Assembly: GCA_031761875.1 (NCBI GenBank)
Contig: CP134492.1
Coordinates: 3,968,001-4,032,000 of the forward strand
Origin: Bacillaceae bacterium IKA-2
GTDB taxonomy: Bacteria > Bacillota > Bacilli > Bacillales > Anaerobacillaceae
Reading direction: 5' to 3'
DNA length: 64,000 nt
Translations under genes and position numbers: made by a program
In this document: positions 1-64,000 of the stretch, in pieces
Layout of the letters: each line of letters opens with the position of its first letter
Numbering within the stretch: position 1 is the first letter of the stretch
Notes under the pieces: generated by a model
What the model was told of the DNA's origin: nothing
Databases searched by the model: none
What the model saw: only the letters and a program-made list of their open reading frames with translations

Positions 1-1019
1 TTACTATAAATAATACAAGCAACATCACGCTTATCTGCGGTAGATCTAAGCGATTGAACTAATAAATCAAGGCGAATCCCAAACCCTGTTGCTGGAGCTG
101 GACGATTAAATTTTTGCAAAAGCTCATCATAGCGACCGCCACTAGCAATCGGTGTACCAAGATTGCTACTATATGCTTCAAAAACAGCTCCTGTATAATA
201 ACTCATATGCATGACAAGATTTAAATCTAACTTAACATAATCAATAATGCCATAGCTTTCAAGGACACTCCATAGTTTTTCTAGATCAGCAAGCGCTTTT
301 TTGCCTTCTTCATCTGTAACTAGCGAACTCGCTTCTGCTAGCTTTGAAAAATCACCCCGCAAATTCAGAAGTTCAAGGAGACGACTTTTATCGATAGAAG
401 AAAGCGATAAATTTTTGACGTGCTGGCGATAACCAACATAATTTTTTTCATAAAGAAAGCGGCGCAATTGATGGCTGCGTTCTTCATTACCAACAATGTC
501 TAGCAAAAGCGCATTCACGTAACCGACATGTCCGATGGTAATTTTAAAATCTTCTAAACCAGCTTTTTTGAGAGCCGCAATCATCAACACAATCACTTCG
601 CCATCAGCACTACTCGTTTCATCACCGATCAGTTCCATACCAATTTGTTCAAACTCTGCCGGTCGTCCGCCTTCGTCGTGCTGCGCGCGAAAAACATTTG
701 TATCGTACGTAAGGCGAAGTGGAAACTGTTCATCCTTTAATCTCGACGCCACAAGTCTCGCAATCGGAGCCGTCATATCCGGCCGTAATACAAGGGTGTT
801 TCCCCGTTGGTCAAGCAGCTTAAATAGTTGTTGATCAAGAATTGCCGATGCGACACCAACCGTATCATAATATTCAAGTGTTGGCGTTTCAATCGACTGA
901 TAGCCCCAAAGTTCGAGTTCACTTCTTATCTCGTTGCGAATTTTCATTTTCGTTTCAAATAATTGCGGAAGCGTATCACGCATCCCAATTGGTTTTTCAA
1001 ACATAAATGGCTTTGACAT
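1..1019 (-). CDS. hisZ: ATP phosphoribosyltransferase regulatory subunit HisZ (partial, C-terminus off window)
   Basis: HisZ is a class II aminoacyl-tRNA-synthetase paralogue. It has no charging role and pairs with short-form HisG to start histidine biosynthesis. About 339 residues are visible, and the reading frame is still open at the left edge. The N-terminus reads MSKPFMFEKPIGMRD. The class II motif-2-like segment QHDEGGRPAEFEQ and the downstream FGIRLDLL segment are typical of HisZ/HisRS. The ATG at 1019 is chosen because GGAG lies about 8 bases upstream. Next in line is yvoF, as in B. subtilis, but here a flagellin paralogue and repeats separate them. HisS is the alternative, but it is less likely given the hprK-lgt-ppaX context. 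Confidence 0.9.
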   Translation of the reverse strand, partial: MSKPFMFEKPIGMRDTLPQLFETKMKIRNEIRSELELWGYQSIETPTLEYYDTVGVASAILDQQLFKLLDQRGNTLVLRPDMTAPIARLVASRLKDEQFPLRLTYDTNVFRAQHDEGGRPAEFEQIGMELIGDETSSADGEVIVLMIAALKKAGLEDFKITIGHVGYVNALLLDIVGNEERSHQLRRFLYEKNYVGYRQHVKNLSLSSIDKSRLLELLNLRGDFSKLAEASSLVTDEEGKKALADLEKLWSVLESYGIIDYVKLDLNLVMHMSYYTGAVFEAYSSNLGTPIASGGRYDELLQKFNRPAPATGFGIRLDLLVQSLRSTADKRDVACIIYS

Positions 1020-1356
1020 TTCTCACACTCCACTGATTATTATTGTCATTCTTAATTTTAACAAACCGCTTCCTCATTTAAGGGCTTGTGTAATTCCTCA
1101 TCTATTAATTGGTGGATTTCATTAGTAACTCTAGACAAGTTTTAGCTAGTTTATAGTACCTTATTTGCTTTAGAAACGGTTTTAGTGTTTTTTTGTGCTT
1201 TTGTTGTTTCCGGGAGGCGCTTTAGTTCGCTAATATGCTACCACGATAAAGTGTTTATATTTAGTAGTCTACACCGCTTCGATATACTCGTCAACCTTTT
1301 TATCATCTCTTTTTCGTTCATCAAACACCTTCTAGTAGATTGCTCATTTTTCACAT

Positions 1357-1369
1357 GGTGCCTGACACC
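1357..1369. repeat. Solitary end of the GGTGCCTGACACC repeat family
   Basis: The 13-mer GGTGCCTGACACC is preceded by TTCACAT, exactly as at the right end of the full ~101-bp copies at 23888, 32059 and 33954. No partner end is seen within 150 bases, so this looks like a solo or decayed copy. Confidence 0.7.
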
Positions 1370-1483
1370 ACGGAAACACAAAAATACCCCTCTTGTCCAC
1401 CTCTCGCGGACACTTTTCCACTTATAAAAAAAACGTAAACAGGTTCGTTAATTTTCTGATAATTTGTTATAATAGATAGGTAA

Positions 1484-1559
1484 ATGAATTTCATAATGCA
1501 GATTCAACGCCACTAGGTAAGCTTGATGTGGCTAATATAATGGTATTATGAAATTCAAT
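1484..1559 (+). repeat. Palindromic intergenic element, copy A
   Basis: The copy is about 76 bp. It begins ATGAATTTCATAAT and ends with the inverse (ATTATGAAATTCAT-like), with an inner GCCAC/GTGGC inverted pair around an AAGCTT centre. Related copies lie at 9036-9114 and 50363-50475. The whole unit can fold into one long hairpin, resembling a MITE or REP-type element. Confidence 0.75.
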
Positions 1560-1657
1560 CAGGTAAGCAAGTGAATATTTACTATTTACTATATACTTCA
1601 TCAATAAATCTTAAACTATTGATGAAATGCTATTTTTTAAGAGAGGGGGCGCAGATA

Positions 1658-2455
1658 ATGAATGGACTTTCGATGACAAACATGAGTAGTTATCATGATC
1701 ATATGAAGTTTATACGCTATAGCATGGCTACTCGCATCAATAAAGCAGGCAATGATCCGGCGGGTTTAGCAATTTCCGAAAAAATGCGTGGCCAATTTCG
1801 TGGTGACGATGTCGCCGTTCGTAATATGCAGGATAGTCAGTCATTATCTAGAACTGCTGAAGGCGCCCTCGATCAATCACACTCTGTGTTACAGAGAATG
1901 CGCGAGCTTTCGATACAAGCCAATAACGGTATGCTAACTGAAAGCGACCGTGGTCACATTCAAAAAGAATTTAGTGGACTTCAAGATACATTAGCTGCAA
2001 TTGGCCGTGATACACAGTTTAATACGAAACCATTGCTAGATGGCAGTTTTTCAAAGCAACTGACAACAACAAATGCAAATGGAGCTGTTCTTGAAATGAA
2101 CATTAATTCTGCTCTTTCCTCACAACTAGGAGATCCGAAAACTGGATTGACCATTAATGATGTCGACTTAAGAAAAAGTTCAGCTCAAGCGCTATCCGTC
2201 ATCGATGGTGCCATCGCGCAAATATCTGAAACACGTGGAAGTTTAGGCATGACCGATAACCGTTTCGGCCACGGAATTACAGTTGCAACGACAAAGAGCT
2301 ATCAACTGAAAGCAAGTGAGTCACGCATCCGCGATGCTGATATGGCAAAAAATGCGATCGAGTTGCAAAAATTTCAAACGATGCAGGATGCTTATTTTAT
2401 GACACAACGAATGGGTATCGGCATGTCGGGAATGTATTTAAACTTGTTGATGTAG
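1658..2455 (+). CDS. Short divergent flagellin paralogue
   Basis: This is a 265-residue flagellin-family protein. The N-terminal D0/D1 signature is clear (RINKAGNDPAGLAISEKMRG, then AEGALDQSHSVLQRMREL), as is the C-terminal ESRIRDADMAKN helix. The middle is short, as in minimal flagellins. It departs from the main Hag at 42120-43298 in three ways: it lacks the usual MIINNN start, carries an unusual HDHMKFIRYSM stretch, and ends MYLNLLM instead of the LLG end of Hag. The ATG at 1658 is preferred over a GTG at 1571 because GAGAGGGGGC lies just upstream. It sits alone between hisZ and yvoF on the opposite strand. It may be a minor filament subunit or a decaying paralogue. Confidence 0.85.
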   Translation: MNGLSMTNMSSYHDHMKFIRYSMATRINKAGNDPAGLAISEKMRGQFRGDDVAVRNMQDSQSLSRTAEGALDQSHSVLQRMRELSIQANNGMLTESDRGHIQKEFSGLQDTLAAIGRDTQFNTKPLLDGSFSKQLTTTNANGAVLEMNINSALSSQLGDPKTGLTINDVDLRKSSAQALSVIDGAIAQISETRGSLGMTDNRFGHGITVATTKSYQLKASESRIRDADMAKNAIELQKFQTMQDAYFMTQRMGIGMSGMYLNLLM

Positions 2456-2619
2456 GAAAGTGGAAAAGTGAAAAGTAGAAGGTAGAAAGTTGGAATGTTG
2501 GAAAGGAAAAGATAAAGTTCAAAAGATTACGAACTTCTTTCAAGCCCTTGAACTCCCTTTCAAACTTCTTTCAAGCCCTTGAACTCCCTTTCAAACTTTC
2601 TACTTTCCAACTTTCCCCT
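2456..2619. repeat. Low-complexity GAAAGTTGG/CCAACTTTC repeat with a 31-bp tandem duplication
   Basis: The spacer starts at the flagellin stop codon with GGAAAGTGG/GAAAGTTGG-type repeats and ends with CTTTCCAACTTTCC, so its two arms are complementary. In the middle a 31-bp unit (2534-2564) is repeated exactly at 2565-2595. It belongs to the same family as 12182-12240, 44560-44755, 45340-45633 and 48467-48702. It could act as a hairpin between the convergent genes. Confidence 0.7.
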
Positions 2620-3117
2620 TTACTCACTGTCACTCGCTAATCTAATTATTTGCATAGGGTTCCCACCAACAAACGCTCCAGCTGGAACATCTTTATGAAC
2701 AAGAGAACCCGCTGCAACTGTAGCACGATCACCAATAATGACACCTGGTAAAATCGTCGTATTCGCGCCGATCATCACTTCATCACCGATAATTACCTCT
2801 CCAAGACGATATTCACCAACTAAATATTCATGGGCAAGAATCGTTGTATTGTAGCCGATGACACTATTTTTACCAATACTGATTTTTTCTGGAAACATAA
2901 TATCCATCATTACCATTAACGCAATTGCTGTCTCATCACCGATCTTCATTCGTAAAAATGTCCGGTATAACCAATTCTTGACCGGCATGATCGGTGTATA
3001 TCGAGTGATTTGGATGACGATGAAATTTTTCAAAACTTTTAAAAAAGGAACGGTTTTATAAATTTGCCAGAGTGAATTAGCTCCTTCAACTTGGTAACGT
3101 GTTGTCCTCCTAGCCAA
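2620..3117 (-). CDS. yvoF: YvoF-like hexapeptide-repeat acyltransferase
   Basis: This 165-residue left-handed beta-helix (LbH) O-acetyltransferase resembles the maltose/galactoside acetyltransferase group. Hexapeptide turns are seen in the second half ([18 protein letters not shown] and [15 protein letters not shown]). The end, [14 protein letters not shown], is typical of the family. It uses a TTG start that overlaps the end of ppaX by 8 bases, with GGGGG upstream. The GGAGG inside the first codons is therefore coding. Position after ppaX matches B. subtilis yvoF. The substrate is unknown, possibly a cell-wall sugar. Confidence 0.85.
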
Positions 3118-3760
3118 GGGGATCTTCCCCCAAAAATGTCAGTAGGTCACTCATAGTTTCAAGCATCACATCTGGTTCATAACCCTCTAAAAATTCTCTT
3201 CCTTTTATCGTCCACGCAACTGCAGCTGTTTTTGTTCCCGTGTTCTTTCCACCTAAAATATCATATTGACTGTCTCCAACCATAACTGTCTGTTCTGGTG
3301 ACGAACCTAGTTGAGCTAGTGCCTTCATTAACGGTTCAGGGTCCGGTTTGACCTTTTCGACATCATCAATCCCCACTAAAACAGGAAAATAAGTGTCTAA
3401 ACCAGTAAGCTTCAATCCCATTCGAGCAGTTTCAGAGCGCTTTGTTGTGACAATTCCGAGCTTATAGCCTTTTTCATGAAGTGCTTGGACGGTTTCACGG
3501 ACCGTTTCATACTCCTCGACTAATTGATCATGCTTTTCGTGATTAAATTGACGATACATCACCGTCATTTCTTCTGCTTTATCTGGACTTAAGCCACTGA
3601 AACTGTCGTGTAATGACGGTCCTATAAAATCAATGACCCGCTCCCGTGTATACACATTCGGAAAATAATGATCTAACGTATGCAAAAATGAGGCAATAAT
3701 TAGCTCATTCGTATTAATTAATGTTCCATCTAAATCAAACAATACTGTATCAATTTTCAT
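3110..3760 (-). CDS. ppaX: Pyrophosphatase PpaX (HAD family)
   Basis: This 216-residue HAD hydrolase hydrolyses the pyrophosphate released when HprK dephosphorylates P-Ser-HPr. Motif I is [10 protein letters not shown] with the nucleophilic Asp near residue 9. The motif II Thr lies in GIVTTKR, and motifs III/IV lie in KPDPEPL and MVGDSQYD. The ATG at 3760 is chosen over upstream in-frame codons because AGGAG precedes it and the length then matches B. subtilis PpaX (216 aa). It lies in the hprK-lgt-yvoD-ppaX-yvoF run, consistent with a role beside HprK in carbon catabolite control. Confidence 0.93.
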
Positions 3761-3938
3761 CCAATAAAAACTCCTTTTTTTAGTACCTATGAACTGTGGA
3801 TTGTCCCGTCCGTCGCAATACAACTTTATGGCACGACAACTCTTTATTTCCAAAAACAATCTAGTAATCTGACTCGGCCTACTTTAGGCATTTCCAGATA
3901 GACCGTCATACTCATCGATTTTTTTTACAATGCCTTAT

Positions 3939-4913
3939 TTATTGAGCCTTCTTACTAACTTCCTTTTCGCCTTCAATTGAAACAACCCCTTTTTTTTCAA
4001 GCCTATTCCAAAAGAAAGCAACAATCATCGTCAAAACAATCGCCGTAACAAGACGGATCAAAAGTAGTGGCCAGATCGGAATCCCTAACGGAACAAAAAG
4101 CAGCGTATCCTCAATGACGGCGTGACATCCAACAAGAAAAATAAATGCTAAGTATAAGTCTTTTTTACTGACCCCATCCTCTTTTACCGCCTGCATCATA
4201 ACCCCAGCACCATAAGCTAACCCAAAAACTAAGCCCGCCGCTAGTGTTGTTGAAGTATTTTTTTTCATCCCTAGCATTTTCGTAAATGGTGACATCACTT
4301 TTGAAAACCACTCAAGCCAATGTAAATCTTTCATGAACTGAATCCCGATCATAATTGGAATAACGATCAGCGCCAGTTGAAACACGCCAAGTGTTGCGCT
4401 TTCTAGACCTTGATATATAACCGCACCCCAGCCCGAAACATCACTAGTCTGTCCTGAAGAAATAAATCCGTATTCTGCCGTTTCTGCTCCACCCTGCCAG
4501 AAAAAATTAATAACTACCGCCGAAAATAGAGCCAGTCCAATCCTTACTCCTAAAACAACCGACATCCGAATTCCAACTTTTGTGGCCACCGCTGATTCTA
4601 CAAATAAATTATGTGAAAAAGATAGCATCATCGCTAAAATAAAAACTTCTTTTACCGATAAATCTAATGTTAAAATCGCACCAATTGCCGCATACAAATT
4701 AAGAACATTACCCAATACTAATGGGATCGCTGCTTCTCCAGACAAGCCTAGCAGACCCATAATCGGGGTAAGAATTTGAGCAAGCCAATCCAATAATGGC
4801 GTATATCCAATCATGGTTACGATTAGGGTGATCGGAAAAATGATTTTCCCTAATGTCCACGTCGTTTTTAAGCCTACCAGTAGACCTTTTTTAAAACTAC
4901 CCAAATTTCTCAC
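3939..4913 (-). CDS. yvoD: YvoD-like nucleoside-recognition (Gate) domain membrane protein
   Basis: This is a 324-residue polytopic membrane protein with two repeated nucleoside-recognition-domain halves, related to SpmA/SpmB. Hydrophobic segments span most of the length, with conserved-looking GLAYGAGVMM and GCHAVIEDTL in the second half. The start is either the GTG at 4913 or a TTG nine bases further in, which has better spacing to GGGTGAG. It sits between lgt and ppaX as in B. subtilis. The function is unknown; the name rests on synteny. Confidence 0.8.
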   Translation of the reverse strand: MRNLGSFKKGLLVGLKTTWTLGKIIFPITLIVTMIGYTPLLDWLAQILTPIMGLLGLSGEAAIPLVLGNVLNLYAAIGAILTLDLSVKEVFILAMMLSFSHNLFVESAVATKVGIRMSVVLGVRIGLALFSAVVINFFWQGGAETAEYGFISSGQTSDVSGWGAVIYQGLESATLGVFQLALIVIPIMIGIQFMKDLHWLEWFSKVMSPFTKMLGMKKNTSTTLAAGLVFGLAYGAGVMMQAVKEDGVSKKDLYLAFIFLVGCHAVIEDTLLFVPLGIPIWPLLLIRLVTAIVLTMIVAFFWNRLEKKGVVSIEGEKEVSKKAQ

Positions 4914-4951
4914 CCACTTGCTCTAGAGTTTTTCTAAAAAACTCGTTTATT

Positions 4952-4968
4952 TGAATGAAATTCATTCA
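4952..4968. repeat. Short palindrome resembling fused ends of the ATGAATTTCAT element
   Basis: TGAATGAAATTCATTCA is a 17-bp perfect palindrome made of two back-to-back end motifs of the element seen at 1484, 9036 and 50363. It lies just after the lgt stop. A similar palindrome occurs at 16863-16877. They may be internally deleted copies. Confidence 0.5.
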
Positions 4969-4977
4969 TTTAAAAAA

Positions 4978-5832
4978 TTATTTTTTCTTTTTCTTCGTCC
5001 TCTTTTTCTTTTCAATAGGTTCAGCGTCTAAATAGCGCGCCTCTGCTAAACCAACGCGCCGACGATGAATAATTAAGATAACAGCTCCAATAATTGAAAC
5101 GAGAGAAACGACTTGGGCTGTACGTAAATCACCTATTATGTACAAACTATCGGTACGTAAACCTTCGATAAAAAAACGACCGACTGAATACCAAATCACA
5201 TACGACATGAACAGTTCACCACGTCGGAAATTAAAGCGACGCAAATATATAAGAATGGCAACCCCAACTAAACTCCAAAGAGATTCATATAAAAATGTCG
5301 GATGATAATGTTGACCATTAATAAACATTTGGTCAATGATAAATTGCGGTAATAGTAGGTTCTCTAAAAATTCTACAGCAACAGGGCCTCCATGGGCCTC
5401 TTGATTCATAAAGTTTCCCCAACGACCAACCGCTTGTCCAAGCAGGATGCTAGGTGCTGCAATGTCACCAAGCTTCCAGAACGAAACTCCTCTTTTTTTA
5501 GCGAAAATATATGCAGTTATAAACGCACCGATTAAACCGCCGTGGATCGCTAAACCACCTTCCCAGATCGCAAGAATTTGACCCGGGTTCTGACTATAAT
5601 AATCCCATTTAAAGATAACATAATAAAGACGCGCCGCAACAATTGCGATCGGAATTGCATAAAGCAATAAATCTGCAAACATATCCTTTGGTAAGCCCCG
5701 TTTTACCGCTTCTCGATTAGCGATCAGATAACCTAAAAAGGCCCCAAAACCGATAATTAAGCCATACCAGTAAATCGTGATAAATCCAAGGTCAAGCGCT
5801 ATCGGATTCAAAGATTGAATTTGAAAAATCAT
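4978..5832 (-). CDS. lgt: Prolipoprotein diacylglyceryl transferase Lgt
   Basis: Lgt transfers diacylglycerol from phosphatidylglycerol to the lipobox cysteine of prolipoproteins. The protein has 284 residues and about seven membrane segments. The family signature [14 protein letters not shown] is present near residue 140, with HGGLIGA upstream and the essential-type Arg in the C-terminal half ([10 protein letters not shown]). The tail is highly basic ([10 protein letters not shown]), suggesting cytoplasmic charge. GAGGTG precedes the ATG at 5832. It follows hprK in the conserved operon. The putative c-551 lipoprotein at 22224-22571 would be one of its substrates. Confidence 0.96.
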
Positions 5833-5933
5833 TTGTTACACCTCTTTCGAAAATATGAACCTTGGATAAGGATAAAATTTTCTTTTAATTTTTTTGGCGA
5901 TACCACTTAAAATATTTACCCCGAACAGTACAT

Positions 5934-6869
5934 TTAATATTCTTCGCGATCTCCCTCTTCAATTACACTTGAAAGGCGATCTGAAAATTCTTGAGCAGCG
6001 TTAATGCCCATTAATTTTAAGCGGAAATTCATCGCCGCAACCTCAACGATAACTGCTAAGTTACGTCCAGGACGAACAGGTACTGTTAAGCGCGGAATAT
6101 CTTTATCAAAAATTCGCATCGCCTCTTCATCTAAACCGAGTCGATCATACGATTTTTTCTGATCCCAAATTTCTAAATTTATCACTAAAGCAATCCTTTT
6201 AAAAAGACGAACAGCACCGGCACCAAATAATGTCATCACATTTATAATACCTAAGCCACGAATTTCTAAGAGATGACGAATCAATTCAGGGGGGCGCCCG
6301 ACTAACGTTCCATCGTGCTGTTGACGAATTTCAACTGAGTCATCTGCGACAAGACGGTGCCCACGTCGAACTAAGTCGAGAGCTGTTTCACTTTTACCAA
6401 CACCGCTTGAACCTGTAATCAGTACACCAATCCCATATATATCAATTAACACACCATGAACCGCTGTTACCGGTGCTAACTTCGCTTCTAAAAAAACCGT
6501 TAAAATACTACTTAAACCTGTTGTCGTAAGCGAAGAGCGTAAAACTGGGACACCCACTTTAATTGAAGCTTCAATTAATTGTGGCGGTACATCTAATTCG
6601 CGAGAAATAATGATCGCCGGTGTATCATATGTACAAAGACGCTCCATCCGATCTTTTTTAACGTCGTCAGCTAGCTGATCAAAAAATGTCAACTCCGTTT
6701 TCCCTAACAACTGAACCCGCTTTGCTGGATAATAGGTGAAGTAACCCGCCATTTCGATGCCCGGACGAGAAATATCACTAGTTGTAATTGGACGATGAAT
6801 ACCCTCTTTACCACTTATTAATTCTAAATCAAGTTTTTCCATTAAATTATGCACTGTTATTTTTGGCAT
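5934..6869 (-). CDS. hprK: HPr kinase/phosphorylase HprK
   Basis: HprK phosphorylates HPr at Ser46 and reverses this, setting carbon catabolite repression. The protein has 311 residues. The P-loop is [14 protein letters not shown] (about residues 152-165), followed by the HprK signature [12 protein letters not shown], and the C-terminus carries [26 protein letters not shown] precedes the ATG at 6869. It heads the hprK-lgt-yvoD-ppaX-yvoF run and is separated from yvlD by a terminator at 7160-7201. Confidence 0.97.
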
Positions 6870-7286
6870 AAAACACCCCTCCGATCAAACATTTGGAAAA
6901 CTTGACTTGCCACAAAATCAGCCATTTATCGTGGGAGGCCTTAGTTTTCTAATAAAACAATTTTCTTTTCATATCACTATTTTTACTTCTAATTCATGAC
7001 TTATACATTTTAACATAATTCCAAAAGGAGAATGTGTATTTTGAATTTGCTGATCTTCTAGACTAACTTTAAATCGCAGATCTCAATATAAATCTTCCAA
7101 TCATACTGCTAATTCGCCGTAAAGCATCTTCAAGAAAATAATTGATTAGGATGAGGGCATAAAAAAAACACTTAGTCCGACAATTAGGAAACTAAGTGTT
7201 TTAAGCTAGCAAGTTAAACAAGTTAGTAAGACAACTCGTTTTAAGTGCTTATTTCGGGACGATTTCACCAAAACTGGGCGGAAATT
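6870..7286. other. Intergenic region upstream of hprK
   Basis: This 417-base gap has no gene. It contains the terminator that ends the yvlBCD run (7160-7201). The hprK promoter must lie here, but no single convincing -35/-10 pair was picked out. Confidence 0.5.
7160..7201 (-). terminator. Rho-independent terminator after yvlD
   Basis: The 11-bp stem AAACACTTAGT/ACTAAGTGTTT (7166-7176 with 7191-7201) is followed on the minus strand by a run of eight T. It could also stop plus-strand transcription weakly. Confidence 0.85.
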
Positions 7287-7646
7287 TTATCTTTTTCGTA
7301 TTGGTTTTACAATAAAACTATATATCAACATATTTAAGACGCTAATGATAATCGCCGCTAAGACAGCCATCCCAAATCCATTAATCACAAAAGCATCGCC
7401 CATTAATCCGGCTGTGATCAATAATGTGATCGCATTAATAACAAACAAGAATAATCCGAGGCTGATCACAGTGACTGGTAATGTCAAAATCACAAGGATT
7501 GGCTTAACAATAAAATTTATGATCGACAGCAAAACACTCGCGATAATCGCTGCTGAGATACTTTCTAAATGAAAACTTTCAAAATAACCAGCAACGACAA
7601 CTAAGACCACACTATTAACAAGCAAGTGGATAAGCCAACGCATCAT
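7287..7646 (-). CDS. yvlD: YvlD-like small membrane protein (phage holin family 4)
   Basis: This 119-residue protein is almost wholly made of four hydrophobic segments with short loops, as in the mycobacterial/bacillar phage-holin-4 superfamily. The segment SIINFIVKPILVILTLPVTV is typical. Its ATG overlaps the yvlC stop codon by one base, so the two are probably translationally coupled. In B. subtilis the yvlABCD operon is linked to envelope stress, and the same role is inferred here. Confidence 0.85.
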   Translation of the reverse strand: MMRWLIHLLVNSVVLVVVAGYFESFHLESISAAIIASVLLSIINFIVKPILVILTLPVTVISLGLFLFVINAITLLITAGLMGDAFVINGFGMAVLAAIIISVLNMLIYSFIVKPIRKR

Positions 7647-7849
7647 TAACGGATATCCTGTTCATTTGGTATCAACATTGTTGCAATTAAATAAGCGATT
7701 GGCATTGTAAAAAATGCTGTAGGTACGATTAGAACGATAAAGATGATCCTTACAACGGTTGGATCAATATCAAAATACGCACCTAATCCACCACAAACTC
7801 CAGCTAATTTTCGATTGTGTTGAGCTCGATATAACCTCTTCACTTTCAT
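7646..7849 (-). CDS. yvlC: PspC-domain protein YvlC
   Basis: This 67-residue PspC-domain membrane protein has the classic opening KLAGVCGGLGAYFDIDPTVVR followed by one or two transmembrane segments. The ATG at 7849 is preferred over a TTG three bases upstream because AAAGGAG lies just before it. It is packed 9 bases behind yvlB and 1 base over yvlD. The PspC family responds to membrane stress. No regulator gene is seen beside it. Confidence 0.9.
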   Translation of the reverse strand: MKVKRLYRAQHNRKLAGVCGGLGAYFDIDPTVVRIIFIVLIVPTAFFTMPIAYLIATMLIPNEQDIR

Positions 7850-7858
7850 CAATCTCCT

Positions 7859-8956
7859 TTAATTTTGAATAAGAATTGAGCCAGTTCTTGCTTCTGCTTC
7901 TATATAACAAACTGGTTCAACTCCTTTATTCGATACGAACGTAACGAATTTATTTACGATATCTTTTTTCTCATCAACGACTTCTAGCTTTGGTAAGTCA
8001 CAAGTAAATCCACCAACAACGGTTTTAAACTCGGCTTCTGTTTGAACGTTAGTTGGCACGGTTATTTCAATACTACCTGTTGTCGTTTTTAAATACGCCT
8101 TACTTTTTGTTGCTTCGGTTAATTTATAGTTAATTGTACCATTAAAGGTTTCGACATCAACATGCCCACCCGTTGCATTAAGGTTAATCGTGCCGTGAAT
8201 CGTTTTTGCTTCTGTTTTTTCAGAATCTAGCTTAGCAACTGTAATCGTACCGTTAACTGTTTCAAGAGTGATTTTTTTACTAGTAAGCTTATCAAATGAG
8301 ATCTTGCCATTTACAGTTTTCGCTTCAAACTGACTAGCAAGAACCTCTTCTCCGCTAAGCTGTCCATTAAATGCATATAAAGTAACTTCCTCGAAGTTTT
8401 GGCGCGGTATATAAACAGTCGCACTTACTTTTAAAGATTTTTCCCGTGAATGGAAACGAAGCTTTTCATCAGAAACATTAAATGATACTTCATCTAAAAA
8501 GTATTTACGGGCCGCTTCGACTTCTTTTTCTCGATATACCTTAACTTTACATTCAATTCGCACATCACTTTCATCCCACGGAATAAAGTGAATACTACCG
8601 TTCTCAATTCTAATATCGACTTTTGAAATGGTTGTATTACGGTGATGAAAAATATGATTAACTTCCACTGAACCACCGAAATTCAAATCAAAGTCAAGTT
8701 CCTTAATTTTTTGAACGGTTTGCTCAATAAACTCTGTGAATCGATTTGTAAAAGTTCCTTGATTATACTTGCCACGATACTGACGACCATTTTCCCAGTC
8801 AACGTTATTAGATAAATAGGTGTTCTTTTCAGTTTCTTTCTCAGTCGCTGCCTTTTTCTCTGTCCCACCTAGTTCCTTTAGCAACCATACCCCTTCTTCA
8901 GCAGTGATTTTTCCATCATCAATCATCTTTAAGATCATTTTCCGCTCTTCTTGCAT
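7859..8956 (-). CDS. yvlB: YvlB-like DUF4097 beta-helix protein
   Basis: This 365-residue protein has an N-terminal SHOCT-like helical piece (MILKMIDDGKITAEEGVWLL). A long DUF4097 putative adhesin-type beta-repeat domain follows, with recurring VNGTI/IHGTI/FNGTI units at residues about 225-290. There is no signal peptide, so it is probably cytosolic at the membrane face. GAGGAGGTTGGAAC precedes the ATG. It leads the yvlBCD run upstream of hprK, matching B. subtilis. A yvlA homologue is not seen. Biochemical function is unknown. Confidence 0.85.
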   Translation of the reverse strand: MQEERKMILKMIDDGKITAEEGVWLLKELGGTEKKAATEKETEKNTYLSNNVDWENGRQYRGKYNQGTFTNRFTEFIEQTVQKIKELDFDLNFGGSVEVNHIFHHRNTTISKVDIRIENGSIHFIPWDESDVRIECKVKVYREKEVEAARKYFLDEVSFNVSDEKLRFHSREKSLKVSATVYIPRQNFEEVTLYAFNGQLSGEEVLASQFEAKTVNGKISFDKLTSKKITLETVNGTITVAKLDSEKTEAKTIHGTINLNATGGHVDVETFNGTINYKLTEATKSKAYLKTTTGSIEITVPTNVQTEAEFKTVVGGFTCDLPKLEVVDEKKDIVNKFVTFVSNKGVEPVCYIEAEARTGSILIQN

Positions 8957-9035
8957 GTTCCAACCTCCTCTATATTCAATACCTATACTTATTTATACGA
9001 TTTAGCTCCAAGAAAAGTTTCTTTTTCATCTGCTT

Positions 9036-9114
9036 GAATGAATTTCATTATACCATTCTATTAGCCACATCAAGCTTACCTAGTGGCGCAGAATCTGCGT
9101 TTGAAATTCATTTA
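9036..9114 (-). repeat. Palindromic intergenic element, copy B
   Basis: This ~79-bp copy is inverted relative to the one at 1484-1559. Read on the minus strand it has the same order: ATGAATTTCA end, GCAGATTC, GCCACTAGGTAAGCTTGATG core, and the inverted end. It sits in the yvlB-uvrA spacer. Confidence 0.75.
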
Positions 9115-9210
9115 TTTGAGACGATAAAATTCTAAAAAAGTTACCCTGAATTCTCTAGAGGAGAATTATCAGCCACGAGGATTGTCTGGATAATCAAGCT
9201 AATCTGAAAT

Positions 9211-12084
9211 TCACCTAGAAATAGCCTCTGTCTCCTTGATCCGTTGTTCCATTCTGGACCGGTCTCGCTTAAGAATCGGATCCAAATATTGACCGGTATA
9301 CGATCCTGGTGTTGCACCGACTTGTTCAGGGGTTCCAGTCGCAACGATCATGCCACCTTTGTCCCCACCTTCTGGTCCTAAATCGATAATGTGATCTGCT
9401 GTTTTAATAACATCAAGATTATGTTCAATTACTAATACGGTGTCACCTTGTTCAACAAGACGTTGCAGCACTTTCAACAAACGGTCAATATCATCTATAT
9501 GCAGACCAGTTGTCGGTTCGTCAAGAATATAGAATGTTTTCCCTGTTGAACGACGATGTAATTGCGAGCCAAGTTTGACACGCTGGGCTTCACCACCAGA
9601 TAGTGTTGTCGCTGGTTGTCCTAGCTTAATATAGCCTAAGCCGACATCAAATAACGTTGTGATTTTGCGACGGATTTTCGGTATATTTGCGAAAAATTCA
9701 AGTCCATCCTCAACCGTCATATTTAGAATTTCTGAAATGTTTTTGCCTTTATACTTAATCTCTAACGTTTCCCGGTTATAGCGTTTACCATGACAAACTT
9801 CACATGGCACATAAACATCAGGTAAAAAGTGCATTTCAATTTTAATAATCCCATCACCGCGGCACGCTTCACAACGACCACCTTTGACGTTAAAAGAAAA
9901 TCGACCTTTTTTATAGCCACGAACTTTTGCTTCATTCGTCATTGCATAAACATCACGAATGTCATCAAAAACACCGGTATACGTTGCTGGGTTCGAACGT
10001 GGTGTTCTACCGATTGGTGATTGATCAATTTCAATCACTTTATCGACATATTCTAGTCCACGAATTGCTTTATGTTTACCTGGCTTTTGCTTCGAACGAT
10101 TGATCTTTTGCGCTAATACTTTATATAAAATATCATTAATTAGCGTACTTTTTCCTGATCCTGACACCCCTGTAATAGCAACAAAAATACCAAGTGGAAT
10201 TTTAACCGAGATATTTTTTAAATTGTTTTCAGCTGCACCGACAATTTCAATGAACCGGCCGTCATTTTTACGGCGTTCAACCGGTAAAGATATAAATTTC
10301 TTCCCCGATAAATACTGTCCAGTTAACGAAGCCTCGTTGTTCTTTATTTCTATTGGAGTTCCTTCAGCAATAATCATCCCACCGTGTACACCAGCACCTG
10401 GCCCGATATCGATAATATAATCTGCAGCCATCATCGTTTCTTCGTCGTGCTCGACAACAATTAACGTATTACCTAAATCTCGCATATGTTCGAGCGCCGT
10501 AATTAAGCGGTTATTATCGCGCTGGTGAAGTCCAATCGATGGCTCGTCTAAAATGTAGAGGACCCCCATTAGTGATGAACCAATTTGAGTTGCGAGGCGA
10601 ATTCGTTGTGCCTCGCCCCCTGACAGTGTTCCGGAGGCACGTGACAATGATAAATAATCAAGACCAACATTTATGAGGAAGCCTACACGCTCGCCAATTT
10701 CACGTAAAATTAATCGTGCAATCGCCTCTTCTTTTTCTGTAAGCACTACGTTTTCAAAAAAATGTTTCGCGTCTTTAATTGACAAGGCGGTTATATCGCC
10801 AATTTGCTTGCCATTAATACGCACGGCTAAGCTTTCTTTTTTGAGTCGGTTTCCTTTACAGGTTGGACAGGCTGTTTGAGCCATGTAACCTTCCATTTGT
10901 TCACGAATATAATCAGAGCTCGTTTCCTTATAGCGTCTTGCTAAATTATGAAGAACCCCTTCAAAAATGACTTCGTTTTCACGAACATGACCAAATTCGT
11001 TTTCATAGCGAAAATAAATTTTTTCACTATTACTACCGTTTAAGACTTTTTCTAGTAAATGCTTCGGGACTTCCTCAATCGGACTATCCATATCAATCCC
11101 ATAGTGATCACAAATACTAGCAAGCAGTTGTGGATAGTATTGAGAACTTGTTGGTTGCCACGGTGCAATCGCATGGTCTCGCAGTGATATCGTCCAATCT
11201 GGAATCACTAGATCGAGATCTACCTCAAGTTTCAAACCGAGACCATCACAAGACGCGCAAGCTCCAAATGGACTATTAAAAGAAAACATCCGTGGTTCAA
11301 GCTCGCCAATCGAAAATCCGCATTGCGGACAAGCATGATGCTGACTAAATAGTAATTCTTCACCATCGATGATATCAATCATGACCCGCCCATCAGCTAG
11401 ATTCAAAGCCGTTTCTAAAGAATCAGCTAGTCTCGTTTCAATCCCTGGCTTAATGGCAATACGATCAATAACAACCTCGATGCTATGTTTTTTATTTTTA
11501 TCTAATTCTATTTCTTCAGCGACTTCGTGCATTTCACCATCAACACGGATCCTCACGAAACCTTGTTTTTTTATTTCTGCTAACGTTTTTACGTGCTCAC
11601 CTTTTCGACCTGAAACAATCGGCGCCAAAATTTGCATTTTCGTTCGTTCTGGAAAAACAATGATTTGGTCGACCATTTGCTGTACTGTTTGCGACGATAT
11701 TTCAATTTCATGCTTTGGACAAATGGGACGGCCGACTCGAGCAAATAATAGTCGCAAATAATCGTAAATTTCTGTCACTGTTCCAACTGTCGAACGAGGG
11801 TTTCGACTCGTTGTTTTTTGGTCAATCGAAATAGCTGGTGACAAGCCTTCGATGGCATCAACATCCGGCTTGTCCATTTGTCCTAAAAATTGTCGTGCAT
11901 AGGCAGACAGCGATTCGACGTAACGGCGTTGACCTTCAGCATAAATCGTATCAAATGCGAGCGACGACTTTCCAGAACCTGATAAACCTGTCAGTACTAC
12001 CAACTTATCGCGCGGGATCGTCACATCAATATTTTTTAAATTGTGTGAGCGAGCCCCTTTTACTACTATATTTTCTAAAGCCAT
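9211..12084 (-). CDS. uvrA: Excinuclease ABC subunit A
   Basis: UvrA is the damage-recognition ATPase of nucleotide excision repair. The protein has 957 residues, as in B. subtilis. Two ABC modules are visible: Walker [15 protein letters not shown] near residue 35 and [14 protein letters not shown] near 640, with signatures [12 protein letters not shown] and [12 protein letters not shown]. Zinc-finger cysteines occur as CPQC...CASC and CEAC...CEVC. The ATG at 12084 is favoured: a GTG 12 bases upstream lies right against the GGAGG. It follows uvrB after a 156-base spacer made mostly of simple repeats. Confidence 0.98.
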
Positions 12085-12143
12085 TGGCTCTGTCACTCCT
12101 CCACTTTCTACATTTCCAAACCATCTATTTGATACTTTCTATA

Positions 12144-12181
<38 letters not shown>

Positions 12182-12240
12182 ACTTTCCAACTTTCCAACT
12201 TTCCAACTTTCTACTTTCAAACTTTCCACTTTCCAACTTT
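12182..12240. repeat. CTTTCCAA octamer array abutting the uvrB stop
   Basis: About seven degenerate copies of ACTTTCCA lie between the heptamer repeat and the uvrB stop codon. On the mRNA strand it reads as GGAAAGTT repeats. It is related to the spacers at 2456, 44560, 45340 and 48467. Confidence 0.75.
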
Positions 12241-14214
12241 CTACCCTTCCGCTTTTAACTCGATAACTAAGTCTCGAAGTTCTGCAGCCCGCTCAAAGTT
12301 TAACGCTTTAGCTGCTTCTTTCATCTCTACTTCCATTCGTTTAATAACCTCTGTCCGGTCTTTTTTAGATAATTTCGCTAGTGGAGAAACTGTATAATCG
12401 CCATCTGTTTCAGCAGCAAGCGTTGCCTGAATACTATCTGGAATATTTTTTACAATCGTCATTGGTGTAATGCCGTGTTGTTGATTATATGATGCCTGAA
12501 TAGTACGCCGGCGTGCTGTTTCTTTTAGCGCAACATTCATTGAATTCGTGATTTTATCAGCATACATAATTACACGCCCATTTGCATTACGGGCGGCCCG
12601 TCCACTCGTTTGAATTAACGAACGTTCAGATCGAAGGAAGCCTTCTTTATCGGCATCTAAAATAGCGACAAGGGACACTTCCGGAAGATCTAGTCCTTCA
12701 CGGAGTAAGTTGATCCCAATCAAAACGTCAAACGTCCCGAGTCGTAATTGGCGGATAATTTCCATCCGTTCTAAAGTTTTGATTTCTGAGTGCAAGTAGC
12801 GCACCTTAATACCCAACTCTTTTAGATAGTCGGTTAAGTCTTCAGACATTTTTTTCGTCAATGTCGTAACGAGAACACGTTCATTTTTTTCTGAGCGCTC
12901 ACGAATTTCGCCAATTAAATCATCAATTTGGCCGTGAAGTGGACGCAATTCTATTATCGGGTCTAACAAACCTGTTGGTCGAATAATTTGTTGAACCATT
13001 TCCGGTGTATGCTCTAATTCATAAGCCCCTGGTGTAGCTGATACGAACACCGCTTGGCTGATCTTTTTTTCAAACTCATCAAAACGCAACGGTCGATTAT
13101 CTTTTGCTGAAGGCAAGCGAAAACCGTGGTCTACTAATACTTGCTTTCTAGCTTGGTCACCATTAAACATCCCGCGTACTTGTGGTAATGTCGCATGGGA
13201 CTCGTCGACAACGAGCAAGAAATCCTCTGGAAAAAAGTCGATTAACGTATAGGGCGTAGCACCTGGATCTCGCAGTGTTATATGGCGCGAATAGTTTTCA
13301 ATGCCGTTGCAATAGCCCATTTCTTCCATCATTTCAATATCATACCTCGTCCGTTGCTCTAACCGTTGCGCCTCTAAGAGCTTACCATTTTCATTTAACT
13401 CTATTAGACGCTCTGCTAACTCGGCCTCAATTTTTACAATTGCTTCTTTTAATTTGTCTTCGCGAGTAACGAAGTGAGAAGCTGGAAAGATCGCAACATG
13501 CTTGCGCTCTCCCAGGATTTCCCCTGTTAGAGCATTTACTTCTGTGATCCGATCAATTTCGTCCCCAAAAAACTCGACCCGAATGCAGCGTTCATCTCGT
13601 GAAGCCGGAAAAATTTCGACTACATCACCGCGAACTCTGAATGTCCCGCGTGTAAAATTGATGTCGTTGCGGTCGTATTGAATATCAACTAAATTTCGAA
13701 GTAATTCATTTCTGTCTTTTTCCATCCCCATTCGCAGTGAAACGACGAGCTCCCGATATTCCTTTGGAGAACCTAACCCGTAAATACAGGAAACACTAGC
13801 AATAATAATGACATCTTGACGCTCAAAAAGAGCACTCGTTGCAGAGTGACGTAGTTTATCAATTTCCTCATTAATACTAGCATCCTTCTCGATATAGGTA
13901 TCAGAGTGAGCAATATAAGCTTCTGGCTGGTAGTAATCATAGTAAGAGACAAAATACTCAACAGCATTTTCAGGAAAATACTGTTTGAACTCACTGTATA
14001 ATTGTCCAGCCAATGTTTTATTGTGGGCAATCACAAGCGTTGGCTTATTTATTTTTTCGATAACATTTGAAATTGTAAACGTCTTTCCTGTGCCTGTTGC
14101 ACCAAGGATTGTTTGTAATTTTTTTCCTGCTTTTAGACCGCTTACAAGCTCCTCAATGGCCGCCGGCTGATCGCCTTTGGGCTGATATTTTGAAACAAGC
14201 TTAAATTGTTCCAA
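12241..14214 (-). CDS. uvrB: Excinuclease ABC subunit B
   Basis: UvrB is the helicase-like damage-verification subunit that receives DNA from UvrA and recruits UvrC. The protein is 657 residues with the TTG start at 14214. An upstream TTG at 14229 is rejected because it lies on the GGAGG ribosome site. Walker A is [10 protein letters not shown], the beta-hairpin is [12 protein letters not shown], helicase motifs include [14 protein letters not shown] and [14 protein letters not shown], and the C-terminal UVR motif is [10 protein letters not shown]. uvrA lies downstream. A LexA-type box and promoter lie about 260-300 bases upstream. Confidence 0.98.
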
Positions 14215-14467
14215 ATTGACCGCCTCCAATTGAATAGAAAACTAATTTAGTATTTGTGTGCATTTCATCATTAAAATTACCTAGCTGCAACTTACTATCT
14301 ATTGTTTAGGGTAGTTCTAGTCTACTCGACGTTGTGGATTGAGAATAGTCCTCCTCGACTCAACGTGGCGCCAAGAGGATTGGTAGTGGCTTCTAAGTTA
14401 AGACTTGCTTCTAGTTAGCACTGACGCTATGTCATTTGTAGTTGACCTGCTATAATTTTATTGTTTC

Positions 14468-14518
14468 ATTATATCACAATCATAGCCAATTTAAACACTT
14501 TTTACGAACACATATTCT
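14468..14518 (-). promoter_or_regulatory. uvrB promoter with LexA (DinR)-type box
   Basis: On the minus strand TATAAT (14468-14473) lies 17 bases from a poor -35 (GTTTAA). CGAACACATATTCT (14505-14518, plus strand) matches the Bacillus SOS consensus CGAACRNRYGTTCG at 12 of 14 positions. A box just upstream of the -35 fits SOS control of uvrBA. The resulting leader would be about 245 bases. Confidence 0.6.
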
Positions 14519-14554
14519 TTTTCGGTTGTTTGTTTAGACTTTGAAGTTGAATTC

Positions 14555-14703
14555 GCTGATAAAACAAATTTTTGGATAGTAAATTGGGGTTTGGCCAATA
14601 AAATCAATTTTTGGACAGTAAATGACGCAGTTTGGCTAATATAATCGAATTTCGGACAGTAAATGACCTATTTTGGCTAGTAAAATCAATTTTCGACGGG
14701 AAA
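14555..14703. repeat. 41-bp tandem array (about 3.6 copies)
   Basis: Units start at 14555, 14594, 14635 and 14676 and follow the pattern GGCTAATAAAATCAATTTT, a GGACAGTAAATGAC stretch, then TTTG. A second array with the same 41-base period and the same GGCTAATAAA core, in the opposite orientation, lies at 28042-28205. Confidence 0.75.
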
Positions 14704-15028
14704 CGAAGTATTCATTCCCATAAAATAAATTACAATCCCCATTCAAGCATAGGAAAACACATTTATACGCTTGAAATGCTTTTTCGGGTCTACTTTTTTG
14801 GTTTATTTCGGAAACTTTCGGTGTTATTCCGGCAATTTTTCCGTTTATTCCGGGAAGTTTCACTTTTACTCCGAATACCTCACCGAAAGCAACTAATTAA
14901 TCCTTCGACACTGGATCTCCAAATAAAAAAGGACTGAGTAAGTATACTCAATTCCCTCGACAAACATCGCTGCTAAAATCCCTTATTATTTGCCCCGAGA
15001 TTTCAGCTAAATGACCGCTAACTTTCTG

Positions 15029-15253
15029 CTAGACACCACGATTTTTAGTTTCAATTTTAAGTGATGCGAAAATGCCTGCGACAATAGAAACAACTCCAGC
15101 GATGATCACCGGGATCGTTTGTCCTAACCCGTTAAAAGCAAAAATAACGATCATTAACGTAACAATCAGCGCACCGACTTTGCTATACGATACTCTTGTA
15201 AAAAATATCATCATCAAAAAAGGAAAAATAAAAGCTAAAACGACATTGACCAT
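15029..15253 (-). CDS. csbA: CsbA family general stress membrane protein
   Basis: This 74-residue protein has two to three membrane helices and a short basic tail (KIETKNRGV). The position next to uvrB and minJ is that of B. subtilis csbA, a SigB-dependent stress gene of unknown biochemical role. GGAGGGGCAGG precedes the ATG. No SigB promoter was confidently identified. Confidence 0.85.
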   Translation of the reverse strand: MVNVVLAFIFPFLMMIFFTRVSYSKVGALIVTLMIVIFAFNGLGQTIPVIIAGVVSIVAGIFASLKIETKNRGV

Positions 15254-15441
15254 GAAATGATTCCTGCCCCTCCAGTAGAAGTTTAAATTAGACCAATGAC
15301 AATAAGTTATCTATCATTGACGATGAAACTATTCATGCTCCATCGACATATCTTTTATGTCATTAAGTGCTTCGCTTGATTTGCGATGATGCGAAATAAG
15401 TAAATTGTCTTTAAAGTTATTCTTGCTAGACCCAGAATAAG

Positions 15442-16635
15442 TTAGATAACTTCTTCGGCATTATTTTTATCTTGATGAACAAAAAGCAAGCCAACTTGGT
15501 GATGCTTACCATCATAAAGAGCTGTTTGTGCAAAGCGAATTTCACCATTTTCATCAATAATTTCTAATTTGCAAAAAGCAGAATTTATCTGTAAGGCTTC
15601 ATAAAACTGCTGATTGGTTTTCACTCTGACACTATTAACTTTTGTGATAACTTCTCCTACTTGAACATTCATTTTTGAAGCAGGTGATTTTGGGATCACA
15701 CCAAGAATAACAAGACCATTTTCCCGTTGTGTGTACATATTTATTTCATTTTCTTCACGGATCTTTTGAGAAATTTCAATCAACTCTCTACCTAGCAGGG
15801 CTATGACTGCTGCGAAAGGGATGACAATTGGCACGTACAAGCTAAGTATTGCCAATCCTATTACGACAATTCCAACGAGTAGAACCCGTTTCCCATAATT
15901 TATAATAGCATGAACAGGAAGTGTACTGCGGACGACTTGCTGAAACCCGATCGCAAATGGAACCATAACAAAGCCTACTTGAGTCGATTGTGTTGAAATC
16001 AATGGCCAAAAATCTGCTACAGGTATCACGCCGATTGGCAGCAAAAATAAAACAGGCATAATCCATATTTTTCGTGATACATGAGCACCTATCGTTTTGC
16101 CTCTTTTGCTTTTAAGTATCTTTGGTGAAGATTGTTTAGAGCCATTTTTTAAAATTAAGACTCCTTCTATAAAAATAAGTAGTCCAATTAAAATCGCAAT
16201 TCCACCTAGTTGAACTTGATTAATTTCAGAAATCCATTTATCGATAAGGGTAGTTCCAGTTTCAAATTGTGGCAAGAAAAGGGCAATGATCAACGTCAAG
16301 CTTCCTGTATAAGCCGCTGATAACCAACGGACTTGTCCAGTTAGGAAAATAGCAACATAAACGAGGGAAAATAAGACAATCACACCGACTGGAAGAATAA
16401 TGCCCAGACTAATGATCGTGATTGATAATAGTAACCCCGCCAATAACCCTGGAACGAGTGGCGTAATCAGTTCATCAACGGAATCATAAACCCTGGTTTG
16501 GAAATCTTTCCGTTCTCTCTGAACTCGCTTGTAACCTAAAAAAAGACTAAATAAAACTAAAATGTAAAAGAGCGGGTGTAAAAAAAATAAGCCGATTCCT
16601 TTTAAAAGTTCGATGCCAATTACATAAAAATCCAT
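15442..16635 (-). CDS. minJ: Division topology protein MinJ (PDZ membrane protein)
   Basis: MinJ links DivIVA to MinD at septa and poles in Bacillus. With the ATG at 16635 the protein has 397 residues, equal to B. subtilis MinJ. GGGAAGGG gives good spacing there, and the GTG nine bases earlier does not. About eight membrane segments fill residues 10-290. The C-terminal PDZ-like domain carries SPASKMNVQVGEVI, followed by a motility-related KVNSVRV strand. It lies between csbA and ctpB, as expected. Confidence 0.9.
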   Translation of the reverse strand: MDFYVIGIELLKGIGLFFLHPLFYILVLFSLFLGYKRVQRERKDFQTRVYDSVDELITPLVPGLLAGLLLSITIISLGIILPVGVIVLFSLVYVAIFLTGQVRWLSAAYTGSLTLIIALFLPQFETGTTLIDKWISEINQVQLGGIAILIGLLIFIEGVLILKNGSKQSSPKILKSKRGKTIGAHVSRKIWIMPVLFLLPIGVIPVADFWPLISTQSTQVGFVMVPFAIGFQQVVRSTLPVHAIINYGKRVLLVGIVVIGLAILSLYVPIVIPFAAVIALLGRELIEISQKIREENEINMYTQRENGLVILGVIPKSPASKMNVQVGEVITKVNSVRVKTNQQFYEALQINSAFCKLEIIDENGEIRFAQTALYDGKHHQVGLLFVHQDKNNAEEVI

Positions 16636-16745
16636 TTCCAACACCCTTCCCTTACATGTTAAAATCCGCTACACTATTGATTACTTTCATTATACCGATA
16701 TTACTAGAAAATTACATTTATATTTTAGAGAATGAAATAGAATAT

Positions 16746-16795
16746 AAAAAAAATAACTAATGAAAGGCGCCTCAGCACCTCACCTCATTAGTTAT
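16746..16795 (-). terminator. Terminator after ctpB
   Basis: The 11-bp stem ATAACTAATGA/TCATTAGTTAT (16753-16763 with 16785-16795) is followed on the minus strand by seven T. It sits 80 bases past the ctpB stop. Confidence 0.8.
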
Positions 16796-16875
16796 CGCTA
16801 CCGCGAAAAAAACACTCAACAGATTATGATAAACAACTAGTCTTTTTAAAATTTCTTTTACTTGAATGAATTCAT

Positions 16876-18351
16876 TTATTTTTTAAGAATCAATTCAATC
16901 GCCGTTTTTAACTGCATGTCGTTTTCTTTCTTACGTACTTCTTCAATAATTTTTTCTTGAAGTATTGCGGCAGTTTCTTCATCAATATCACCGGTTGCCT
17001 TTAAATCATGCATGCGCTGAAATGCTAGGACTGCTATTTTCGTTTGTTCACCAAAATAACCGTCAACACGTCCCGGCTCTAGTCCCAATCCTTTTAAAAT
17101 AATTTGGGCATTTTGGACTTGCTCATTATTCATATCAAATATAAGCGGTTCTTCAATATTTAGAGGAGCTGCATAGAAAAATTCTGGCTGTTTTACTTCA
17201 ACAGTAGGATCAACACCAACTTCATGAATATAATTCCCACCCGAAGTTAACCATTTGTATAATGTTAATTTAATTTCGCTACCATCACCAATTTGAAGCG
17301 GTTGCTGAACAGTTCCTTTTCCAAATGTCGTTTCGCCAACGACGTCATGCCCACCGGCTTCTTTTAAAGCCCCTGCTAAAATTTCAGAAGCTGAAGCACT
17401 ACCTTTGTTGATTAAGGTAATAATCGGGTAGTCCTTTTCTTCTTCTAGCGTTGAGATATAACGTTCGCGATTTCCTTCGCGATCTTCTATCTGGACAATT
17501 GGTTTACCACCTGGAATTAACAAATGGCCAATTTCTTGTACACTTCGTAAATAACCACCTGGATTACCACGAACATCAATAATTAAGCCGATAATACCGT
17601 CTTTTTCAAACTCTTCTAATTGTTTTTTAAAGTCGAGTGAGGTTCCTTCTGAGAACGAAGTGATTTCGATAATACCAATTTTATTGCCACTACGCTCAAC
17701 AATACTTGAACGAATTGTTTCAACAGGAATTTCATCTCTCGTAACTACTAGATGAATAGGTTCACTAAGTCCTGGTCTTTCAATTGTTAACTTGACGTCT
17801 GTACCTTTTTCGCCGCGAATTTGTAAGACAGCTTCGTGCAACGACAAACCTTCAATACTTTCTCCATCGATTTTTATAATCTGATCATCCGGCCTTAACC
17901 CAGCCTTCTCAGCTGGAGAATTTCGGAACGGAGCGACAATTGTTACTTTTCCATTTGTCATATTGACTTCGGCACCGATTCCTTCAAAATGAGAGTCTAA
18001 CGCCTCCATAAACTGCTTCGCTGTTTTCTGATCCATATAAACAGAATAAGGGTCATCTAACGTTTCTATCATACCTTGAATGGCACCTTCTAATAACTCT
18101 CCATCACTAATTTCTTCTACATAACTTTCACTAATAATCTGATAAGCTTTCTCGAATTTTTTCAAAACCTCTTCCCTAGATAACTGATCATTCTCATCAG
18201 ATTCTGGACTTTCATCCTTATCTCCAATTTGTTCAGTAGCTTGTTGTGAAGTACCTAAATCAAAAATTGTCATCGCTGCGTAAGTCCCGCCTGCTCCAAT
18301 TAAAAGAGCAATAAGTAGGAAAAATACAAGTGCATTGCGGTTTGTATACAT
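16876..18351 (-). CDS. ctpB: S41 carboxy-terminal processing peptidase CtpB
   Basis: CtpB is a membrane-anchored PDZ serine protease; in B. subtilis it cleaves SpoIVFA in the sigma-K checkpoint. The protein is 491 residues from the ATG at 18351, where GAAGAGGTG precedes it. An N-terminal membrane anchor lies at residues 7-27. The PDZ domain contains SPAEKAGLRPDDQIIKI, the S41 catalytic Ser is in GSASASE, and the Lys is in FGKGTVQ. A C-terminal peptidoglycan-binding domain (DGYFGEQTKIAVLAFQ) is present. A short ATGAATTCAT palindrome overlaps its stop. Confidence 0.93.
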   Translation of the reverse strand: MYTNRNALVFFLLIALLIGAGGTYAAMTIFDLGTSQQATEQIGDKDESPESDENDQLSREEVLKKFEKAYQIISESYVEEISDGELLEGAIQGMIETLDDPYSVYMDQKTAKQFMEALDSHFEGIGAEVNMTNGKVTIVAPFRNSPAEKAGLRPDDQIIKIDGESIEGLSLHEAVLQIRGEKGTDVKLTIERPGLSEPIHLVVTRDEIPVETIRSSIVERSGNKIGIIEITSFSEGTSLDFKKQLEEFEKDGIIGLIIDVRGNPGGYLRSVQEIGHLLIPGGKPIVQIEDREGNRERYISTLEEEKDYPIITLINKGSASASEILAGALKEAGGHDVVGETTFGKGTVQQPLQIGDGSEIKLTLYKWLTSGGNYIHEVGVDPTVEVKQPEFFYAAPLNIEEPLIFDMNNEQVQNAQIILKGLGLEPGRVDGYFGEQTKIAVLAFQRMHDLKATGDIDEETAAILQEKIIEEVRKKENDMQLKTAIELILKK

Positions 18352-18732
18352 AATTTCACCTCTTCTTTCGCGGAAAAAAGACTGACTCACTATTGCCCCA
18401 CTCACCTTATAGCAGTACTATAGTTAGGTTTAAACGATTTGCTTTTACCTGGTTATAGTTCATAGGGTGGCTGGGACTTTTCTCGAGTCTGCCTCTCTTA
18501 TCAACATTAGTATATGACGAGCTTATTAATTTAGAATACGGAAACATTTTTCGTTTCACTTCGAGCTTTTATTTTGAATTTCTAGTCTTTTAATTTGCTA
18601 AAACGAACTTATTTTTTTAATTTGATAGCTGATATTTTTAAATCAACTTTATTATAAAAGACCTGCTATCTTTTATCAATGAAACTGCCTTAATTTCCAG
18701 TGGGTTTTTCTGTAAATTAAGGCAGTTGCTTA
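18352..18732. other. Intergenic region between ctpB and the M23 hydrolase gene
   Basis: This 381-base gap has no gene. It contains the hairpin directly after the upstream M23 gene (18683-18727). The remainder is AT-rich and should include the ctpB promoter, which was not pinned down. Confidence 0.5.
18683..18727 (-). terminator. Hairpin, probable terminator, after the M23 hydrolase gene
   Basis: The perfect 14-bp stem AACTGCCTTAATTT/AAATTAAGGCAGTT starts six bases after the stop codon. The T tail on the minus strand is short (TTTCATT), so termination may be partial. Confidence 0.6.
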
Positions 18733-20127
18733 TTAGTTTCTCGGTATGTAGTGTAGTGGATCAACCGAATTTGATTTTGCTCCATTCCAAGGACCTTCAT
18801 GTACTTCAAAATGCAAATGCGCACCAAACGAACGGCCTGTGTTACCCATAAAGCCTAATCTTTGGCCTTTACTTACTCTTTGACCCGTTGTGACAAGGCG
18901 ATTTTCCATGTGGGCATATAAAGTCGTAATAACTTGTCCGCCTACATTATGAGAAATCAAAACTGTATTGCCATAGCTAGATGAATAGTAAGAAGAAATC
19001 ACTGTTCCAGCCTCAGCTGCTACAATCGGAACATCACCGCTGCGACCACCTTTGCCGATATCGATTCCATGATGAGTTGAACCCCAACGTGCACCATATG
19101 GTGAACTAATTGCACCTGTTGTCGGTCTCATAAAATTACCTCTTGCAGTAATTACTGGTGCCGTGTGTACGGGTGCGCTTTGGGTTTCTTCTTTTGGCTC
19201 TGGCTTTGGTGCAGATTGTTGTGTAGACTTCTGAGTTGCTTCCCTTTGACGCTGCAATTCTGCATCCGCTTCACGCTTTCGATCTGCTTCTTCTTGGCGC
19301 TTTCGATCTGCTTCTACTTGACGCTTTCGCTCCGCTTCCAGCTCGCGTTGCTCCTTTTGCCAAGCTTTTAACTCCGCTTCCATCGCTCGTTCTTGAGCTT
19401 GCAGAAGACTATCTGTTTCCTCTAAATTTCTAAAGTCAGTATGAAGCTCACCTTCCTGCCGCTCTAATTTTTCCATAATTCGTTCTTTTTCTTTACTTTG
19501 CGATTCGAATATTGCTCTTAAAACTTCTAACTCATCTAATTGTTCTTCTAAAGCAATTAGCTCTTGTTCCATTTCCATCTTTACTTCTTCTACCAATTTT
19601 TTATCATTAAAATGAGCTTCTAAAATGTTGCGATCTTGCTGGGCAATCGTACTTAATGCCGTGATCCGATTTATTAAGTCCCCAAAATCTTGCGCTCCAA
19701 GAATTACTTCTAAATAATTAACAGAACCACCATTTTTATACATAGAACGAACTCGACTTTTCAACAAATCATCTCGCTCAACAATTCGTTCTTCCACAAT
19801 AATAAGCTCTTCTACTAATTCATCAATTCTATCATTTGAATCCTTAATTTCACTATCTTTTCCGCGAATTTTTTCGTTCGTATCAGCAATCTCATTATCT
19901 ATGAACCGGACCTCATCCTCAACCTTCTTCAATTCCGCTGCTATTGCTTTAATTTCCTTCTCTTTTAGGTCTAACTCTTCTTTAGTGCTGGACCTATCTT
20001 CCTGAATTGAATTAATGCCTTCTTTTAATTTTGAATTAGCTTCTACATAATCAAAATTTATCGTTGCTAATAAACTTGACGCTGTCAGTATAAAAACTGT
20101 AAATACCAGAAAAAGTCTATTCTTCAT
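18733..20127 (-). CDS. Coiled-coil M23 murein hydrolase (EnvC/PcsB-like, FtsEX partner)
   Basis: This 464-residue secreted peptidase has a signal peptide at residues 1-30. A long coiled coil spans about 30-300, ending in a QRE/RKRQEEADRK-type charged stretch. The C-terminal M23 (LytM) domain carries the zinc ligands in GSTHHGIDIG and GAHLHFEVH. The gene lies 17 bases behind ftsX in an ftsE-ftsX-hydrolase run. FtsEX is known to activate such coiled-coil hydrolases, so this protein is a likely partner. Its start is the ATG at 20127, after GAGGGG. The exact cleavage specificity cannot be read from sequence. Confidence 0.9.
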   Translation of the reverse strand: MKNRLFLVFTVFILTASSLLATINFDYVEANSKLKEGINSIQEDRSSTKEELDLKEKEIKAIAAELKKVEDEVRFIDNEIADTNEKIRGKDSEIKDSNDRIDELVEELIIVEERIVERDDLLKSRVRSMYKNGGSVNYLEVILGAQDFGDLINRITALSTIAQQDRNILEAHFNDKKLVEEVKMEMEQELIALEEQLDELEVLRAIFESQSKEKERIMEKLERQEGELHTDFRNLEETDSLLQAQERAMEAELKAWQKEQRELEAERKRQVEADRKRQEEADRKREADAELQRQREATQKSTQQSAPKPEPKEETQSAPVHTAPVITARGNFMRPTTGAISSPYGARWGSTHHGIDIGKGGRSGDVPIVAAEAGTVISSYYSSSYGNTVLISHNVGGQVITTLYAHMENRLVTTGQRVSKGQRLGFMGNTGRSFGAHLHFEVHEGPWNGAKSNSVDPLHYIPRN

Positions 20128-20144
20128 TGTATAAGTTCCCCTCA

Positions 20145-21038
20145 CTATACTTTTAAAAATTTTCGAACTGACATCACACTACCCCAAATTCCGATAAAAG
20201 CTCCAATCGCAATTAAAATCCCGGCGACTTGAAAAATAAGTGGATCCGTTGGAAGTAAGCCAATAAATGTGGCTTCAAGTCTATGACTATAATTCTCATA
20301 AAGTCTATCGTAACTGAAACCTAAAATTGCCACTGGAATGAGTGAGCCAATCACACCTAAAAGGAGACCTTCGACGAAGAAAGGCCAACGAATAAAACCA
20401 TTAGTGGCTCCGACAAGTTTCATAATCTTAATTTCTCTTTTTCTAGCAATAATTGTAAGTTTAATTGTGTTAGCAATTAAAAACATCGTTGTAAGCATTA
20501 GACCTACGATAAGAATGAGGCCAATTTGTCTTGCCAAACCAGTGAACGTAAACAATTGCTCTACAACATCTTTTCCATAGCCTACTTCTTCTACAAACGA
20601 AAGCGGTTCTATTTGTGAAGCAAGTTTCTCCGTTTGTTGCGGCGTTGCAGCCCGAACAACAAAAACATCATAAAGGGGATTTTCTTCACGAAGTGCTTCA
20701 AAAATTTCGCCCTGCTCACCTAAACTTTCAATGAACTGCTCTAAACCTTGTTCTTTTGGTAAGTAGATTACTTTTTCAGCACTAGGAATTCGTTCAATTT
20801 CCGTTCGTAACTCATCTCGCTGTTCATCTGTGGACGTTAGCTCAATAAACACTCTCACTTCAACGTCTTCTTCTACCGAAGTAGCGAAATGATTTAAGTT
20901 TAAAATTAATAGAAGAAACACACCTACAATAAGAAGCATGACGGCAACAGCACTAATCGATGCAGATGTCATCCAGAAGTTTCGATATAAATTTTTGACG
21001 CCTTCTTTAATGTGGCGGAGGATTGTTCTAGGCTTCAT
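20145..21038 (-). CDS. ftsX: Cell-division ABC permease FtsX
   Basis: This 297-residue FtsX has an N-terminal cytosolic helix, then the first membrane segment at about 22-45. An extracellular loop follows (VRVFIELTSTDEQRDELR), then three membrane segments in the C-terminal half. The IIARKREIKIMKLVGATNGFIRWPF-type cytosolic motif is present (KREIKIMKLVGAT). The start ATG at 21038 lies inside the end of ftsE, an 11-base overlap that implies coupled translation. Confidence 0.95.
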   Translation of the reverse strand: MKPRTILRHIKEGVKNLYRNFWMTSASISAVAVMLLIVGVFLLLILNLNHFATSVEEDVEVRVFIELTSTDEQRDELRTEIERIPSAEKVIYLPKEQGLEQFIESLGEQGEIFEALREENPLYDVFVVRAATPQQTEKLASQIEPLSFVEEVGYGKDVVEQLFTFTGLARQIGLILIVGLMLTTMFLIANTIKLTIIARKREIKIMKLVGATNGFIRWPFFVEGLLLGVIGSLIPVAILGFSYDRLYENYSHRLEATFIGLLPTDPLIFQVAGILIAIGAFIGIWGSVMSVRKFLKV

Positions 21039-21714
21039 AGCCGTATCCCCCCCTCTGTTGATCACGAACGATTTGCCCACCTTCTATGGCAATTACTCGC
21101 TTACGAATCGTATTGACAATTTCTTTATTGTGCGTCGCCATTAAAATCGTTGTCCCACCGCTATTAATTTCTTCCAAAATTTTCATAATACCACGAGATG
21201 TATCTGGATCGAGGTTTCCTGTTGGCTCATCCGCAATTAATACTGATGGGTTGTTTACAATTGCTCTTGCAATTGCGATCCGTTGCTGCTCGCCTCCTGA
21301 AAGTTCGTCAGGTAAAAATCGAGCTTTATTTTTGAGTTTCACAATATCTAACACTCTCATTACTTTTCGTTTGATTAAAGTAGGAGTTTCTTCGATTACT
21401 TCTAAAGCAAACGCAATATTTTCATATGCAGTTAGTGTTGGTAATAATTTAAAGTCTTGAAAAACAATTCCTAGACTGCGACGAAGCATTGGAATTTTTT
21501 TTTCTTTGATTAAGCCTAAATTATAGCCGTTGACAATAACTGTCCCTTTAGTAGGTTTTTCCTCACGATACATTAATTTTATAAAGGTGGACTTTCCGGC
21601 CCCACTTGGTCCAACAACGTAAACAAATTCGCCCTTAGAAATGGACACGTCAATGCCATTGATAGCCATGACTCCATTAGGGTATGTCTTCCATACTTCT
21701 TTCATTTTAATCAT
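21028..21714 (-). CDS. ftsE: Cell-division ATP-binding protein FtsE
   Basis: This 228-residue ABC ATPase pairs with FtsX to control a periseptal or lateral-wall hydrolase. Walker A is GPSGAGKSTFIKL, the signature LSGGEQQRIAIARA, Walker B VLIADEPTGNLD, and the switch His lies in MATHNKEIV. AGGAAG precedes the ATG at 21714. It heads the ftsE-ftsX-M23 operon. Confidence 0.96.
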   Translation of the reverse strand: MIKMKEVWKTYPNGVMAINGIDVSISKGEFVYVVGPSGAGKSTFIKLMYREEKPTKGTVIVNGYNLGLIKEKKIPMLRRSLGIVFQDFKLLPTLTAYENIAFALEVIEETPTLIKRKVMRVLDIVKLKNKARFLPDELSGGEQQRIAIARAIVNNPSVLIADEPTGNLDPDTSRGIMKILEEINSGGTTILMATHNKEIVNTIRKRVIAIEGGQIVRDQQRGGYGYEA

Positions 21715-21865
21715 GGAGTTCTCACTTCCTGATGACTTATTTTACCAATAAAAATGAATTATTTATGTAGTAAGTGATTAACTTGAGTCTTTCCAAATTC
21801 CTATTAAACTAGTGATGCAGTTTAAATTCCTAAACAAATAGATAAAGTCAAATATCTCAAAACTT

Positions 21866-21874
21866 ATTATACCA
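21866..21874 (-). promoter_or_regulatory. Extended -10 promoter, ftsEX operon
   Basis: The minus strand shows TGGTATAAT, an extended -10 motif, about 150 bases before ftsE. No good -35 is present at 17 bases. Confidence 0.45.
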
Positions 21875-22170
21875 TCTATAAGCAACAAAATATGCTGAAA
21901 AATTATTACATTTTCATTTCATGCTTACTTATTTGCTAAATTAATGTCGAATAGCTTTTACTGAAAATGCCTTTTAAAAATTATCTTTCGCTAAATTAAT
22001 TCTCAGCAAGTGAATTGGACTTACCTAGAAACTCTTATACTTGAGTTCAATCTCTTACTTAGCGCCTTTATTATAAATATACATAATGCTAAATAATTAA
22101 ACTTCCTTATCAGAAAAAAATTTCTAGAATTGAAAAGTAACGTGTCTAAAAAATATGCTGACCATAATTA

Positions 22171-22206
22171 ACAAAAAAAAAATTCCCTACCATAATTTGG
22201 TAAGAA
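22171..22206 (-). terminator. Terminator after the cytochrome c gene
   Basis: On the minus strand TTCTTACCA pairs with TGGTAGGGA (with G-U pairs) and is followed by a run of nine T. Confidence 0.7.
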
Positions 22207-22223
22207 ACCTTTAATTAATTTTT

Positions 22224-22571
22224 TTATTGAGCTGCAATCCATGCTGCTAGATTTTCTGCAGCATCACCCGTTACCATGCCTGCTGGCATTGTTCCAGGAC
22301 CTACTTCGATAGCAGTTAAAACTTCCTCATAACTTAAACCAGCAATTGCAGGATTAGCTCCCTGGCCTTCTAAGTTTCCGCCGTGGCAACCAATACATGA
22401 GCTATATGAAGCTTCTGCTGCTGCTGCATCGTAGTCCCCTACTGGTGTTGTTTCCCCACCAGCTGGTGTTTCTTCCGCCGCTGGCGCTTCATCTGGAGCT
22501 GCTTCGTCGTTGCCTCCACAAGCACCTAGTACTAACACTGCACCAATCATTGCCATAAGTAGTTTTTTCAT
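22224..22571 (-). CDS. cccB: Lipoprotein cytochrome c-551 (CccB-like)
   Basis: This 115-residue small c-type cytochrome is anchored outside the membrane by lipid. The lipobox VLGAC is at residues 14-18. An acidic Ala/Glu/Pro/Gly linker follows to about residue 50. The haem-binding CIGCH is near residue 58, and the likely axial Met is in GTMPAGM. It matches B. subtilis CccB in size and in its place between prfB and ftsE. It probably passes electrons to a terminal oxidase. Confidence 0.93.
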   Translation of the reverse strand: MKKLLMAMIGAVLVLGACGGNDEAAPDEAPAAEETPAGGETTPVGDYDAAAAEASYSSCIGCHGGNLEGQGANPAIAGLSYEEVLTAIEVGPGTMPAGMVTGDAAENLAAWIAAQ

Positions 22572-22734
22572 TTTAAAAACCCTCCCAAAATTATATTTCT
22601 GCAGGTTTAGTTTACCCTACTTTTCTATTTCTACTATTTATACTATTAAATTATACATAATTTAGCAAGTCCTACTTCCATTTTGACTTTAAAAAAGTCC
22701 ACGTCTAGACCTTTTTTGTTTCTTTTTGTCATGA

Positions 22735-22790
22735 AAAATGCTGACCACTCACATTTAATGACAACTTGTTTCAATTTCGTGAAATTTAAC
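22735..22790 (-). pseudogene. Decayed duplicate of the 3' end of the adjacent YitT-family gene
   Basis: The stretch around TGACAACTTGTTTCAATTT (22760s) repeats, with mismatches, the segment TGACAACTTGTTTTAATTT at about 22880-22905 inside the neighbouring gene. Translated in either direction it is not a gene. It looks like a partial tandem duplication now decaying downstream of the stop codon. Confidence 0.4.
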
Positions 22791-22807
22791 AAGTCCAAAG
22801 TCCAACT

Positions 22808-23686
22808 TCACTTTTTAAAACCCTCGCCTAATACTTCTGTAGCATTAGTGACAACTACAAATGCTGTCGGATCAATTTTTTTGACAACTTGTTTTAATTT
22901 TGTGACTTCCGTTTGATTTACTACACACATGAGGACGGGACGCTTTTGATCTGTATAACCACCATATCCTTCTAACCTCGTTACACCACGATCGACATCG
23001 TTAAGGATCCCTTGCTGAACCTCGGCTTGTTTTTCAGAAATAATCAAGGCCACTTTTGCGTAGCCTACGCCCATTTGTACTAGATCAATCGTTTTCACGG
23101 TAATATAAAGAGCAATTAGCGCATATAATGCCAACTCAATATTAAACACAATCGCCGATGTTGCGACGATCAGTCCATCGATAATAAACACACAGGCACC
23201 AAGAGATAAACCTGTATATTTACGAATGATTTGTGCTGCCAAGTCTGTCCCACCAGTAGAAGAATTAGCACGAAAGACGATCCCTAAACCGAGTCCAACA
23301 CCGATCCCACCAAAAAGCGCCCCTAAAAGCGGATCTAAAGTTACAGCTTCAAGACCGCTCGTTACATACACGACAAAAGGTAAAAAAATCGTTCCGACTA
23401 GCGTTTTCGCGCCATACTTAAACCCACCTAATAATATTATCCCAGCAATAAATAAGGGAATATTAAAAGCCCACTGAGTGAACGCCGGGGTAATATTAAA
23501 CAGATCATACACAATTGTACTAATCCCACTAACGCCCCCAGAGGCGATTCGATTTGGTAGTAAAAATAAATTGAAAGCTAACGCTACAATAGCTGAACCT
23601 ACTAAAACTTGACCGTACTCCCAAAAGGATTGCCACTTCAAAGATAATACGGGCTCAATCCCTCTTCTTTTTCCATTCATTTTCAT
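22808..23686 (-). CDS. YitT-family membrane protein (DUF161/DUF2179), YvjA-like
   Basis: This 292-residue protein has five to six membrane segments in residues 15-190, including the typical FRANSSTGGTDLAAQIIRKY-type motif (NSSTGGTDLAA). A C-terminal DUF2179 domain follows (GVTRLEGYGGYTDQKRPVLM, ending ATEVLGEGF). The family has no assigned transport substrate. It lies between prfB and cccB, the place of yvjA-type genes in Bacillus. AGGTG precedes the ATG at 23686, and a second ATG at 23680 is equally possible. Confidence 0.85.
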   Translation of the reverse strand: MKMNGKRRGIEPVLSLKWQSFWEYGQVLVGSAIVALAFNLFLLPNRIASGGVSGISTIVYDLFNITPAFTQWAFNIPLFIAGIILLGGFKYGAKTLVGTIFLPFVVYVTSGLEAVTLDPLLGALFGGIGVGLGLGIVFRANSSTGGTDLAAQIIRKYTGLSLGACVFIIDGLIVATSAIVFNIELALYALIALYITVKTIDLVQMGVGYAKVALIISEKQAEVQQGILNDVDRGVTRLEGYGGYTDQKRPVLMCVVNQTEVTKLKQVVKKIDPTAFVVVTNATEVLGEGFKK

Positions 23687-23887
23687 TTATCGCACCTACT
23701 CCAACTATGTATTGTTCGGTTCTGGTTCTGATCCTTGGTGATTTATGTCGAATCAAAATTACTATATTTATAATAAAAATCCATTTGTAGTATATATCAC
23801 ATGTTGTCAAGTGTAAACGCGAATAGGGTAACGCTTTAACGGGAAATATCTCTAAGCGCATCGATTACCTAGCGCTGCACTAGGCTA

Positions 23888-23989
23888 GCGGTGCCTGACA
23901 CCCGAACGTGTAGTTTGTGAAAATAGAAAGCTCACGAACCCTCATTAATACTAGATTATATATAATTAATTCACATGGTGTCAGGCACC
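23888..23989. repeat. GGTGCCTGACACC element, ~102 bp
   Basis: It starts GCGGTGCCTGACACC and ends with the exact inverse GGTGTCAGGCACC, with a subterminal TTTGTGAA/TTCACAT inverted pair. The interior differs from copies at 32059 and 33954, but the ends are the same. It lies between prfB and the YitT-family gene. Confidence 0.8.
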
Positions 23990-24004
23990 AAATTCTCATG
24001 GTAC

Positions 24005-24036
24005 CAAAAAAAGTAGTGACACAAGGTCACTACTTT
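24005..24036 (-). terminator. Terminator of prfB
   Basis: The 10-bp stem AAGTAGTGAC/GTCACTACTT with a five-base loop is followed by seven T on the minus strand. It begins immediately at the prfB stop codon. Confidence 0.9.
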
Positions 24037-25140
24037 TAGCTTTTGATTTGTGAGCGTAAATATGCATCGATAAAGGGGTCGAGTTCTCCATCGACGACTG
24101 TGGACGCATTGCCGATTTCGTGATTCGTCCGGTGGTCTTTGACGAGACTATATGGGTGAAATACGTAGGAACGGATTTGACTTCCCCAGCCAATTTCCTT
24201 TTGTTCACCACGAATTTCATCTAGCTCGGCTTTTTGCTTATCTAATTGGAGCTGAAATAGCTTTGCTCGAAGCATTTTCATCGCTTGTTCACGATTTTTA
24301 ATTTGAGAACGTTCATTCTGACAAGTTACGACTGTATTTGTGGGTAGATGAGTAATCCGCACTGCTGAATCGGTCGTATTAATGTGCTGACCACCTGCTC
24401 CACTAGCTCGGTACGTATCGACTTTCAACTCATCGGGCGCAATATCTAAGTCAAAATCGTCTTCTAGTTCGGGCATAATTTCACATGATACGAATGACGT
24501 ATGACGTCTGCCTGAGGAATCAAATGGCGATATCCGCACGAGACGATGAACACCTTTTTCTGCTTTTAAATAGCCGTAAGCATTGTGACCTTTGATGAGT
24601 AGCGTAACACTTTTTAGTCCAGCCTCATCACCAGATAGATAATCTAGTATTTCTACTTTAAAACCTTTTCGCTCAGACCAGCGCGTATACATGCGTAACA
24701 GCATCGAAGCCCAGTCTTGAGACTCAGTACCACCAGCACCAGGATGAAGCTCAAGTAGCGCATTGTTTTTATCATAGGGCTCACTTAGTAAGAGCGTTAA
24801 TTCAAACTCATTTAAGTCAATAGTAAGCAAAGAAACGCCTTCATTGAGCTCTTTTTCGAAATCAGCATCAGCCTCTTCTTTGATTAACTGATAAGATACA
24901 TCTAAATCATCATAACGCTCTTGAAGTATCAAAAATTTATCTACTTGTTCTTTCAAGGCATTTGACTCGTTAATAACTTCTTGAGCTTCTTGTTGACGAT
25001 CCCAAAATTCAGGGTCGGTCATCAAATTCTCTAATTCAGCGATCCGTTCTTGCTTTTTGCCAAGGTCAAAGAGACCCCCTAAAGTTATTTAACCGCTTAG
25101 CCATTGTCGTAAGCTCTATCTTCATTTCAAAAAGTTCCAT
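24036..25140 (-). CDS. prfB: Peptide chain release factor 2, programmed +1 frameshift
   Basis: RF2 ends translation at UGA and UAA. The first 24 codons (ATG at 25140) reach an in-frame TGA at 25068-25066 in the context AGGGGGTCTCTTTGACC. AGGGGG acts as an internal Shine-Dalgarno, and slipping at CTT-TGA continues as GAC, giving a 367-residue protein. This is the conserved autoregulatory site of bacterial prfB. The peptide-hydrolysis motif GGQ lies in [11 protein letters not shown], and the stop-recognition motif SPF in ISPFDSS. Because of the shift the gene appears as two open frames. SecA follows upstream, as in B. subtilis. Confidence 0.97.
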
Positions 25141-25228
25141 CTACAAACCGCCTTTTTTAAAATTATAATTCTAGAAAATATTCAAAAAGTCTTGTAATTA
25201 TCGCTGTTGTATCTCACTTCAACTCTAA

Positions 25229-27736
25229 CTATTTTCCACAACATTGTTTATATTTTTTGCCGCTGCCACAAGTACAAGGTTCATTTCGCCCCACTTGTTC
25301 ACTGTTACGGATTGGCTTCTTTTTTTCAGGTTCTTTTCCTGAGCTTGCGTGAATAGCCTTTCCTTCAGCTACTTGCTTTCGTTCTAAGTTTTGCTCGATT
25401 TGAGCTTTCATAATGTACATTGATACTTCTTCTTCAATCGACGCAATCATATCTTCAAACATTGTAAAGCCTTCAAAACGGTATTCACGCAACGGATCAT
25501 TTTGACCGTAGGCACGTAAATGAATTCCTTGACGAAGCTGATCCATTTGGTCAATGTGACTCATCCATTTTGTATCAACAGAGCGAAGTAAAATCACTTT
25601 TTCAAATTCTCTCATTCGTTCAGGTTGGAAGTCGGCTTCTTTTTGATTATAAGCCGCTTTTACTTTTTCCATGACCATTTCAATCATTTCCTCAGGGTCT
25701 TGACCTTTCAAATCCTTCTCGGTTACTTCACCTTCAGAAAGAACAGTACCTTTAAGATAATTGGCTAACGCTGTTAAATCCCAATCTTCCGGGACCTGTT
25801 CCTCTGGCGTTTGCGCATGGACATTGCGCTCAACCGCAGCTTTAATCATATTTTCAACGATTTCACGAACGTTTTCACTTTCCAAAACTTCCATACGCTG
25901 CTTGTAAATAATTTCACGCTGCTCACGCATCACGTCATCATATTGTAAAATTTGTTTACGAGCATCAAAGTTATTTCCTTCAACTCGCTTTTGAGCTTGC
26001 TCAACAGCACGACTGACGAGTTTACTTTCAATCGGGGCGTCGTCCATACCAAGTTTTTCCATCATCGCCTTCATATTATCAGAACCGAAGCGACGCATAA
26101 GCTCATCTTCCATTGATAAATAAAATTGAGAGGAACCTGGATCTCCTTGACGACCAGCACGACCACGAAGCTGATTATCAATCCGGCGAGATTCATGGCG
26201 CTCAGTACCAAGGACATGAAGTCCGCCAAGTTCGATAACTCCCTCACCTAACTTAATGTCGGTACCACGACCAGCCATGTTTGTAGCGATTGTTACGACA
26301 CCTTTTTGGCCAGCATTTTCAATAATATAGGCTTCTTTTTCATGATTTTTCGCATTGAGCACGTTATGTGGTATCCCGCGTTTTTTTAATAAAGATGCAA
26401 TTAGTTCAGATGTTTCAATGCCAACTGTACCGACAAGTACAGGCTGGCCTGTTTTATAAAGCTCAGCAATTTCACTAACAACCGCTCTATATTTAGCTTC
26501 CATTGTTTTAAAAATTAAATCAGCCTGATCCGCGCGAATGATCGGTAAATTCGTCGGGACAACCATAACATCCATTCCATAAATGTTACGGAATTCCTCT
26601 TCTTCAGTTTTCGCAGTACCTGTCATTCCACAAAGCTTTTCATACATCCGAAAATAGTTTTGGAAGGTAATCGAAGCAAGCGTCATGCTTTCTCGTTGAA
26701 CGATTACACCTTCTTTTGCTTCAATCGCTTGATGAAGTCCATCAGAATAGCGACGTCCTTTCATTAGACGACCGGTAAATTGGTCAACAATGACAACTTC
26801 ATCGTCATCAATAACATAATCTGTATCACGATGCATAACGATATGGGCTTTTAAGGCCTGGTTAACATGATGGTTTAACTGCACATGCTTGGAATCATAT
26901 AAATTTTCAATGTTGAACGCCTTTTCCGCTTTTTCAACACCATCATCAGTTAGCTGAACATTTTTTGTTTTTTCATCATACGTATAATCTTCTTCTTTTC
27001 GAAGCGTACGCGAAAATGAATTAGCTACTTGGTAGAGTTGCGTTGATTTTTCCGCTGAACCAGAAATAATTAACGGTGTTCGTGCTTCATCAACTAAAAT
27101 CGAGTCAACCTCATCGACAAGCGCAAAATAAAGCGATCGTTGCGCCATTTGCTCTTTGTACGTCACCATATTGTCACGAAGATAATCGAATCCAAACTCA
27201 TTGTTTGTTCCATATGTAATATCACATGCATAAGATTCTCGTTTTTCTTCTTTTGACATACCACTAATATTTAAGCCAACTGTTAACCCTAGAAATTTAT
27301 ACAGCTCGCCCATCATTTCGGCGTCACGACTAGCCAAATATTCATTCACCGTGACCACGTGAACTCCTCTGCCAGTAAGGGCATTTAAATAAACTGGTAA
27401 GGTTGATACCAATGTCTTACCTTCCCCTGTTTTCATCTCAGAAATGTTTCCTTCAAAGAGAACAATTCCTCCTAATAACTGAACTGAGTAATGACGCAAC
27501 TTCAAGACACGCTTTGAACCTTCACGAACAGCGGCAAAAGCTTCTGGTAAAATTGCCTCGAGTGCCTCGCCATCTTGAATACGCTTTTTAAACTCTTCTG
27601 TTTTTTGTCGCAAGCCATCATCAGACAATTTTTCGAATTCAGCCTCTAACGCCTCGACTTTAACGACCGTTTTTTGCATTTTTTTTAAATCTCGTTGGCT
27701 CGGATCACCAATCACTTTTTTCAAAAAACCTATCAT
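25229..27736 (-). CDS. secA: Preprotein translocase ATPase SecA
   Basis: This 835-residue motor drives proteins through SecYEG. Walker A is [14 protein letters not shown] (about residue 100) and Walker B lies in [15 protein letters not shown]. The helicase core motifs [12 protein letters not shown] and [10 protein letters not shown] are present, and the C-terminal zinc-binding tail is [19 protein letters not shown] precedes the ATG. A SigA-type promoter lies 40-70 bases upstream. It is followed by prfB after an 88-base gap. Confidence 0.98.
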
Positions 27737-27774
27737 CTATGTCGCTCCCCTTTTTTACAGAAATTGATTCCTGT

Positions 27775-27804
27775 AATATAAACTATTTATATATTGATCG
27801 TCAA
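27775..27804 (-). promoter_or_regulatory. Putative SigA promoter of secA
   Basis: On the minus strand TTGACG (27799-27804), an 18-base spacer and TATATT (27775-27780) lie 39 bases before the secA start. Confidence 0.5.
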
Positions 27805-28041
27805 CAAGGGTTACAACCCCCACCAGAAAAAGTAACTTCAGGTTTTGATGTGGGAGTTTTACTGATTGACTCGTAAAATTAAGTGGTCAATCATTATAAT
27901 TCTGCTTTTTTTGATAATTCCCTGCATTTATTACACTTGATTATAATTTTAACAGTTTGCAGAGCTTGATACAAGGACTGAGGTTAGATTAAGGCTAGGG
28001 ATAGGGGATCTAATTGATATTTTGGAAATCAATAATTGATT

Positions 28042-28205
28042 TTACTTGCCGGAAATTTCGTTTTATTGTGAAAACAACCTTGCTTGTTAGCTGAAATTTC
28101 ATTTTATTAGCCAAACCACATCGTTTATTAGCCAAATTTTCATTTTATTAGCCAAACTACCTCGTTTATTAGCGGAAATTTCATTTTATTAGCCAAACCC
28201 CACTT
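28042..28205. repeat. 41-bp tandem array (four copies)
   Basis: Units begin at 28042, 28083, 28124 and 28165. The best pair follows TTTATTAGCC, AAATTTTCAT, TTTATTAGCC, AAACTACCTCG. Each unit contains two TTTATTAG half-repeats. It is the inverse of the array at 14555-14703. Confidence 0.8.
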
Positions 28206-28257
28206 TACTGTCGGCTTATCCGTAATTCGAACCAAATCGACCGAATCCAGCGGCGCA

Positions 28258-28289
28258 ATAAAAAAGAGCACAGCATCTTGGCTGTACTC
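28258..28289 (-). terminator. Terminator of hpf
   Basis: On the minus strand GAGTACAGC pairs with GCTGTGCTC across a six-base loop, followed by TTTTTTATT. Confidence 0.88.
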
Positions 28290-28366
28290 TCCTTTATTTG
28301 GCTTAAAACCCCAACCGCGATCGAATGACCTAAGCAAAATTCAATTGGGGCTAAAACCTATGTTTG

Positions 28367-28915
28367 TTATTGTGGTTCAATTAAGCCGTAGCGTCCATCT
28401 TTACGTGTGTAGACAACATTGGTTTCGTTTGTAATCGCGTTTGAAAATACGAAAAAGCTATGTCCTATCATATCCATTTGTAAAATAGCTTCCTCAGCAT
28501 CCATCGGCTTTAGTGAGAAACGCTTTGTGCGGACGATTTCTAATTGATCCTCATCCTCTTCGACAGTTACACCATTACCTAATTCATTAGTGAACATATA
28601 TTTCAAACTGCCTTCTTGACGAAATTTTCTATTAACCTTTGTTTTATGTTTACGTATTTGTCTTTCAAGTTTCTCAACAACAAGGTCAATCGCTGCATAC
28701 ATGTCAGTATGAGTTTCCTCAGCTCTAAGTAAAAGTTGCGGCATTGGAATTGTAATTTCAATAATTTGTTGTTTATTGATCACTTGTAGGTTTACATGTA
28801 TTGGTGAATTTAGTGGTTCATCAAAATATCGTTCAACCTTACCTACCTTTTTTTCTACATAGTCCCTAAGTGCTGGAGTTACTTCAATGTTTTCACCACG
28901 AATGTTAAAGTTCAT
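28367..28915 (-). CDS. hpf: Long-form ribosome hibernation promoting factor
   Basis: HPF binds the 30S subunit and dimerises ribosomes into 100S particles in stationary phase. The 182-residue size is that of the long form. The N-terminal S30AE domain (NIRGENIEVTPALRDYVEKK) and the C-terminal dimerisation domain (RTKRFSLKPMDAEEAILQM and VVYTRKDGRYGLIEP) are both present. The ATG at 28915 follows AAAGGAGGAG. It is the B. subtilis yvyD position between fliT and secA. Confidence 0.96.
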   Translation of the reverse strand: MNFNIRGENIEVTPALRDYVEKKVGKVERYFDEPLNSPIHVNLQVINKQQIIEITIPMPQLLLRAEETHTDMYAAIDLVVEKLERQIRKHKTKVNRKFRQEGSLKYMFTNELGNGVTVEEDEDQLEIVRTKRFSLKPMDAEEAILQMDMIGHSFFVFSNAITNETNVVYTRKDGRYGLIEPQ

Positions 28916-28968
28916 ATAAACTCCTCCTTTCAAATCTATATGCAGTATTCTACATATCTTATTACTCT

Positions 28969-28996
28969 ATTCTAGATAACATATCGAAAATCCTTC
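28969..28996 (-). promoter_or_regulatory. Possible SigH-type promoter of hpf
   Basis: GAAGGATTT and CTAGAAT are separated by 12 bases on the minus strand, close to the SigH consensus RNAGGAWWW/RNNGAAT, with one mismatch in the -10. B. subtilis yvyD is known to use SigH and SigB, which is why this was considered. Confidence 0.3.
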
Positions 28997-29497
28997 ATAA
29001 AATTACAAATTTCGAGATTTTTTTTGATAATAAAAAAAAAGTTAATTTTCGCACTTCCCCACTTAAAAAAAATAAGCTCAAGCGCCTTGGTATCATCGGA
29101 AATCCCTTACTTCAGATCGCCTAAATTAACTTTCTGCTTACCATTAGTTTCAGCACAACTATAGTAAATCATTCAAATAACGATTAATTTTAATAAGATG
29201 ATTTTACATCCATGGGTAAAATCCCAACAACGGAGTAGGCATTTCCAATTTGGCGAGTTGAGAATCCAACTGTTTCCCCACTATCCAAGCTAAATTAAGA
29301 CGAGTTTTTTTAAGATGCGCTCATCTATCCACAGCAAAAAAATAGTTCGTTTTTTAAAAAAACGTGTCACCATTTAGTCACATCTTCAAATTAACATCAT
29401 TCATATGTAGCAAACCACACCTTGCTAAATAAAGGCAGGGTTTGTGGCACCTATTCATATTCCTAAAAAAAACAACTTACCCAATTGGGAATGTCGA
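28997..29497. other. Intergenic region between the cold-shock gene and hpf
   Basis: About 500 bases without an identifiable gene, RNA or repeat. A few short inverted stretches (around 29340-29375 and 29405-29445) are too weak to call. Confidence 0.4.
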
Positions 29498-29698
29498 CTA
29501 GCGCTTTGTTACATTTGCAGCCTGTGGTCCGCGAGTTCCTTCAACAATTTCAAATTCAACTTCTTGTCCTTCATCTAATGTTTTGAATCCATCTGATCCG
29601 ATTGCTGAGAAATGAACGAAAACATCGTCTCCTTCTTCGCGCTCGATAAATCCAAAACCTTTTTCTGCATTAAACCATTTTACTTTTCCTACCATCAT
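29498..29698 (-). CDS. Cold-shock protein (CspA/CspB family)
   Basis: This 66-residue OB-fold nucleic-acid chaperone carries RNP1 KGFGFIER and RNP2 VFVHFSAI, and ends [10 protein letters not shown]. Of two adjacent ATG codons the second gives the usual MVGKVKWFN start, and AGGGA lies upstream. It is single-gene, with no clear partner. It binds single-stranded RNA or DNA. Which Csp paralogue it represents cannot be told. Confidence 0.93.
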
Positions 29699-30179
29699 TA
29701 CACATTCCCTTCGTGTTTAAATTTCACCACAATTAAACTATATCAACGAGTTAAAAGCTCGTCAAACAATATCGTAATTCCAATTTCGACATTGTTTCAC
29801 CTGACAATTTACCGATTCACAATAACAAAGATTATTCGCTATTTTCAGCTTTTATAGACGATCAATATTTCACATTGACATTTTTGAGCTCTTTTTCCTA
29901 AATTTAGTTTACCTAATTTGAAAATAATTTTTAAAAAAATATTGAAATTGGATAAAATTTCATTTAAACTATGTTTAGCTTCGATTTATTTCAACAAATT
30001 TTTTTCACCCTCGACAAATTACCTAGAAAAGATTGCTTCTACTATCAGTATCTAACCTCACGAACTTCACGAATTCTCAAACTTAACAATTTTTTCAATT
30101 TTACTCATTTCGGTCATCAGCTGTGTTTATCATCCAAAAATGAAAATTTTGATACTGTTACTCTGAATGGAGTATGTGT
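29699..30179. other. Intergenic region between the cold-shock gene and the HUH-type gene
   Basis: This 481-base AT-rich divergent spacer carries promoters for both directions. No individual site was identified with confidence, and open frames inside it lack ribosome sites. Confidence 0.4.
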
Positions 30180-30758
30180 ATGGCTAAAAAACATCCAGTT
30201 TGGTTTCCAGGTGCCATCTATTATATCCGTTGGCATGGCAGTGGAGATGAGAACATTTTTTTTACAGATAAAGATTATCTTTCATTTTTATCGACTTTAG
30301 AAAATGTTCGCTACCAGTACCCCTTTTACTTACACTCCTATTGCCTCACCTCCAATTGTATTCAACTTTTACTAGAAACAACCCATGTTCATATCAAAGA
30401 TATCTTGAGTAGCCTCCATTTTGACTATACGAGTTATTTTACTAGCAACTATTTTTCCTTTAAAAAGCTTGTTCAAAGTAGATGTAGGCTTATTGATTCG
30501 GCCGATATATTTTTACAGGCAAGTAAGTTCATTCACCTCACTCCTTATCGCACGAAGATCGTTACCACGACCAAAGATTACCGTTGGAGCAGCTACATTT
30601 CATTTATTAGCCGCCCCCCTAATGATTATGTAGTTACCTCCCGAATTCACACATTTTTTCCTGAACCGAAAATGAAGCACTATCTTCTCTTTGTCGAGGC
30701 TGAGAAGATCGAAGCAAACATTAACTTGGGTAGCGCCCAAAAGGAGGTAATTAAATGA
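30180..30758 (+). CDS. Degenerate REP-associated (Y1/HUH) transposase-like protein coupled to ssbB
   Basis: This 192-residue protein aligns by eye with the Bacillus Y1-transposase family: it has a WFPGAIYYI start, YPFYLHSYCLTSN, FIHLTPYRTKI and YRWSSYISFI. In active relatives the strand after YCL.. carries the metal-binding HxH pair (NHVHLLLE); here it reads NCIQLLLE. The usual RGN near residue 22 is WHG. The protein is therefore unlikely to cut DNA as an HUH enzyme. A tyrosine is retained in FDYTSYFTSNY. The ATG follows GGAG. The stop overlaps the ssbB start (ATGA), implying translational coupling. Confidence 0.75.
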   Translation: MAKKHPVWFPGAIYYIRWHGSGDENIFFTDKDYLSFLSTLENVRYQYPFYLHSYCLTSNCIQLLLETTHVHIKDILSSLHFDYTSYFTSNYFSFKKLVQSRCRLIDSADIFLQASKFIHLTPYRTKIVTTTKDYRWSSYISFISRPPNDYVVTSRIHTFFPEPKMKHYLLFVEAEKIEANINLGSAQKEVIK

Positions 30759-31114
30759 ATCAAGTGTTACTTACTGGGAGATTCTCAAAAGACCCAGAAC
30801 TACACTATTCGAAGGACGGTATCGGCGTGTCCTCGTTTCACCTAGCTGTAAAACGAAGCTATAAAAATTCAGATGGCACATATGAAGCAGACTTCATTCC
30901 TTGTGTCTCGTTTCGAAAAACAGCAGAAATTATTGCAAGCTATTGTGATAAAGGCTCCCTCATCGCTTTATCAGGCCGAATTCAGACAAGAAGCTACGAA
31001 AACAAAGATGGGGTCAAAATCTACGTAACAGAAGTGGTCGCTGACAGCATTGAATTTTTACAAAAAAAGAAAGCTGATACGCCCGCTAAGGAGGAATTAG
31101 ATGTTTTTTCCTAG
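30755..31114 (+). CDS. ssbB: Single-stranded DNA-binding protein SsbB
   Basis: This 119-residue OB-fold SSB opens MNQVLLTGRFSKDPEL and contains ALSGRIQTRSYENKDG. It ends DVFS and lacks the acidic DDDIPF-type tail that housekeeping SsbA uses to bind partners, matching the competence-type SsbB (YwpH) of Bacillus. AAGGAGG lies in the end of the upstream gene. It is expected to protect incoming DNA during transformation. Confidence 0.85.
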   Translation: MNQVLLTGRFSKDPELHYSKDGIGVSSFHLAVKRSYKNSDGTYEADFIPCVSFRKTAEIIASYCDKGSLIALSGRIQTRSYENKDGVKIYVTEVVADSIEFLQKKKADTPAKEELDVFS

Positions 31115-31154
31115 TGGCTAAGACTAATTTTCGACAAAAATGGAGGGTTTCTCA

Positions 31155-31376
31155 TTGATAAATGCGAATATTGTAAAAAATAATAAATTTTCTAAAAAAA
31201 ATGTCATTTCTTTCTTGATTTTTTTAAAATTTCAAAATAAACTAGAAGAGGAAATTAATGAAATAAATACAAAAATTGAAAAATTAGTCAATAAAATCGA
31301 TAAACTCCATATTGAAAACATCCATAGTGATGAAATCATCCTCCAACATTGCAGAAACCGATCAAAACAAAACTGA
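31155..31376 (+). CDS. Small hypothetical protein, possible coiled coil
   Basis: A 73-residue frame starts at TTG 31155 with GGAGGG seven bases before it, 40 bases after ssbB. Residues about 30-55 (NKLEEEINEINTKIEKLV) look like a short coiled coil. No family is recognised. Base content is much more AT-rich than ssbB, so it may be spurious. Confidence 0.35.
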   Translation: MINANIVKNNKFSKKNVISFLIFLKFQNKLEEEINEINTKIEKLVNKIDKLHIENIHSDEIILQHCRNRSKQN

Positions 31377-31406
31377 CATTAACCTAAGCTCGCTAAACCG
31401 CCATTT

Positions 31407-31565
31407 ACTAACATAAGTATTCATTGGTTTGTTTACTACGAAAGCGAAAATCAAACGCGGTTATTTCCCTAAATGCATTAGTATTCATCGGTTTGTTTAC
31501 TACAAAAACGAAAACAAAATGTGGATATTGCTTTAAATGCATTAGTATTCATCGGTTTGTTTACT
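31407..31565. repeat. 64-bp tandem array (about 2.5 copies)
   Basis: Units start at 31407, 31471 and 31535. Copies two and three are identical over AAATGCATTAGTATTCATCG and beyond, and the first is diverged. It is not CRISPR-like: there are no unique spacers and the unit is contiguous. Confidence 0.8.
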
Positions 31566-31928
31566 TCCCTTAATTCTTTATATAAAGTTCTGTAAGTACC
31601 TTACTTTTCTTTCGAAATACTCACCTAGTGGTGTTTACTGATATTTTTATATAACCATTGTCAATCAAAATTTTGAACACCAAGTACAGTCACGAGTTTT
31701 ATTCGCAAGTTTAGTTTCATTCCCCGTGAATGGTTTCCTGTTTTCATGTTCTTACTACTCGACCCCCTAGCAATATTGAAAACAGGGATCAGACACTTTG
31801 TTTTTCACACTTTTTTTCTTTTCCATGTTCATATAGAAGAGCTGACAATCACAGACAGAAGTGAGCATACGAAGAGAATCACAAGTTTGGATTACACGAT
31901 TTTTTGCTTGTCCCCATTTACAATTGAA

Positions 31929-31974
31929 ATAGAGGGTGCTCCAGTATTCATTTACTGGAGCACCCTCTATTTGA
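31929..31974. terminator. Strong bidirectional hairpin
   Basis: The ~18-bp stem AATAGAGGGTGCTCCAGTA/TACTGGAGCACCCTCTATT has a short loop and AT-rich flanks (ATTTGATTTC). It probably ends the ssbB transcript. Confidence 0.75.
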
Positions 31975-32058
31975 TTTCAAACACGGACATGGACAAGTAC
32001 TTCTAACATTAGCCTCGCTTATGGTATTATAGGACTAGCAAAGAAATGCTCAAAAAAA

Positions 32059-32159
32059 GCGGTGCCTGACACCAAAGAGATAACTTTGTGAAAAAAATAA
32101 TGATAGTATTGGCTTGAACAGTGGATTTCTCGTTCAAAATTCACATGGTGTCTGACACC
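32059..32159. repeat. GGTGCCTGACACC element, 101 bp
   Basis: The copy runs from GCGGTGCCTGACACC to GGTGTCTGACACC. It ends about 35 bases before the neopullulanase start, so it probably lies in its leader or promoter. It is closely related to the copy at 33954-34054, in the same orientation. Confidence 0.85.
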
Positions 32160-32194
32160 GAATGTAAGAGCACATACCAATATTGGAGGAATTA

Positions 32195-33964
32195 ATGATG
32201 TTATTAGAAGCAATTTACCATCGGCCTAAATCAAACTACGCTTACGCCTATAATGAAGAAACACTACATATCCGCGTTCGTACTAAGCGGGATGATATGG
32301 ATCAGGTGTATTTACTCCACTGTGATAAATACAATCTGCATGAAACTGGCTTTACAAAAGTAGAAATGTCAAAGCTCGCAAGCGACACCCTGTTTGACTA
32401 TTATCAAGCTGAAGTCACGCCTGAATATCGACGTTGTGCTTATTTATTTGAGTTTATTTCAGGTGAAGAGAAAATCTCCATGAATGAAGTCGGATTTGTC
32501 GAAAAAACAGTTGACGATACCACGATTTTATTCGCGACTGGTTTATTTGAATATCCATTTCTGAATGCGATTGACGTAATGAAGCCGCCTCAGTGGGTAA
32601 AGGATGCTGTTTTTTATCAAATATTCCCGGAGCGGTTTGGTAATGGTGACCCTACTAATGATCCAAAAGATGTTGAACTTTGGGACGAAGCAGAACCGAC
32701 GCGCAATAATTTTTTTGGTGGCGACTTACAAGGTGTCATTGATCATCTCGACCATTTAGTTGAGCTCGGTATTAACGCGATTTATTTTACGCCAATTTTC
32801 GAAGCCTTCTCAAACCATAAATACGATACAATTGATTATTTGACTGTTGATCCTCAGTTTGGTGACAGCAAGCTTGCTCGAAAATTAGTGGAAAAGTGCC
32901 ACGAAAAAGGCATTAAAGTTATGCTTGACGCTGTTTTTAATCACTCTGGGTATTTTTTCGCTCCGTTTCAAGATGTCCTTAAAAATGGCGAAAAATCGGA
33001 ATTTAAAGACTGGTTTTATATTCGTGAGTATCCAGTTGTAACTGATCCAAAAGCAAATTACGATACATTTGCATTCGTTCCTGAAATGCCTAAATTAAAT
33101 ACTGAACATCCTTTGGTGAAAGAATATTTATTAGAAGTTGCTCGCTATTGGATTGCAGATATTGGGTGTGACGGTTGGAGACTTGATGTTGCCAACGAAG
33201 TCGATCACCAATTTTGGCGCGAATTTCGCCAAGTCGTTAAGAGCGCAAATCCAGAGGCCTATATATTAGGAGAGATTTGGCACAATTCATTACCGTGGTT
33301 ACAAGGCGATCAATTCGATGCGATCATGAACTATCCAGTGACAACCTCAGTTTTAGAATTTTTCTGTAAAGATATCATTGATGCCGAAGAATTTATGGGC
33401 CGCCTTGACGCGATCATGCTTGCTTATCCATTACAAGTAAACGAGGCATCATTTAATCTTTTAGATTCTCATGATACCGCTCGTTTATTAACGATATCTA
33501 AAGACAACAAAAAGCGAATGAAGCTTGCCGCAACATTTCAACTAACTTATCTCGGTGCTCCTTGCATTTATTACGGAGATGAAATCGGGATGACCGGCGA
33601 CAACGACCCTGACTGCCGCAAGCCGATGGTATGGGATAAAACAAAACAAGATCTCGAGCTATTTGAATTTTATAAGAGCATGATTAAATTACGACTTGAA
33701 AACCGAGCCCTCCGCGATGGAACATTTCGATTTTTAACCGCTGAGAAAAAGTCAAAGCTAGTCGCCTATGAGCGAACCACTGAGAATACTCGTTTTATCA
33801 TTGCTATGAATAGTAGTGAAGAAGCAGCCGCTATTCAGATTCCCGGCGCTAGCGATTCTTCTTGGCATGTAGTCAGCGGCAGCGGCGTCATTACGACCAA
33901 AGGTAACACACTGAAAGTCACCCTGCCCGCATTAGAGTACGTCATCATCAAAAGCGGTGCCTGA
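32195..33964 (+). CDS. Neopullulanase / cyclomaltodextrinase (GH13 subfamily 20 type)
   Basis: This 589-residue enzyme hydrolyses cyclodextrins, pullulan or maltodextrins, and is probably cytosolic as no signal peptide is present. An N-terminal CBM34-like domain (1-120) precedes the TIM barrel. The catalytic nucleophile lies in DGWRLDVANEVDH, the acid/base in LGEIWHNS, and the third acid in NLLDSHDTARL. VFYQIFPERFGNGDP is the family's barrel start. The ATG at 32195 follows GGAGG by five bases. No sugar transporter or regulator is adjacent. The stop codon (TGA) lies inside a repeat element. Two same-direction repeat copies bracket the gene. Confidence 0.93.
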   Translation: MMLLEAIYHRPKSNYAYAYNEETLHIRVRTKRDDMDQVYLLHCDKYNLHETGFTKVEMSKLASDTLFDYYQAEVTPEYRRCAYLFEFISGEEKISMNEVGFVEKTVDDTTILFATGLFEYPFLNAIDVMKPPQWVKDAVFYQIFPERFGNGDPTNDPKDVELWDEAEPTRNNFFGGDLQGVIDHLDHLVELGINAIYFTPIFEAFSNHKYDTIDYLTVDPQFGDSKLARKLVEKCHEKGIKVMLDAVFNHSGYFFAPFQDVLKNGEKSEFKDWFYIREYPVVTDPKANYDTFAFVPEMPKLNTEHPLVKEYLLEVARYWIADIGCDGWRLDVANEVDHQFWREFRQVVKSANPEAYILGEIWHNSLPWLQGDQFDAIMNYPVTTSVLEFFCKDIIDAEEFMGRLDAIMLAYPLQVNEASFNLLDSHDTARLLTISKDNKKRMKLAATFQLTYLGAPCIYYGDEIGMTGDNDPDCRKPMVWDKTKQDLELFEFYKSMIKLRLENRALRDGTFRFLTAEKKSKLVAYERTTENTRFIIAMNSSEEAAAIQIPGASDSSWHVVSGSGVITTKGNTLKVTLPALEYVIIKSGA

Positions 33965-34054
33965 CACCAAAGAGATAAGTTTGTGAAAAAAACAGCGGTG
34001 GAATCGGCTTGAACAATGGGTTTGTCGACCTAAATTCACATGGTGTCTGACACC
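33954..34054. repeat. GGTGCCTGACACC element, 101 bp, overlapping a CDS end
   Basis: The element begins inside the last codons of the neopullulanase gene. The sequence AAAGCGGTGCCTGACACC supplies Ser-Gly-Ala-stop. It ends GGTGTCTGACACC. Orientation is the same as at 32059, and most of the first 45 bases agree. Confidence 0.85.
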
Positions 34055-34178
34055 ATGCGTGGACGATTCGGCGATTTGTCCGTGTGGGACGGACGCTAGA
34101 CACGAGGTCAACTGGAACCACCTCCAAGTAGGCTCAGGTAATTTCCTACAACCGTCCGCATTCCCATCACGATTAATG

Positions 34179-34222
34179 AAAAAGACTGAGCACCTGCCAA
34201 TCGGCGGGTGCTCAGTCTTTTT
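34179..34222. terminator. Bidirectional terminator between convergent genes
   Basis: The stem AAAAAGACTGAGCACC/GGGTGCTCAGTCTTTTT has U-tracts on both strands. It ends three bases before the stop of the minus-strand gene. Confidence 0.92.
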
Positions 34223-34224
34223 AT

Positions 34225-34617
34225 TTAGTTCGCTACATATTCTTGTAATATGTTGTCAACTTTGTTTTTCCACTGCTTGTAAGCTGGTAGCAGGAAGTCG
34301 TGGATAAAAGCTTTTTTCTCTTCTGAATCATTGATTATTTCATTTAAATGAAGAACTTGCTCTAAAATCGCTGGAAATTTTTCTAATTGTCTAGATAGTC
34401 CGCTATCATAGGTCAAGATTGAACCGATCGTTGTATTAGAACTGTTAAGGGGAACAAAGGCACCGACAATATCTTTCAACAGTTTATCTCCTGAACCGAA
34501 GTTTCGTTCTTGATAGCTAATATCAACGAGCTCAATACCGTCTTCTACAGTAATTAGTAACTGAATATACTGTCTTACAAAATCATATTGCTCTTCTGTT
34601 AATGGTTTGATCCTCAT
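34225..34617 (-). CDS. Hypothetical protein beside the flagellar cluster
   Basis: This protein of about 130 residues is mostly helical, acidic and soluble, and no family is recognised. The start is the ATG at 34617 or the GTG three bases before it; AGAAGG is very close to both. The C-terminus (LLPAYKQWKNKVDNILQEYV) resembles the end of the protein at 38745-39113 (LTPQMKKWKEELEEAFQTYI). This suggests a shared helical family within the flagellar region. It lies downstream of fliT but 220 bases away. Confidence 0.6.
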   Translation of the reverse strand: MRIKPLTEEQYDFVRQYIQLLITVEDGIELVDISYQERNFGSGDKLLKDIVGAFVPLNSSNTTIGSILTYDSGLSRQLEKFPAILEQVLHLNEIINDSEEKKAFIHDFLLPAYKQWKNKVDNILQEYVAN

Positions 34618-34840
34618 CACCTTCTAAAAGTAAGGGTACCGCTCCGACCATGGCAGAAGCAGTCCTATGGATTAATAAAAATAATTCTTTTAAATATTCT
34701 TTTGTTTTCACTAGCAAACTGACAACCGATATGAAGAGTTTTGTGAAAACTTGACATGACATAAGTGATAACCACTCTTACACTCGCGACCTGAAACCGC
34801 ACTTGCACTTAAATCCGGTGAGTAACTAATTGTCACAACT

Positions 34841-35188
34841 TTAATTTTTCTTATCAATAAAAAAACCGTCTGGTTGCGTGGTGTTTGGATTCTCGTACTT
34901 CATACCTGTTTGCTTTTGTAGCTTCAATTTGTTCATATCTGCTTTAATAACCGCCAGATACGACGCAAGCTGCTGCTGGATGGTCTTATTCCACTCAACA
35001 ATTGAAAGAGCCATTTCTTGCTCTTGTCGATCACTAGGTTCCTTTAGTCCACTCACTAGCTCTTCACGCTTTTGTAATAAAGACTCAACCATCTCAATAT
35101 AAGGCTCACGATCTTCTTTCGGTAACGACGTTTCTAAGAATTCACACAGTTCCTTAGTTAGATCATAAAGTTCTTTAACTGTTGTCAC
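34841..35188 (-). CDS. fliT: Flagellar protein FliT (filament-cap chaperone)
   Basis: This 115-residue helical protein ends in GFFIDKKN. Size and position directly behind fliS match Bacillus FliT, the chaperone or regulator of the FliD cap protein. Its first base overlaps the fliS stop. FliT sequences are weakly conserved, so the call rests mainly on order and helix content. Confidence 0.8.
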   Translation of the reverse strand: MTTVKELYDLTKELCEFLETSLPKEDREPYIEMVESLLQKREELVSGLKEPSDRQEQEMALSIVEWNKTIQQQLASYLAVIKADMNKLKLQKQTGMKYENPNTTQPDGFFIDKKN

Positions 35189-35592
35189 TAAGCCTGCCTA
35201 CTTTCTCCGTGGCGCTGCTTTCGATCAAGCTGTACAACTTGTTTCCAAGTATCACGAAACTCAATGACAAAAAGCTCTGCCTCAGCTAATGCAGTAAGAT
35301 CATTTTTTGTATTAGCATCTATTAATCTATTTAAAATAAAATCATACATGCGCATCATTTCTTTGCCGATTTCACTATCGGTTTTTAACGTCACCATAAG
35401 TTCACGAATAATAGCTTGGGCCTTTAATATATTCAAATTTTTCACTTGAATATTTTCTTTTTCCATTCCTATTCTTGCTTGCTTAATAAACTTTAAACAA
35501 CCGTTGTATAGCATTAATGTAAGCTCGCCAGGTGATGCTTGTGCGGTCGTATTTTTTTTGTATGTTGCTGCATATGGATTTGAAATTGCCAT
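35188..35592 (-). CDS. fliS: Flagellin export chaperone FliS
   Basis: This 134-residue four-helix chaperone keeps flagellin unfolded and delivers it to the export gate. The opening ISNPYAATYKKNTTAQASPGELTLMLYNG-type sequence is diagnostic (SPGELTLMLYNGCLKFI). It lies between fliD and fliT. In Bacillus it also binds FliW-free Hag, so it belongs with fliW, csrA and hag here. Confidence 0.95.
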   Translation of the reverse strand: MAISNPYAATYKKNTTAQASPGELTLMLYNGCLKFIKQARIGMEKENIQVKNLNILKAQAIIRELMVTLKTDSEIGKEMMRMYDFILNRLIDANTKNDLTALAEAELFVIEFRDTWKQVVQLDRKQRHGESRQA

Positions 35593-35746
35593 TGTTAGCC
35601 TCCTATATATTCAGGCGAAAGTTACCTACTAATTAGCTGGTGCTCAAAAGGTTCGTTCACCTAAGCAACCGAATTTCTTTTGTTGACTCAGATTACCCCC
35701 TTTTAAACATTCACAACTAGTAGCTAGCTAGCCGCTATTACTTTTT

Positions 35747-37564
35747 TTACTGATTTCCAAACAGCATCGAAAACATGCTTTCTGCTTGCGCATTTGCTTG
35801 ATGCATTGCTTTTTCCATCGATGTGAACTGAGTCCAGTACCGTTCTTCAATTTGCTGAAGTCGGCGCTCAAAATTAGAGACCCTAGATTCAATGTCATTT
35901 AAATTTCTGCCTAGCGTAAACTGGTGGTTTTGTAGCTTACCATGACTACCACCTGCTCGCTCCGATACCATTCGCATCGTTACATCTAAACTATCACGCA
36001 TCCGACGAGCAAGTCCTTTATCTGCATTTGTTGGACCATCAGCTGTAAAAAGTTGAAAAACACCTTCAGGGTCATTTTCAATAGCTGTCCTTAATTTACT
36101 CTCATCAATTTCGAGCTTACCACGATCCATATAATCCCTTGACGTCGTAATTCCTAAATCAGTAAGTTGGCGAATATTAGAAGTGTCATTATTTACAGAA
36201 ACAGGACTATAAATATTTACCCGCAAACGATCTAAACCAGATGATAGTGCTTGGTCACGACGTAGCAATCCACTCATGGCCTTTTCTTCCCATGTCTCAA
36301 TATCTTTCTCAGACATCGCCTCTTTTTGTTCTTCAGTTAATGGCTTAAAGTCACGATGATGCTCTTCTGTAAGCTTACCATTTACCATTTCTAGCATATC
36401 ATTATACTCTTTAACAAAATTGACGATTGTGTCAAAAACTTTATCAACATCCGTTGAAATATTTAAGTTCACTGGAGAAGTTTCGAATGTAGCATTTAAA
36501 GAAATTGTTACACCGCTAATATTGAACGTATTTGAGTTTCTTTCAGTTTCAAGACCATTTATGGTGAACTTTGCATTTTCTCCACCTTTTTCCGTTCCCT
36601 CTTTTAAATCGAGAACATCTGTAAAGAAACCACCACTAAAAATCATTTCATTTCCACCGGTATTAAAATTCCCTGTCTCCTTACGTTGTATCGCCACTTT
36701 ATCTGTTTGTGAATCATAAAACATACTTACGCCAACAGAGGATGCATTAACTTCCGTCATTACTTGATTTAATGTTCTCGATCCTTGAAACGCAAAAGTT
36801 TCTTTGACTGCTTTACCTTCTGCATTAAATGTTTCAATAGAAGAAGTGAAATAGTTCCCCTCTGACACTGTCGCATACGTAACAGCAATTTTAGCGCCTT
36901 TGGCTAAGTCTTTACCGAAGTCTAGAACGCCCGTGTCACGATTAAACAGTACTTCGTCGTCCTTTAGCCCACCTTCAGGAAGACTTGTAACGACATTGTA
37001 AGCTTTGCCATTCACTTTAACTGACATTGCTTCCGCTAAATCAGCATCACCTACAAAATCTTTTTTACTTAATTCAAGTGTACTTTTTGCTTCTGTAAAT
37101 GTAATATTCTCTTTTTGTACAGTACCTTTTTTCCAGCTAAAACCATTTTCTCCACTAGCAAATAGGTCTTTCTGAGAATACAAGTCTTTTCCTGGATCAA
37201 TTTTCGTTCCACCCGCAACAGAAAGACTGTTCCCACTCGCATTTGTTGCTGCTGTTGCTAACCGATCTACTTTGGAAATCGTAAACGATCCATTAGACGC
37301 GGCAGAAGTCGCCGTCGCCGTGACAAAACTCGGGTTTGAACTGATTACTTTTTTCGCACTCATATTTGCACTTCGCATCACTGTATCAAAAATATTGTCA
37401 CGAAACTTGGCCATCATTGTATTTAACTCACGATAGGAATCACGTTTCCATTCTAATGTTTGCTTTTGTTGTGTTAACTTATCCATCGGCATTCTTTCAG
37501 CACGCATTAAATCTTTGATAATTTGTTCTGTATCCATTCCAGACGCTAATCCACCGATTCTCAT
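35747..37564 (-). CDS. fliD: Flagellar filament cap protein FliD
   Basis: This 605-residue cap protein guides flagellin polymerisation. The N-terminal segment MRIGGLASGMDTEQIIKDLM is diagnostic, and the C-terminal helices (ERRLQQIEERYWTQFTSMEK) end in SMLFGNQ. It is longer than the ~500-residue B. subtilis protein; the extra length lies in the variable middle (100-330). The ATG at 37564 is chosen because GAGGTG lies eight bases upstream. A SigD promoter lies at 37604-37631. Confidence 0.96.
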   Translation of the reverse strand: MRIGGLASGMDTEQIIKDLMRAERMPMDKLTQQKQTLEWKRDSYRELNTMMAKFRDNIFDTVMRSANMSAKKVISSNPSFVTATATSAASNGSFTISKVDRLATAATNASGNSLSVAGGTKIDPGKDLYSQKDLFASGENGFSWKKGTVQKENITFTEAKSTLELSKKDFVGDADLAEAMSVKVNGKAYNVVTSLPEGGLKDDEVLFNRDTGVLDFGKDLAKGAKIAVTYATVSEGNYFTSSIETFNAEGKAVKETFAFQGSRTLNQVMTEVNASSVGVSMFYDSQTDKVAIQRKETGNFNTGGNEMIFSGGFFTDVLDLKEGTEKGGENAKFTINGLETERNSNTFNISGVTISLNATFETSPVNLNISTDVDKVFDTIVNFVKEYNDMLEMVNGKLTEEHHRDFKPLTEEQKEAMSEKDIETWEEKAMSGLLRRDQALSSGLDRLRVNIYSPVSVNNDTSNIRQLTDLGITTSRDYMDRGKLEIDESKLRTAIENDPEGVFQLFTADGPTNADKGLARRMRDSLDVTMRMVSERAGGSHGKLQNHQFTLGRNLNDIESRVSNFERRLQQIEERYWTQFTSMEKAMHQANAQAESMFSMLFGNQ

Positions 37565-37603
37565 CTTACACACACCTCATTCCTCTATTACTACTTATCC
37601 TTA

Positions 37604-37631
37604 ATATCGGATACGACCACTATTATCTTTA
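37604..37631 (-). promoter_or_regulatory. SigD-type promoter of fliD operon
   Basis: TAAA (37628-37631), a 16-base spacer and TCCGATAT (37604-37611) on the minus strand fit the motility sigma consensus TAAA-N15-GCCGATAT with one mismatch. It lies 40 bases upstream of fliD. Confidence 0.75.
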
Positions 37632-37640
37632 GGTTTTTTG

Positions 37641-37680
37641 AAAAAATAAAAAAGAGTACCCGATTAATATCGTCGCACTC
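37641..37680 (-). terminator. Terminator after flaG
   Basis: An imperfect stem (GAGTGCGA pairing with the region GGGTACTC) is followed on the minus strand by TTTTTTATT. It is directly after the flaG stop. Confidence 0.6.
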
Positions 37681-37690
37681 TCCTAGGTAA

Positions 37691-38071
37691 TCACGCTTTT
37701 TTATCAACAATTAACCCTACATGCTCAAGCATTGAAGATACCATATCCAAAAATTCCCGCGGTGGAATTTGTCGAACGACTTCCTTCGTCTTTTTGTCAA
37801 CCACTTCAACGAAAACACGATTTAAATTTTCATGAACTTGAAATTTTAAGGAGGTTAAATTTAATTCTAAAAACTTATTAACACTATCAATATTTGTATC
37901 AAGATCTGCCTTAGAAATCTCTTTCGTTTTCTTTTCTTCCGTTTGTTGCTGTTTATCTTTTAAAGTTTCTTTTACGCTGTCTTGAATTGCCTCAGTAGCT
38001 GTTTTGACTTCCTTGTCCTTCATTTTTGTTATGTCAAAAGAATTTGATCCAGATAACGACTTCACTTCCAT
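37691..38071 (-). CDS. flaG: FlaG family flagellar protein
   Basis: This 126-residue protein has a variable, Lys/Glu-rich N-terminal half and the conserved C-terminal FlaG domain. That domain carries LKFQVHENLNRVFVEVVDK and the VVRQIPPREFLDM motif. FlaG influences filament length in other bacteria; in Bacillus it is yvyC, next to fliD. It has its own SigD promoter (38110-38136) and terminator. Confidence 0.93.
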   Translation of the reverse strand: MEVKSLSGSNSFDITKMKDKEVKTATEAIQDSVKETLKDKQQQTEEKKTKEISKADLDTNIDSVNKFLELNLTSLKFQVHENLNRVFVEVVDKKTKEVVRQIPPREFLDMVSSMLEHVGLIVDKKA

Positions 38072-38109
38072 GTGAATAGCCTCCTTGTTTGAAAACGCTC
38101 TTTTTATTT

Positions 38110-38136
38110 ATATCGGAGGAAAACTAAAAATTCTTA
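38110..38136 (-). promoter_or_regulatory. SigD-type promoter of flaG
   Basis: TAAG (38133-38136), exactly 15 bases, then TCCGATAT (38110-38117) on the minus strand: one mismatch in each box relative to TAAA-N15-GCCGATAT. Confidence 0.7.
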
Positions 38137-38426
38137 ATACAAATAAGCTGAAACTGATAAAATAAGTCTTTATACCTATGCTATAATGACAAGTTTCACG
38201 TTATCACATAAGACCAATGGAATCATTGTCATCTTAACGCATAATGAATTTAAGCCACTTGTATTTCTACGGATAAACCTAATACAATTTTCAGCAGTGA
38301 ACAACTGCATCAATTACTTTGGAAGACGGACAGTCTTGGAGATCTTCGAATAATATTGGCAAATAAAAATTGATTCTGATCCAAGTGACCGATATATGTA
38401 GAGACCCTTTTTGACTAATTTATCAT

Positions 38427-38456
38427 AAAAATATAGAGCAACCAAGTGGCTGCTCT
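38427..38456 (-). terminator. Terminator after the YjfB-like gene
   Basis: The 9-bp stem AGAGCAGCC/GGTTGCTCT with a four-base loop is followed by ATATTTTTAT on the minus strand. Confidence 0.85.
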
Positions 38457-38470
38457 AGAAATGCTTGTTT

Positions 38471-38671
38471 CTATAATTTTAAATCAATACTTCCACCGAG
38501 GTGCGGCTGGGCTGCATGCTGAATCGCATCGGCCCCTGCAGTACTCATCAGCTTTTGCAACGCTTCACTTTGCTGCTCGGAATTACCCAATGCTTTCTTC
38601 ATGATAGACATCGAAGCTTGTTGTTGGACTTGTCCTTGGCTAAGTGCCATTGATAGTAGCGCTATGTCCAT
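38471..38671 (-). CDS. YjfB-family putative motility protein
   Basis: This 66-residue protein has the YjfB pattern: MDIALLSMALSQGQVQQQAS, an amphipathic middle helix with KKALGNSEQQ, and a C-terminal HPHLGG-like end (QPHLGGSIDLKL). In this family the gene is often SigD controlled and near flagellar genes, but the role is unknown. GGAGGTG precedes the ATG. Confidence 0.85.
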   Translation of the reverse strand: MDIALLSMALSQGQVQQQASMSIMKKALGNSEQQSEALQKLMSTAGADAIQHAAQPHLGGSIDLKL

Positions 38672-38744
38672 GTGAACACCTCCTAGTTTAGTCGTTTAAA
38701 ATTAAGCGTGAAACCTCTCTAACTTTGGTGTCGCAGTCAGTTAA

Positions 38745-39113
38745 CTAAGACACAATATAAGTTTGAAAAGCTTCTTCTAATTCCTCTTTCCACTTCTTCA
38801 TTTGAGGGGTCAGCGTAAATTGGATTATTTCTTGTACTTTACCATGACTTTTCGCTTCATATGCACTAACTACTAGTTCAAGAGCATCTTGGACTTTGTT
38901 TGATGTTGATTCGATTTGATGATTTTCTAGTTTTTCTGTTACTGGTGTTAGAGATTGTTGCATTGTTGAAAATGCAGATACAATATCTTCAAACATACTC
39001 ATTGTTTCTTCAAACTTTCCTTCAGTTAGTAACTTTTGAATGTGTTGTAAACCTTCCAGAGTTGTTTCAGAAAGCTCTACTGATTGTTTCATGACATCAA
39101 TGTACTTTTCCAT
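38745..39113 (-). CDS. Hypothetical helical protein in flagellar cluster
   Basis: This 122-residue all-helical soluble protein carries many Glu/Gln repeats (GLQHIQKLLTEGKFEETMSMF). The TPVTEKLENHQIEST middle gives it the look of an export chaperone or hook-associated accessory, but no family is recognised. The C-terminal segment LTPQMKKWKEELEEAFQTYI resembles the end of the protein at 34225-34617. GGAG precedes the ATG. It lies 73 bases upstream of the YjfB-like gene and is probably co-transcribed with it. Confidence 0.7.
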   Translation of the reverse strand: MEKYIDVMKQSVELSETTLEGLQHIQKLLTEGKFEETMSMFEDIVSAFSTMQQSLTPVTEKLENHQIESTSNKVQDALELVVSAYEAKSHGKVQEIIQFTLTPQMKKWKEELEEAFQTYIVS

Positions 39114-39405
39114 TTAGATCACTCCAGTATAGTTAAAATTGATTCTATTATTAATTTCGATCGTTTACATGAATTTATCAATTTCCGTGAATAGATAATA
39201 CTAGTATAACCTAGTATTAATTGTGATTCCAATTTATTCTTTTACCGTAACTATTCTTTTCTTTACAATATTTGTCTCAAAAAAAATAACAACCAGCGGC
39301 TGCCATAAGGGTCACTTAAACTATTATTCAATTAATCTTCAACCTTTCGACAAAATCTAACAAAATTCGGGCAGTGAACGTACTTTGCGCCCTAAGAAAG
39401 ATTTT

Positions 39406-40041
39406 TTAAAAATTTCTTAAAGCTAAAAACACTTTATCAACATCATAGACATTTGCAGGTATAGTATGTGTTCTATTACCATTGTAAGCAACTTGATAAG
39501 AATTCAGTATATCAGCTGATAGTTCTATAAGGTATTCTATCTCTTTATAAGTGAGAGGAAATTCTTTGCTAATAAGACCATTACTTTTAAAATATTTCTT
39601 GTCATTATGAGCAAAAGCCTTATCTCTCCATGATATTAGGTTATTTATTATAGATTCAACTTTCTCTAATTGTTCCCGATGTTTCTTTACTGTTGAATGG
39701 TCTATATCATTACCACTTCCTAGCTTACTATTTATTTGAGAAACATTTGAAAAGATTTTGTGATGATTAGCTTCGATGAAATTTAAAAAGTTAAAAATAT
39801 TTTTGCTTTTTCGAGAGGCTGGCTCAAAAAGTTTTGCAAGACCCATTATTGCAGAGTATTGGAACGAATGAATTGTTAATTGAAAGAAAGCTGGAGCCTT
39901 GTTCATTGCTTGTAAAAATTCACTATTTGTGCTTTTTTCTTTTAGATACTTGTTCAATAAATAAAAACTGTTAATTTGATAAAGTTCTTCTAAGAGATTT
40001 TGCACATCATTAATAAATTGATTCTTAATCTCATTTGTCAA
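39406..40041 (-). CDS. HEPN-type (AbiU2-like) protein
   Basis: This 211-residue all-helical protein contains WRDKAFAHNDKKYF near residue 145. Its Arg-five residues-His spacing fits the RX4-6H motif of HEPN ribonucleases, in the context usual for AbiU2-type HEPN domains. The rest (FSAIMGLAKLFEPASRKSKN-like segment) also fits that group. A TTG start at 40041 has GGGAGG about ten bases upstream. Nothing else in the flagellar cluster is related, and its codon use is AT-rich. It may be a lone defence or toxin gene that entered with the neighbouring cassette. The assignment is by pattern only. Confidence 0.6.
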   Translation of the reverse strand: MTNEIKNQFINDVQNLLEELYQINSFYLLNKYLKEKSTNSEFLQAMNKAPAFFQLTIHSFQYSAIMGLAKLFEPASRKSKNIFNFLNFIEANHHKIFSNVSQINSKLGSGNDIDHSTVKKHREQLEKVESIINNLISWRDKAFAHNDKKYFKSNGLISKEFPLTYKEIEYLIELSADILNSYQVAYNGNRTHTIPANVYDVDKVFLALRNF

Positions 40042-40084
40042 AGGAATTCAACCTCCCTTTGCTTTATTATTTAAATATGATTAT

Positions 40085-40119
40085 GAAAAAGAGACCCCAG
40101 CAGCATCGTCAGAGTCCCT
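40085..40119 (-). terminator. Terminator of the flagellin remnant
   Basis: On the minus strand AGGGACTCT can pair with GGGGTCTCT (three G-U pairs) across a loop of about 12, followed by TTTTT. It sits 17 bases past the stop of the flagellin fragment. Confidence 0.65.
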
Positions 40120-40135
40120 TGGTGGTAGTTAAATA

Positions 40136-40257
40136 TTATCCTAATAATTGAAGTACAGCTTGTGGAGCTTGGTTAGCTTGTGCAAGCATTGCTTGAGAAG
40201 CTTGAGAAAGAATATTGTTCTTTGTCATTTCCATCACTTCACGAGCCATGTCTACGT
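40136..40257 (-). pseudogene. Remnant: last ~40 codons of a flagellin gene
   Basis: The translated fragment [16 protein letters not shown]... through [16 protein letters not shown]-stop matches the C-terminus of the complete hag (42120-42240) at about 93% of bases. Similarity stops abruptly after 40257. No start or upstream flagellin sequence remains. It sits directly behind the three-domain gene and keeps a terminator. Confidence 0.9.
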
Positions 40258-40285
40258 TATGGTTAAAAGACTTCCAAGCTTCTAG

Positions 40286-42043
40286 TTACAATTTATCTAA
40301 GAGACCGCATTGCTGCGCTCTTTCTTTTCCGTTAATTTCAAAAAAGCGCATAAATACCTTTTCAGCCGACTTTCTCGAGTAAGTTCCATTTTTTACTTGA
40401 GGCCACTTCTTAACATCTTTGAAGTCGACAATCCTTGGATACTGATCACTTTGGCTAAATCGACACTCTATCTTCTTATATCCTAATGCTGCTATAGCAG
40501 CAATTCGGTGTTGTCCTTCAGTAATAATAAATCTATAATCGTCTTTATATTTCAGCATGTACCCTGTTACATAACCGTCAGCAAATAGTTCTGGTAAATA
40601 ACCAATATTATCTAACATTTCGCAACTTGTTGTAAGACGACCCATTTCCGCTATTCCAAACTTATCAGTATTCGGGCCAAAGAAGTGATTACCACCAGGT
40701 CTTGTTTCACCAGGATTATCTTCTACAATAACTCTTAGTTTCTCGTTCCACAACCAAGGATAACCTACCCAACCCTTCTTTAACAATGATAATGCTTGAT
40801 CTTCATTATAAAAAAATGCTTCAGATAAGTTTCTCGGTTTAAATAATTGATAAAACTTTTTAAGAACAGATGCATCATAGGTGACATTTTTATTTTCCCT
40901 ATACTGCTTAATCGTTTCGACAAATGGGTGAAAACCCTCCTCATTGTAGGAAAAGCCATATTTATCACAGCATTTTGAAATGTCAACTTCTACAATTGTA
41001 GAACGACTTGATTTAACATTTGTTCCATTCGGAATAGTGAAGCGCCCTTTTACACGGTTCTCTCTTTCTATCAAGAAAAGCTCGAAATATCCAATATGAT
41101 CTTGATCCTCTAAGATACAAGTAACTTCAAAACCTTTTTCTTTAAAGTAATTTAAGCGTATATCGTTAGCTTCCATTAGTATTGGAAGCTTAACAAATAA
41201 TTGTTGATTAGCTTTTTCTAATAATGCTTTAACTATTTCTAATTGTTCACTGACATCCTGATACCAATCGTTATGGTTTGGAGCTAAAATGATAACATCA
41301 TAATGAGACAAATGCGGTATATCCGCTAAAGTCAAATGATTATGAAAATATTTAGCTTTTTTCTGCTCAGGTTGTCTTAAATTTTCTTGCCACTCTTTTG
41401 ATATTAATTCAAGTAACGCACCTTTTCTTGAGTCAATCGCTTCGACATCAAACCCGTAATAATTTAAGTTTTTACTAATAACACCAGAACCAAACTCTAT
41501 TTCAAGAACTTTATTTGCACCTTCTGAAAAATGTTTAACTACTGTATGTAATAAAAGATTACGCTCGTTACCTCTGTTAATATCGGTTTTTACGATTAAA
41601 GATTTTTCTCCATATGATAAAGAAGTAGTAATTATATAATCATCATTTATCTCGAGTTTGGTTTTCCCCTTAAAATGAGGCATAATTCTTTTCAAATTTT
41701 CAATAACTAAACTATGCTCAGACTGTTCTTCAGCTAAATAACTAGCTCTTATATATAAGTGATACGCTTCTAAATAGTCTTTTTTATGTTCGAAAATAAT
41801 ACCTAAGTTAGCAAGTAAATCAAATCTCAATGGATAAATCCTAAGTCCATCAGAAAGAACGTTAATTGCTTCGTTAGCATTACCTTGAGCTTGATACAGC
41901 ATGGCTTTAAGGCTAAAAGTATCCGGGTCTGTTGGCATTACCGCAGAATATTGCGTTAGTATAGTTCCTGCTTCAGTAAAATATCCTTGTTGTATAAATT
42001 GTTGAATTTTTTCTTTAATAGCTATTAAACTTTGTTCAGACAA
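40286..42043 (-). CDS. TPR / methyltransferase-like / ParB-like multidomain protein, candidate flagellin modifier
   Basis: A 585-residue protein with three parts. Residues 1-115 are TPR-like helical repeats (QGYFTEAGTILTQYSAVMP, QGNANEAINVLSDGL). About 140-330 is a SAM-methyltransferase-like domain with a motif I resembling VLEIEFGSGVIS followed by GFDVEAIDS. The C-terminal ~250 residues end in a ParB/Srx-like segment, FIITEGQHRIAAIAALGY. The TTG at 42043 is the likely start, since AGAGGTG overlaps the GTG at 42052. It lies 77 bases after hag, beyond the hag terminator, and before a flagellin fragment. Function is inferred from context; no catalytic residue set is proven. Confidence 0.75.
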   Translation of the reverse strand: MSEQSLIAIKEKIQQFIQQGYFTEAGTILTQYSAVMPTDPDTFSLKAMLYQAQGNANEAINVLSDGLRIYPLRFDLLANLGIIFEHKKDYLEAYHLYIRASYLAEEQSEHSLVIENLKRIMPHFKGKTKLEINDDYIITTSLSYGEKSLIVKTDINRGNERNLLLHTVVKHFSEGANKVLEIEFGSGVISKNLNYYGFDVEAIDSRKGALLELISKEWQENLRQPEQKKAKYFHNHLTLADIPHLSHYDVIILAPNHNDWYQDVSEQLEIVKALLEKANQQLFVKLPILMEANDIRLNYFKEKGFEVTCILEDQDHIGYFELFLIERENRVKGRFTIPNGTNVKSSRSTIVEVDISKCCDKYGFSYNEEGFHPFVETIKQYRENKNVTYDASVLKKFYQLFKPRNLSEAFFYNEDQALSLLKKGWVGYPWLWNEKLRVIVEDNPGETRPGGNHFFGPNTDKFGIAEMGRLTTSCEMLDNIGYLPELFADGYVTGYMLKYKDDYRFIITEGQHRIAAIAALGYKKIECRFSQSDQYPRIVDFKDVKKWPQVKNGTYSRKSAEKVFMRFFEINGKERAQQCGLLDKL

Positions 42044-42068
42044 ATTAATCACCTCTAAGGAAAACTAT

Positions 42069-42103
42069 TTAAAAAAGCTAGAGCATTTACTCTAGCTTTT
42101 TCA
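42069..42103. terminator. Terminator of hag
   Basis: The stem AAAAAGCTAGAG/CTCTAGCTTTTT with a six-base loop is perfect and has U-tracts in both directions. It lies between hag and the modification gene. Confidence 0.92.
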
Positions 42104-42119
42104 AAAAATCTAATATTTA

Positions 42120-43298
42120 TTAACCAAGAAGCTGAAGTACTGCTTGTGGAGCTTGGTTTGCTTGTGCGAGCATTGCTTGAGAAGCTTGAGAAAGAATGTT
42201 GTTCTTTGTCATTTCCATTACTTCACGAGCCATGTCTACGTCACGGATACGAGATTCTGCAGCTTGAATGTTTTCAGCTGAGTTCCCTAAGTTAGAGATT
42301 GTGTGATCTAAACGATTTTGAACAGCACCTAACATTGAACGCTCAGCAGATACAGTTTCAATTGCATTATTTATAGTAGTAATTGCACTTGAAGCATTTT
42401 CTTGAGAAGATATATCGATTCCTTTTGTTGAATCGATAGTTGCTGCTGTAACAGCACCTGCAGCTGAATCAGCTGGTTTATCAGCTATTATTCCAGCTGT
42501 TACACCTTCACCTAGCTCTGCAGAAACAAAACCAGTACCATTTAAAGCAGATAGTACTTCAGAGTGTGTTGCTTCAATACCACCAGCGGCGGCAGAAGCC
42601 CCTGCCGCTTGCTTTAACGTAATTGTAACTTCAGTGCCTGCTGTATTAACTGCAGCAGTTGTGCTCGTTACTTCTGCTCCATTTACTCCTGCTAAATCAG
42701 CATATTTTATAGTAATTGCAGTTTCAGTGTTATTCTTAATTGAAAAATCACCTACAGTAACAGCAGTAGCTTCTGCTCTAGCGACATCTAATGCAGCAGA
42801 ACTCATATTGTTAATATTTAGAGTAATATCTTGTGCCGTATTAGCACCAATATGAAATTTACCAGAAAAACCTGCTTTTCCGTCTTTACCAAGTAAGTTT
42901 TGAGTGTTAAATTCTGTATTGTCAGAGATACGCGTAATCTCTTGCGCTAACTGATCAACTTCTTTTTGTAACTCTTCACGGTCCTTATTATTGTTCGTAT
43001 CATTCGATGATTGTACGGCTAATTCACGCATACGTTGAAGGATCGAGTGAGTCTCAGTCAAAGCACCCTCAGCAGTTTGGATCATTGAAATACCATCTTG
43101 AGCATTACGAGAAGCTTGATCTAAACCTCGGATTTGTCCACGCATTTTTTCAGAGATTGCTAAGCCTGCTGCATCGTCTCCTGCTTTGTTGATACGAAGA
43201 CCTGAAGCTAGTTTCTCCATGTTGTTTGATGCTGCACTTTGGTTAACACCCATCTGACGATAAGTGTTCATTGCTGGGATATTATTGTTGATAATCAT
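42120..43298 (-). CDS. hag: Flagellin Hag
   Basis: This 392-residue major filament protein carries N-terminal D0/D1 MIINNNIPAMNTYRQMG and ASGLRINKAGDDAAGLAIS. The central domain (about 190-300) is Ala/Thr/Ser-rich and not conserved. The C-terminal end is [16 protein letters not shown] ... QAVLQLLG. It is longer than the ~300-residue B. subtilis Hag because of the central domain, which would be exposed and available for modification. The ATG at 43298 follows AAGGAGG. A SigD promoter (43417-43443) and CsrA sites (43301-43345) lie upstream. Confidence 0.98.
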   Translation of the reverse strand: MIINNNIPAMNTYRQMGVNQSAASNNMEKLASGLRINKAGDDAAGLAISEKMRGQIRGLDQASRNAQDGISMIQTAEGALTETHSILQRMRELAVQSSNDTNNNKDREELQKEVDQLAQEITRISDNTEFNTQNLLGKDGKAGFSGKFHIGANTAQDITLNINNMSSAALDVARAEATAVTVGDFSIKNNTETAITIKYADLAGVNGAEVTSTTAAVNTAGTEVTITLKQAAGASAAAGGIEATHSEVLSALNGTGFVSAELGEGVTAGIIADKPADSAAGAVTAATIDSTKGIDISSQENASSAITTINNAIETVSAERSMLGAVQNRLDHTISNLGNSAENIQAAESRIRDVDMAREVMEMTKNNILSQASQAMLAQANQAPQAVLQLLG

Positions 43299-43300
43299 AA

Positions 43301-43345
43301 TAAAATTCCTCCTTGAGTTTGGTTTGTCCGCCCACGTCCTTGTGG
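43301..43345 (-). promoter_or_regulatory. CsrA-type binding sites in the hag leader
   Basis: On the minus strand CCACAAGGACGTGG (43332-43345) forms a four-base stem with AAGGAC in the loop, close to the CsrA consensus ACARGGAUGU. A second AAGGAGGAAT overlaps the hag Shine-Dalgarno (about 43303-43315). This matches the two-site arrangement by which CsrA represses hag in B. subtilis. Confidence 0.75.
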
Positions 43346-43416
43346 TTGGCATTGTTTAAGCCTTTATGATCAGAAAGTCGGCCGTGTCTTTCGTTTCATT
43401 TTGCTTTACATAGATT

Positions 43417-43443
43417 ATATCGGTAGGGAAGAAAAATAGTTTA
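43417..43443 (-). promoter_or_regulatory. SigD promoter of hag
   Basis: TAAA (43440-43443), exactly 15 bases, then ACCGATAT (43417-43424): one mismatch to TAAA-N15-GCCGATAT. It gives a leader of about 110 bases that contains the CsrA sites. Confidence 0.85.
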
Positions 43444-43525
43444 GTGATTTTTGCGGTTTTTTATAAATATTTTAAAAAAATTTAGCAGAATAGAATAGAT
43501 GAACTCGAATACTGAATTCTTGTCC

Positions 43526-43566
43526 TTAAAAACCCCCTAACGCCAGTTTTAGTAACGTTAGGGGGT
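43526..43566 (-). terminator. Terminator after csrA
   Basis: The 12-bp GC-rich stem AACCCCCTAACG/CGTTAGGGGGTT is followed by TTTAAGG on the minus strand. It lies about 200 bases past csrA and isolates it from the hag promoter. Confidence 0.85.
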
Positions 43567-43760
43567 TAATAGTTATTGTATTTTTTACCTTTATTGCTTT
43601 TAACCAGTATCCATTTAATATATGATATTGGGGATGTCTAGAGTATATTTTTTCGGCTACACCTTCATTATACGTATGTAGAGTTAAGTTGCAGTCATCG
43701 ACCATTTCTAATGTTAACTAATTTTATTCTTCCTTTTAGACGATCGATTCAATACTTTCC

Positions 43761-44003
43761 TCACTTACCCTCCTCACTCTTCGAAAAACTCCCCATCAAC
43801 TGCTTCAGTAAATCCACCGATCCACTAGCAGCTTTCTGATTCTCTTCTTGAATCGCTAGAAAAATCTCTTTCCTATGGATCTCAACTGATCTTGGTGCAT
43901 TGATTCCGAGTTTTATTTGGTCGCCTTCAATCGAGATGACCGTTAATTCAATGTCATCACCGATCATAATTGATTGGTTTATTTTCCGTGATAATACTAG
44001 CAT
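43761..44003 (-). CDS. csrA: Translational regulator CsrA
   Basis: This 80-residue RNA-binding protein opens [27 protein letters not shown] and contains [17 protein letters not shown], the conserved CsrA core with the RNA-contacting Arg. Its tail is about 15 residues longer than in gamma-proteobacteria, as in Bacillus, where FliW binds. It begins two bases after fliW. Its target is the hag leader. Confidence 0.97.
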
Positions 44004-44005
44004 CG

Positions 44006-44449
44006 TTAGCCCTCCTTAGTGACGGTTTGTGGCATAAGAAGATGCTTTGTTCCATAATTGGGATCGTTTAAAGCGATTTGTTTGCCTTTTTGTTTGTTGC
44101 TGTTAACAGCTACTGGGCCTTGGAGATTAGCGGTTGTCAGGGTAAATGGTTCTTGGACAGTGAGCATGAGGAATAAGGCGACATCCTCTTCTTTTTCGAT
44201 TTGTAATGCTGCAACTGTTGCATCTGATAGTTTTGCTTGATAGTCTGGAAAAAATTGAAATGGTGAGACGACAACGAAGCCTAATTGTGACGTTGTCACA
44301 GATTGTAAAATGTAAAACGGCGTTGTTTCATCAAAAGGTAATAAAATAAATTTTTTCTCGTCTAAAAAGCTCGGGATCCCGCTTTCGAATTCAATGATTT
44401 TTTCGTCATTTATTTCTACTTCACCTAAATATTTCGTTTCAATTTTCAT
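44006..44449 (-). CDS. fliW: Flagellar assembly factor FliW
   Basis: This 147-residue FliW reads [20 protein letters not shown], then [16 protein letters not shown], with conserved PFYILQSV and SPFQFFPDY. FliW binds CsrA when it is not bound to Hag. This frees the hag leader when flagellin is exported. The ATG at 44449 gives the usual N-terminus, though its ribosome site (GTGGTG) is weak. csrA follows after two bases. Confidence 0.95.
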
Positions 44450-44559
44450 TTTTTTCACCACTTTATCTTTTTTAATTACTTCTATTGTAATGCAGGGGCT
44501 TGATGATTTAAACGTGCAAATAAAATAAAACAAGAAATCCGCCTTTAACGACTTCTCTC
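44450..44559. other. Upstream leader of fliW
   Basis: This short AT-rich gap contains the weak fliW ribosome site. No promoter was identified. Confidence 0.3.
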
Positions 44560-44755
44560 CTGTTTGAATAGGTGTTAGTTGGTTAGGAAGGTCAAGAGCT
44601 TTTAAGGGCGGTTGGGCAGTTGGTTTAGGAGATTAAAGGCTTTAAGAACTTTGGTTTATCCTTTATCTTGATCTTGCTCTTGCTCTTACTTTCCCTTTTC
44701 CAACTTTCCAACCTTCTACTTCTTTTATTCTTTCCCCTTCCAACATTTCTCCAAG
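44560..44755. repeat. Intra-operon low-complexity repeat between yviE and fliW
   Basis: It begins with TTAGTTGGTTAGGAAGGTCAAGAGC-type sequence (TTAGTTGGTTAGGAAGGTC) and ends with CTTTTCCAACTTTCCAACC arrays. Its two halves could pair. It belongs to the family seen at 45340-45633 and 48467-48702. Confidence 0.7.
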
Positions 44756-45334
44756 CTACATTTGCCTATTCACTTGGAGTCCGACCGCTTGAAAGGTAAT
44801 CTGATTTTTTTGGCGCATATAGACATCTGTTTGCCAGGGACGATGTTGGATGGTGGACTCTCGTTTTTCTGCTCGAATGTCAACTGAGCCACCTTTAGCA
44901 TTGACACTTATTTTACTCGGTTGATAATTAATTTTCACTGAAAATGGGCGTGGCATCAGCCCAATATTAAATTCTTTTTCTGAAAAAAGTTTACTGTTTA
45001 CTTTAGCAAGGTGAGGAATAACTTCGCCCCCGTTTTCGATTTTCATTAACTGGTCGCCTTCTCTTGCATACTTCGATGTTATTTCCCTTGCATTATTCAT
45101 GGCCTTGGCCGCAAACTCTTCGTTTACGCGGTAAATGTGTTTTGAATTTGCAGACGCAAATGCTTCTCTTTGATCAATCGTAAGTCGCGAAGGTTGTTTG
45201 CTTATTTTTATTTGAGCATGTTGTTGCTTCATAGAATAAACTGGATCATGCTGTTGTATTTGGATATGGGGGCGATGAGCCTTCATACCAATTTTGCCAT
45301 GACTCGAGCTAATTTGTAAACTTGGCAGCTGCAT
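44756..45334 (-). CDS. yviE: YviE-like protein (DUF6470)
   Basis: This 192-residue protein lies between flgL and fliW, the place of B. subtilis yviE. It opens MQLPSLQISSSHGKIGM, carries alternating PHIQIQQ and AQIKISKQ beta segments and ends AVGLQVNRQM. No catalytic motif is evident. It is probably a secreted or structural flagellar accessory; the role is unknown. Confidence 0.85.
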   Translation of the reverse strand: MQLPSLQISSSHGKIGMKAHRPHIQIQQHDPVYSMKQQHAQIKISKQPSRLTIDQREAFASANSKHIYRVNEEFAAKAMNNAREITSKYAREGDQLMKIENGGEVIPHLAKVNSKLFSEKEFNIGLMPRPFSVKINYQPSKISVNAKGGSVDIRAEKRESTIQHRPWQTDVYMRQKNQITFQAVGLQVNRQM

Positions 45335-45339
45335 CTAAG

Positions 45340-45633
45340 AACCCCCCTCCGTTTTAGTTGGACAGTTGGTTAGTCTTTAGTTGGTTAGGTAGGTCAAGAG
45401 CCTTAATTACAGTTGGAAAGTTGGAAAGGGGAAAGTTGGAATGAAAGTCAAAAACTTTGAAATGGCAGTTGCGCTTGCACAGTTGGCTAGTCCTTAGTTG
45501 GTTAGGAGATCAAAGACTTTATCTTTTCCCTTGACCTTGATCTCGTTTTTCCTTTTCCAACTTTCCAACTTTCCAACTTTCAACTTCTCTTACCCTTTCC
45601 AACCTTCTACTTCTTTTAATCTTTTTTACTATC
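45340..45633. repeat. Intra-operon low-complexity repeat between flgL and yviE
   Basis: It contains repeated TTAGTTGGTTAGG, GGAAAGTTGGAAAGG and, on the other arm, TTTCCAACTTTCCAACTTTCC. The spacer would form a large imperfect hairpin in the polycistronic transcript. Confidence 0.75.
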
Positions 45634-46758
45634 CTACCTCAAAAAGTCCATTAACGATGGTTGGATAATCCGGGCACTAGCGGCTAGTGCGGCACGGTGA
45701 ACCGTTTCTTGGGATTTTAGATCCATAATTACTTTTTCCATATCAGCATCTTCATTGTTGGACATGATTCTTTTTGCAATAACTTCTTGTTCCATGATAC
45801 GTCTTTCTGTCATTTCAACACGATTATAACGGGCACCAAGTTCCGCTCGTTCATTAACAACTTTGTCCATTTGGGTACTGATGTTGTTGAGAAATTTGGT
45901 AATATCTCCTGATTTCGAACTAGAGTCATTAAGAGCGTTTTCTAGTCGGATAATGTCTCCAAAAAAATCACTTGAGAAAACTTGACCAGGGTTGATGTTA
46001 ACGTTCATGTTTATGCCCTTTAAAACTTCGATATTAACTTTTTGATTGTTTGTAGAAACAGCGTCTTTGTAGGAGATGACAATTTGATTGTCTTTTAATG
46101 TTTCAGTACTATTTTTGTCATCACCGTTTTCATCTTTTGTTGTGTATTGATGAGTGATTCTCTCACCATCGATTTCAATCGTTTTACCCGTAGTGCTTTG
46201 AAAAGTGTTTCCACCGTTATCTCCAGCAAATTTATAAAGTTCACCGTTGTAGGTGACTTCAAAATTCTCTTTATTAGCAATGAATTCTTCGTTATCTGTT
46301 TTGAGATCCATTTTTGTTGTATCGATTGGTTGTGTCGTTGTATTCGTGCCATTAAAAATATATTTATTATTCGCCTTTGAGTTGCCTAAAGCGACGAGGT
46401 GTTCACGTAATTGGTTAATTTCTTTTGATATGTTAGCCCGTTGTGTTTCTTCATACGTATCGTTTGAAGCTTGAACGGTTAGTTCGCGAATACGATGTAG
46501 GCTTTGTGTCACGCTATCAAGGGTTGCATCTGCTGTATCCATCCAGTTGTAGACTTCACCAAGGTTGCGCTTAAACTGCTCTACTTCTGCCACTTGCGTT
46601 CGGTAACGCATCCCGTTCATCGCAACAACGGGGTCTTGAGAGGCACGATTAATTTTTTTGCCTGTCGCAAGTTGATCCATAATTTTACCTAAATTTTGAT
46701 AGCCATTACTCATATGACGTAATGAGTTATTTGCTAGCATTGTTTGCGTCACGCGCAT
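45634..46758 (-). CDS. flgL: Hook-filament junction protein FlgL
   Basis: This 374-residue HAP3 opens MRVTQTMLANNSLRHMSN and carries LATGKKINRASQDPV. The C-terminal flagellin-like helix (RIMSNNEDADMEKVIMDL) and the end QPSLMDFLR are present. The central ~200 residues are longer than in B. subtilis (about 298 aa). AGGTGA precedes the ATG. Confidence 0.96.
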   Translation of the reverse strand: MRVTQTMLANNSLRHMSNGYQNLGKIMDQLATGKKINRASQDPVVAMNGMRYRTQVAEVEQFKRNLGEVYNWMDTADATLDSVTQSLHRIRELTVQASNDTYEETQRANISKEINQLREHLVALGNSKANNKYIFNGTNTTTQPIDTTKMDLKTDNEEFIANKENFEVTYNGELYKFAGDNGGNTFQSTTGKTIEIDGERITHQYTTKDENGDDKNSTETLKDNQIVISYKDAVSTNNQKVNIEVLKGINMNVNINPGQVFSSDFFGDIIRLENALNDSSSKSGDITKFLNNISTQMDKVVNERAELGARYNRVEMTERRIMEQEVIAKRIMSNNEDADMEKVIMDLKSQETVHRAALAASARIIQPSLMDFLR

Positions 46759-46841
46759 TTACATTCACCTACTTTTTTCAGTTTATCTATCGCATTTAGC
46801 CCAGAACCCTCACTTCAACACGTGCCTAAATGGGAAAGCAA

Positions 46842-48446
46842 TTATCTGCCCAATCCGTTAATAATCCGATCAAGCATATCGTCTACTACTGAGATCATTT
46901 TAGCGGCAGCGTTATAGGCATGCTGGAATTGAATTAAGTTTGTCATTTCTTCATCAAGCGATACGCCACTTACACTCTCGCGGCGTTGATCGACGGAAAG
47001 TCTTAATGTATCGGAGTTCCGCATCATTCTCTCAGCTTCATTTGTATGAACAGCCATGTCACCAATAACACCTTGGTAAAAGCTTTGCACATTTGTAGTT
47101 GTGCCACCGAAGTTAAGACTAGCATCTTTGACGTTAGCTAGCGCAAGAGCGTTAGAACCGTCACCGGAGAATCCTTTTCCTTGGTAGTCAGTAGAAGCTG
47201 CAATATTGTCTAATCCAGCCATAATTGCATCTGAAACTTTCAAATTCGAAGCAGCACCTTTAAAGTTAACGATTGTTAGATCAGCGCCTCGATATTCAAA
47301 AAAGTTTATTGGTGGATCGCTCTTCTCTCCTGCAGCAATTTCATTCAAGCTCCAACCTGAGTTGTGGACTGCATTAAACTCCGCCGCGAAGGCAAATACC
47401 ATTTGATCTAAGTTCTGAAACATTTCTGGGTACAAACCTTTTTCTTCACCATTTTTTGCTATATAGCCATATGATTCAAGGTCAGCTTTCATTTTTCCTG
47501 CTGCATGGAAATTATCAACAGTAAATTTTGAAACGCCGCCATTCGTTTTATAATCAAAGTTCGGGTCTTCTTGTGTTTTTTGTGAAGCAAAGTAAACTGC
47601 TTCGACTAGCCCCGTATCGTCATCATAAGCGACTTTCATTTCATTTGCTTCCAATCGCTTACCGTCTACTAGCGTGACACCTATATCACGGCCGTTTTGA
47701 TCTACTAGTTTTATCGTATATTTACCTTCAGCAATATCAAGTGCTAGTCCACCACTCCCGACTGGCTCTACCTTTACATTGACAAGCTGAGAGAGACGAT
47801 CAACTAATTGATCACGTTGATCATATAAATCGTTTGGCAAAAAGCCATGTGGTTCGACAGATGCGATTTGGGTGTTCATATTATTAATTTGGCGAGCTAA
47901 TGAATTTACTTCTTCCGCCGTTACATTAATTTCATTTTTTAAGTCACGTTGAATAGCTTTAAGCGATTCGGAAGTGTAATTAAAAGTTTCAGCAACTGCC
48001 ATGCCGCGTTGTCGAACAACAGAACGGGCACCTGAGTCTTCTGGATGAACAGATAAATCCTGGAGAGACGTCCAAAAACGGTCCATTGTTTGTGCTAAGC
48101 CGTCTTCTGTCGGTTCGTTCATAATGTCTTCCATTTTGTGTAAAGCAACTTGCCGTGCATCCCAATAACCAAACTTACTCGTTTCTGCTCGATATTGTGT
48201 ATCTAGAAAGCCTTCACGTATACGTTGAATCGCACCTGCTGATACGCCAGTTCCAAGCTGTCCTGGAATATCCGGTCGGTTCATTCCTGGATTAGGGTAT
48301 GCCTCTGTTTGCGTGAAGTTCACTCTTTGTCTTGAATAGCCTGGTGTATTTGCATTAGCGATGTTATGTCCAGTTGTATGTAGCGCTGTTTGTTGGGTAA
48401 ACATGGCACGTCGAGCAGTTTCTAAGCCATGGAAAGTAGATTGCAT
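46842..48446 (-). CDS. flgK: Hook-filament junction protein FlgK
   Basis: This 534-residue HAP1 opens MQSTFHGLETARRAMFTQQ and has ALHTTGHNIANANTPGYSRQ. The C-terminal rod-type helix (VSLDEEMTNLIQFQHAYNAA, AKMISVVDDMLD) is present. GGAGG lies seven bases before the ATG at 48446; the upstream in-frame frame is repeat-derived. It is followed by flgL. Confidence 0.97.
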   Translation of the reverse strand: MQSTFHGLETARRAMFTQQTALHTTGHNIANANTPGYSRQRVNFTQTEAYPNPGMNRPDIPGQLGTGVSAGAIQRIREGFLDTQYRAETSKFGYWDARQVALHKMEDIMNEPTEDGLAQTMDRFWTSLQDLSVHPEDSGARSVVRQRGMAVAETFNYTSESLKAIQRDLKNEINVTAEEVNSLARQINNMNTQIASVEPHGFLPNDLYDQRDQLVDRLSQLVNVKVEPVGSGGLALDIAEGKYTIKLVDQNGRDIGVTLVDGKRLEANEMKVAYDDDTGLVEAVYFASQKTQEDPNFDYKTNGGVSKFTVDNFHAAGKMKADLESYGYIAKNGEEKGLYPEMFQNLDQMVFAFAAEFNAVHNSGWSLNEIAAGEKSDPPINFFEYRGADLTIVNFKGAASNLKVSDAIMAGLDNIAASTDYQGKGFSGDGSNALALANVKDASLNFGGTTTNVQSFYQGVIGDMAVHTNEAERMMRNSDTLRLSVDQRRESVSGVSLDEEMTNLIQFQHAYNAAAKMISVVDDMLDRIINGLGR

Positions 48447-48466
48447 TGTAGTTCCTCCGTTTCTGT

Positions 48467-48702
48467 AAAGTAAAAAGGTGGAAAGGGGAAAGTTGGAAAG
48501 GAAGGTCAAAAGCTTTAAGGGCCGCTCGAAAGTTATTAGTTGGTTAGTCGTTAGTGGTTAGGAAGGTCAAAAGTTTTAAAAGCTTTGGATTATCCTTTGC
48601 CTTTGATCTCTTTTCCTTTCCAACTTTCCAACTTTCGACTTTAATCTTTAATCTTTAATCTTTTCCTTTCCAACTTTCCAACTTTCTACCTTCCAACTTA
48701 TT
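48467..48702. repeat. Intra-operon low-complexity repeat between flgN and flgK
   Basis: GGAAAGGGGAAAGTTGGAAAG on one side and two blocks of CTTTCCAACTTTCCAACTTTC on the other, with three AATCTTT copies between. It lies inside the flgM-flgN-flgK operon. Confidence 0.75.
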
Positions 48703-49194
48703 TCACGCTTTCGAATCAAATAGTGAACGTCCTAACGGTTCATCGTCACCTTGGTCTGGACGTTGATAATTTCCGGTCTCAAGCTCAGGCTGTAGGACAT
48801 CAAGGGATAAATTCACAAATCGTAACGAATCTTCAATAAGCTGCTGGTTTAGCTGATTTTTTTGTTTTAAAGTTTGAATTTGCTGGACGATCTGCTCTTG
48901 CAGGCTTACTAGCTCTTCTTTTTCACCATCACTGACATGAGGGAGAATCTCAGCTAATGTTCCGACTTCTGTTACTAATCCCTTGCTTTCCATAAAAAAT
49001 TGAACAAGCCTCACTCGTTCTTGTTCTACTCGTTGCAACTGCTTTAATTGCACAGTTTCCTTTTGCATGAGCGTCTTTAAGTGAGCGATGTCTCCTTTTG
49101 TTACACATTCTGTTTTCTCTTCTGCTAATTCATTAAACAGTTGATGAATTTTAATTAGTTTTTTGATACATGCTGTCAATAATTCGATAGACAT
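48703..49194 (-). CDS. flgN: Flagellar chaperone FlgN
   Basis: This 163-residue helical chaperone serves FlgK and FlgL. It is mostly coiled coil, with HVSDGEKEELVSLQEQIVQQ in the middle and the SLDVLQPE segment near the end. The ATG at 49194 follows GAGGTGAAAAGG; the GTG nine bases before is part of that ribosome site. It lies 17 bases from flgM. Confidence 0.85.
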   Translation of the reverse strand: MSIELLTACIKKLIKIHQLFNELAEEKTECVTKGDIAHLKTLMQKETVQLKQLQRVEQERVRLVQFFMESKGLVTEVGTLAEILPHVSDGEKEELVSLQEQIVQQIQTLKQKNQLNQQLIEDSLRFVNLSLDVLQPELETGNYQRPDQGDDEPLGRSLFDSKA

Positions 49195-49211
49195 CCTTTT
49201 CACCTCAAGTC

Positions 49212-49469
49212 TTAATCATTCCAAAACTCATAAAATTTTCTGGCAACTTCCTCGGAGTTAACTTTGTACTCTCCGTTTTCAATTTTCCCCTTTAATTCTT
49301 CAACCTTTTCTTTTCGGTCAGTGACAATTTTCAATTCCTGTTGCATTTTCTTTGCTTCAGTTGATATTTCAAGCTGATCTTTTTTCTTTGTCACTTCTCC
49401 ACTTGGCTGCGATTTTTCTAGTTGTTTGCGGTAAATGTTTTGTATATTTGAATATGGATTAATTTTCAT
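49212..49469 (-). CDS. flgM: Anti-sigma factor FlgM
   Basis: This 85-residue SigD inhibitor opens MKINPYSNIQNIYRKQ, with the C-terminal SigD-binding part VEELKGKIENGEYKVNSEEV and ARKFYEFW. In Bacillus it holds SigD until the hook is complete. The ATG at 49469 follows AAAGAGGTGATAAAG. A SigD-type promoter lies at 49512-49539. Confidence 0.93.
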   Translation of the reverse strand: MKINPYSNIQNIYRKQLEKSQPSGEVTKKKDQLEISTEAKKMQQELKIVTDRKEKVEELKGKIENGEYKVNSEEVARKFYEFWND

Positions 49470-49511
49470 CTTTATCACCTCTTTTAAAGTAATGTAACTA
49501 CCTTATTGTTA

Positions 49512-49539
49512 TTATCGTCTTAAAAATCGTTTTTGTTTA
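49512..49539 (-). promoter_or_regulatory. SigD-type promoter of flgM operon
   Basis: TAAA (49536-49539), 16 bases, then GACGATAA (49512-49519) on the minus strand; two mismatches to GCCGATAT. It lies about 45 bases before flgM. Confidence 0.5.
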
Positions 49540-49600
49540 GGAAAATTTGAATTTCGGCTACTTTTTGGTCATTTTTTTCTTATTTTGCTATCTTTTTTGG

Positions 49601-49629
49601 CAAAAAATACCGCTAGCGGGTGCTAACGG
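49601..49629 (-). terminator. Terminator after yvyF
   Basis: The stem CCGTTAGC/GCTAGCGG with a short loop is followed by TATTTTTTG on the minus strand. Confidence 0.8.
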
Positions 49630-49779
49630 CATTTCGAGTGTTTCGTTTCTAAGTGTAGCCGATCATTTCGAGACTCAATAAAAAAATTTATCGCCGGAGG
49701 TCAGGCTGACGATATTTCATTGTTGCCGACAGGACATTGACAACGATTAGCTCGAATTGAGGCACCTCAGCTTTCTTTG

Positions 49780-50214
49780 CTATCTTTTTCGATCAATTTT
49801 CGTATCTAAGGAATGATAAGTTGTCAATTTGCTTTTTTCTTCGTTGCGTTTACGATCTGCAAATTTCTTTTCACTATCCATACGGCTTAAGCCACTTGTA
49901 ATATTGCCTTTACACTCACCACAAATCCGCCCTTCACGAATCATTCTTTTACATGATTCGCATGGATAGGCTAGGTTTGGAAAGCTTTGTAAATGCAAGC
50001 GGCCTTGCTTAATAAATTTGACAACTAACTCTTCTTTCACATCAGTTCCTTCTTCGACCTCCTTCATAGACGCCATCCGATTTTCTTTTTTTCTTACGAA
50101 CTGATAAACAGTTTGAAAATCTTCTTCCTCTTTTTTGTAGCAATCTTGACAAACATCTCGTAAATTTCTAACAAAAATTTTATTACAATTTGGACAATTT
50201 TTTAAATCTGGCAC
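49780..50214 (-). CDS. yvyF: YvyF family flagellar-operon protein
   Basis: This 144-residue protein has two Cys pairs of zinc-ribbon type: CPNCNKIFVRNLRDVCQDC near the start and CESCKRMIREGRICGEC near residue 95. A winged-helix-like middle (MASMKEVEEGTDVKEELVVKF) lies between them. It uses a GTG start after GGGGAG. Position between comFC and flgM matches yvyF. Its function is unknown. Confidence 0.88.
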   Translation of the reverse strand: MPDLKNCPNCNKIFVRNLRDVCQDCYKKEEEDFQTVYQFVRKKENRMASMKEVEEGTDVKEELVVKFIKQGRLHLQSFPNLAYPCESCKRMIREGRICGECKGNITSGLSRMDSEKKFADRKRNEEKSKLTTYHSLDTKIDRKR

Positions 50215-50670
50215 GCTGATCTCCCCTATCCACTACATTTAGTCGAATATCCTCGTCGGCTCTAATAATACCGTTATTTGTACAATCACTATATAGGTCA
50301 TTCTCGTGCTCAATAGTCTCTGAAATAGAGTCTAGCCCGCAAATCTAGTAAATAATTCGCCAGAATGAATTTCATAATACCAAAAACTAGCCACATCAAT
50401 CTACAAAGTTGAAAACGGTTCATTTCAACTTTGTAGTATCCTGGTGGCGTAGAATCTGCATTATGAAATTCATTCGACTGAATAACTTTCGAACTTTTCT
50501 AACAGCTGTTAATTTCTATTATATTCGAAAACAACGGATTTTTTAAGGGGATTTAGTAGGAATATGTCGTTTTTTCAGTTTATTTTACGAGAATTGTCGT
50601 TTGATAGATTTGATATGTTCAATCCGAGAAAATTTAATAGTTTAAAAAGATCAACTATAATCTAGTCTGT
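50215..50670. other. Intergenic region between comFC and yvyF
   Basis: This 456-base gap contains palindromic element copy C (50363-50475). The flanks are AT-rich with no gene recognised. A comFB homologue is absent. Confidence 0.5.
50363..50475 (-). repeat. Palindromic intergenic element, copy C, enlarged
   Basis: The same ends (ATGAATTTCATAAT) and flanking core (GCCAC ... GTGGC) as copies A and B. The loop carries an extra ~40-base hairpin: CTACAAAGTTGAAA pairs with TTTCAACTTTGTAG. It is about 113 bp. Confidence 0.75.
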
Positions 50671-51375
50671 CTAGCCCCTAGCAACAGTGAGGGCGTACAC
50701 ATGAGCTGCCTGATTGGCCTTTAAAACAGCTGCCGCTTCATAAAGTGTTGCTCCTGTTGTATAAATGTCATCAACGAGTAAAACTTTCTTGTCTTGGATG
50801 GTGTGAAGTAGCGCTGGCACGATTTGAAACTTTTCCTCTTTATCTTCTTCTTGTAAGCGTTCTTTACGTGTTTTTTTACTTTGTTTACGAGATTCTTGAG
50901 GTCTTTGCAATACTTCGACGACTTCGAATGGAAGCCCTTCAGCTAATAGTTTTGCTTGATTAAAACTTCGTTCGTAAAGGCGAGTCTCATCGAGTGGAAT
51001 TGGTACGGCGACATCAACGGGAAATTGTTTGGCTGCTTTTTGTAACGGTTGCCAAAACAACTTTACTAACTCGGCGTCACCTCGATATTTCCAAGTTGCG
51101 ATCACTTCTTGTAAAAAATCATTATAAACGTACAATGATCGATTTTTTTCTAAAGCATCACTTTGCCATCTGATGCAATCTGCGCATCGATCACCGCTTC
51201 TAAATTGGGGATCAAGATGAGCAAAGGGGCGACCGCATTTTCTACAGATCTCACCTTGGATTTCTGTTAGTTTCTCACTACATAGTTCACAAATCATTGC
51301 CGGGGTCGTGAGCGCGTAGACAAACTGCCAGCTTATCTTTTCCAAAAAAGGTTGTTTACAAATTAGGCAGTGCAT
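50671..51375 (-). CDS. comFC: Competence protein ComFC (phosphoribosyltransferase-like)
   Basis: This 234-residue ComFC/GntX-family protein has N-terminal zinc-ribbon Cys pairs (CLIC, CELC, CRKCG, CADC). The C-terminal phosphoribosyltransferase fold carries the PRPP motif VLLVDDIYTTGATL. ComFC partners with ComFA in DNA uptake in Gram-positive bacteria. GAAGGAGG precedes the ATG. It lies 81 bases after the comFA stop, so it has lost its usual promoter if comFA transcription is blocked. Confidence 0.94.
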   Translation of the reverse strand: MHCLICKQPFLEKISWQFVYALTTPAMICELCSEKLTEIQGEICRKCGRPFAHLDPQFRSGDRCADCIRWQSDALEKNRSLYVYNDFLQEVIATWKYRGDAELVKLFWQPLQKAAKQFPVDVAVPIPLDETRLYERSFNQAKLLAEGLPFEVVEVLQRPQESRKQSKKTRKERLQEEDKEEKFQIVPALLHTIQDKKVLLVDDIYTTGATLYEAAAVLKANQAAHVYALTVARG

Positions 51376-51456
51376 CTAATCGCCTCCTTCTTTTAACTGA
51401 AATATCTTGCTAAAATTCAAGTATTTTCATAGTTTTTTTTACACCGATAAAGACAA

Positions 51457-52390
51457 TCAGCTCCCAAGTTTGTTCATTTCGTTAATATGATCAATCGCAT
51501 CAAGCATTGCTTCTGTTTTCCCATAATGAAAAAAAATAATTTCGCCACTAGGAAATTCGCTGCTGCGACCGACACGTCCTGATATTTGCACGAGTGCGCT
51601 TTCGCTAAAAACATCATCATCAGCACCATAGATAGCGACAGCGACATTTGCCACGGTCACCCCTCGTTCCAATATTGTTGTCGTGACAAGAAGTTGAATT
51701 TCAGCGTTACGAAATTTTTGAACTTTTTCATTGCGTTCGGGGTCCTCTGAGTGAACTCCATCAAGAGCTTGAAATTGAGTTTGAAGTAGTGGGACGAGCT
51801 TTTTAAGGACTGTTACTGAGGGGACAAACAGAAATGCTTGTTGCTGTGCGGCTACTTTTTCTGAAAGCCAATCAGTCAGGAGACTTGGAATATCGGCTTT
51901 TTTTAACTGATTTTGCCAGCTACCGATCCATTTTAATTTTGGAACAGGTAGTGGAAAGCCATGATAGCGTTTCGGAATTTTCACTGCGGTTAAAATGCCG
52001 TTTTGTACTTGTTTTTGCAATTGCTTATCTGGAGTTGCGGTTAAGAGGATTGTCGTAGCATCGTTTTTGCCAGCTTGATTGATGGCATGTTTCAACATTG
52101 GGTCATAGGAAAGTGGGAACGCATCGACTTCATCAATCACGACAAAATCAAAACAATTTTCATAGCGAAGCAGTTGGTGCGTCGTTGCAATGATTAGTTG
52201 ACCTGACTTGCCGCGATCTTCGCTACCGCCATAGAGTGAGAGAACTTCAACGTCAGGAAAAACTTTTTTTAAGCGCGGTGTAAGTTCATGAACAACGTCT
52301 CGACGCGGGGTTGCAATCAGGACATTCTGACCCATTTCAAGCGCGGAGTTTATGCCTTCAAAGAGGATTTCAGTTTTCCCAGAACCACAA
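51457..52390 (-). pseudogene. comFA: comFA, 3' two-thirds; 5' part cut off by a mobile element
   Basis: The frame reads from NPCGSGKTEILFEGINSAL (Walker A) through VIDEVDAFPLSYD (DEVD box), LTATPD and ISGRVGRSSEFPSG. This is a competence DNA helicase/translocase. The normal ~460-residue ComFA begins with a zinc finger and about 100 residues before Walker A; all of that is missing. Homology stops at about 52390, where codons become unlike ComFA. An internal ATG at 52335 could still start a 292-residue product without a P-loop. Loss of function is expected. Confidence 0.9.
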
Positions 52391-52491
52391 GGATTATCTT
52401 TAGTAGACCAATATATAAGAAGTATAAAAAGCTTGTCCTATTAATCTTTTTAACTTGTTATATATTAGTCTACATATAATACGTTAGAATT

Positions 52492-52938
52492 TTAAATTGG
52501 AGTTACTTTCTTAACGTGTTCTCTCAATCGAATAACCTCGTCTTTCAGTTCTTCGTGTTCCACCAATTGCAAGAGAAGATTGCGTTTATCTTCTTCAAGT
52601 TCTCTCACTTTTTGTCGTAGTTGTTTAATTTGCTGAACTTTTTGTTGGTTCGGTGTGGTGTACAAAACATCTTCTTTAGCTTCTTTTTCTTCAATTGCTT
52701 TTCGTTTTTGCATTTCACGTAAACCCATGATCCGCTCTTTGATTTGAAGGTTATTATATAAAGTGGCAGGGGTAACTCCTGCTTCTTCCGCAACAGTTTT
52801 AAAGTTGATTTGCTTGGTTTTGGAACGCTTTAATTTTGCTATAGCCTTATCTACTTTTTCAAAAGTTTGTTGTTGACGTAATTTAGCGTGTTCTTTTAAC
52901 CCAAGCGTGTTATCCTTTTTATTCTTCTTTGTTGCCAT
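52492..52938 (-). CDS. tnpC: Tn554 TnpC-like accessory protein (DUF6262 type)
   Basis: This 148-residue protein has an N-terminal basic piece, an HTH-like segment (INFKTVAEEAGVTPATLYNN) and a C-terminal coiled coil (KVRELEEDKRNLLLQLVEHE). In Tn554 the TnpC protein orients integration. The ATG at 52938 follows GGAGG and overlaps the preceding recombinase by 20 bases. It is intact, and its stop lies 100 bases from the comFA junction. Confidence 0.85.
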   Translation of the reverse strand: MATKKNKKDNTLGLKEHAKLRQQQTFEKVDKAIAKLKRSKTKQINFKTVAEEAGVTPATLYNNLQIKERIMGLREMQKRKAIEEKEAKEDVLYTTPNQQKVQQIKQLRQKVRELEEDKRNLLLQLVEHEELKDEVIRLREHVKKVTPI

Positions 52939-53893
52939 GTATCTGTGCCTCCAATCGTTCCACAATCGGGTTTAAATATATCCATTTCGCTTTTAAACGT
53001 TGATGTTCTCTTGTCCTACCTTCTGCTTCATAGCGTTCCATTTCACTCTCTAGGAGGTCTAGTTCACGCTTATGGATAGGGTAATATTCCTCCGTAGTTA
53101 CATAGTTAGGGCAATTGATGAAGATACAACCGTCACCATTATCACATCCCCCCCTACGAGAATCTTGTAGACATATACCAGTAGGTAGAGGATTGATATA
53201 CATTTCTTTTGTTAAATTAGAAATGAAATCTTCGATTTCTTCTTCGGCTTTGCCTTTAAACTGTTGTGCTAGATTTCTTTTAATGATACTTGCGTTAATA
53301 CCTGCAATTTTACTATTAGGAGCAATAATACTCTTTACCATATTTGCTGTTTCTTCAATTTTGACTCGTTTGTAATGGTCGGTCATTTCAGATGTAACAT
53401 GTTGATAATGTTTCATAATAAATGAAATAGGTACTCTCTTTCGAATTAAATCATTACAGTAATTCACTCTAAACTGGTGAGCTTGTAACGGATATAATTC
53501 ACCATCATCACCTCTTATATCCCATTTTTTAATAAATTTTTTTATTCGAGTATACCAAGAGCTTGAAGGTTTCAGTGTTACTATTTCCCCATAATGACCA
53601 TGCACTCTCGATAAAAATAATTCTTCAAATTCACTTTCTTGCCTTAATTTATTAGTATGTTCTTCGAGTTCTTGTATCGTGTCTACTACTAACTCATTGA
53701 CAAATATCTTATGTGGGGTGGGAATACCTCTGTTTGTTTTTGATATCGTACAGTCCATATAATAACCACCTTCTGAAAGTGGCTTAACACAACCTATTTT
53801 CAAACTTAAAATTTCGCTAAGACGAAGCCCTGTTTGAGATAACAATATAACTGCACATTTAGTTAAAATTTTATCTTCATTCATTGCACTGTT
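52919..53893 (-). pseudogene. C-terminal part of the third Tn554-like tyrosine recombinase (IS21-interrupted)
   Basis: About 325 codons remain, from NSAMNEDKILTKCAVILL. The catalytic Arg is in TGLRLSEILSLK, HxxR in QAHQFRVNYC, and the distal Tyr in TDHYKRV. A C-terminal Cys cluster (GGCDNGDGCIFINC) is present. Its N-terminal half lies 6 kb away at 59779-60384. Joined at the duplicated NSAM codons the two parts make one protein of about 520 residues. Confidence 0.88.
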
Positions 53894-53894
53894 T
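53881..53894. repeat. Left target duplication of IS21 element
   Basis: CATTGCACTGTTTA here and CATTGCACTATTTA at 59779-59792 differ at one base. They encode the same Asn-Ser-Ala-Met codons of the split recombinase, as expected of a target-site duplication. Confidence 0.7.
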
Positions 53895-54015
53895 ATGATA
53901 CTCTAAAAGTGGCCCATTAATAGAATAATATCAATTGAAAAACGGTCCAGTACTTTAACACTAATCTCTTACTGTTATGATGGCAGTAAAGGGGTGGGAT
54001 GGAGTGATTGAGATA

Positions 54016-54801
54016 ATGGACAAACATGCAATAATAAAACTAAAGCAGCAAGGTGTATCCAATAGAAAAGCTGCCAAGCTTTTAAACATCAATCGGAAAA
54101 CAGTCGCAATCTATTGGAATGAGTACCAGAAGAACAATACTCTGTTGAATGCCTTAGACGTTAATAAAAAAGAAGTACAAGAAGTACAAGAAAAAATATG
54201 CGAGGCACCAAAGTATAATGCTCAAAATAGAAAGCCAAGAAAGTACACAGCAGAAATCGATACCAGATTAGACGAAATCCTAGAGAGTGAATCTGAAAAG
54301 TGTAAAGAGTTAGGTCGACATAAACAACAGCTGACTAATTTGCAAATTCACCAAATGCTAGTCAATGAAAAGTTTGATATTGGATATACAACTATTACAA
54401 ATAAAATCAGAGAAAAAAGAAACAAACCTAAGGAATGCTTTATTAAACAATCATATGATTTAGGGCAAAGACTTGAATATGATTTTGGCGAAGTGAAGTT
54501 AGAAATAAACGGGGAGATCAATACCTATCATCTAGCTGTACTATCTTCACCAGCTGCTGATTTCAGATGGGCGTATTTATATAAGAATCAAAAGCAAGAC
54601 GTCTTTATGGATTCTCATGTGCGTTTCTTCGATATGTTAGGTGGCGTTTATTCAGAGATTGTGTACGACAATATGAGAAATGTAGTATCAAAATTCATAG
54701 GTAAAACTGAAAAAGTCCTCAATGAGAATTTGCTAAAATTGTCACTCTACTACGGATTCGATATCAACGTCACTAATTGTTTCAGTGGAAACGAGAAGGG
54801 T
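54016..54801 (+). pseudogene. istA: istA, 5' part (IS21 transposase)
   Basis: About 262 codons from ATG 54016. The N-terminal HTH (QQGVSNRKAAKLLNINRKTV) is followed by the DDE integrase core: first Asp in LEYDFGEVKLE, second in IVYDNMRNVV. The frame runs to FSGNEKG and then enters foreign sequence. The rest resumes at 58302. The two parts together would give a normal-size IstA of about 490 residues. Confidence 0.9.
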
Positions 54802-54885
54802 AATGAAAAGTATATGATAATGTAAAGTAAGGCTGTTAAATAACCGTAAGTAAAGGATCCCTCGCTGTTTTACTTTACATTATCT
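54794..54885. repeat. Left end of RIT: outer inverted repeat and paired inner motif
   Basis: The outer 45 bases recur inverted at 58231-58275. Within this end GATAATGTAAAGTAA (about 54816-54830) faces an inverted partner TTACTTTACATTATC (54871-54885). This could be a pair of recombinase core sites with a ~40-base interval. Confidence 0.75.
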
Positions 54886-54902
54886 GCAACGCAAACACTA
54901 TT

Positions 54903-55952
54903 TTATTTATCAAATCTTTTTAGCCATTCCAATAAATCTCCACTTTTTTGCCAAGAAGGTGCACCTTTTGGTACAACATCTGTATATGCTTTTTCAATTG
55001 CTTCTCTTTTTTGTTTTGAATCTACCTTAGCGTAAATTTCAGTTGTTTGGACAGAACGGTGACCTAGTATATCACGGATGTATATGAGATTAACTCCTGC
55101 TTGGAGTAAGTGCATAGCTTTTGAATGTCTCAGACAATGACAGCTAAATCGTTCTGGGATTAATATTTGATCTTTAATACGAGCCTTGCGTGCATATTTA
55201 TCTAGTATGTAATTCACCCCTGCCCGGGTCAGTTTTTCTCCTCTTTTGTTACAGAACAATGGGTACATGTTTGCTGACAAACTTAACAGCCCCTGCTCAT
55301 CCATATATCGATTTAATAAATCTAACGGAGCATCCATCAGAGGGACTATCCGGGCTTTATTCCCCTTACCAATTAACTTTACAGTACATGGTCTGTCAAA
55401 ACGTACTTGTGACGGAGTGAGGTCAATGATTTCCTGTACTCTTCCACCGCTTTCATACATAATTGACAAAAGAGCAAGATCTCTTCGTCCTATTTTAGTT
55501 GACTGATCAGGCATTTCCAAAAGTAGTCTGATCCCATTAAGCGTTAGGTAACTGATTGATTTTGTTTCTGTTTTCTTAACCCGGATTCCAAGGATTCTCT
55601 GCCATTCCAAAAGATTATCGGGGCTCTGATACTGGAGATATTGGAAGAAAGAGTGTAATGCCGCAAGGCGGACGTTCCTTGTGGCTGTACTACAGCCACG
55701 CTCTGTTTCTATCCAGTCAAGAAAGTGAATAACCATTTCCTTATTAATCATGCCCAGCGTCAGAGAATTTGTTTTTATTCCTTTTTTATCCTTGATAAAT
55801 GTAAGGAAAAGTACAAATGTGTCTCTATAAGAGGCAATCGTATTTATACTGAACCCCATTTCTCCTGGCAGGTATTTTGTAAGAAATCCTGTCAGATAGC
55901 GAGAGAAATCAGTCGGCTTCATAATGGTCAACCTCCGGAAATACATAGGCAC
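54903..55952 (-). CDS. RIT tyrosine recombinase 3 (RitC)
   Basis: This is a tyrosine integrase of about 339 residues if the ATG at 55922 is used; GGAGG lies nine bases before it. N-terminal SAM-like core-binding domain, then the catalytic domain: Arg in ESGGRVQEIIDL, HxxR in CHCLRHSKAMHLL, His in LGHRSVQTTEIY with the nucleophile Tyr. Its start overlaps the end of the second recombinase by 14 bases, so the three are probably translationally coupled. Confidence 0.9.
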   Translation of the reverse strand: MPMYFRRLTIMKPTDFSRYLTGFLTKYLPGEMGFSINTIASYRDTFVLFLTFIKDKKGIKTNSLTLGMINKEMVIHFLDWIETERGCSTATRNVRLAALHSFFQYLQYQSPDNLLEWQRILGIRVKKTETKSISYLTLNGIRLLLEMPDQSTKIGRRDLALLSIMYESGGRVQEIIDLTPSQVRFDRPCTVKLIGKGNKARIVPLMDAPLDLLNRYMDEQGLLSLSANMYPLFCNKRGEKLTRAGVNYILDKYARKARIKDQILIPERFSCHCLRHSKAMHLLQAGVNLIYIRDILGHRSVQTTEIYAKVDSKQKREAIEKAYTDVVPKGAPSWQKSGDLLEWLKRFDK

Positions 55953-56883
55953 AAACGTTATCTACTTCTCTAATTAAATCAGGGTACATGTCAGATGTTA
56001 GCCTTACATACTTATCTGTAGCCTCTAATGACTGATGCCCAAGATATTTTGATAATATTGGGAGTGAGTAGTATAAATCTAGCCCAGCTTCTGACATTTT
56101 CACAAGAGAGTGTACACTGAAAGTGTGACGAAAGTCATGCATTCTTGGGCCAAAACCCTTCCCACCATGTGGAATTCCTGCATTCCAGAGTATTTTTCTG
56201 AACCATTCATATATTGCCTTGGCATTACATTTTTGCCCATTGTTCTTGATAAAAAAATAACCTTTCGGTTCATATTTGCCGGGACGAACATTCCTATATT
56301 GAATACACACCTCAGTTAGTGTTTCAGATAATGGGAGTATTCGGTCTTTGCCGTTTTTCGTTTCCCTGACAATAATATTTTTTGCATCAAGATCAACATC
56401 CTTACATGTTAGGGATAACGCTTCGCTGATACGGATGCCACAGCCATATAGCATTCTAAATAAAGCGGGGAGTACATACACAGTTGTTTCAAATCGTCTA
56501 TTAACTTTAAGCGTATCACATGCATCGAAGAATGCATTCACTTCCTTTTTCGAGAAAATATGTGGTACAAACGTACTGCTGTACTTTTTAGGCAATCTCG
56601 GTATATGTGATGGATATCCCATATCATTTAAATAGGCGGAAAATTTTGCAATATAATGAATCCTCGCATAACGTGTCTTGTCTGATTCATTTGGACGCTT
56701 CTCACTCCATTTATCAACAATCTCCTTTGATAGACCGAGTTTTAATACGGCATTATCTATTGTAAATCTGTCAAATAACGAAAGTGTGTAAGTGGCATCA
56801 ACAAACTTGTAACCGAGGTTTCTTTTGAAATCAATGTACTGTTCGATTAAACCAGCATAAATACCACAATAGTTCGGCATCAT
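55909..56883 (-). CDS. RIT tyrosine recombinase 2 (RitB)
   Basis: This 324-residue recombinase starts at ATG 56883, with an ATGA overlap with the stop of the first gene and GGAGG just before. Catalytic Arg in YGCGIRISEALSL, Lys in VRETKNGKDR, HxxR in MHDFRHTFSVHSL, and LGHQSLEATDKYVRL. Complete set. Confidence 0.9.
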   Translation of the reverse strand: MMPNYCGIYAGLIEQYIDFKRNLGYKFVDATYTLSLFDRFTIDNAVLKLGLSKEIVDKWSEKRPNESDKTRYARIHYIAKFSAYLNDMGYPSHIPRLPKKYSSTFVPHIFSKKEVNAFFDACDTLKVNRRFETTVYVLPALFRMLYGCGIRISEALSLTCKDVDLDAKNIIVRETKNGKDRILPLSETLTEVCIQYRNVRPGKYEPKGYFFIKNNGQKCNAKAIYEWFRKILWNAGIPHGGKGFGPRMHDFRHTFSVHSLVKMSEAGLDLYYSLPILSKYLGHQSLEATDKYVRLTSDMYPDLIREVDNVCAYVFPEVDHYEAD

Positions 56884-58133
56884 TCCACCTCCTTGGCATA
56901 AAATGGCGTTTTTAAGAGTGGAACATCTAATGCGCATTGGCTCAAAGATGTTAAGTCTATTCGTAAATAAGTTTTTGTGCTTTCGGTATTCTTGTGACCT
57001 AGCACTTCTGATATAACATGGATGGGTATTTTTTGTTCCAGTAGTTGCCCAGCAAGACTGTGCCTCAAAGCATGAGGACCATGTTTCTTTTCTGTTATGT
57101 TTTTAATGCCAGCACGACGGAGATAAAAAGTAACAATGCTATGCAAAGTCGATCTATTTAGGCAGTTATATGGCGGGATTGCATGTAGGAAGACATAAGG
57201 AAGATCAGATTTAGGCCGTCCATACTTCAGATAATCGATAATAGCCTCTCCTATTTCTATTAAAAGTGGATGCTCAATCTTATTTTTAGTCTTTTGTTGA
57301 ACAAGTGTAATTGTATTCTTTTCCCAGTGTATGTTTTCAAACTTCAACAGACAGATGTCAGAAGCCCTCAATCCCAATCGTGCAGCCAATAGTATCATAG
57401 CAGCATCACGCTTCCCTTTTGGGCTACTTCTGTCAACAGTATTGATTAATGATTCAACTTCATTTTTCGTATATGTCGTGGGTAGTTTACATTGCTTCTT
57501 GTAATTGTCTTTTGGAATTAGGTATGAAAAGTCAATCCCTGTATACCCATTGTCATGTAGATATCTCATAAACCCACGTAAAGTGGTAAGCATGCTGTGG
57601 CGCGTTGCAGGTGTATAAAAACCAAGCTGATTCACAAATCCTAAAATGTGTTGTTTTTTAATTGCTTCGGTTTCCATGACTCCTTCTTCATTAAAAAAAC
57701 TAAGAAAGCGATGAAGATTTAATCGGTAATGACCAAGCGTATTTTCTGTAATACCCAAAGATTTTCGGTGATTAAGGAAATCCACCATAGGATTACCGAT
57801 GCAACCATAAAATTGGTAGGATTTCTTTGCCCTTCTGTATTGGAACGTTCCTGTAGACTGAAATTCAGTTAGAACATCCACACACCGGATTATGCTCTTT
57901 TCCCAATGGCTAAATTCCTCGTATTTCCCAGTACCAATAAAGTCAGCTATAAATGCTCCACCTACTGACGCTGAATAATACTCAATCTGATTGTTTTCCA
58001 TAAAAGTAGCCAGTTTTTGCCACGCGGAACGATATTGGCTTATCCTTGATTCGGAATAGGACATATCCCGAAGGGATTTAACTACTTCTGAGGACAGTTG
58101 TTCAAATGTTTGATATTTTTGTTCCATAATCAT
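56880..58133 (-). CDS. RIT tyrosine recombinase 1 (RitA)
   Basis: This 417-residue recombinase has the longest N-terminal arm of the trio. Catalytic Arg in AARLGLRASDICLL, Lys in VQQKTKNKIEHPL, HxxR in GPHALRHSLAGQLL, and LGHKNTESTKTYLRI. GGAGG lies about ten bases before the ATG at 58133. It heads the trio. Confidence 0.9.
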   Translation of the reverse strand: MIMEQKYQTFEQLSSEVVKSLRDMSYSESRISQYRSAWQKLATFMENNQIEYYSASVGGAFIADFIGTGKYEEFSHWEKSIIRCVDVLTEFQSTGTFQYRRAKKSYQFYGCIGNPMVDFLNHRKSLGITENTLGHYRLNLHRFLSFFNEEGVMETEAIKKQHILGFVNQLGFYTPATRHSMLTTLRGFMRYLHDNGYTGIDFSYLIPKDNYKKQCKLPTTYTKNEVESLINTVDRSSPKGKRDAAMILLAARLGLRASDICLLKFENIHWEKNTITLVQQKTKNKIEHPLLIEIGEAIIDYLKYGRPKSDLPYVFLHAIPPYNCLNRSTLHSIVTFYLRRAGIKNITEKKHGPHALRHSLAGQLLEQKIPIHVISEVLGHKNTESTKTYLRIDLTSLSQCALDVPLLKTPFYAKEVE

Positions 58134-58185
58134 AACCTCCTATATTTAACGTAGGCGACCTCGCCTATATTAAATATAGCCATTG

Positions 58186-58300
58186 AAAATGTAAAGTAAA
58201 ACAACTAGAATCACTTTGTTTATAGTTATCTAACAGCCTTACTTTACATTATCATATACTTTTCATTACCCTTCTAATGCAAAGCTTTACATTAGAAGGG
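58186..58300. repeat. Right end of RIT with additional palindrome
   Basis: The inverted outer repeat ends at 58275 (AGAAGGG inverted). AATGTAAAGTAAAACAAC (58186-58203) faces TTACTTTACATTATC (58239-58253). Beyond the outer repeat there is a 32-base perfect-type palindrome (58269-58300), CCCTTCTAATG ... CATTAGAAGGG around CAAAGCTTTA. It is absent from the left end. Confidence 0.8.
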
Positions 58301-58301
58301 T

Positions 58302-58982
58302 CATGTGGAGGGCAGCGTGAAGATAATTAGGAACAAAGCATTTGCGTTAACTTATAAGTTTAAGACATTCGATGATGCACGTGAATACTTGAATACTATA
58401 TTGATAGAACTCAATAAAGACAGCACTATTTCTGAAGAAATAAAACATCTTCAACCTACAAAACCAAAGCTTGATCTTGCAACAGTTACAGTGCAAAAAC
58501 CAAATAAATATAGTTTTGTACGAGTTGATAACAACCACTATTCAGTACCGGAGTATCTTGTAGGACGCTTAATAACAATCAAGAAATATTACGACACAAT
58601 AGGCTTTTATTCAAACAACATACTCGTTTGTGAACACAAAAAAATAGATGGTACTAACGAGATAAGTATTAAAATTAAACATTACTTAAACTCATTAAAC
58701 AAAAAACCAGGTGCAATCAAGAACTCCCACGCTCTAAAAAGCATACCAAGGTTAAAAGCCATCTATGATACTAATTTTAGCAGAAACAAGAAAAAATTCA
58801 TAGAGATCATTCAAGAAAATGATGATAAACCAATCGAAGAAATACTATTGATTCTAGAAACATACAATAAATCTCATATCGATATTATTCCATCTATGCA
58901 CATAGATAAAACTGCACTTAGCAACATCGCTACAAGGCAAGTATCTAGATATAACGAATTATGTTTCTCGGAGGTGGAATAA
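58302..58982 (+). pseudogene. istA: istA, 3' part
   Basis: About 227 codons resume with the continuation HVEGSVKIIRNKAFALTYKF of the IstA C-terminus: the third catalytic residue, Glu of VEGSV, and the beta-barrel DNA-binding end (NKYSFVRVDNNHYSVPEYLV). It stops at 58982, one base before istB. It needs the 5' part at 54016-54801. Confidence 0.9.
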
Positions 58983-59729
58983 ATGCAAATACAAGAAATG
59001 GCCCATATACTAAAATTACCCTATATAAAAACCAATTATCAAATGCTTCTTGATGAAGCAAACCATACAAACATGACCCACCGAGAGCTGATAAGTCGTC
59101 TACTCGAAAGAGAATTAGAACTAAGGCTTGAGAATGGTTTAAAACATAGACTCAGAAGGGCTAAATTCCCTCTTAACAAGTACTTAGAAGACTTCGACAA
59201 GAGTAAGTACCATAAGAAATTTATACCGAAATTCGAAGAACTAGAAACGTTGCAGTTCATTGAAAATAAAGAAAATATAATCTTAATAGGATCTCCTGGC
59301 TGCGGGAAATCACATTATAGTATTGGGCTTGGTATTAAGGCGTGTTTGGAAGGCAAAAGTGTATTGTTTATCTCTGTACCTAACTTAATAATAGAGTTAA
59401 AAGAAGCAATGAGTGAAAGCAAACTATCGCAATATAAAACCAAATTTGAAAAGTACAGTCTTGTCGTTTTAGATGAACTGGGATACGTATCATTTGACAA
59501 AATTGGTTGTGAAATACTATTTAATTTATTATCAAATAGAAACGATAAAGGATCAATAATCATAACAACAAACTTGGCTTTTGATCGCTGGGAAGAGATT
59601 TTTAAAGACCCGATGCTTACTGGTGCAATTGTAGATAGACTTGCTCACAAATCACATATCTTAGATATTTCACGAGAAGTAAGTCACCGATTTGAAGAGA
59701 CAATGTCATGGCTAAAACCAACTAAATAA
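58983..59729 (+). CDS. istB: IS21 IstB AAA+ ATPase
   Basis: This 248-residue transposition helper is DnaC-like and loads IstA and target DNA. Walker A GSPGCGKSHYSIGLG at about residue 100, Walker B LVVLDELGYVSFDKIG, arginine finger region AIVDRLAHKSHI. The ATG follows GGAGGTGGAATA in the istA stop. It is apparently intact but has no intact IstA partner here. Confidence 0.93.
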   Translation: MQIQEMAHILKLPYIKTNYQMLLDEANHTNMTHRELISRLLERELELRLENGLKHRLRRAKFPLNKYLEDFDKSKYHKKFIPKFEELETLQFIENKENIILIGSPGCGKSHYSIGLGIKACLEGKSVLFISVPNLIIELKEAMSESKLSQYKTKFEKYSLVVLDELGYVSFDKIGCEILFNLLSNRNDKGSIIITTNLAFDRWEEIFKDPMLTGAIVDRLAHKSHILDISREVSHRFEETMSWLKPTK

Positions 59730-59778
59730 GTGGACCTTTTTTCAACTGATTCGTGGACCGCTTTTGAGTTGACAAATA

Positions 59779-59792
59779 CATTGCACTATTTA
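59779..59792. repeat. Right target duplication of IS21 element
   Basis: CATTGCACTATTTA, the partner of 53881-53894 with one mismatch. Confidence 0.7.
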
Positions 59793-60384
59793 TTATTTTA
59801 TTGAATATATCTTGAGGGATTTCTTTATATTTTCTATCATCCATTTGTTTATAAGCTTCTTTTAAAAATAATTTAGCCGAATTAATATTCGCAAACAAAT
59901 TTTCTTTTGGTACGTCCCAACCCTTAATTTGACCAACCTTTATTAGTTCTTCAAGAGCATTAACATACCTAAAACATGTAAAAGGTGCTAAAGGTTTACC
60001 ATTATTACGTTTATTAGGTTTATTTCTTATATATTCAGCAAAATCTTTGAAAGTTGCAGTGTTTAACTGACTAAAACAATCAATATTATATTTCGAGCAA
60101 TATTCATTTATAAATACACGTAAATAGGCATATATTTTTTTATAAACGTGTAAAAGAGAAACAACACCTAGTAAATAATAGGCATAATTTTTTAAAGTTT
60201 CCTTCATTACAGGACTTTCACAAAAAGTAAAATCTAATTTTTTTACTGAATTAGGTGTTTGATTATTAGTAACTAGGGGAGTTAAATCCCAAATATCATC
60301 TTGAAAATATGAGTTACCTACCTTTGGATTTCTTTGGGAAAATTCATTCTGTAGTTGGAGTTGTACATTAGCTTTCTTGTCCAT
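59779..60384 (-). pseudogene. N-terminal part of the third Tn554-like tyrosine recombinase
   Basis: About 202 codons from ATG 60384 (GGAGG before it) are the core-binding SAM-like domain, ending at FNKIINSAM, where IS21 begins. The open frame continues about 15 residues into IS21 sequence. The catalytic domain is at 52919-53893. Confidence 0.88.
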
Positions 60385-61819
60385 TTTGAAGTTCCTCCAA
60401 TTTAATGATAATATCTCTTAAAATTTCAACCGTAGGTTGATAATGGTTAACAAAGTGATCCCCAAAAACTGTAGCATTTTTGTCTATTTCTTCCTCTAAT
60501 TCTACTAAGTGTTTTTTGTGTTCTTCTAGGTATGCAGGTGTCGTAACATAGCGGTGACAACCAAAACACTTATGCATCTTTAAATATGTGGGACAGATTT
60601 CTTCATCATCGGTTATTGGTTTAGTGCAATAACCATTTCGCAACTTTGCTTGAGTATCTTTATTTTCCATAAACCATTTAAACTCTTTTTCATCTGGAAT
60701 CACTTGATTGTTTATTTGGTTTATATCCCCAATAATTCCTACACTCTCGAATATTTCCGCTCGTTCTTTGTCTTTTATGTCGGCATAATATTTTGATGTG
60801 GTTTTTAAAGTGTTCCCCAATACACTAGCTACAGAATGTAAATCTGTACCCTTTGAAAGCATGTCAGTAGCTAATGTTCTTCTAAATTGATGATTGGTTA
60901 TATCAGTAATTTTGCCAGTGTTATCGATGATGTTGTGTTTTTTACAAAACGCTCTTACCCAATCGAGAAATGTACCTTTATGTGGCACTTTAATTTGACC
61001 GCAATATTCGGCTCTATCAGGTTTATGCAAAAACAAATAATCTTTAATAGAATCATCAGCTAATTGTCGATATTCTTCAGTGTGGCTCTCAATTTCTCTA
61101 ATAGCTTTAAGGCAATTGAGGTTTATAGGCATAGGGTCAGTTAGCTTATTTTTTTTCTGCTCGTAACGTTGTAGTTGCCACCCACTAACAGGGTGCTTAG
61201 ATAAATATTGAACTTTTAACGAATACAATTCTGAAATCCTCATTCCAGTTTCTTTTAAAATGATAATTATATTTCGTTTCAATACATTTGTTTCTATCTT
61301 TAAAGCTTCTTCAATTTGAGTAACTACCTCATCTGGAATAAAGTCAATTTTTATATTATTATTCATTATAAATTCTTTACCTGTGAATATTTCGCCTTTT
61401 GGCGCTTGCTGAGGATAATGCATTTGAACAAATCGTATGAAACCTTTAAAACTAGATAAAATATGTCTTTTGTGTGCTTGTCCAAAAGGCTTATTTGTAT
61501 ATTTTGAGGTTGTAGTGTTCAAAAAGCTTATCAATAAATCAACTTCATTATTAGTCATAGTATCCAAAGATATAATATCGTTTTCAACTAGAAAGGTATC
61601 CACTTGTTTTAAGTTTTGTATTGTTTTGTATAATGTTGAAGGTACTAAAAAGTTGCTTTTGAAATTGACCCATATATACGCCTTTACTAAGCGTTTAAAT
61701 TCTTCGTTTAGTATCAGAGAAAAGTCTAATTTAGTAAACTTTTTTTCTAAAATATAATTCGAGTCATCTATATCTAATTTCCATACATCTCCTTTTGGGT
61801 GTTTGTACCTTATACTCAT
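60368..61819 (-). CDS. tnpB: Tn554-like tyrosine recombinase (TnpB type)
   Basis: About 483 residues. Catalytic Arg in ETGMRISELYSLK, HxxR in NHQFRRTLATDML, and Tyr in TSKYYADI. The usual second His is Asn (VLGNTLKTT), which may be a family variant or a defect. The C-terminus carries CPTYLKMHKCFGCHRYV, a Cys/His cluster typical of large Tn554-type recombinases. The ATG overlaps the tnpA stop (ATGA). Confidence 0.85.
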   Translation of the reverse strand: MSIRYKHPKGDVWKLDIDDSNYILEKKFTKLDFSLILNEEFKRLVKAYIWVNFKSNFLVPSTLYKTIQNLKQVDTFLVENDIISLDTMTNNEVDLLISFLNTTTSKYTNKPFGQAHKRHILSSFKGFIRFVQMHYPQQAPKGEIFTGKEFIMNNNIKIDFIPDEVVTQIEEALKIETNVLKRNIIIILKETGMRISELYSLKVQYLSKHPVSGWQLQRYEQKKNKLTDPMPINLNCLKAIREIESHTEEYRQLADDSIKDYLFLHKPDRAEYCGQIKVPHKGTFLDWVRAFCKKHNIIDNTGKITDITNHQFRRTLATDMLSKGTDLHSVASVLGNTLKTTSKYYADIKDKERAEIFESVGIIGDINQINNQVIPDEKEFKWFMENKDTQAKLRNGYCTKPITDDEEICPTYLKMHKCFGCHRYVTTPAYLEEHKKHLVELEEEIDKNATVFGDHFVNHYQPTVEILRDIIIKLEELQNGQES

Positions 61820-62892
61820 TCCTCCCAATCAATGCCTTTCAACTTCCAATAAGCAGTTAACGCATTTTTTTGATGTGTTTTACGAACATGTACATATTTT
61901 TCTGTAGTTGATATATGTTTATGACCCATAATGTCTTTAACAATAGCTGAATCATGACCTGCTTCCAATAAATCTGTAGCAAAAGTATGTCTTAAATCAT
62001 GGAAGTTAAAATCAAATCCTACAATTTCTTTAAGGTTTTTGAACTTTTGATAGCAAGCACTATAAGTTAATTGCTTCCCATAATGTTTCTTGGATAAGGC
62101 AACAAATACATATTCATGTTCGACATCGATATAGTCTCGTACTTCCATAATGTATTCGTCAAGTTCAATTAACATATCGGTAGGGATTATAATATCTCTA
62201 TTTTTCCCTTTGCTTTTAACGTTTTTAATAACCGACATCTCATTTTCATGACTAGGAATCGGCAGATTACTATAAGTTAAGTTCAATACTTCTTGTATTC
62301 TAGCCCCTGTAGTAGCAAGTATTTTCCATATAAGTCTATCTCTTTTATTGTCAATCGCATTAGCAATACTTTTAATTTGTTCATAAGATAGTAAATTGAA
62401 AGGTTGCACTTGAGTCTTAACTTTAAAGATAGATTTATCAAGGTTTTTCTTTTGGATATGGTGTAATAACCCTTTAAATGGTCTAAAATGACTTGGCATC
62501 GATTTCATTAAAATAGGATTATTAAAATTTCGAACTTCCGCCCAATATACATAAAAACCATGAACAGTACTTAGAATCCTGTTAACTGTAGCAGGTGAAC
62601 GCTTACTCTCATTATACAAAATTGGTAAATCATTATACGGGTCATCCATTAACAAAAACATACGAAAAGAACTAATATCAGCAGGGGCTACTTCTTCAAA
62701 ATCCAAATGATTATAAGTAAGAAATTCCCAAAAAACTTTTAAATCTTTCGTATATGCTTTCATGGTATTAAATGCCTTACCATCATTAAATATTTCTTTT
62801 ATATACACATATACAGGTTTTATTAACTTCATTTTTTTATCTATTAAAATCGGAAAACTACCATTCTCATTTTCAATATTATGAACTTCCAT
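61816..62892 (-). CDS. tnpA: Tn554-like tyrosine recombinase TnpA
   Basis: This 358-residue recombinase matches Tn554 TnpA in size (about 361). Catalytic Arg in TTGARIQEVLNL, Lys in NVKSKGKNRDI, HxxR in FHDLRHTFATDLL, and MGHKHISTTEKYVHV with the nucleophile Tyr. Complete. AGAAGGAG precedes the ATG. It is the first gene of the transposition operon. Confidence 0.9.
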   Translation of the reverse strand: MEVHNIENENGSFPILIDKKMKLIKPVYVYIKEIFNDGKAFNTMKAYTKDLKVFWEFLTYNHLDFEEVAPADISSFRMFLLMDDPYNDLPILYNESKRSPATVNRILSTVHGFYVYWAEVRNFNNPILMKSMPSHFRPFKGLLHHIQKKNLDKSIFKVKTQVQPFNLLSYEQIKSIANAIDNKRDRLIWKILATTGARIQEVLNLTYSNLPIPSHENEMSVIKNVKSKGKNRDIIIPTDMLIELDEYIMEVRDYIDVEHEYVFVALSKKHYGKQLTYSACYQKFKNLKEIVGFDFNFHDLRHTFATDLLEAGHDSAIVKDIMGHKHISTTEKYVHVRKTHQKNALTAYWKLKGIDWEE

Positions 62893-63254
62893 AGATTTTC
62901 TCCTTCTATTACATAAGTTATATATATAACAAGTGTTTATACTATTATTATAACGTTATTTAACAAAATAACCAACCTAAAAATAACTATAAAATAAATT
63001 TGTTTTAGGAAATAAAAAAGCTACCAGTAAAGGGAGTGCAACTTAGGGGTTTACGGAAACAAGTAAATTTTTAACTGACTCTCTTTAAGCGGAGGCTCAA
63101 AAGTAAAGACTGCACCGCAGGATAAATCCTTTAGTACAGTCTTTCTTTAAGGGCTGAGGACTTCACGCTCAATGATTGAAGCAATCCGCTCATTCATGCA
63201 ACGAGTATTCATAACTTTCAAATGTGCGGCACTTCCTTTATCGTGAAATTATAG
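62893..63254. other. Right-end region of the transposon and spacer before HsdS
   Basis: This 362-base stretch has no gene. It contains the tnpA promoter region, an ATATATAACAAGT motif that is the inverse of one near the left end, and a hairpin (63105-63144: AAAGACTG/CAGTCTTT enclosing AGGATAAATCCT). No ComFA-coding sequence was recognised here. Confidence 0.5.
63105..63144. terminator. Hairpin after the HsdS fragment
   Basis: The 8-bp outer stem AAAGACTG/CAGTCTTT has T-rich flanks on both strands (CTTTCTTT; ACTTTTG). Probable terminator for the HsdS gene or a transposon-end structure. Confidence 0.5.
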
Positions 63255-63992
63255 CTAAATTTTATCACTATAAGGCAAAGATTTCATATATTGATCGATC
63301 CATTCCCAATTCGGAATGTATCCCAAGTCCGAGTATTCATGTGAGGGATCGTACACGATTCCATTTTTGTCATGTTTAATAGGTAATTTAATTATGAAAT
63401 CTTTCTTAAAATGTGAATTAAGTTCTCTCTCAAACGCTTGATATTTAATTTTACATTCGTTTCTTATGAGTGTTGCGATAAATAGTTTTACATGCTTACT
63501 CATTGGAAATTTCTCTTGTAAAACAGCTACGTTTTGTGCTGTATAAAAAGGCTCTTTCTGTATAAAACAAGAGCCTAAAAAGCTACCTCTCAAAGCAAGA
63601 GACAGCGCACCTTCTGGGAATGGTTCTTGCTCGTCAATTTCATCTACAAAACCTACGACTCCGTTTCCATTACTGTCACGCGATACGTAATTATACTTGG
63701 GGATATCACTACTAGTCATAATTGCATCTATGCCATTCCCCATGCTAGCCTTAAATATTTTATGTAGATAAAATCCTTTCCATTCTTTGGTCTTTAAACC
63801 CATACTTTCCGAAAGCCAAACTGTAGTTTTTGGCATTTTATAATTTAGAGAGTATATATAATTCTCAATAAAAACCCAATCAGGACTCCCTTCATCTGTA
63901 ACTGGCAAAAGTATTTTTTCGGAAAGGTATTTATTTTCAGTTACCTTTCGACCATAAGTATACTTATATTTTTTAGCTCCATTAGCACAGTT
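63255..63992 (-). pseudogene. Type I restriction specificity (HsdS) domain, 5' end missing or disrupted
   Basis: The frame has two copies of the HsdS-type end motif: PDWVFIENYIYSLNY and PNWEWIDQYMKSLPYS. These flank a target-recognition domain. An in-frame TAG lies at 63993-63995, and the sequence after it (KYKYTYGRKVTENKYLSEKI) reads as mid-gene, with no start codon and no ribosome site. The reading before the stop also looks coding, so the gene is cut by a nonsense or frameshift change, or it is the downstream part of a two-part subunit. The rest of the system would lie beyond the window. Confidence 0.7.
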
Positions 63993-64000
63993 CTAAGGAA

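Follow-up and report, generated by a model that had tools for sequence, protein, structure and literature searches.

The window, i.e., the whole 64,000-nucleotide stretch of Bacillaceae bacterium IKA-2 DNA that was analysed, contains a four-level nest, in which a RIT element lies in istA of an IS21 element, the IS21 element in the third recombinase gene of a Tn554-like unit, and this unit in comFA (Table 1). An earlier note had described this arrangement from the sequence, and its family names and three nested insertions into comFA are supported by our analysis.

Table 1. Features of the nested elements and of comFA in the window
Feature	Position	Strand	Remark
comFA C-terminal half, cut at Walker A codons	51457..52394	-	ORF 51457-52335, in frame back to ~52393
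Tn554-like unit, in-window part	52395..64000	.	end repeat TATCTTTAGT at 52395-52404; other end ~24 kb past the window
DUF6262-like protein of outer unit, possible TnpC/GinD counterpart	52492..52965	-	Pfam match 28.9 bits, just below cut-off 29
Third recombinase of outer unit, C-terminal piece	52919..53889	-	ORF and domain match
IS21 target duplication, left	53884..53889	.	TTGCAC, 6 bp
IS21 with RIT inside	53890..59780	+	5,891 bp; exact ends TGT (53890), ACA (59780)
istA 5' part, through core	53977..54801	+	
Left core	54794..54801	+	AGAAGGGT
RIT body	54802..58267	-	3,466 bp; opposite orientation in 11 other copies
ritC	54903..55952	-	349 aa; Phage_integrase match
ritB	55909..56937	-	342 aa; Phage_integrase match
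ritA	56880..58133	-	417 aa; Phage_integrase match
Inner core	58268..58275	-	AGAAGGGT read on - strand
Near-palindromic spacer	58276..58293	.	AATGCAAAGCTTTACATT, 18 bp
Right core	58294..58301	+	AGAAGGGT
istA 3' part, after right core	58302..58982	+	opens with codons for H-V-E (catalytic)
istB	58983..59729	+	ORF and domain matches
IS21 target duplication, right	59781..59786	.	TTGCAC, 6 bp
Third recombinase of outer unit, N-terminal piece	59781..60384	-	ORF
Second recombinase of outer unit, uninterrupted	60368..61828	-	ORF and domain match
First recombinase of outer unit, uninterrupted	61816..62892	-	ORF and domain match

The C-terminal half of comFA starts with NP^CGSGKTEILF, and the homologue in genome G002 is uninterrupted (KLLIWAVCGAGKTEILFEG). 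The N-terminal half was matched at G000:C1:4056344-4056829, ending in ..LIWAVC, about 36 kb from the C-terminal half, thus the outer unit extends beyond the window and does not end near 63000 as had been assumed. An 11-bp match (L190) was considered as the far end of the unit and judged to be due to chance, as it lies inside a protease-like gene, and a search for a priA-like helicase aimed at comFA was of no help. The junctions in comFA read GTTTGT|TATC on the N side and GATA|ATCCTTGTGG on the C side, with TTGT in common and an additional ATCC at one side. With three recombinases and a DUF6262-like protein (a weak match, 28.9 vs 29 bits), the unit is nearer in gene count to GInt than to the Tn554 family. 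Queried separately, the two pieces of the third recombinase each matched one place in Malaciobacter; these places are adjacent, on the same strand, in the correct order and under a 'tyrosine-type recombinase/integrase' feature, with the N-terminal piece matching at 25% only (E 4e-5).

The IS21 element has the istA and istB genes, TGT..ACA ends and short target duplications of its family, and its proteins matched PF22483, PF01695 and IS21_help_AAA, all above the cut-offs (IstA DDE domain and IstB ATPase). The intact natural IstA matches IstA structures, and its alignment with an IstA from a plasmid covers 97% of the protein at 45%. The reported 14-base duplication shrinks to a true duplication of 6 bp, the remainder being similarity of the IS end. 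The istA gene is broken at EKG^HVE, in agreement with the proposed split between NEKG and HVEGSV; at this position IS5376 IstA has KGKVE, whose Glu is the catalytic residue E233 (counted along the printed chain).

The 45-base inverted ends of the RIT were confirmed as identical. Its membership among RIT elements follows from these ends together with the size of about 3.5 kb (3,500 bp against the empty copy), from a row of three overlapping genes for tyrosine recombinases of types A, B and C, and from the kinship of RitB with the plasmid trios of Cupriavidus and Paraburkholderia (34.7-36.5% over 89-90%). The suggested in-silico removal of 54797-58293 is 3 bp short, while removal of 3,500 bp makes istA full-length as predicted and gives the exact sequence of two natural empty copies, L029 and L030, which encode full-length IstA (0 differences over 2,391 bp). 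No recombinase set other than the trio is free of a split gene, but two recombinases of the outer unit are uninterrupted as well. The notion that the three families follow distinct target rules overlooked a common theme: the insertion site of the RIT falls on the codons of the IstA catalytic Glu, and that of the Tn554-like unit on the codons for the Walker A motif of ComFA.

Copies of the RIT and IS21 elements across the genome

Scoring of all 76 first-look candidates gave 20 RitB copies in the genome, every one of them inside IS21. There are 22 near-identical IS21 copies, namely two empty, eight with the RIT forward, 11 with the RIT reversed and one rearranged; but for the RIT in 20 of these 22 copies, the element is an ordinary member of its family. 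All 20 RIT copies occupy one core in istA, immediately before the catalytic Glu codon, and IS21 target duplications of 5-7 bp flank 17 of the 21 ordinary copies, with and without the RIT. With a 5.9-kb repeat present 20 times, an assembly artefact from collapsed repeats might be suspected; we give it practically no credence, since the sequence is a single contig, these 17 copies have their own matching duplications, and the same arrangement was found in other genomes.

A reversed copy equals a forward copy once the body (3,466 bp) and the spacer (18 bp) have each been inverted separately, with 0 differences over 5,891 bp. In ordinary RIT insertions the two inverted cores enclose the palindrome, which lies at one RIT end in forward copies and at the opposite end in reversed ones. 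It occurs 21 times in the genome, only at RITs and in a constant orientation relative to them, and an exact-pattern search for solo palindromes as excision scars found none (21/21 at RITs). Each orientation is a circular permutation of the same circle, in which the 18-bp palindrome separates two inverted cores; this points to a circular intermediate and not to in-place inversion. The copies, their orientations and the cores suggest that the RIT is mobile. A phase switch, in which its own recombinases or RecA turn the RIT around between the inverted ends without moving it, would agree with the 45-bp identical inverted ends and with the presence of both orientations. It is nevertheless very improbable, because the 18-bp spacer outside these ends is also flipped in 11/11 reversed and 0/8 forward copies, which would take a pair of unlinked inversion events, either in every case or a single time in an ancestor. 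An invertible segment with unchanged flanks was rejected on the same count. The two orientation classes in this genome may be merely two events multiplied by IS21.

The earlier note read the locus as a dated stack of three successive insertions. The nesting stands, but with IS21::RIT at 20 places of the genome and in both orientations, the locus does not reveal which of the two inner insertions came first, and the one-locus stack fails. Divergence cannot settle this order either, and dating of the layers by it proved useless, because the copies, RIT presence and orientation aside, differ solely in a single SNP (L015) and a 12-bp deletion (L016). Either IS21 arrived at this site already carrying the RIT, the composite moving as a unit, or the RIT invaded IS21 copies that had already spread, in which case the proposed insertion order stands.

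Composite transposition would mean that the RIT entered one IS21 and switched orientation once, and that IS21::RIT then multiplied as one piece, intact copies providing IstA in trans, motif homing having happened only once or twice here. We consider this possible, at somewhat less than even odds. All RITs are inside IS21, target duplications flank the composites, the copy sequences are identical and two intact IS21 copies exist; yet a non-autonomous element of 2.5-fold length would have to be ten times as frequent as its helper, the orientations are near equal (8 and 11), and it would be left unexplained why RITs in other hosts follow this rule as well. A search for near relatives of IS21::RIT on plasmids at the DNA level gave none (5 records, coverage <=6%). 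Spread of the RIT through an already multiplied IS21 family, with 20 of 22 sites filled, seems to us more likely than hitch-hiking only.

Targets and ends of related RIT elements

A first scan of genome contigs with the RitB of the window as a query gave no matches. The survey comprises the best 80 of 170 related RIT loci and leans to kin of IS21-targeting RITs, because the query included such RITs and these best 80 loci were retained. In 76 of them ritA, ritB and ritC are all present, the exceptions being L131, L134 and L172, cut by contig ends, and L173, without ritC on the DNA examined. Flanks were usable at 56/80 loci, 49 of which were placed at codons of an invariant motif, one elsewhere and six unplaced, with target calls made partly by eye and some from one flank only. 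The motifs include the IstB or ParA Walker A, DDE Glu, recombinase HxxR, RT and others; the targets are mobile-element or DNA-handling enzymes, mainly those of mobile elements and plasmids. At L127, an exception, the RIT lies at the start of a phage gene, outside any motif. Among the flank fragments, 4/20 had no Pfam match, including L126, and L170 had an HTH match only; 9/36 RIT lineages have no assigned target.

The target motif follows the RitB tree with 13 changes, against a minimum of 12 and a shuffled mean of 39.7, a value as low being reached in 0/200 shuffles; the tree left out 30/94 rows (29 unlabelled and L127, labelled 'other'). Two labels were changed ahead of tree building: L169, first labelled second Asp, became Glu by the frame read in its flank, and L110 became IstB Walker A. 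DDE Glu needs two changes and IstB Walker A three, and the second-Asp targets are unclustered (two changes, same as chance). It could be objected that RITs insert widely and survive only in dispensable mobile genes, the motif pattern being due to chance and selective reading. Most targets are indeed genes of mobile elements or plasmids, and the partly visual target calling, L127 and the six unplaced loci fit this objection. We consider it unlikely, as survival explains neither why diverged genes are hit at the same codon, the IstB break falling at residue 107-108 in many loci, nor the link between motif and recombinase lineage.

The ends of these elements were compared with the junction described above. 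At the strict level (score <=4) the model fits 26/64 elements, and letter shuffles reached a score <=5 in 0/1,280 cases. The remaining 38/64 depart from it, 26 with no fit and 12 with a score of 5-13; some of these are head-to-head recombinants or have diverged cores, and the rest are unexplained. Across 38 IstB/ParA loci, 26 of the 27 palindromes found flank the Walker A break at its GK side, while the RIT orientation at them goes both ways (IstB 8 and 5, ParA 7 and 6). Genome G004 has a different RIT (RitB ~40%) in the IstB Walker A in both orientations. There the far core of L089, CGGTAA, equals the outer core of L091, and the far CGGAAA and inner GGGGAA of L091 recur in the reversed L090 and L092 as inner and outer core, which is compatible with a donor-recipient path.

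Proposed mechanism and known systems

We propose, with a probability of roughly 0.7, that the inner RIT acts as a site-specific homing element disabling other mobile elements, judging from sequence comparison. RitA, RitB and RitC would release the element, by copying or by excision, as a circle with a junction of arm, core, palindrome, inverted core and arm, and either core of the circle would recombine with 6-8 bp of the target encoding the motif. Since either core could be used, the RIT would land in both orientations with the palindrome staying on one side of the target, and the insertion, by breaking the host gene, would disarm IS21 here. Motif codons may serve as the target because they are DNA still common to diverged hosts, which is the usual reason given for inteins and homing introns. 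These occupy the most conserved active-site codons of their host genes, a position that the RIT shares; the RIT, however, breaks the host gene and its reading frame, and neither splicing nor a homing endonuclease was seen in it. More broadly, we lean towards regarding RITs as cross-phylum homing hyperparasites, with each recombinase lineage adapted to the DNA of one invariant catalytic or nucleotide-binding motif in enzymes of other mobile elements and of plasmids; RITs would use twin-core, perhaps copied-out circles, nearly fill and silence IS families, and leave a record of their jumps in donor cores. If true, the reading of active-site codons has arisen repeatedly in the evolution of tyrosine recombinases, which would bear on natural transposon control and on change of recombinase specificity.

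RIT elements are already known, and the present one resembles them in overlapping ritA-ritB-ritC genes, a size of about 3.5 kb, inverted ends and, at times, several copies; it differs in lineage-specific motif targets and in the twin-core, circularly permuted junction. Earlier insertions were reported in IS66 tnpA and in radC (PMC2864759) and in a Tn6049-like transposase gene (PMC3414803), where the passage concerned mentions a palindrome as well as an inverted repeat of 28-29 bp and leaves them uninterpreted. A table of a 2023 paper (PMC10214605) lists target specificity, empty site and movement of RITs as NT (not tested). We found no motif target rule for RITs, and no circle or junction model, in the literature searched. 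The target rule would unite the scattered reports of IS66 tnpA, the Tn6049-like transposase and perhaps radC, and the data offer a concrete mechanism with a circle junction sequence, twin cores and a palindrome on a fixed side.

The SE, GInt and Tn554 elements carry 6 bp of donor flank into one new junction (PMC10214605), and circles were detected for SE as well as for GInt (PMC5385486 for the latter). Like the RITs, they have several tyrosine recombinases, and in G004 the far core of the RIT corresponds to the target and its outer core to the donor. In contrast to these elements, the RIT trio has no TnpC- or Srap-like gene, and its palindrome with two usable inverted cores lets the element land both ways.

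Nested insertions at comFA and the IS21 family

All levels of the nest proposed in the earlier note, a RIT (recombinase-in-trio) element within an IS21 element within an outer recombinase unit within comFA, are present in the 4.42-Mb genome, which is a single contig; the window spans G000:C1:3968001-4032000. The outer unit interrupts comFA at Walker A codons, and so also sits at a P-loop; it carries two uninterrupted tyrosine recombinases, a split third recombinase and a DUF6262-like protein. Its ends have TATCTTTAGT in common, and the uninterrupted comFA homologue of genome G002 reads LIWAVCGAGKTE. The N-half of comFA (ending ..LIWAVC) lies 36 kb from the other half, therefore the outer unit exceeds the size first assigned to it. 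The duplication at the IS21 ends, described before as 14 bases, is the 6-bp TTGCAC. The pieces of the split recombinase, searched separately, match adjoining stretches of one Malaciobacter plasmid recombinase in the correct order, the N piece weakly. Innermost, istA is interrupted by the RIT, a set of three recombinase genes bounded by inverted ends of 45 bp; dropping 3,500 bp in silico reproduces a natural empty IS21 with 0 differences. Between the comFA halves, in a stretch of the window (Table) and in locus L190, lie restriction-specificity-like fragments, resolvases, a Tn3-like transposase and a pair made up of an AAA ATPase and a subtilase-like protein. In another species of this genus comFA (L192) is likewise broken, with neighbouring reading frames that differ from those of the window locus.

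Table. Locations of the features discussed
Feature	Location	Description
IS21 element	window 53890-59780	interrupts third recombinase of outer unit
Stretch beside the nest	window 63255-63908	between comFA halves
IS21 copy L017	G000:C1:2183726-2191219	two right halves around one RIT, palindrome at each side
comFA, L192	G004:C1:1024277-1025140	broken just ahead of Walker A codons

Alignment of intact IstA to IS5376 IstA (8q4d, 8b4h) sets NEKGHVE against TKGKVE, whose Glu is residue 233 by our own count along the printed chain; E233 is given as the catalytic Glu in PMC10122671. The RIT core, the short sequence at the RIT/target joins, encodes EKG immediately ahead of H-V-E.

The genome contains 22 counted IS21 copies (40 of 87 first-look candidates scored), two of them empty (L029, L030), 8 with the RIT forward as in the window copy, 11 reversed, and L017. 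All 20 RitB copies (76/76 candidates scored) lie within these elements. Leaving L017 out, the 21 copies form five sequence classes, set apart by whether a RIT is present, by its orientation, by one SNP in L015 and by a 12-bp deletion in L016. Matching duplications of 5-7 bp flank 17 of the 21 and are absent from L012, L023, L028 and L030; ACCATT, common to the left of L028 and the right of L030, suggests exchange between IS21 copies. Homologous recombination of a forward with a reversed copy would give the arrangement of L017, and no left-left partner was present among the IS21 copies found.

Invasion by the RIT of an already multiplied IS21 family would explain both the filling of 20/22 copies and the near-equal numbers of the two orientations, with no need for a helper that its dependants outnumber ten to one. 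Such a helper would be needed if IS21 and RIT spread as one composite unit, the RIT having entered IS21 first, which we regard as a possible, somewhat less probable course. The insertion order outer unit, IS21, RIT, claimed in the earlier note, thus stands under invasion, and its last two steps change places under composite transposition.

RIT junctions and a proposed circular intermediate

Forward copies read istA, AGAAGGGT, RIT body (3,466 bp), ACCCTTCT, AATGCAAAGCTTTACATT, AGAAGGGT, istA, and empty copies istA, AGAAGGGT, istA. Inverting body and spacer (an 18-bp near-palindrome) separately turns a forward into a reversed copy, with 0 differences over 5,891 bp. The spacer adjoins the RIT in 21/21 cases, with one per end in L017; its orientation relative to the RIT is constant, and its position switches to the opposite RIT end in reversed copies. 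Both kinds of insertion, forward and reversed, thus represent circular permutations of a single circle in which the palindrome lies between two inverted cores. Inversion of the RIT in place, by one event at its inverted ends, is disfavoured, as it would keep the spacer unflipped, whereas reversed copies have it flipped. If each was multiplied by IS21, the two classes may represent just two independent events.

A junction model of twin cores, palindrome and matching arms, scored per element, fitted 26/64 assessed elements at a score <=4, and 0/1,280 letter-shuffled controls even at <=5; 12 further elements scored 5-13 and 26 did not fit. The palindrome was detected in 27 of 38 IstB/ParA loci examined, on the GK side in all except L106 (26/27) and irrespective of RIT direction (IstB 8 and 5; ParA 7 and 6).

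Four copies of another RIT type (RitB about 40% aa) occur in genome G004, of the same genus. They interrupt the istB genes of IS21-like elements at the Walker A lysine, in both orientations. Their 6-bp cores are non-identical, hence traceable between copies: far, inner and outer cores are CGGTAA, GGGGAA and TGGAAA in L089; CGGAAA (its target), GGGGAA and CGGTAA (the far core of L089) in L091; and CGGAAA, CGGAAA and GGGGAA in the reversed L090 and L092. The inner and outer cores of L090 and L092 are the ones expected from a circle of an L091-like donor when the other core is used; the two have one IS21 type in common and may reflect a single event. The L091-type IS21 carries the RIT in 3/3 near-identical copies (40/63 candidates scored). 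The cores match the pattern of SE/Tn554, with 6 bp of target at one side and 6 bp of donor at the other (PMC10214605). G004 also harbours a third RIT type (L094-L098), which interrupts the gene of a DDE transposase at YAD.

We propose, with a probability of roughly 70%, that the RIT is a homing element with a circular intermediate. The circle, either copied out or cut out, would insert at motif codons of the host gene and thereby disable it. Earlier papers describe RITs, with single cases in a transposase or radC gene (PMC2864759, PMC3414803), and the RitA/B/C subgroups (PMC8138268). The consulted parts of the literature searched contain no statement of the motif target rule or of this junction, which may appear in Ricker 2013.

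Target motifs of related RITs

From the 170 relatives detected with an alignment of four RitB proteins as the query, we retained the 80 best loci; these include many near-copies (six from one Lachnospiraceae strain). The A, B and C genes are all present in 76/80; L131, L134 and L172 end at contig ends, and L173 is without ritC on the available DNA. Flanks of at least 300 bp were present on both sides of 41 loci, one side of 15 and neither side of 24. Targets were called by tblastn (IstA, IstB, DDE and ATPase queries), flank reading and Pfam on 20 flank fragments.

We assign 36/41 two-flank loci to motif codons, several on the evidence of a single flank: IstB Walker A (13), ParA Walker A (12), PAPS-reductase-like PP-loop (3), recombinase HxxR (3), DDE Glu (2), and group II intron RT, C5-MTase and IstB Walker B (1 each). 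L127, inserted where an HK97-gp10-like gene begins, is the sole one assigned off-motif, and L129, L135, L138 and L179 have no assigned target. The same holds for L113 and L137 among one-flank loci, 13/15 of which were assigned to motifs (IstB Walker A 4, RT 3, ParA 3; C5-MTase, DDE Glu and IstB Walker B 1 each). Four of the 24 short-flank loci were readable, with L110 at IstB Walker A, L149 at ParA Walker A, and both L168 and L174 at DDE Glu.

Pfam returned AAA_31/CbiA for ParA-target flanks, RVT_1 divided over both flanks of L123, and Phage_integrase stopping at profile position 135-136 of 172 in L132, L136 and L177, together with DNA_methylase, PAPS_reduct (L128) and rve (L178, L094). L170 gave HTH matches alone and L129 a response regulator; Pfam matches were absent from 4/20 fragments (L126, the right flank of L148 and both of L138).

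Head-to-head loci (L104, L105, L106, L132, L139, L154, L174) have the corresponding half of a target gene at both RIT sides, and in some the flanking halves derive from two different host genes. The RITs of L145 and L177 apparently lie within ritC of another RIT, at HxLRH. One istB of Bacillus timonensis (L101/L102) holds two different RITs, at Walker A and Walker B, the second with 2 stop codons in ritC. Six contigs of 3.43-3.49 kb (L141, L144, L146, L156, L161, L165) are RIT nearly end to end, as expected from assembly collapse of a multi-copy RIT.

Among seven plasmid regions, trios lie in a recombinase at a TxRYY motif (L182, L185), in a group II RT (L188), in an IstA-like gene, where PDN is the site (L186), and in a protein that we interpret as PDDEXK-like (L187); target reading of L183 and L184 gave no assignment. 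Genome G001 has two RITs: one interrupts the CWAH motif of an IS66-like transposase, and the other (L100) adjoins DNA that we take to resemble group II intron domain V; its target is possibly an RNA active site. Apart from the IstA Glu, the motifs are ascribed their generally accepted roles, least securely for IS66 CWAH and domain V.

RitB lineage and target

Adding the window, six other genome loci and the seven plasmid regions to the 80 loci gave 94 RitB proteins in 36 clusters at 70% identity; with L110 and L169 relabelled, a motif target is assigned to 26 clusters, a different target to 1 and none to 9. A maximum-likelihood tree was built from the 64 motif-labelled rows; the 13 target labels require 13 changes on it (minimum 12), against a mean of 39.7 in label shuffles (as low in 0/200), a score that near-copies favour. 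The deepest forks are weak, and several end branches, the window's among them, are long. One change suffices for 7 of 10 listed target groups; IstB Walker A takes 3, DDE Glu 2 and the second Asp 2 (two rows, equal to chance). The RT-target clade spans Bacillota, Thermodesulfobacteriota, Bacteroidota, Myxococcota and a Rhodococcus plasmid.
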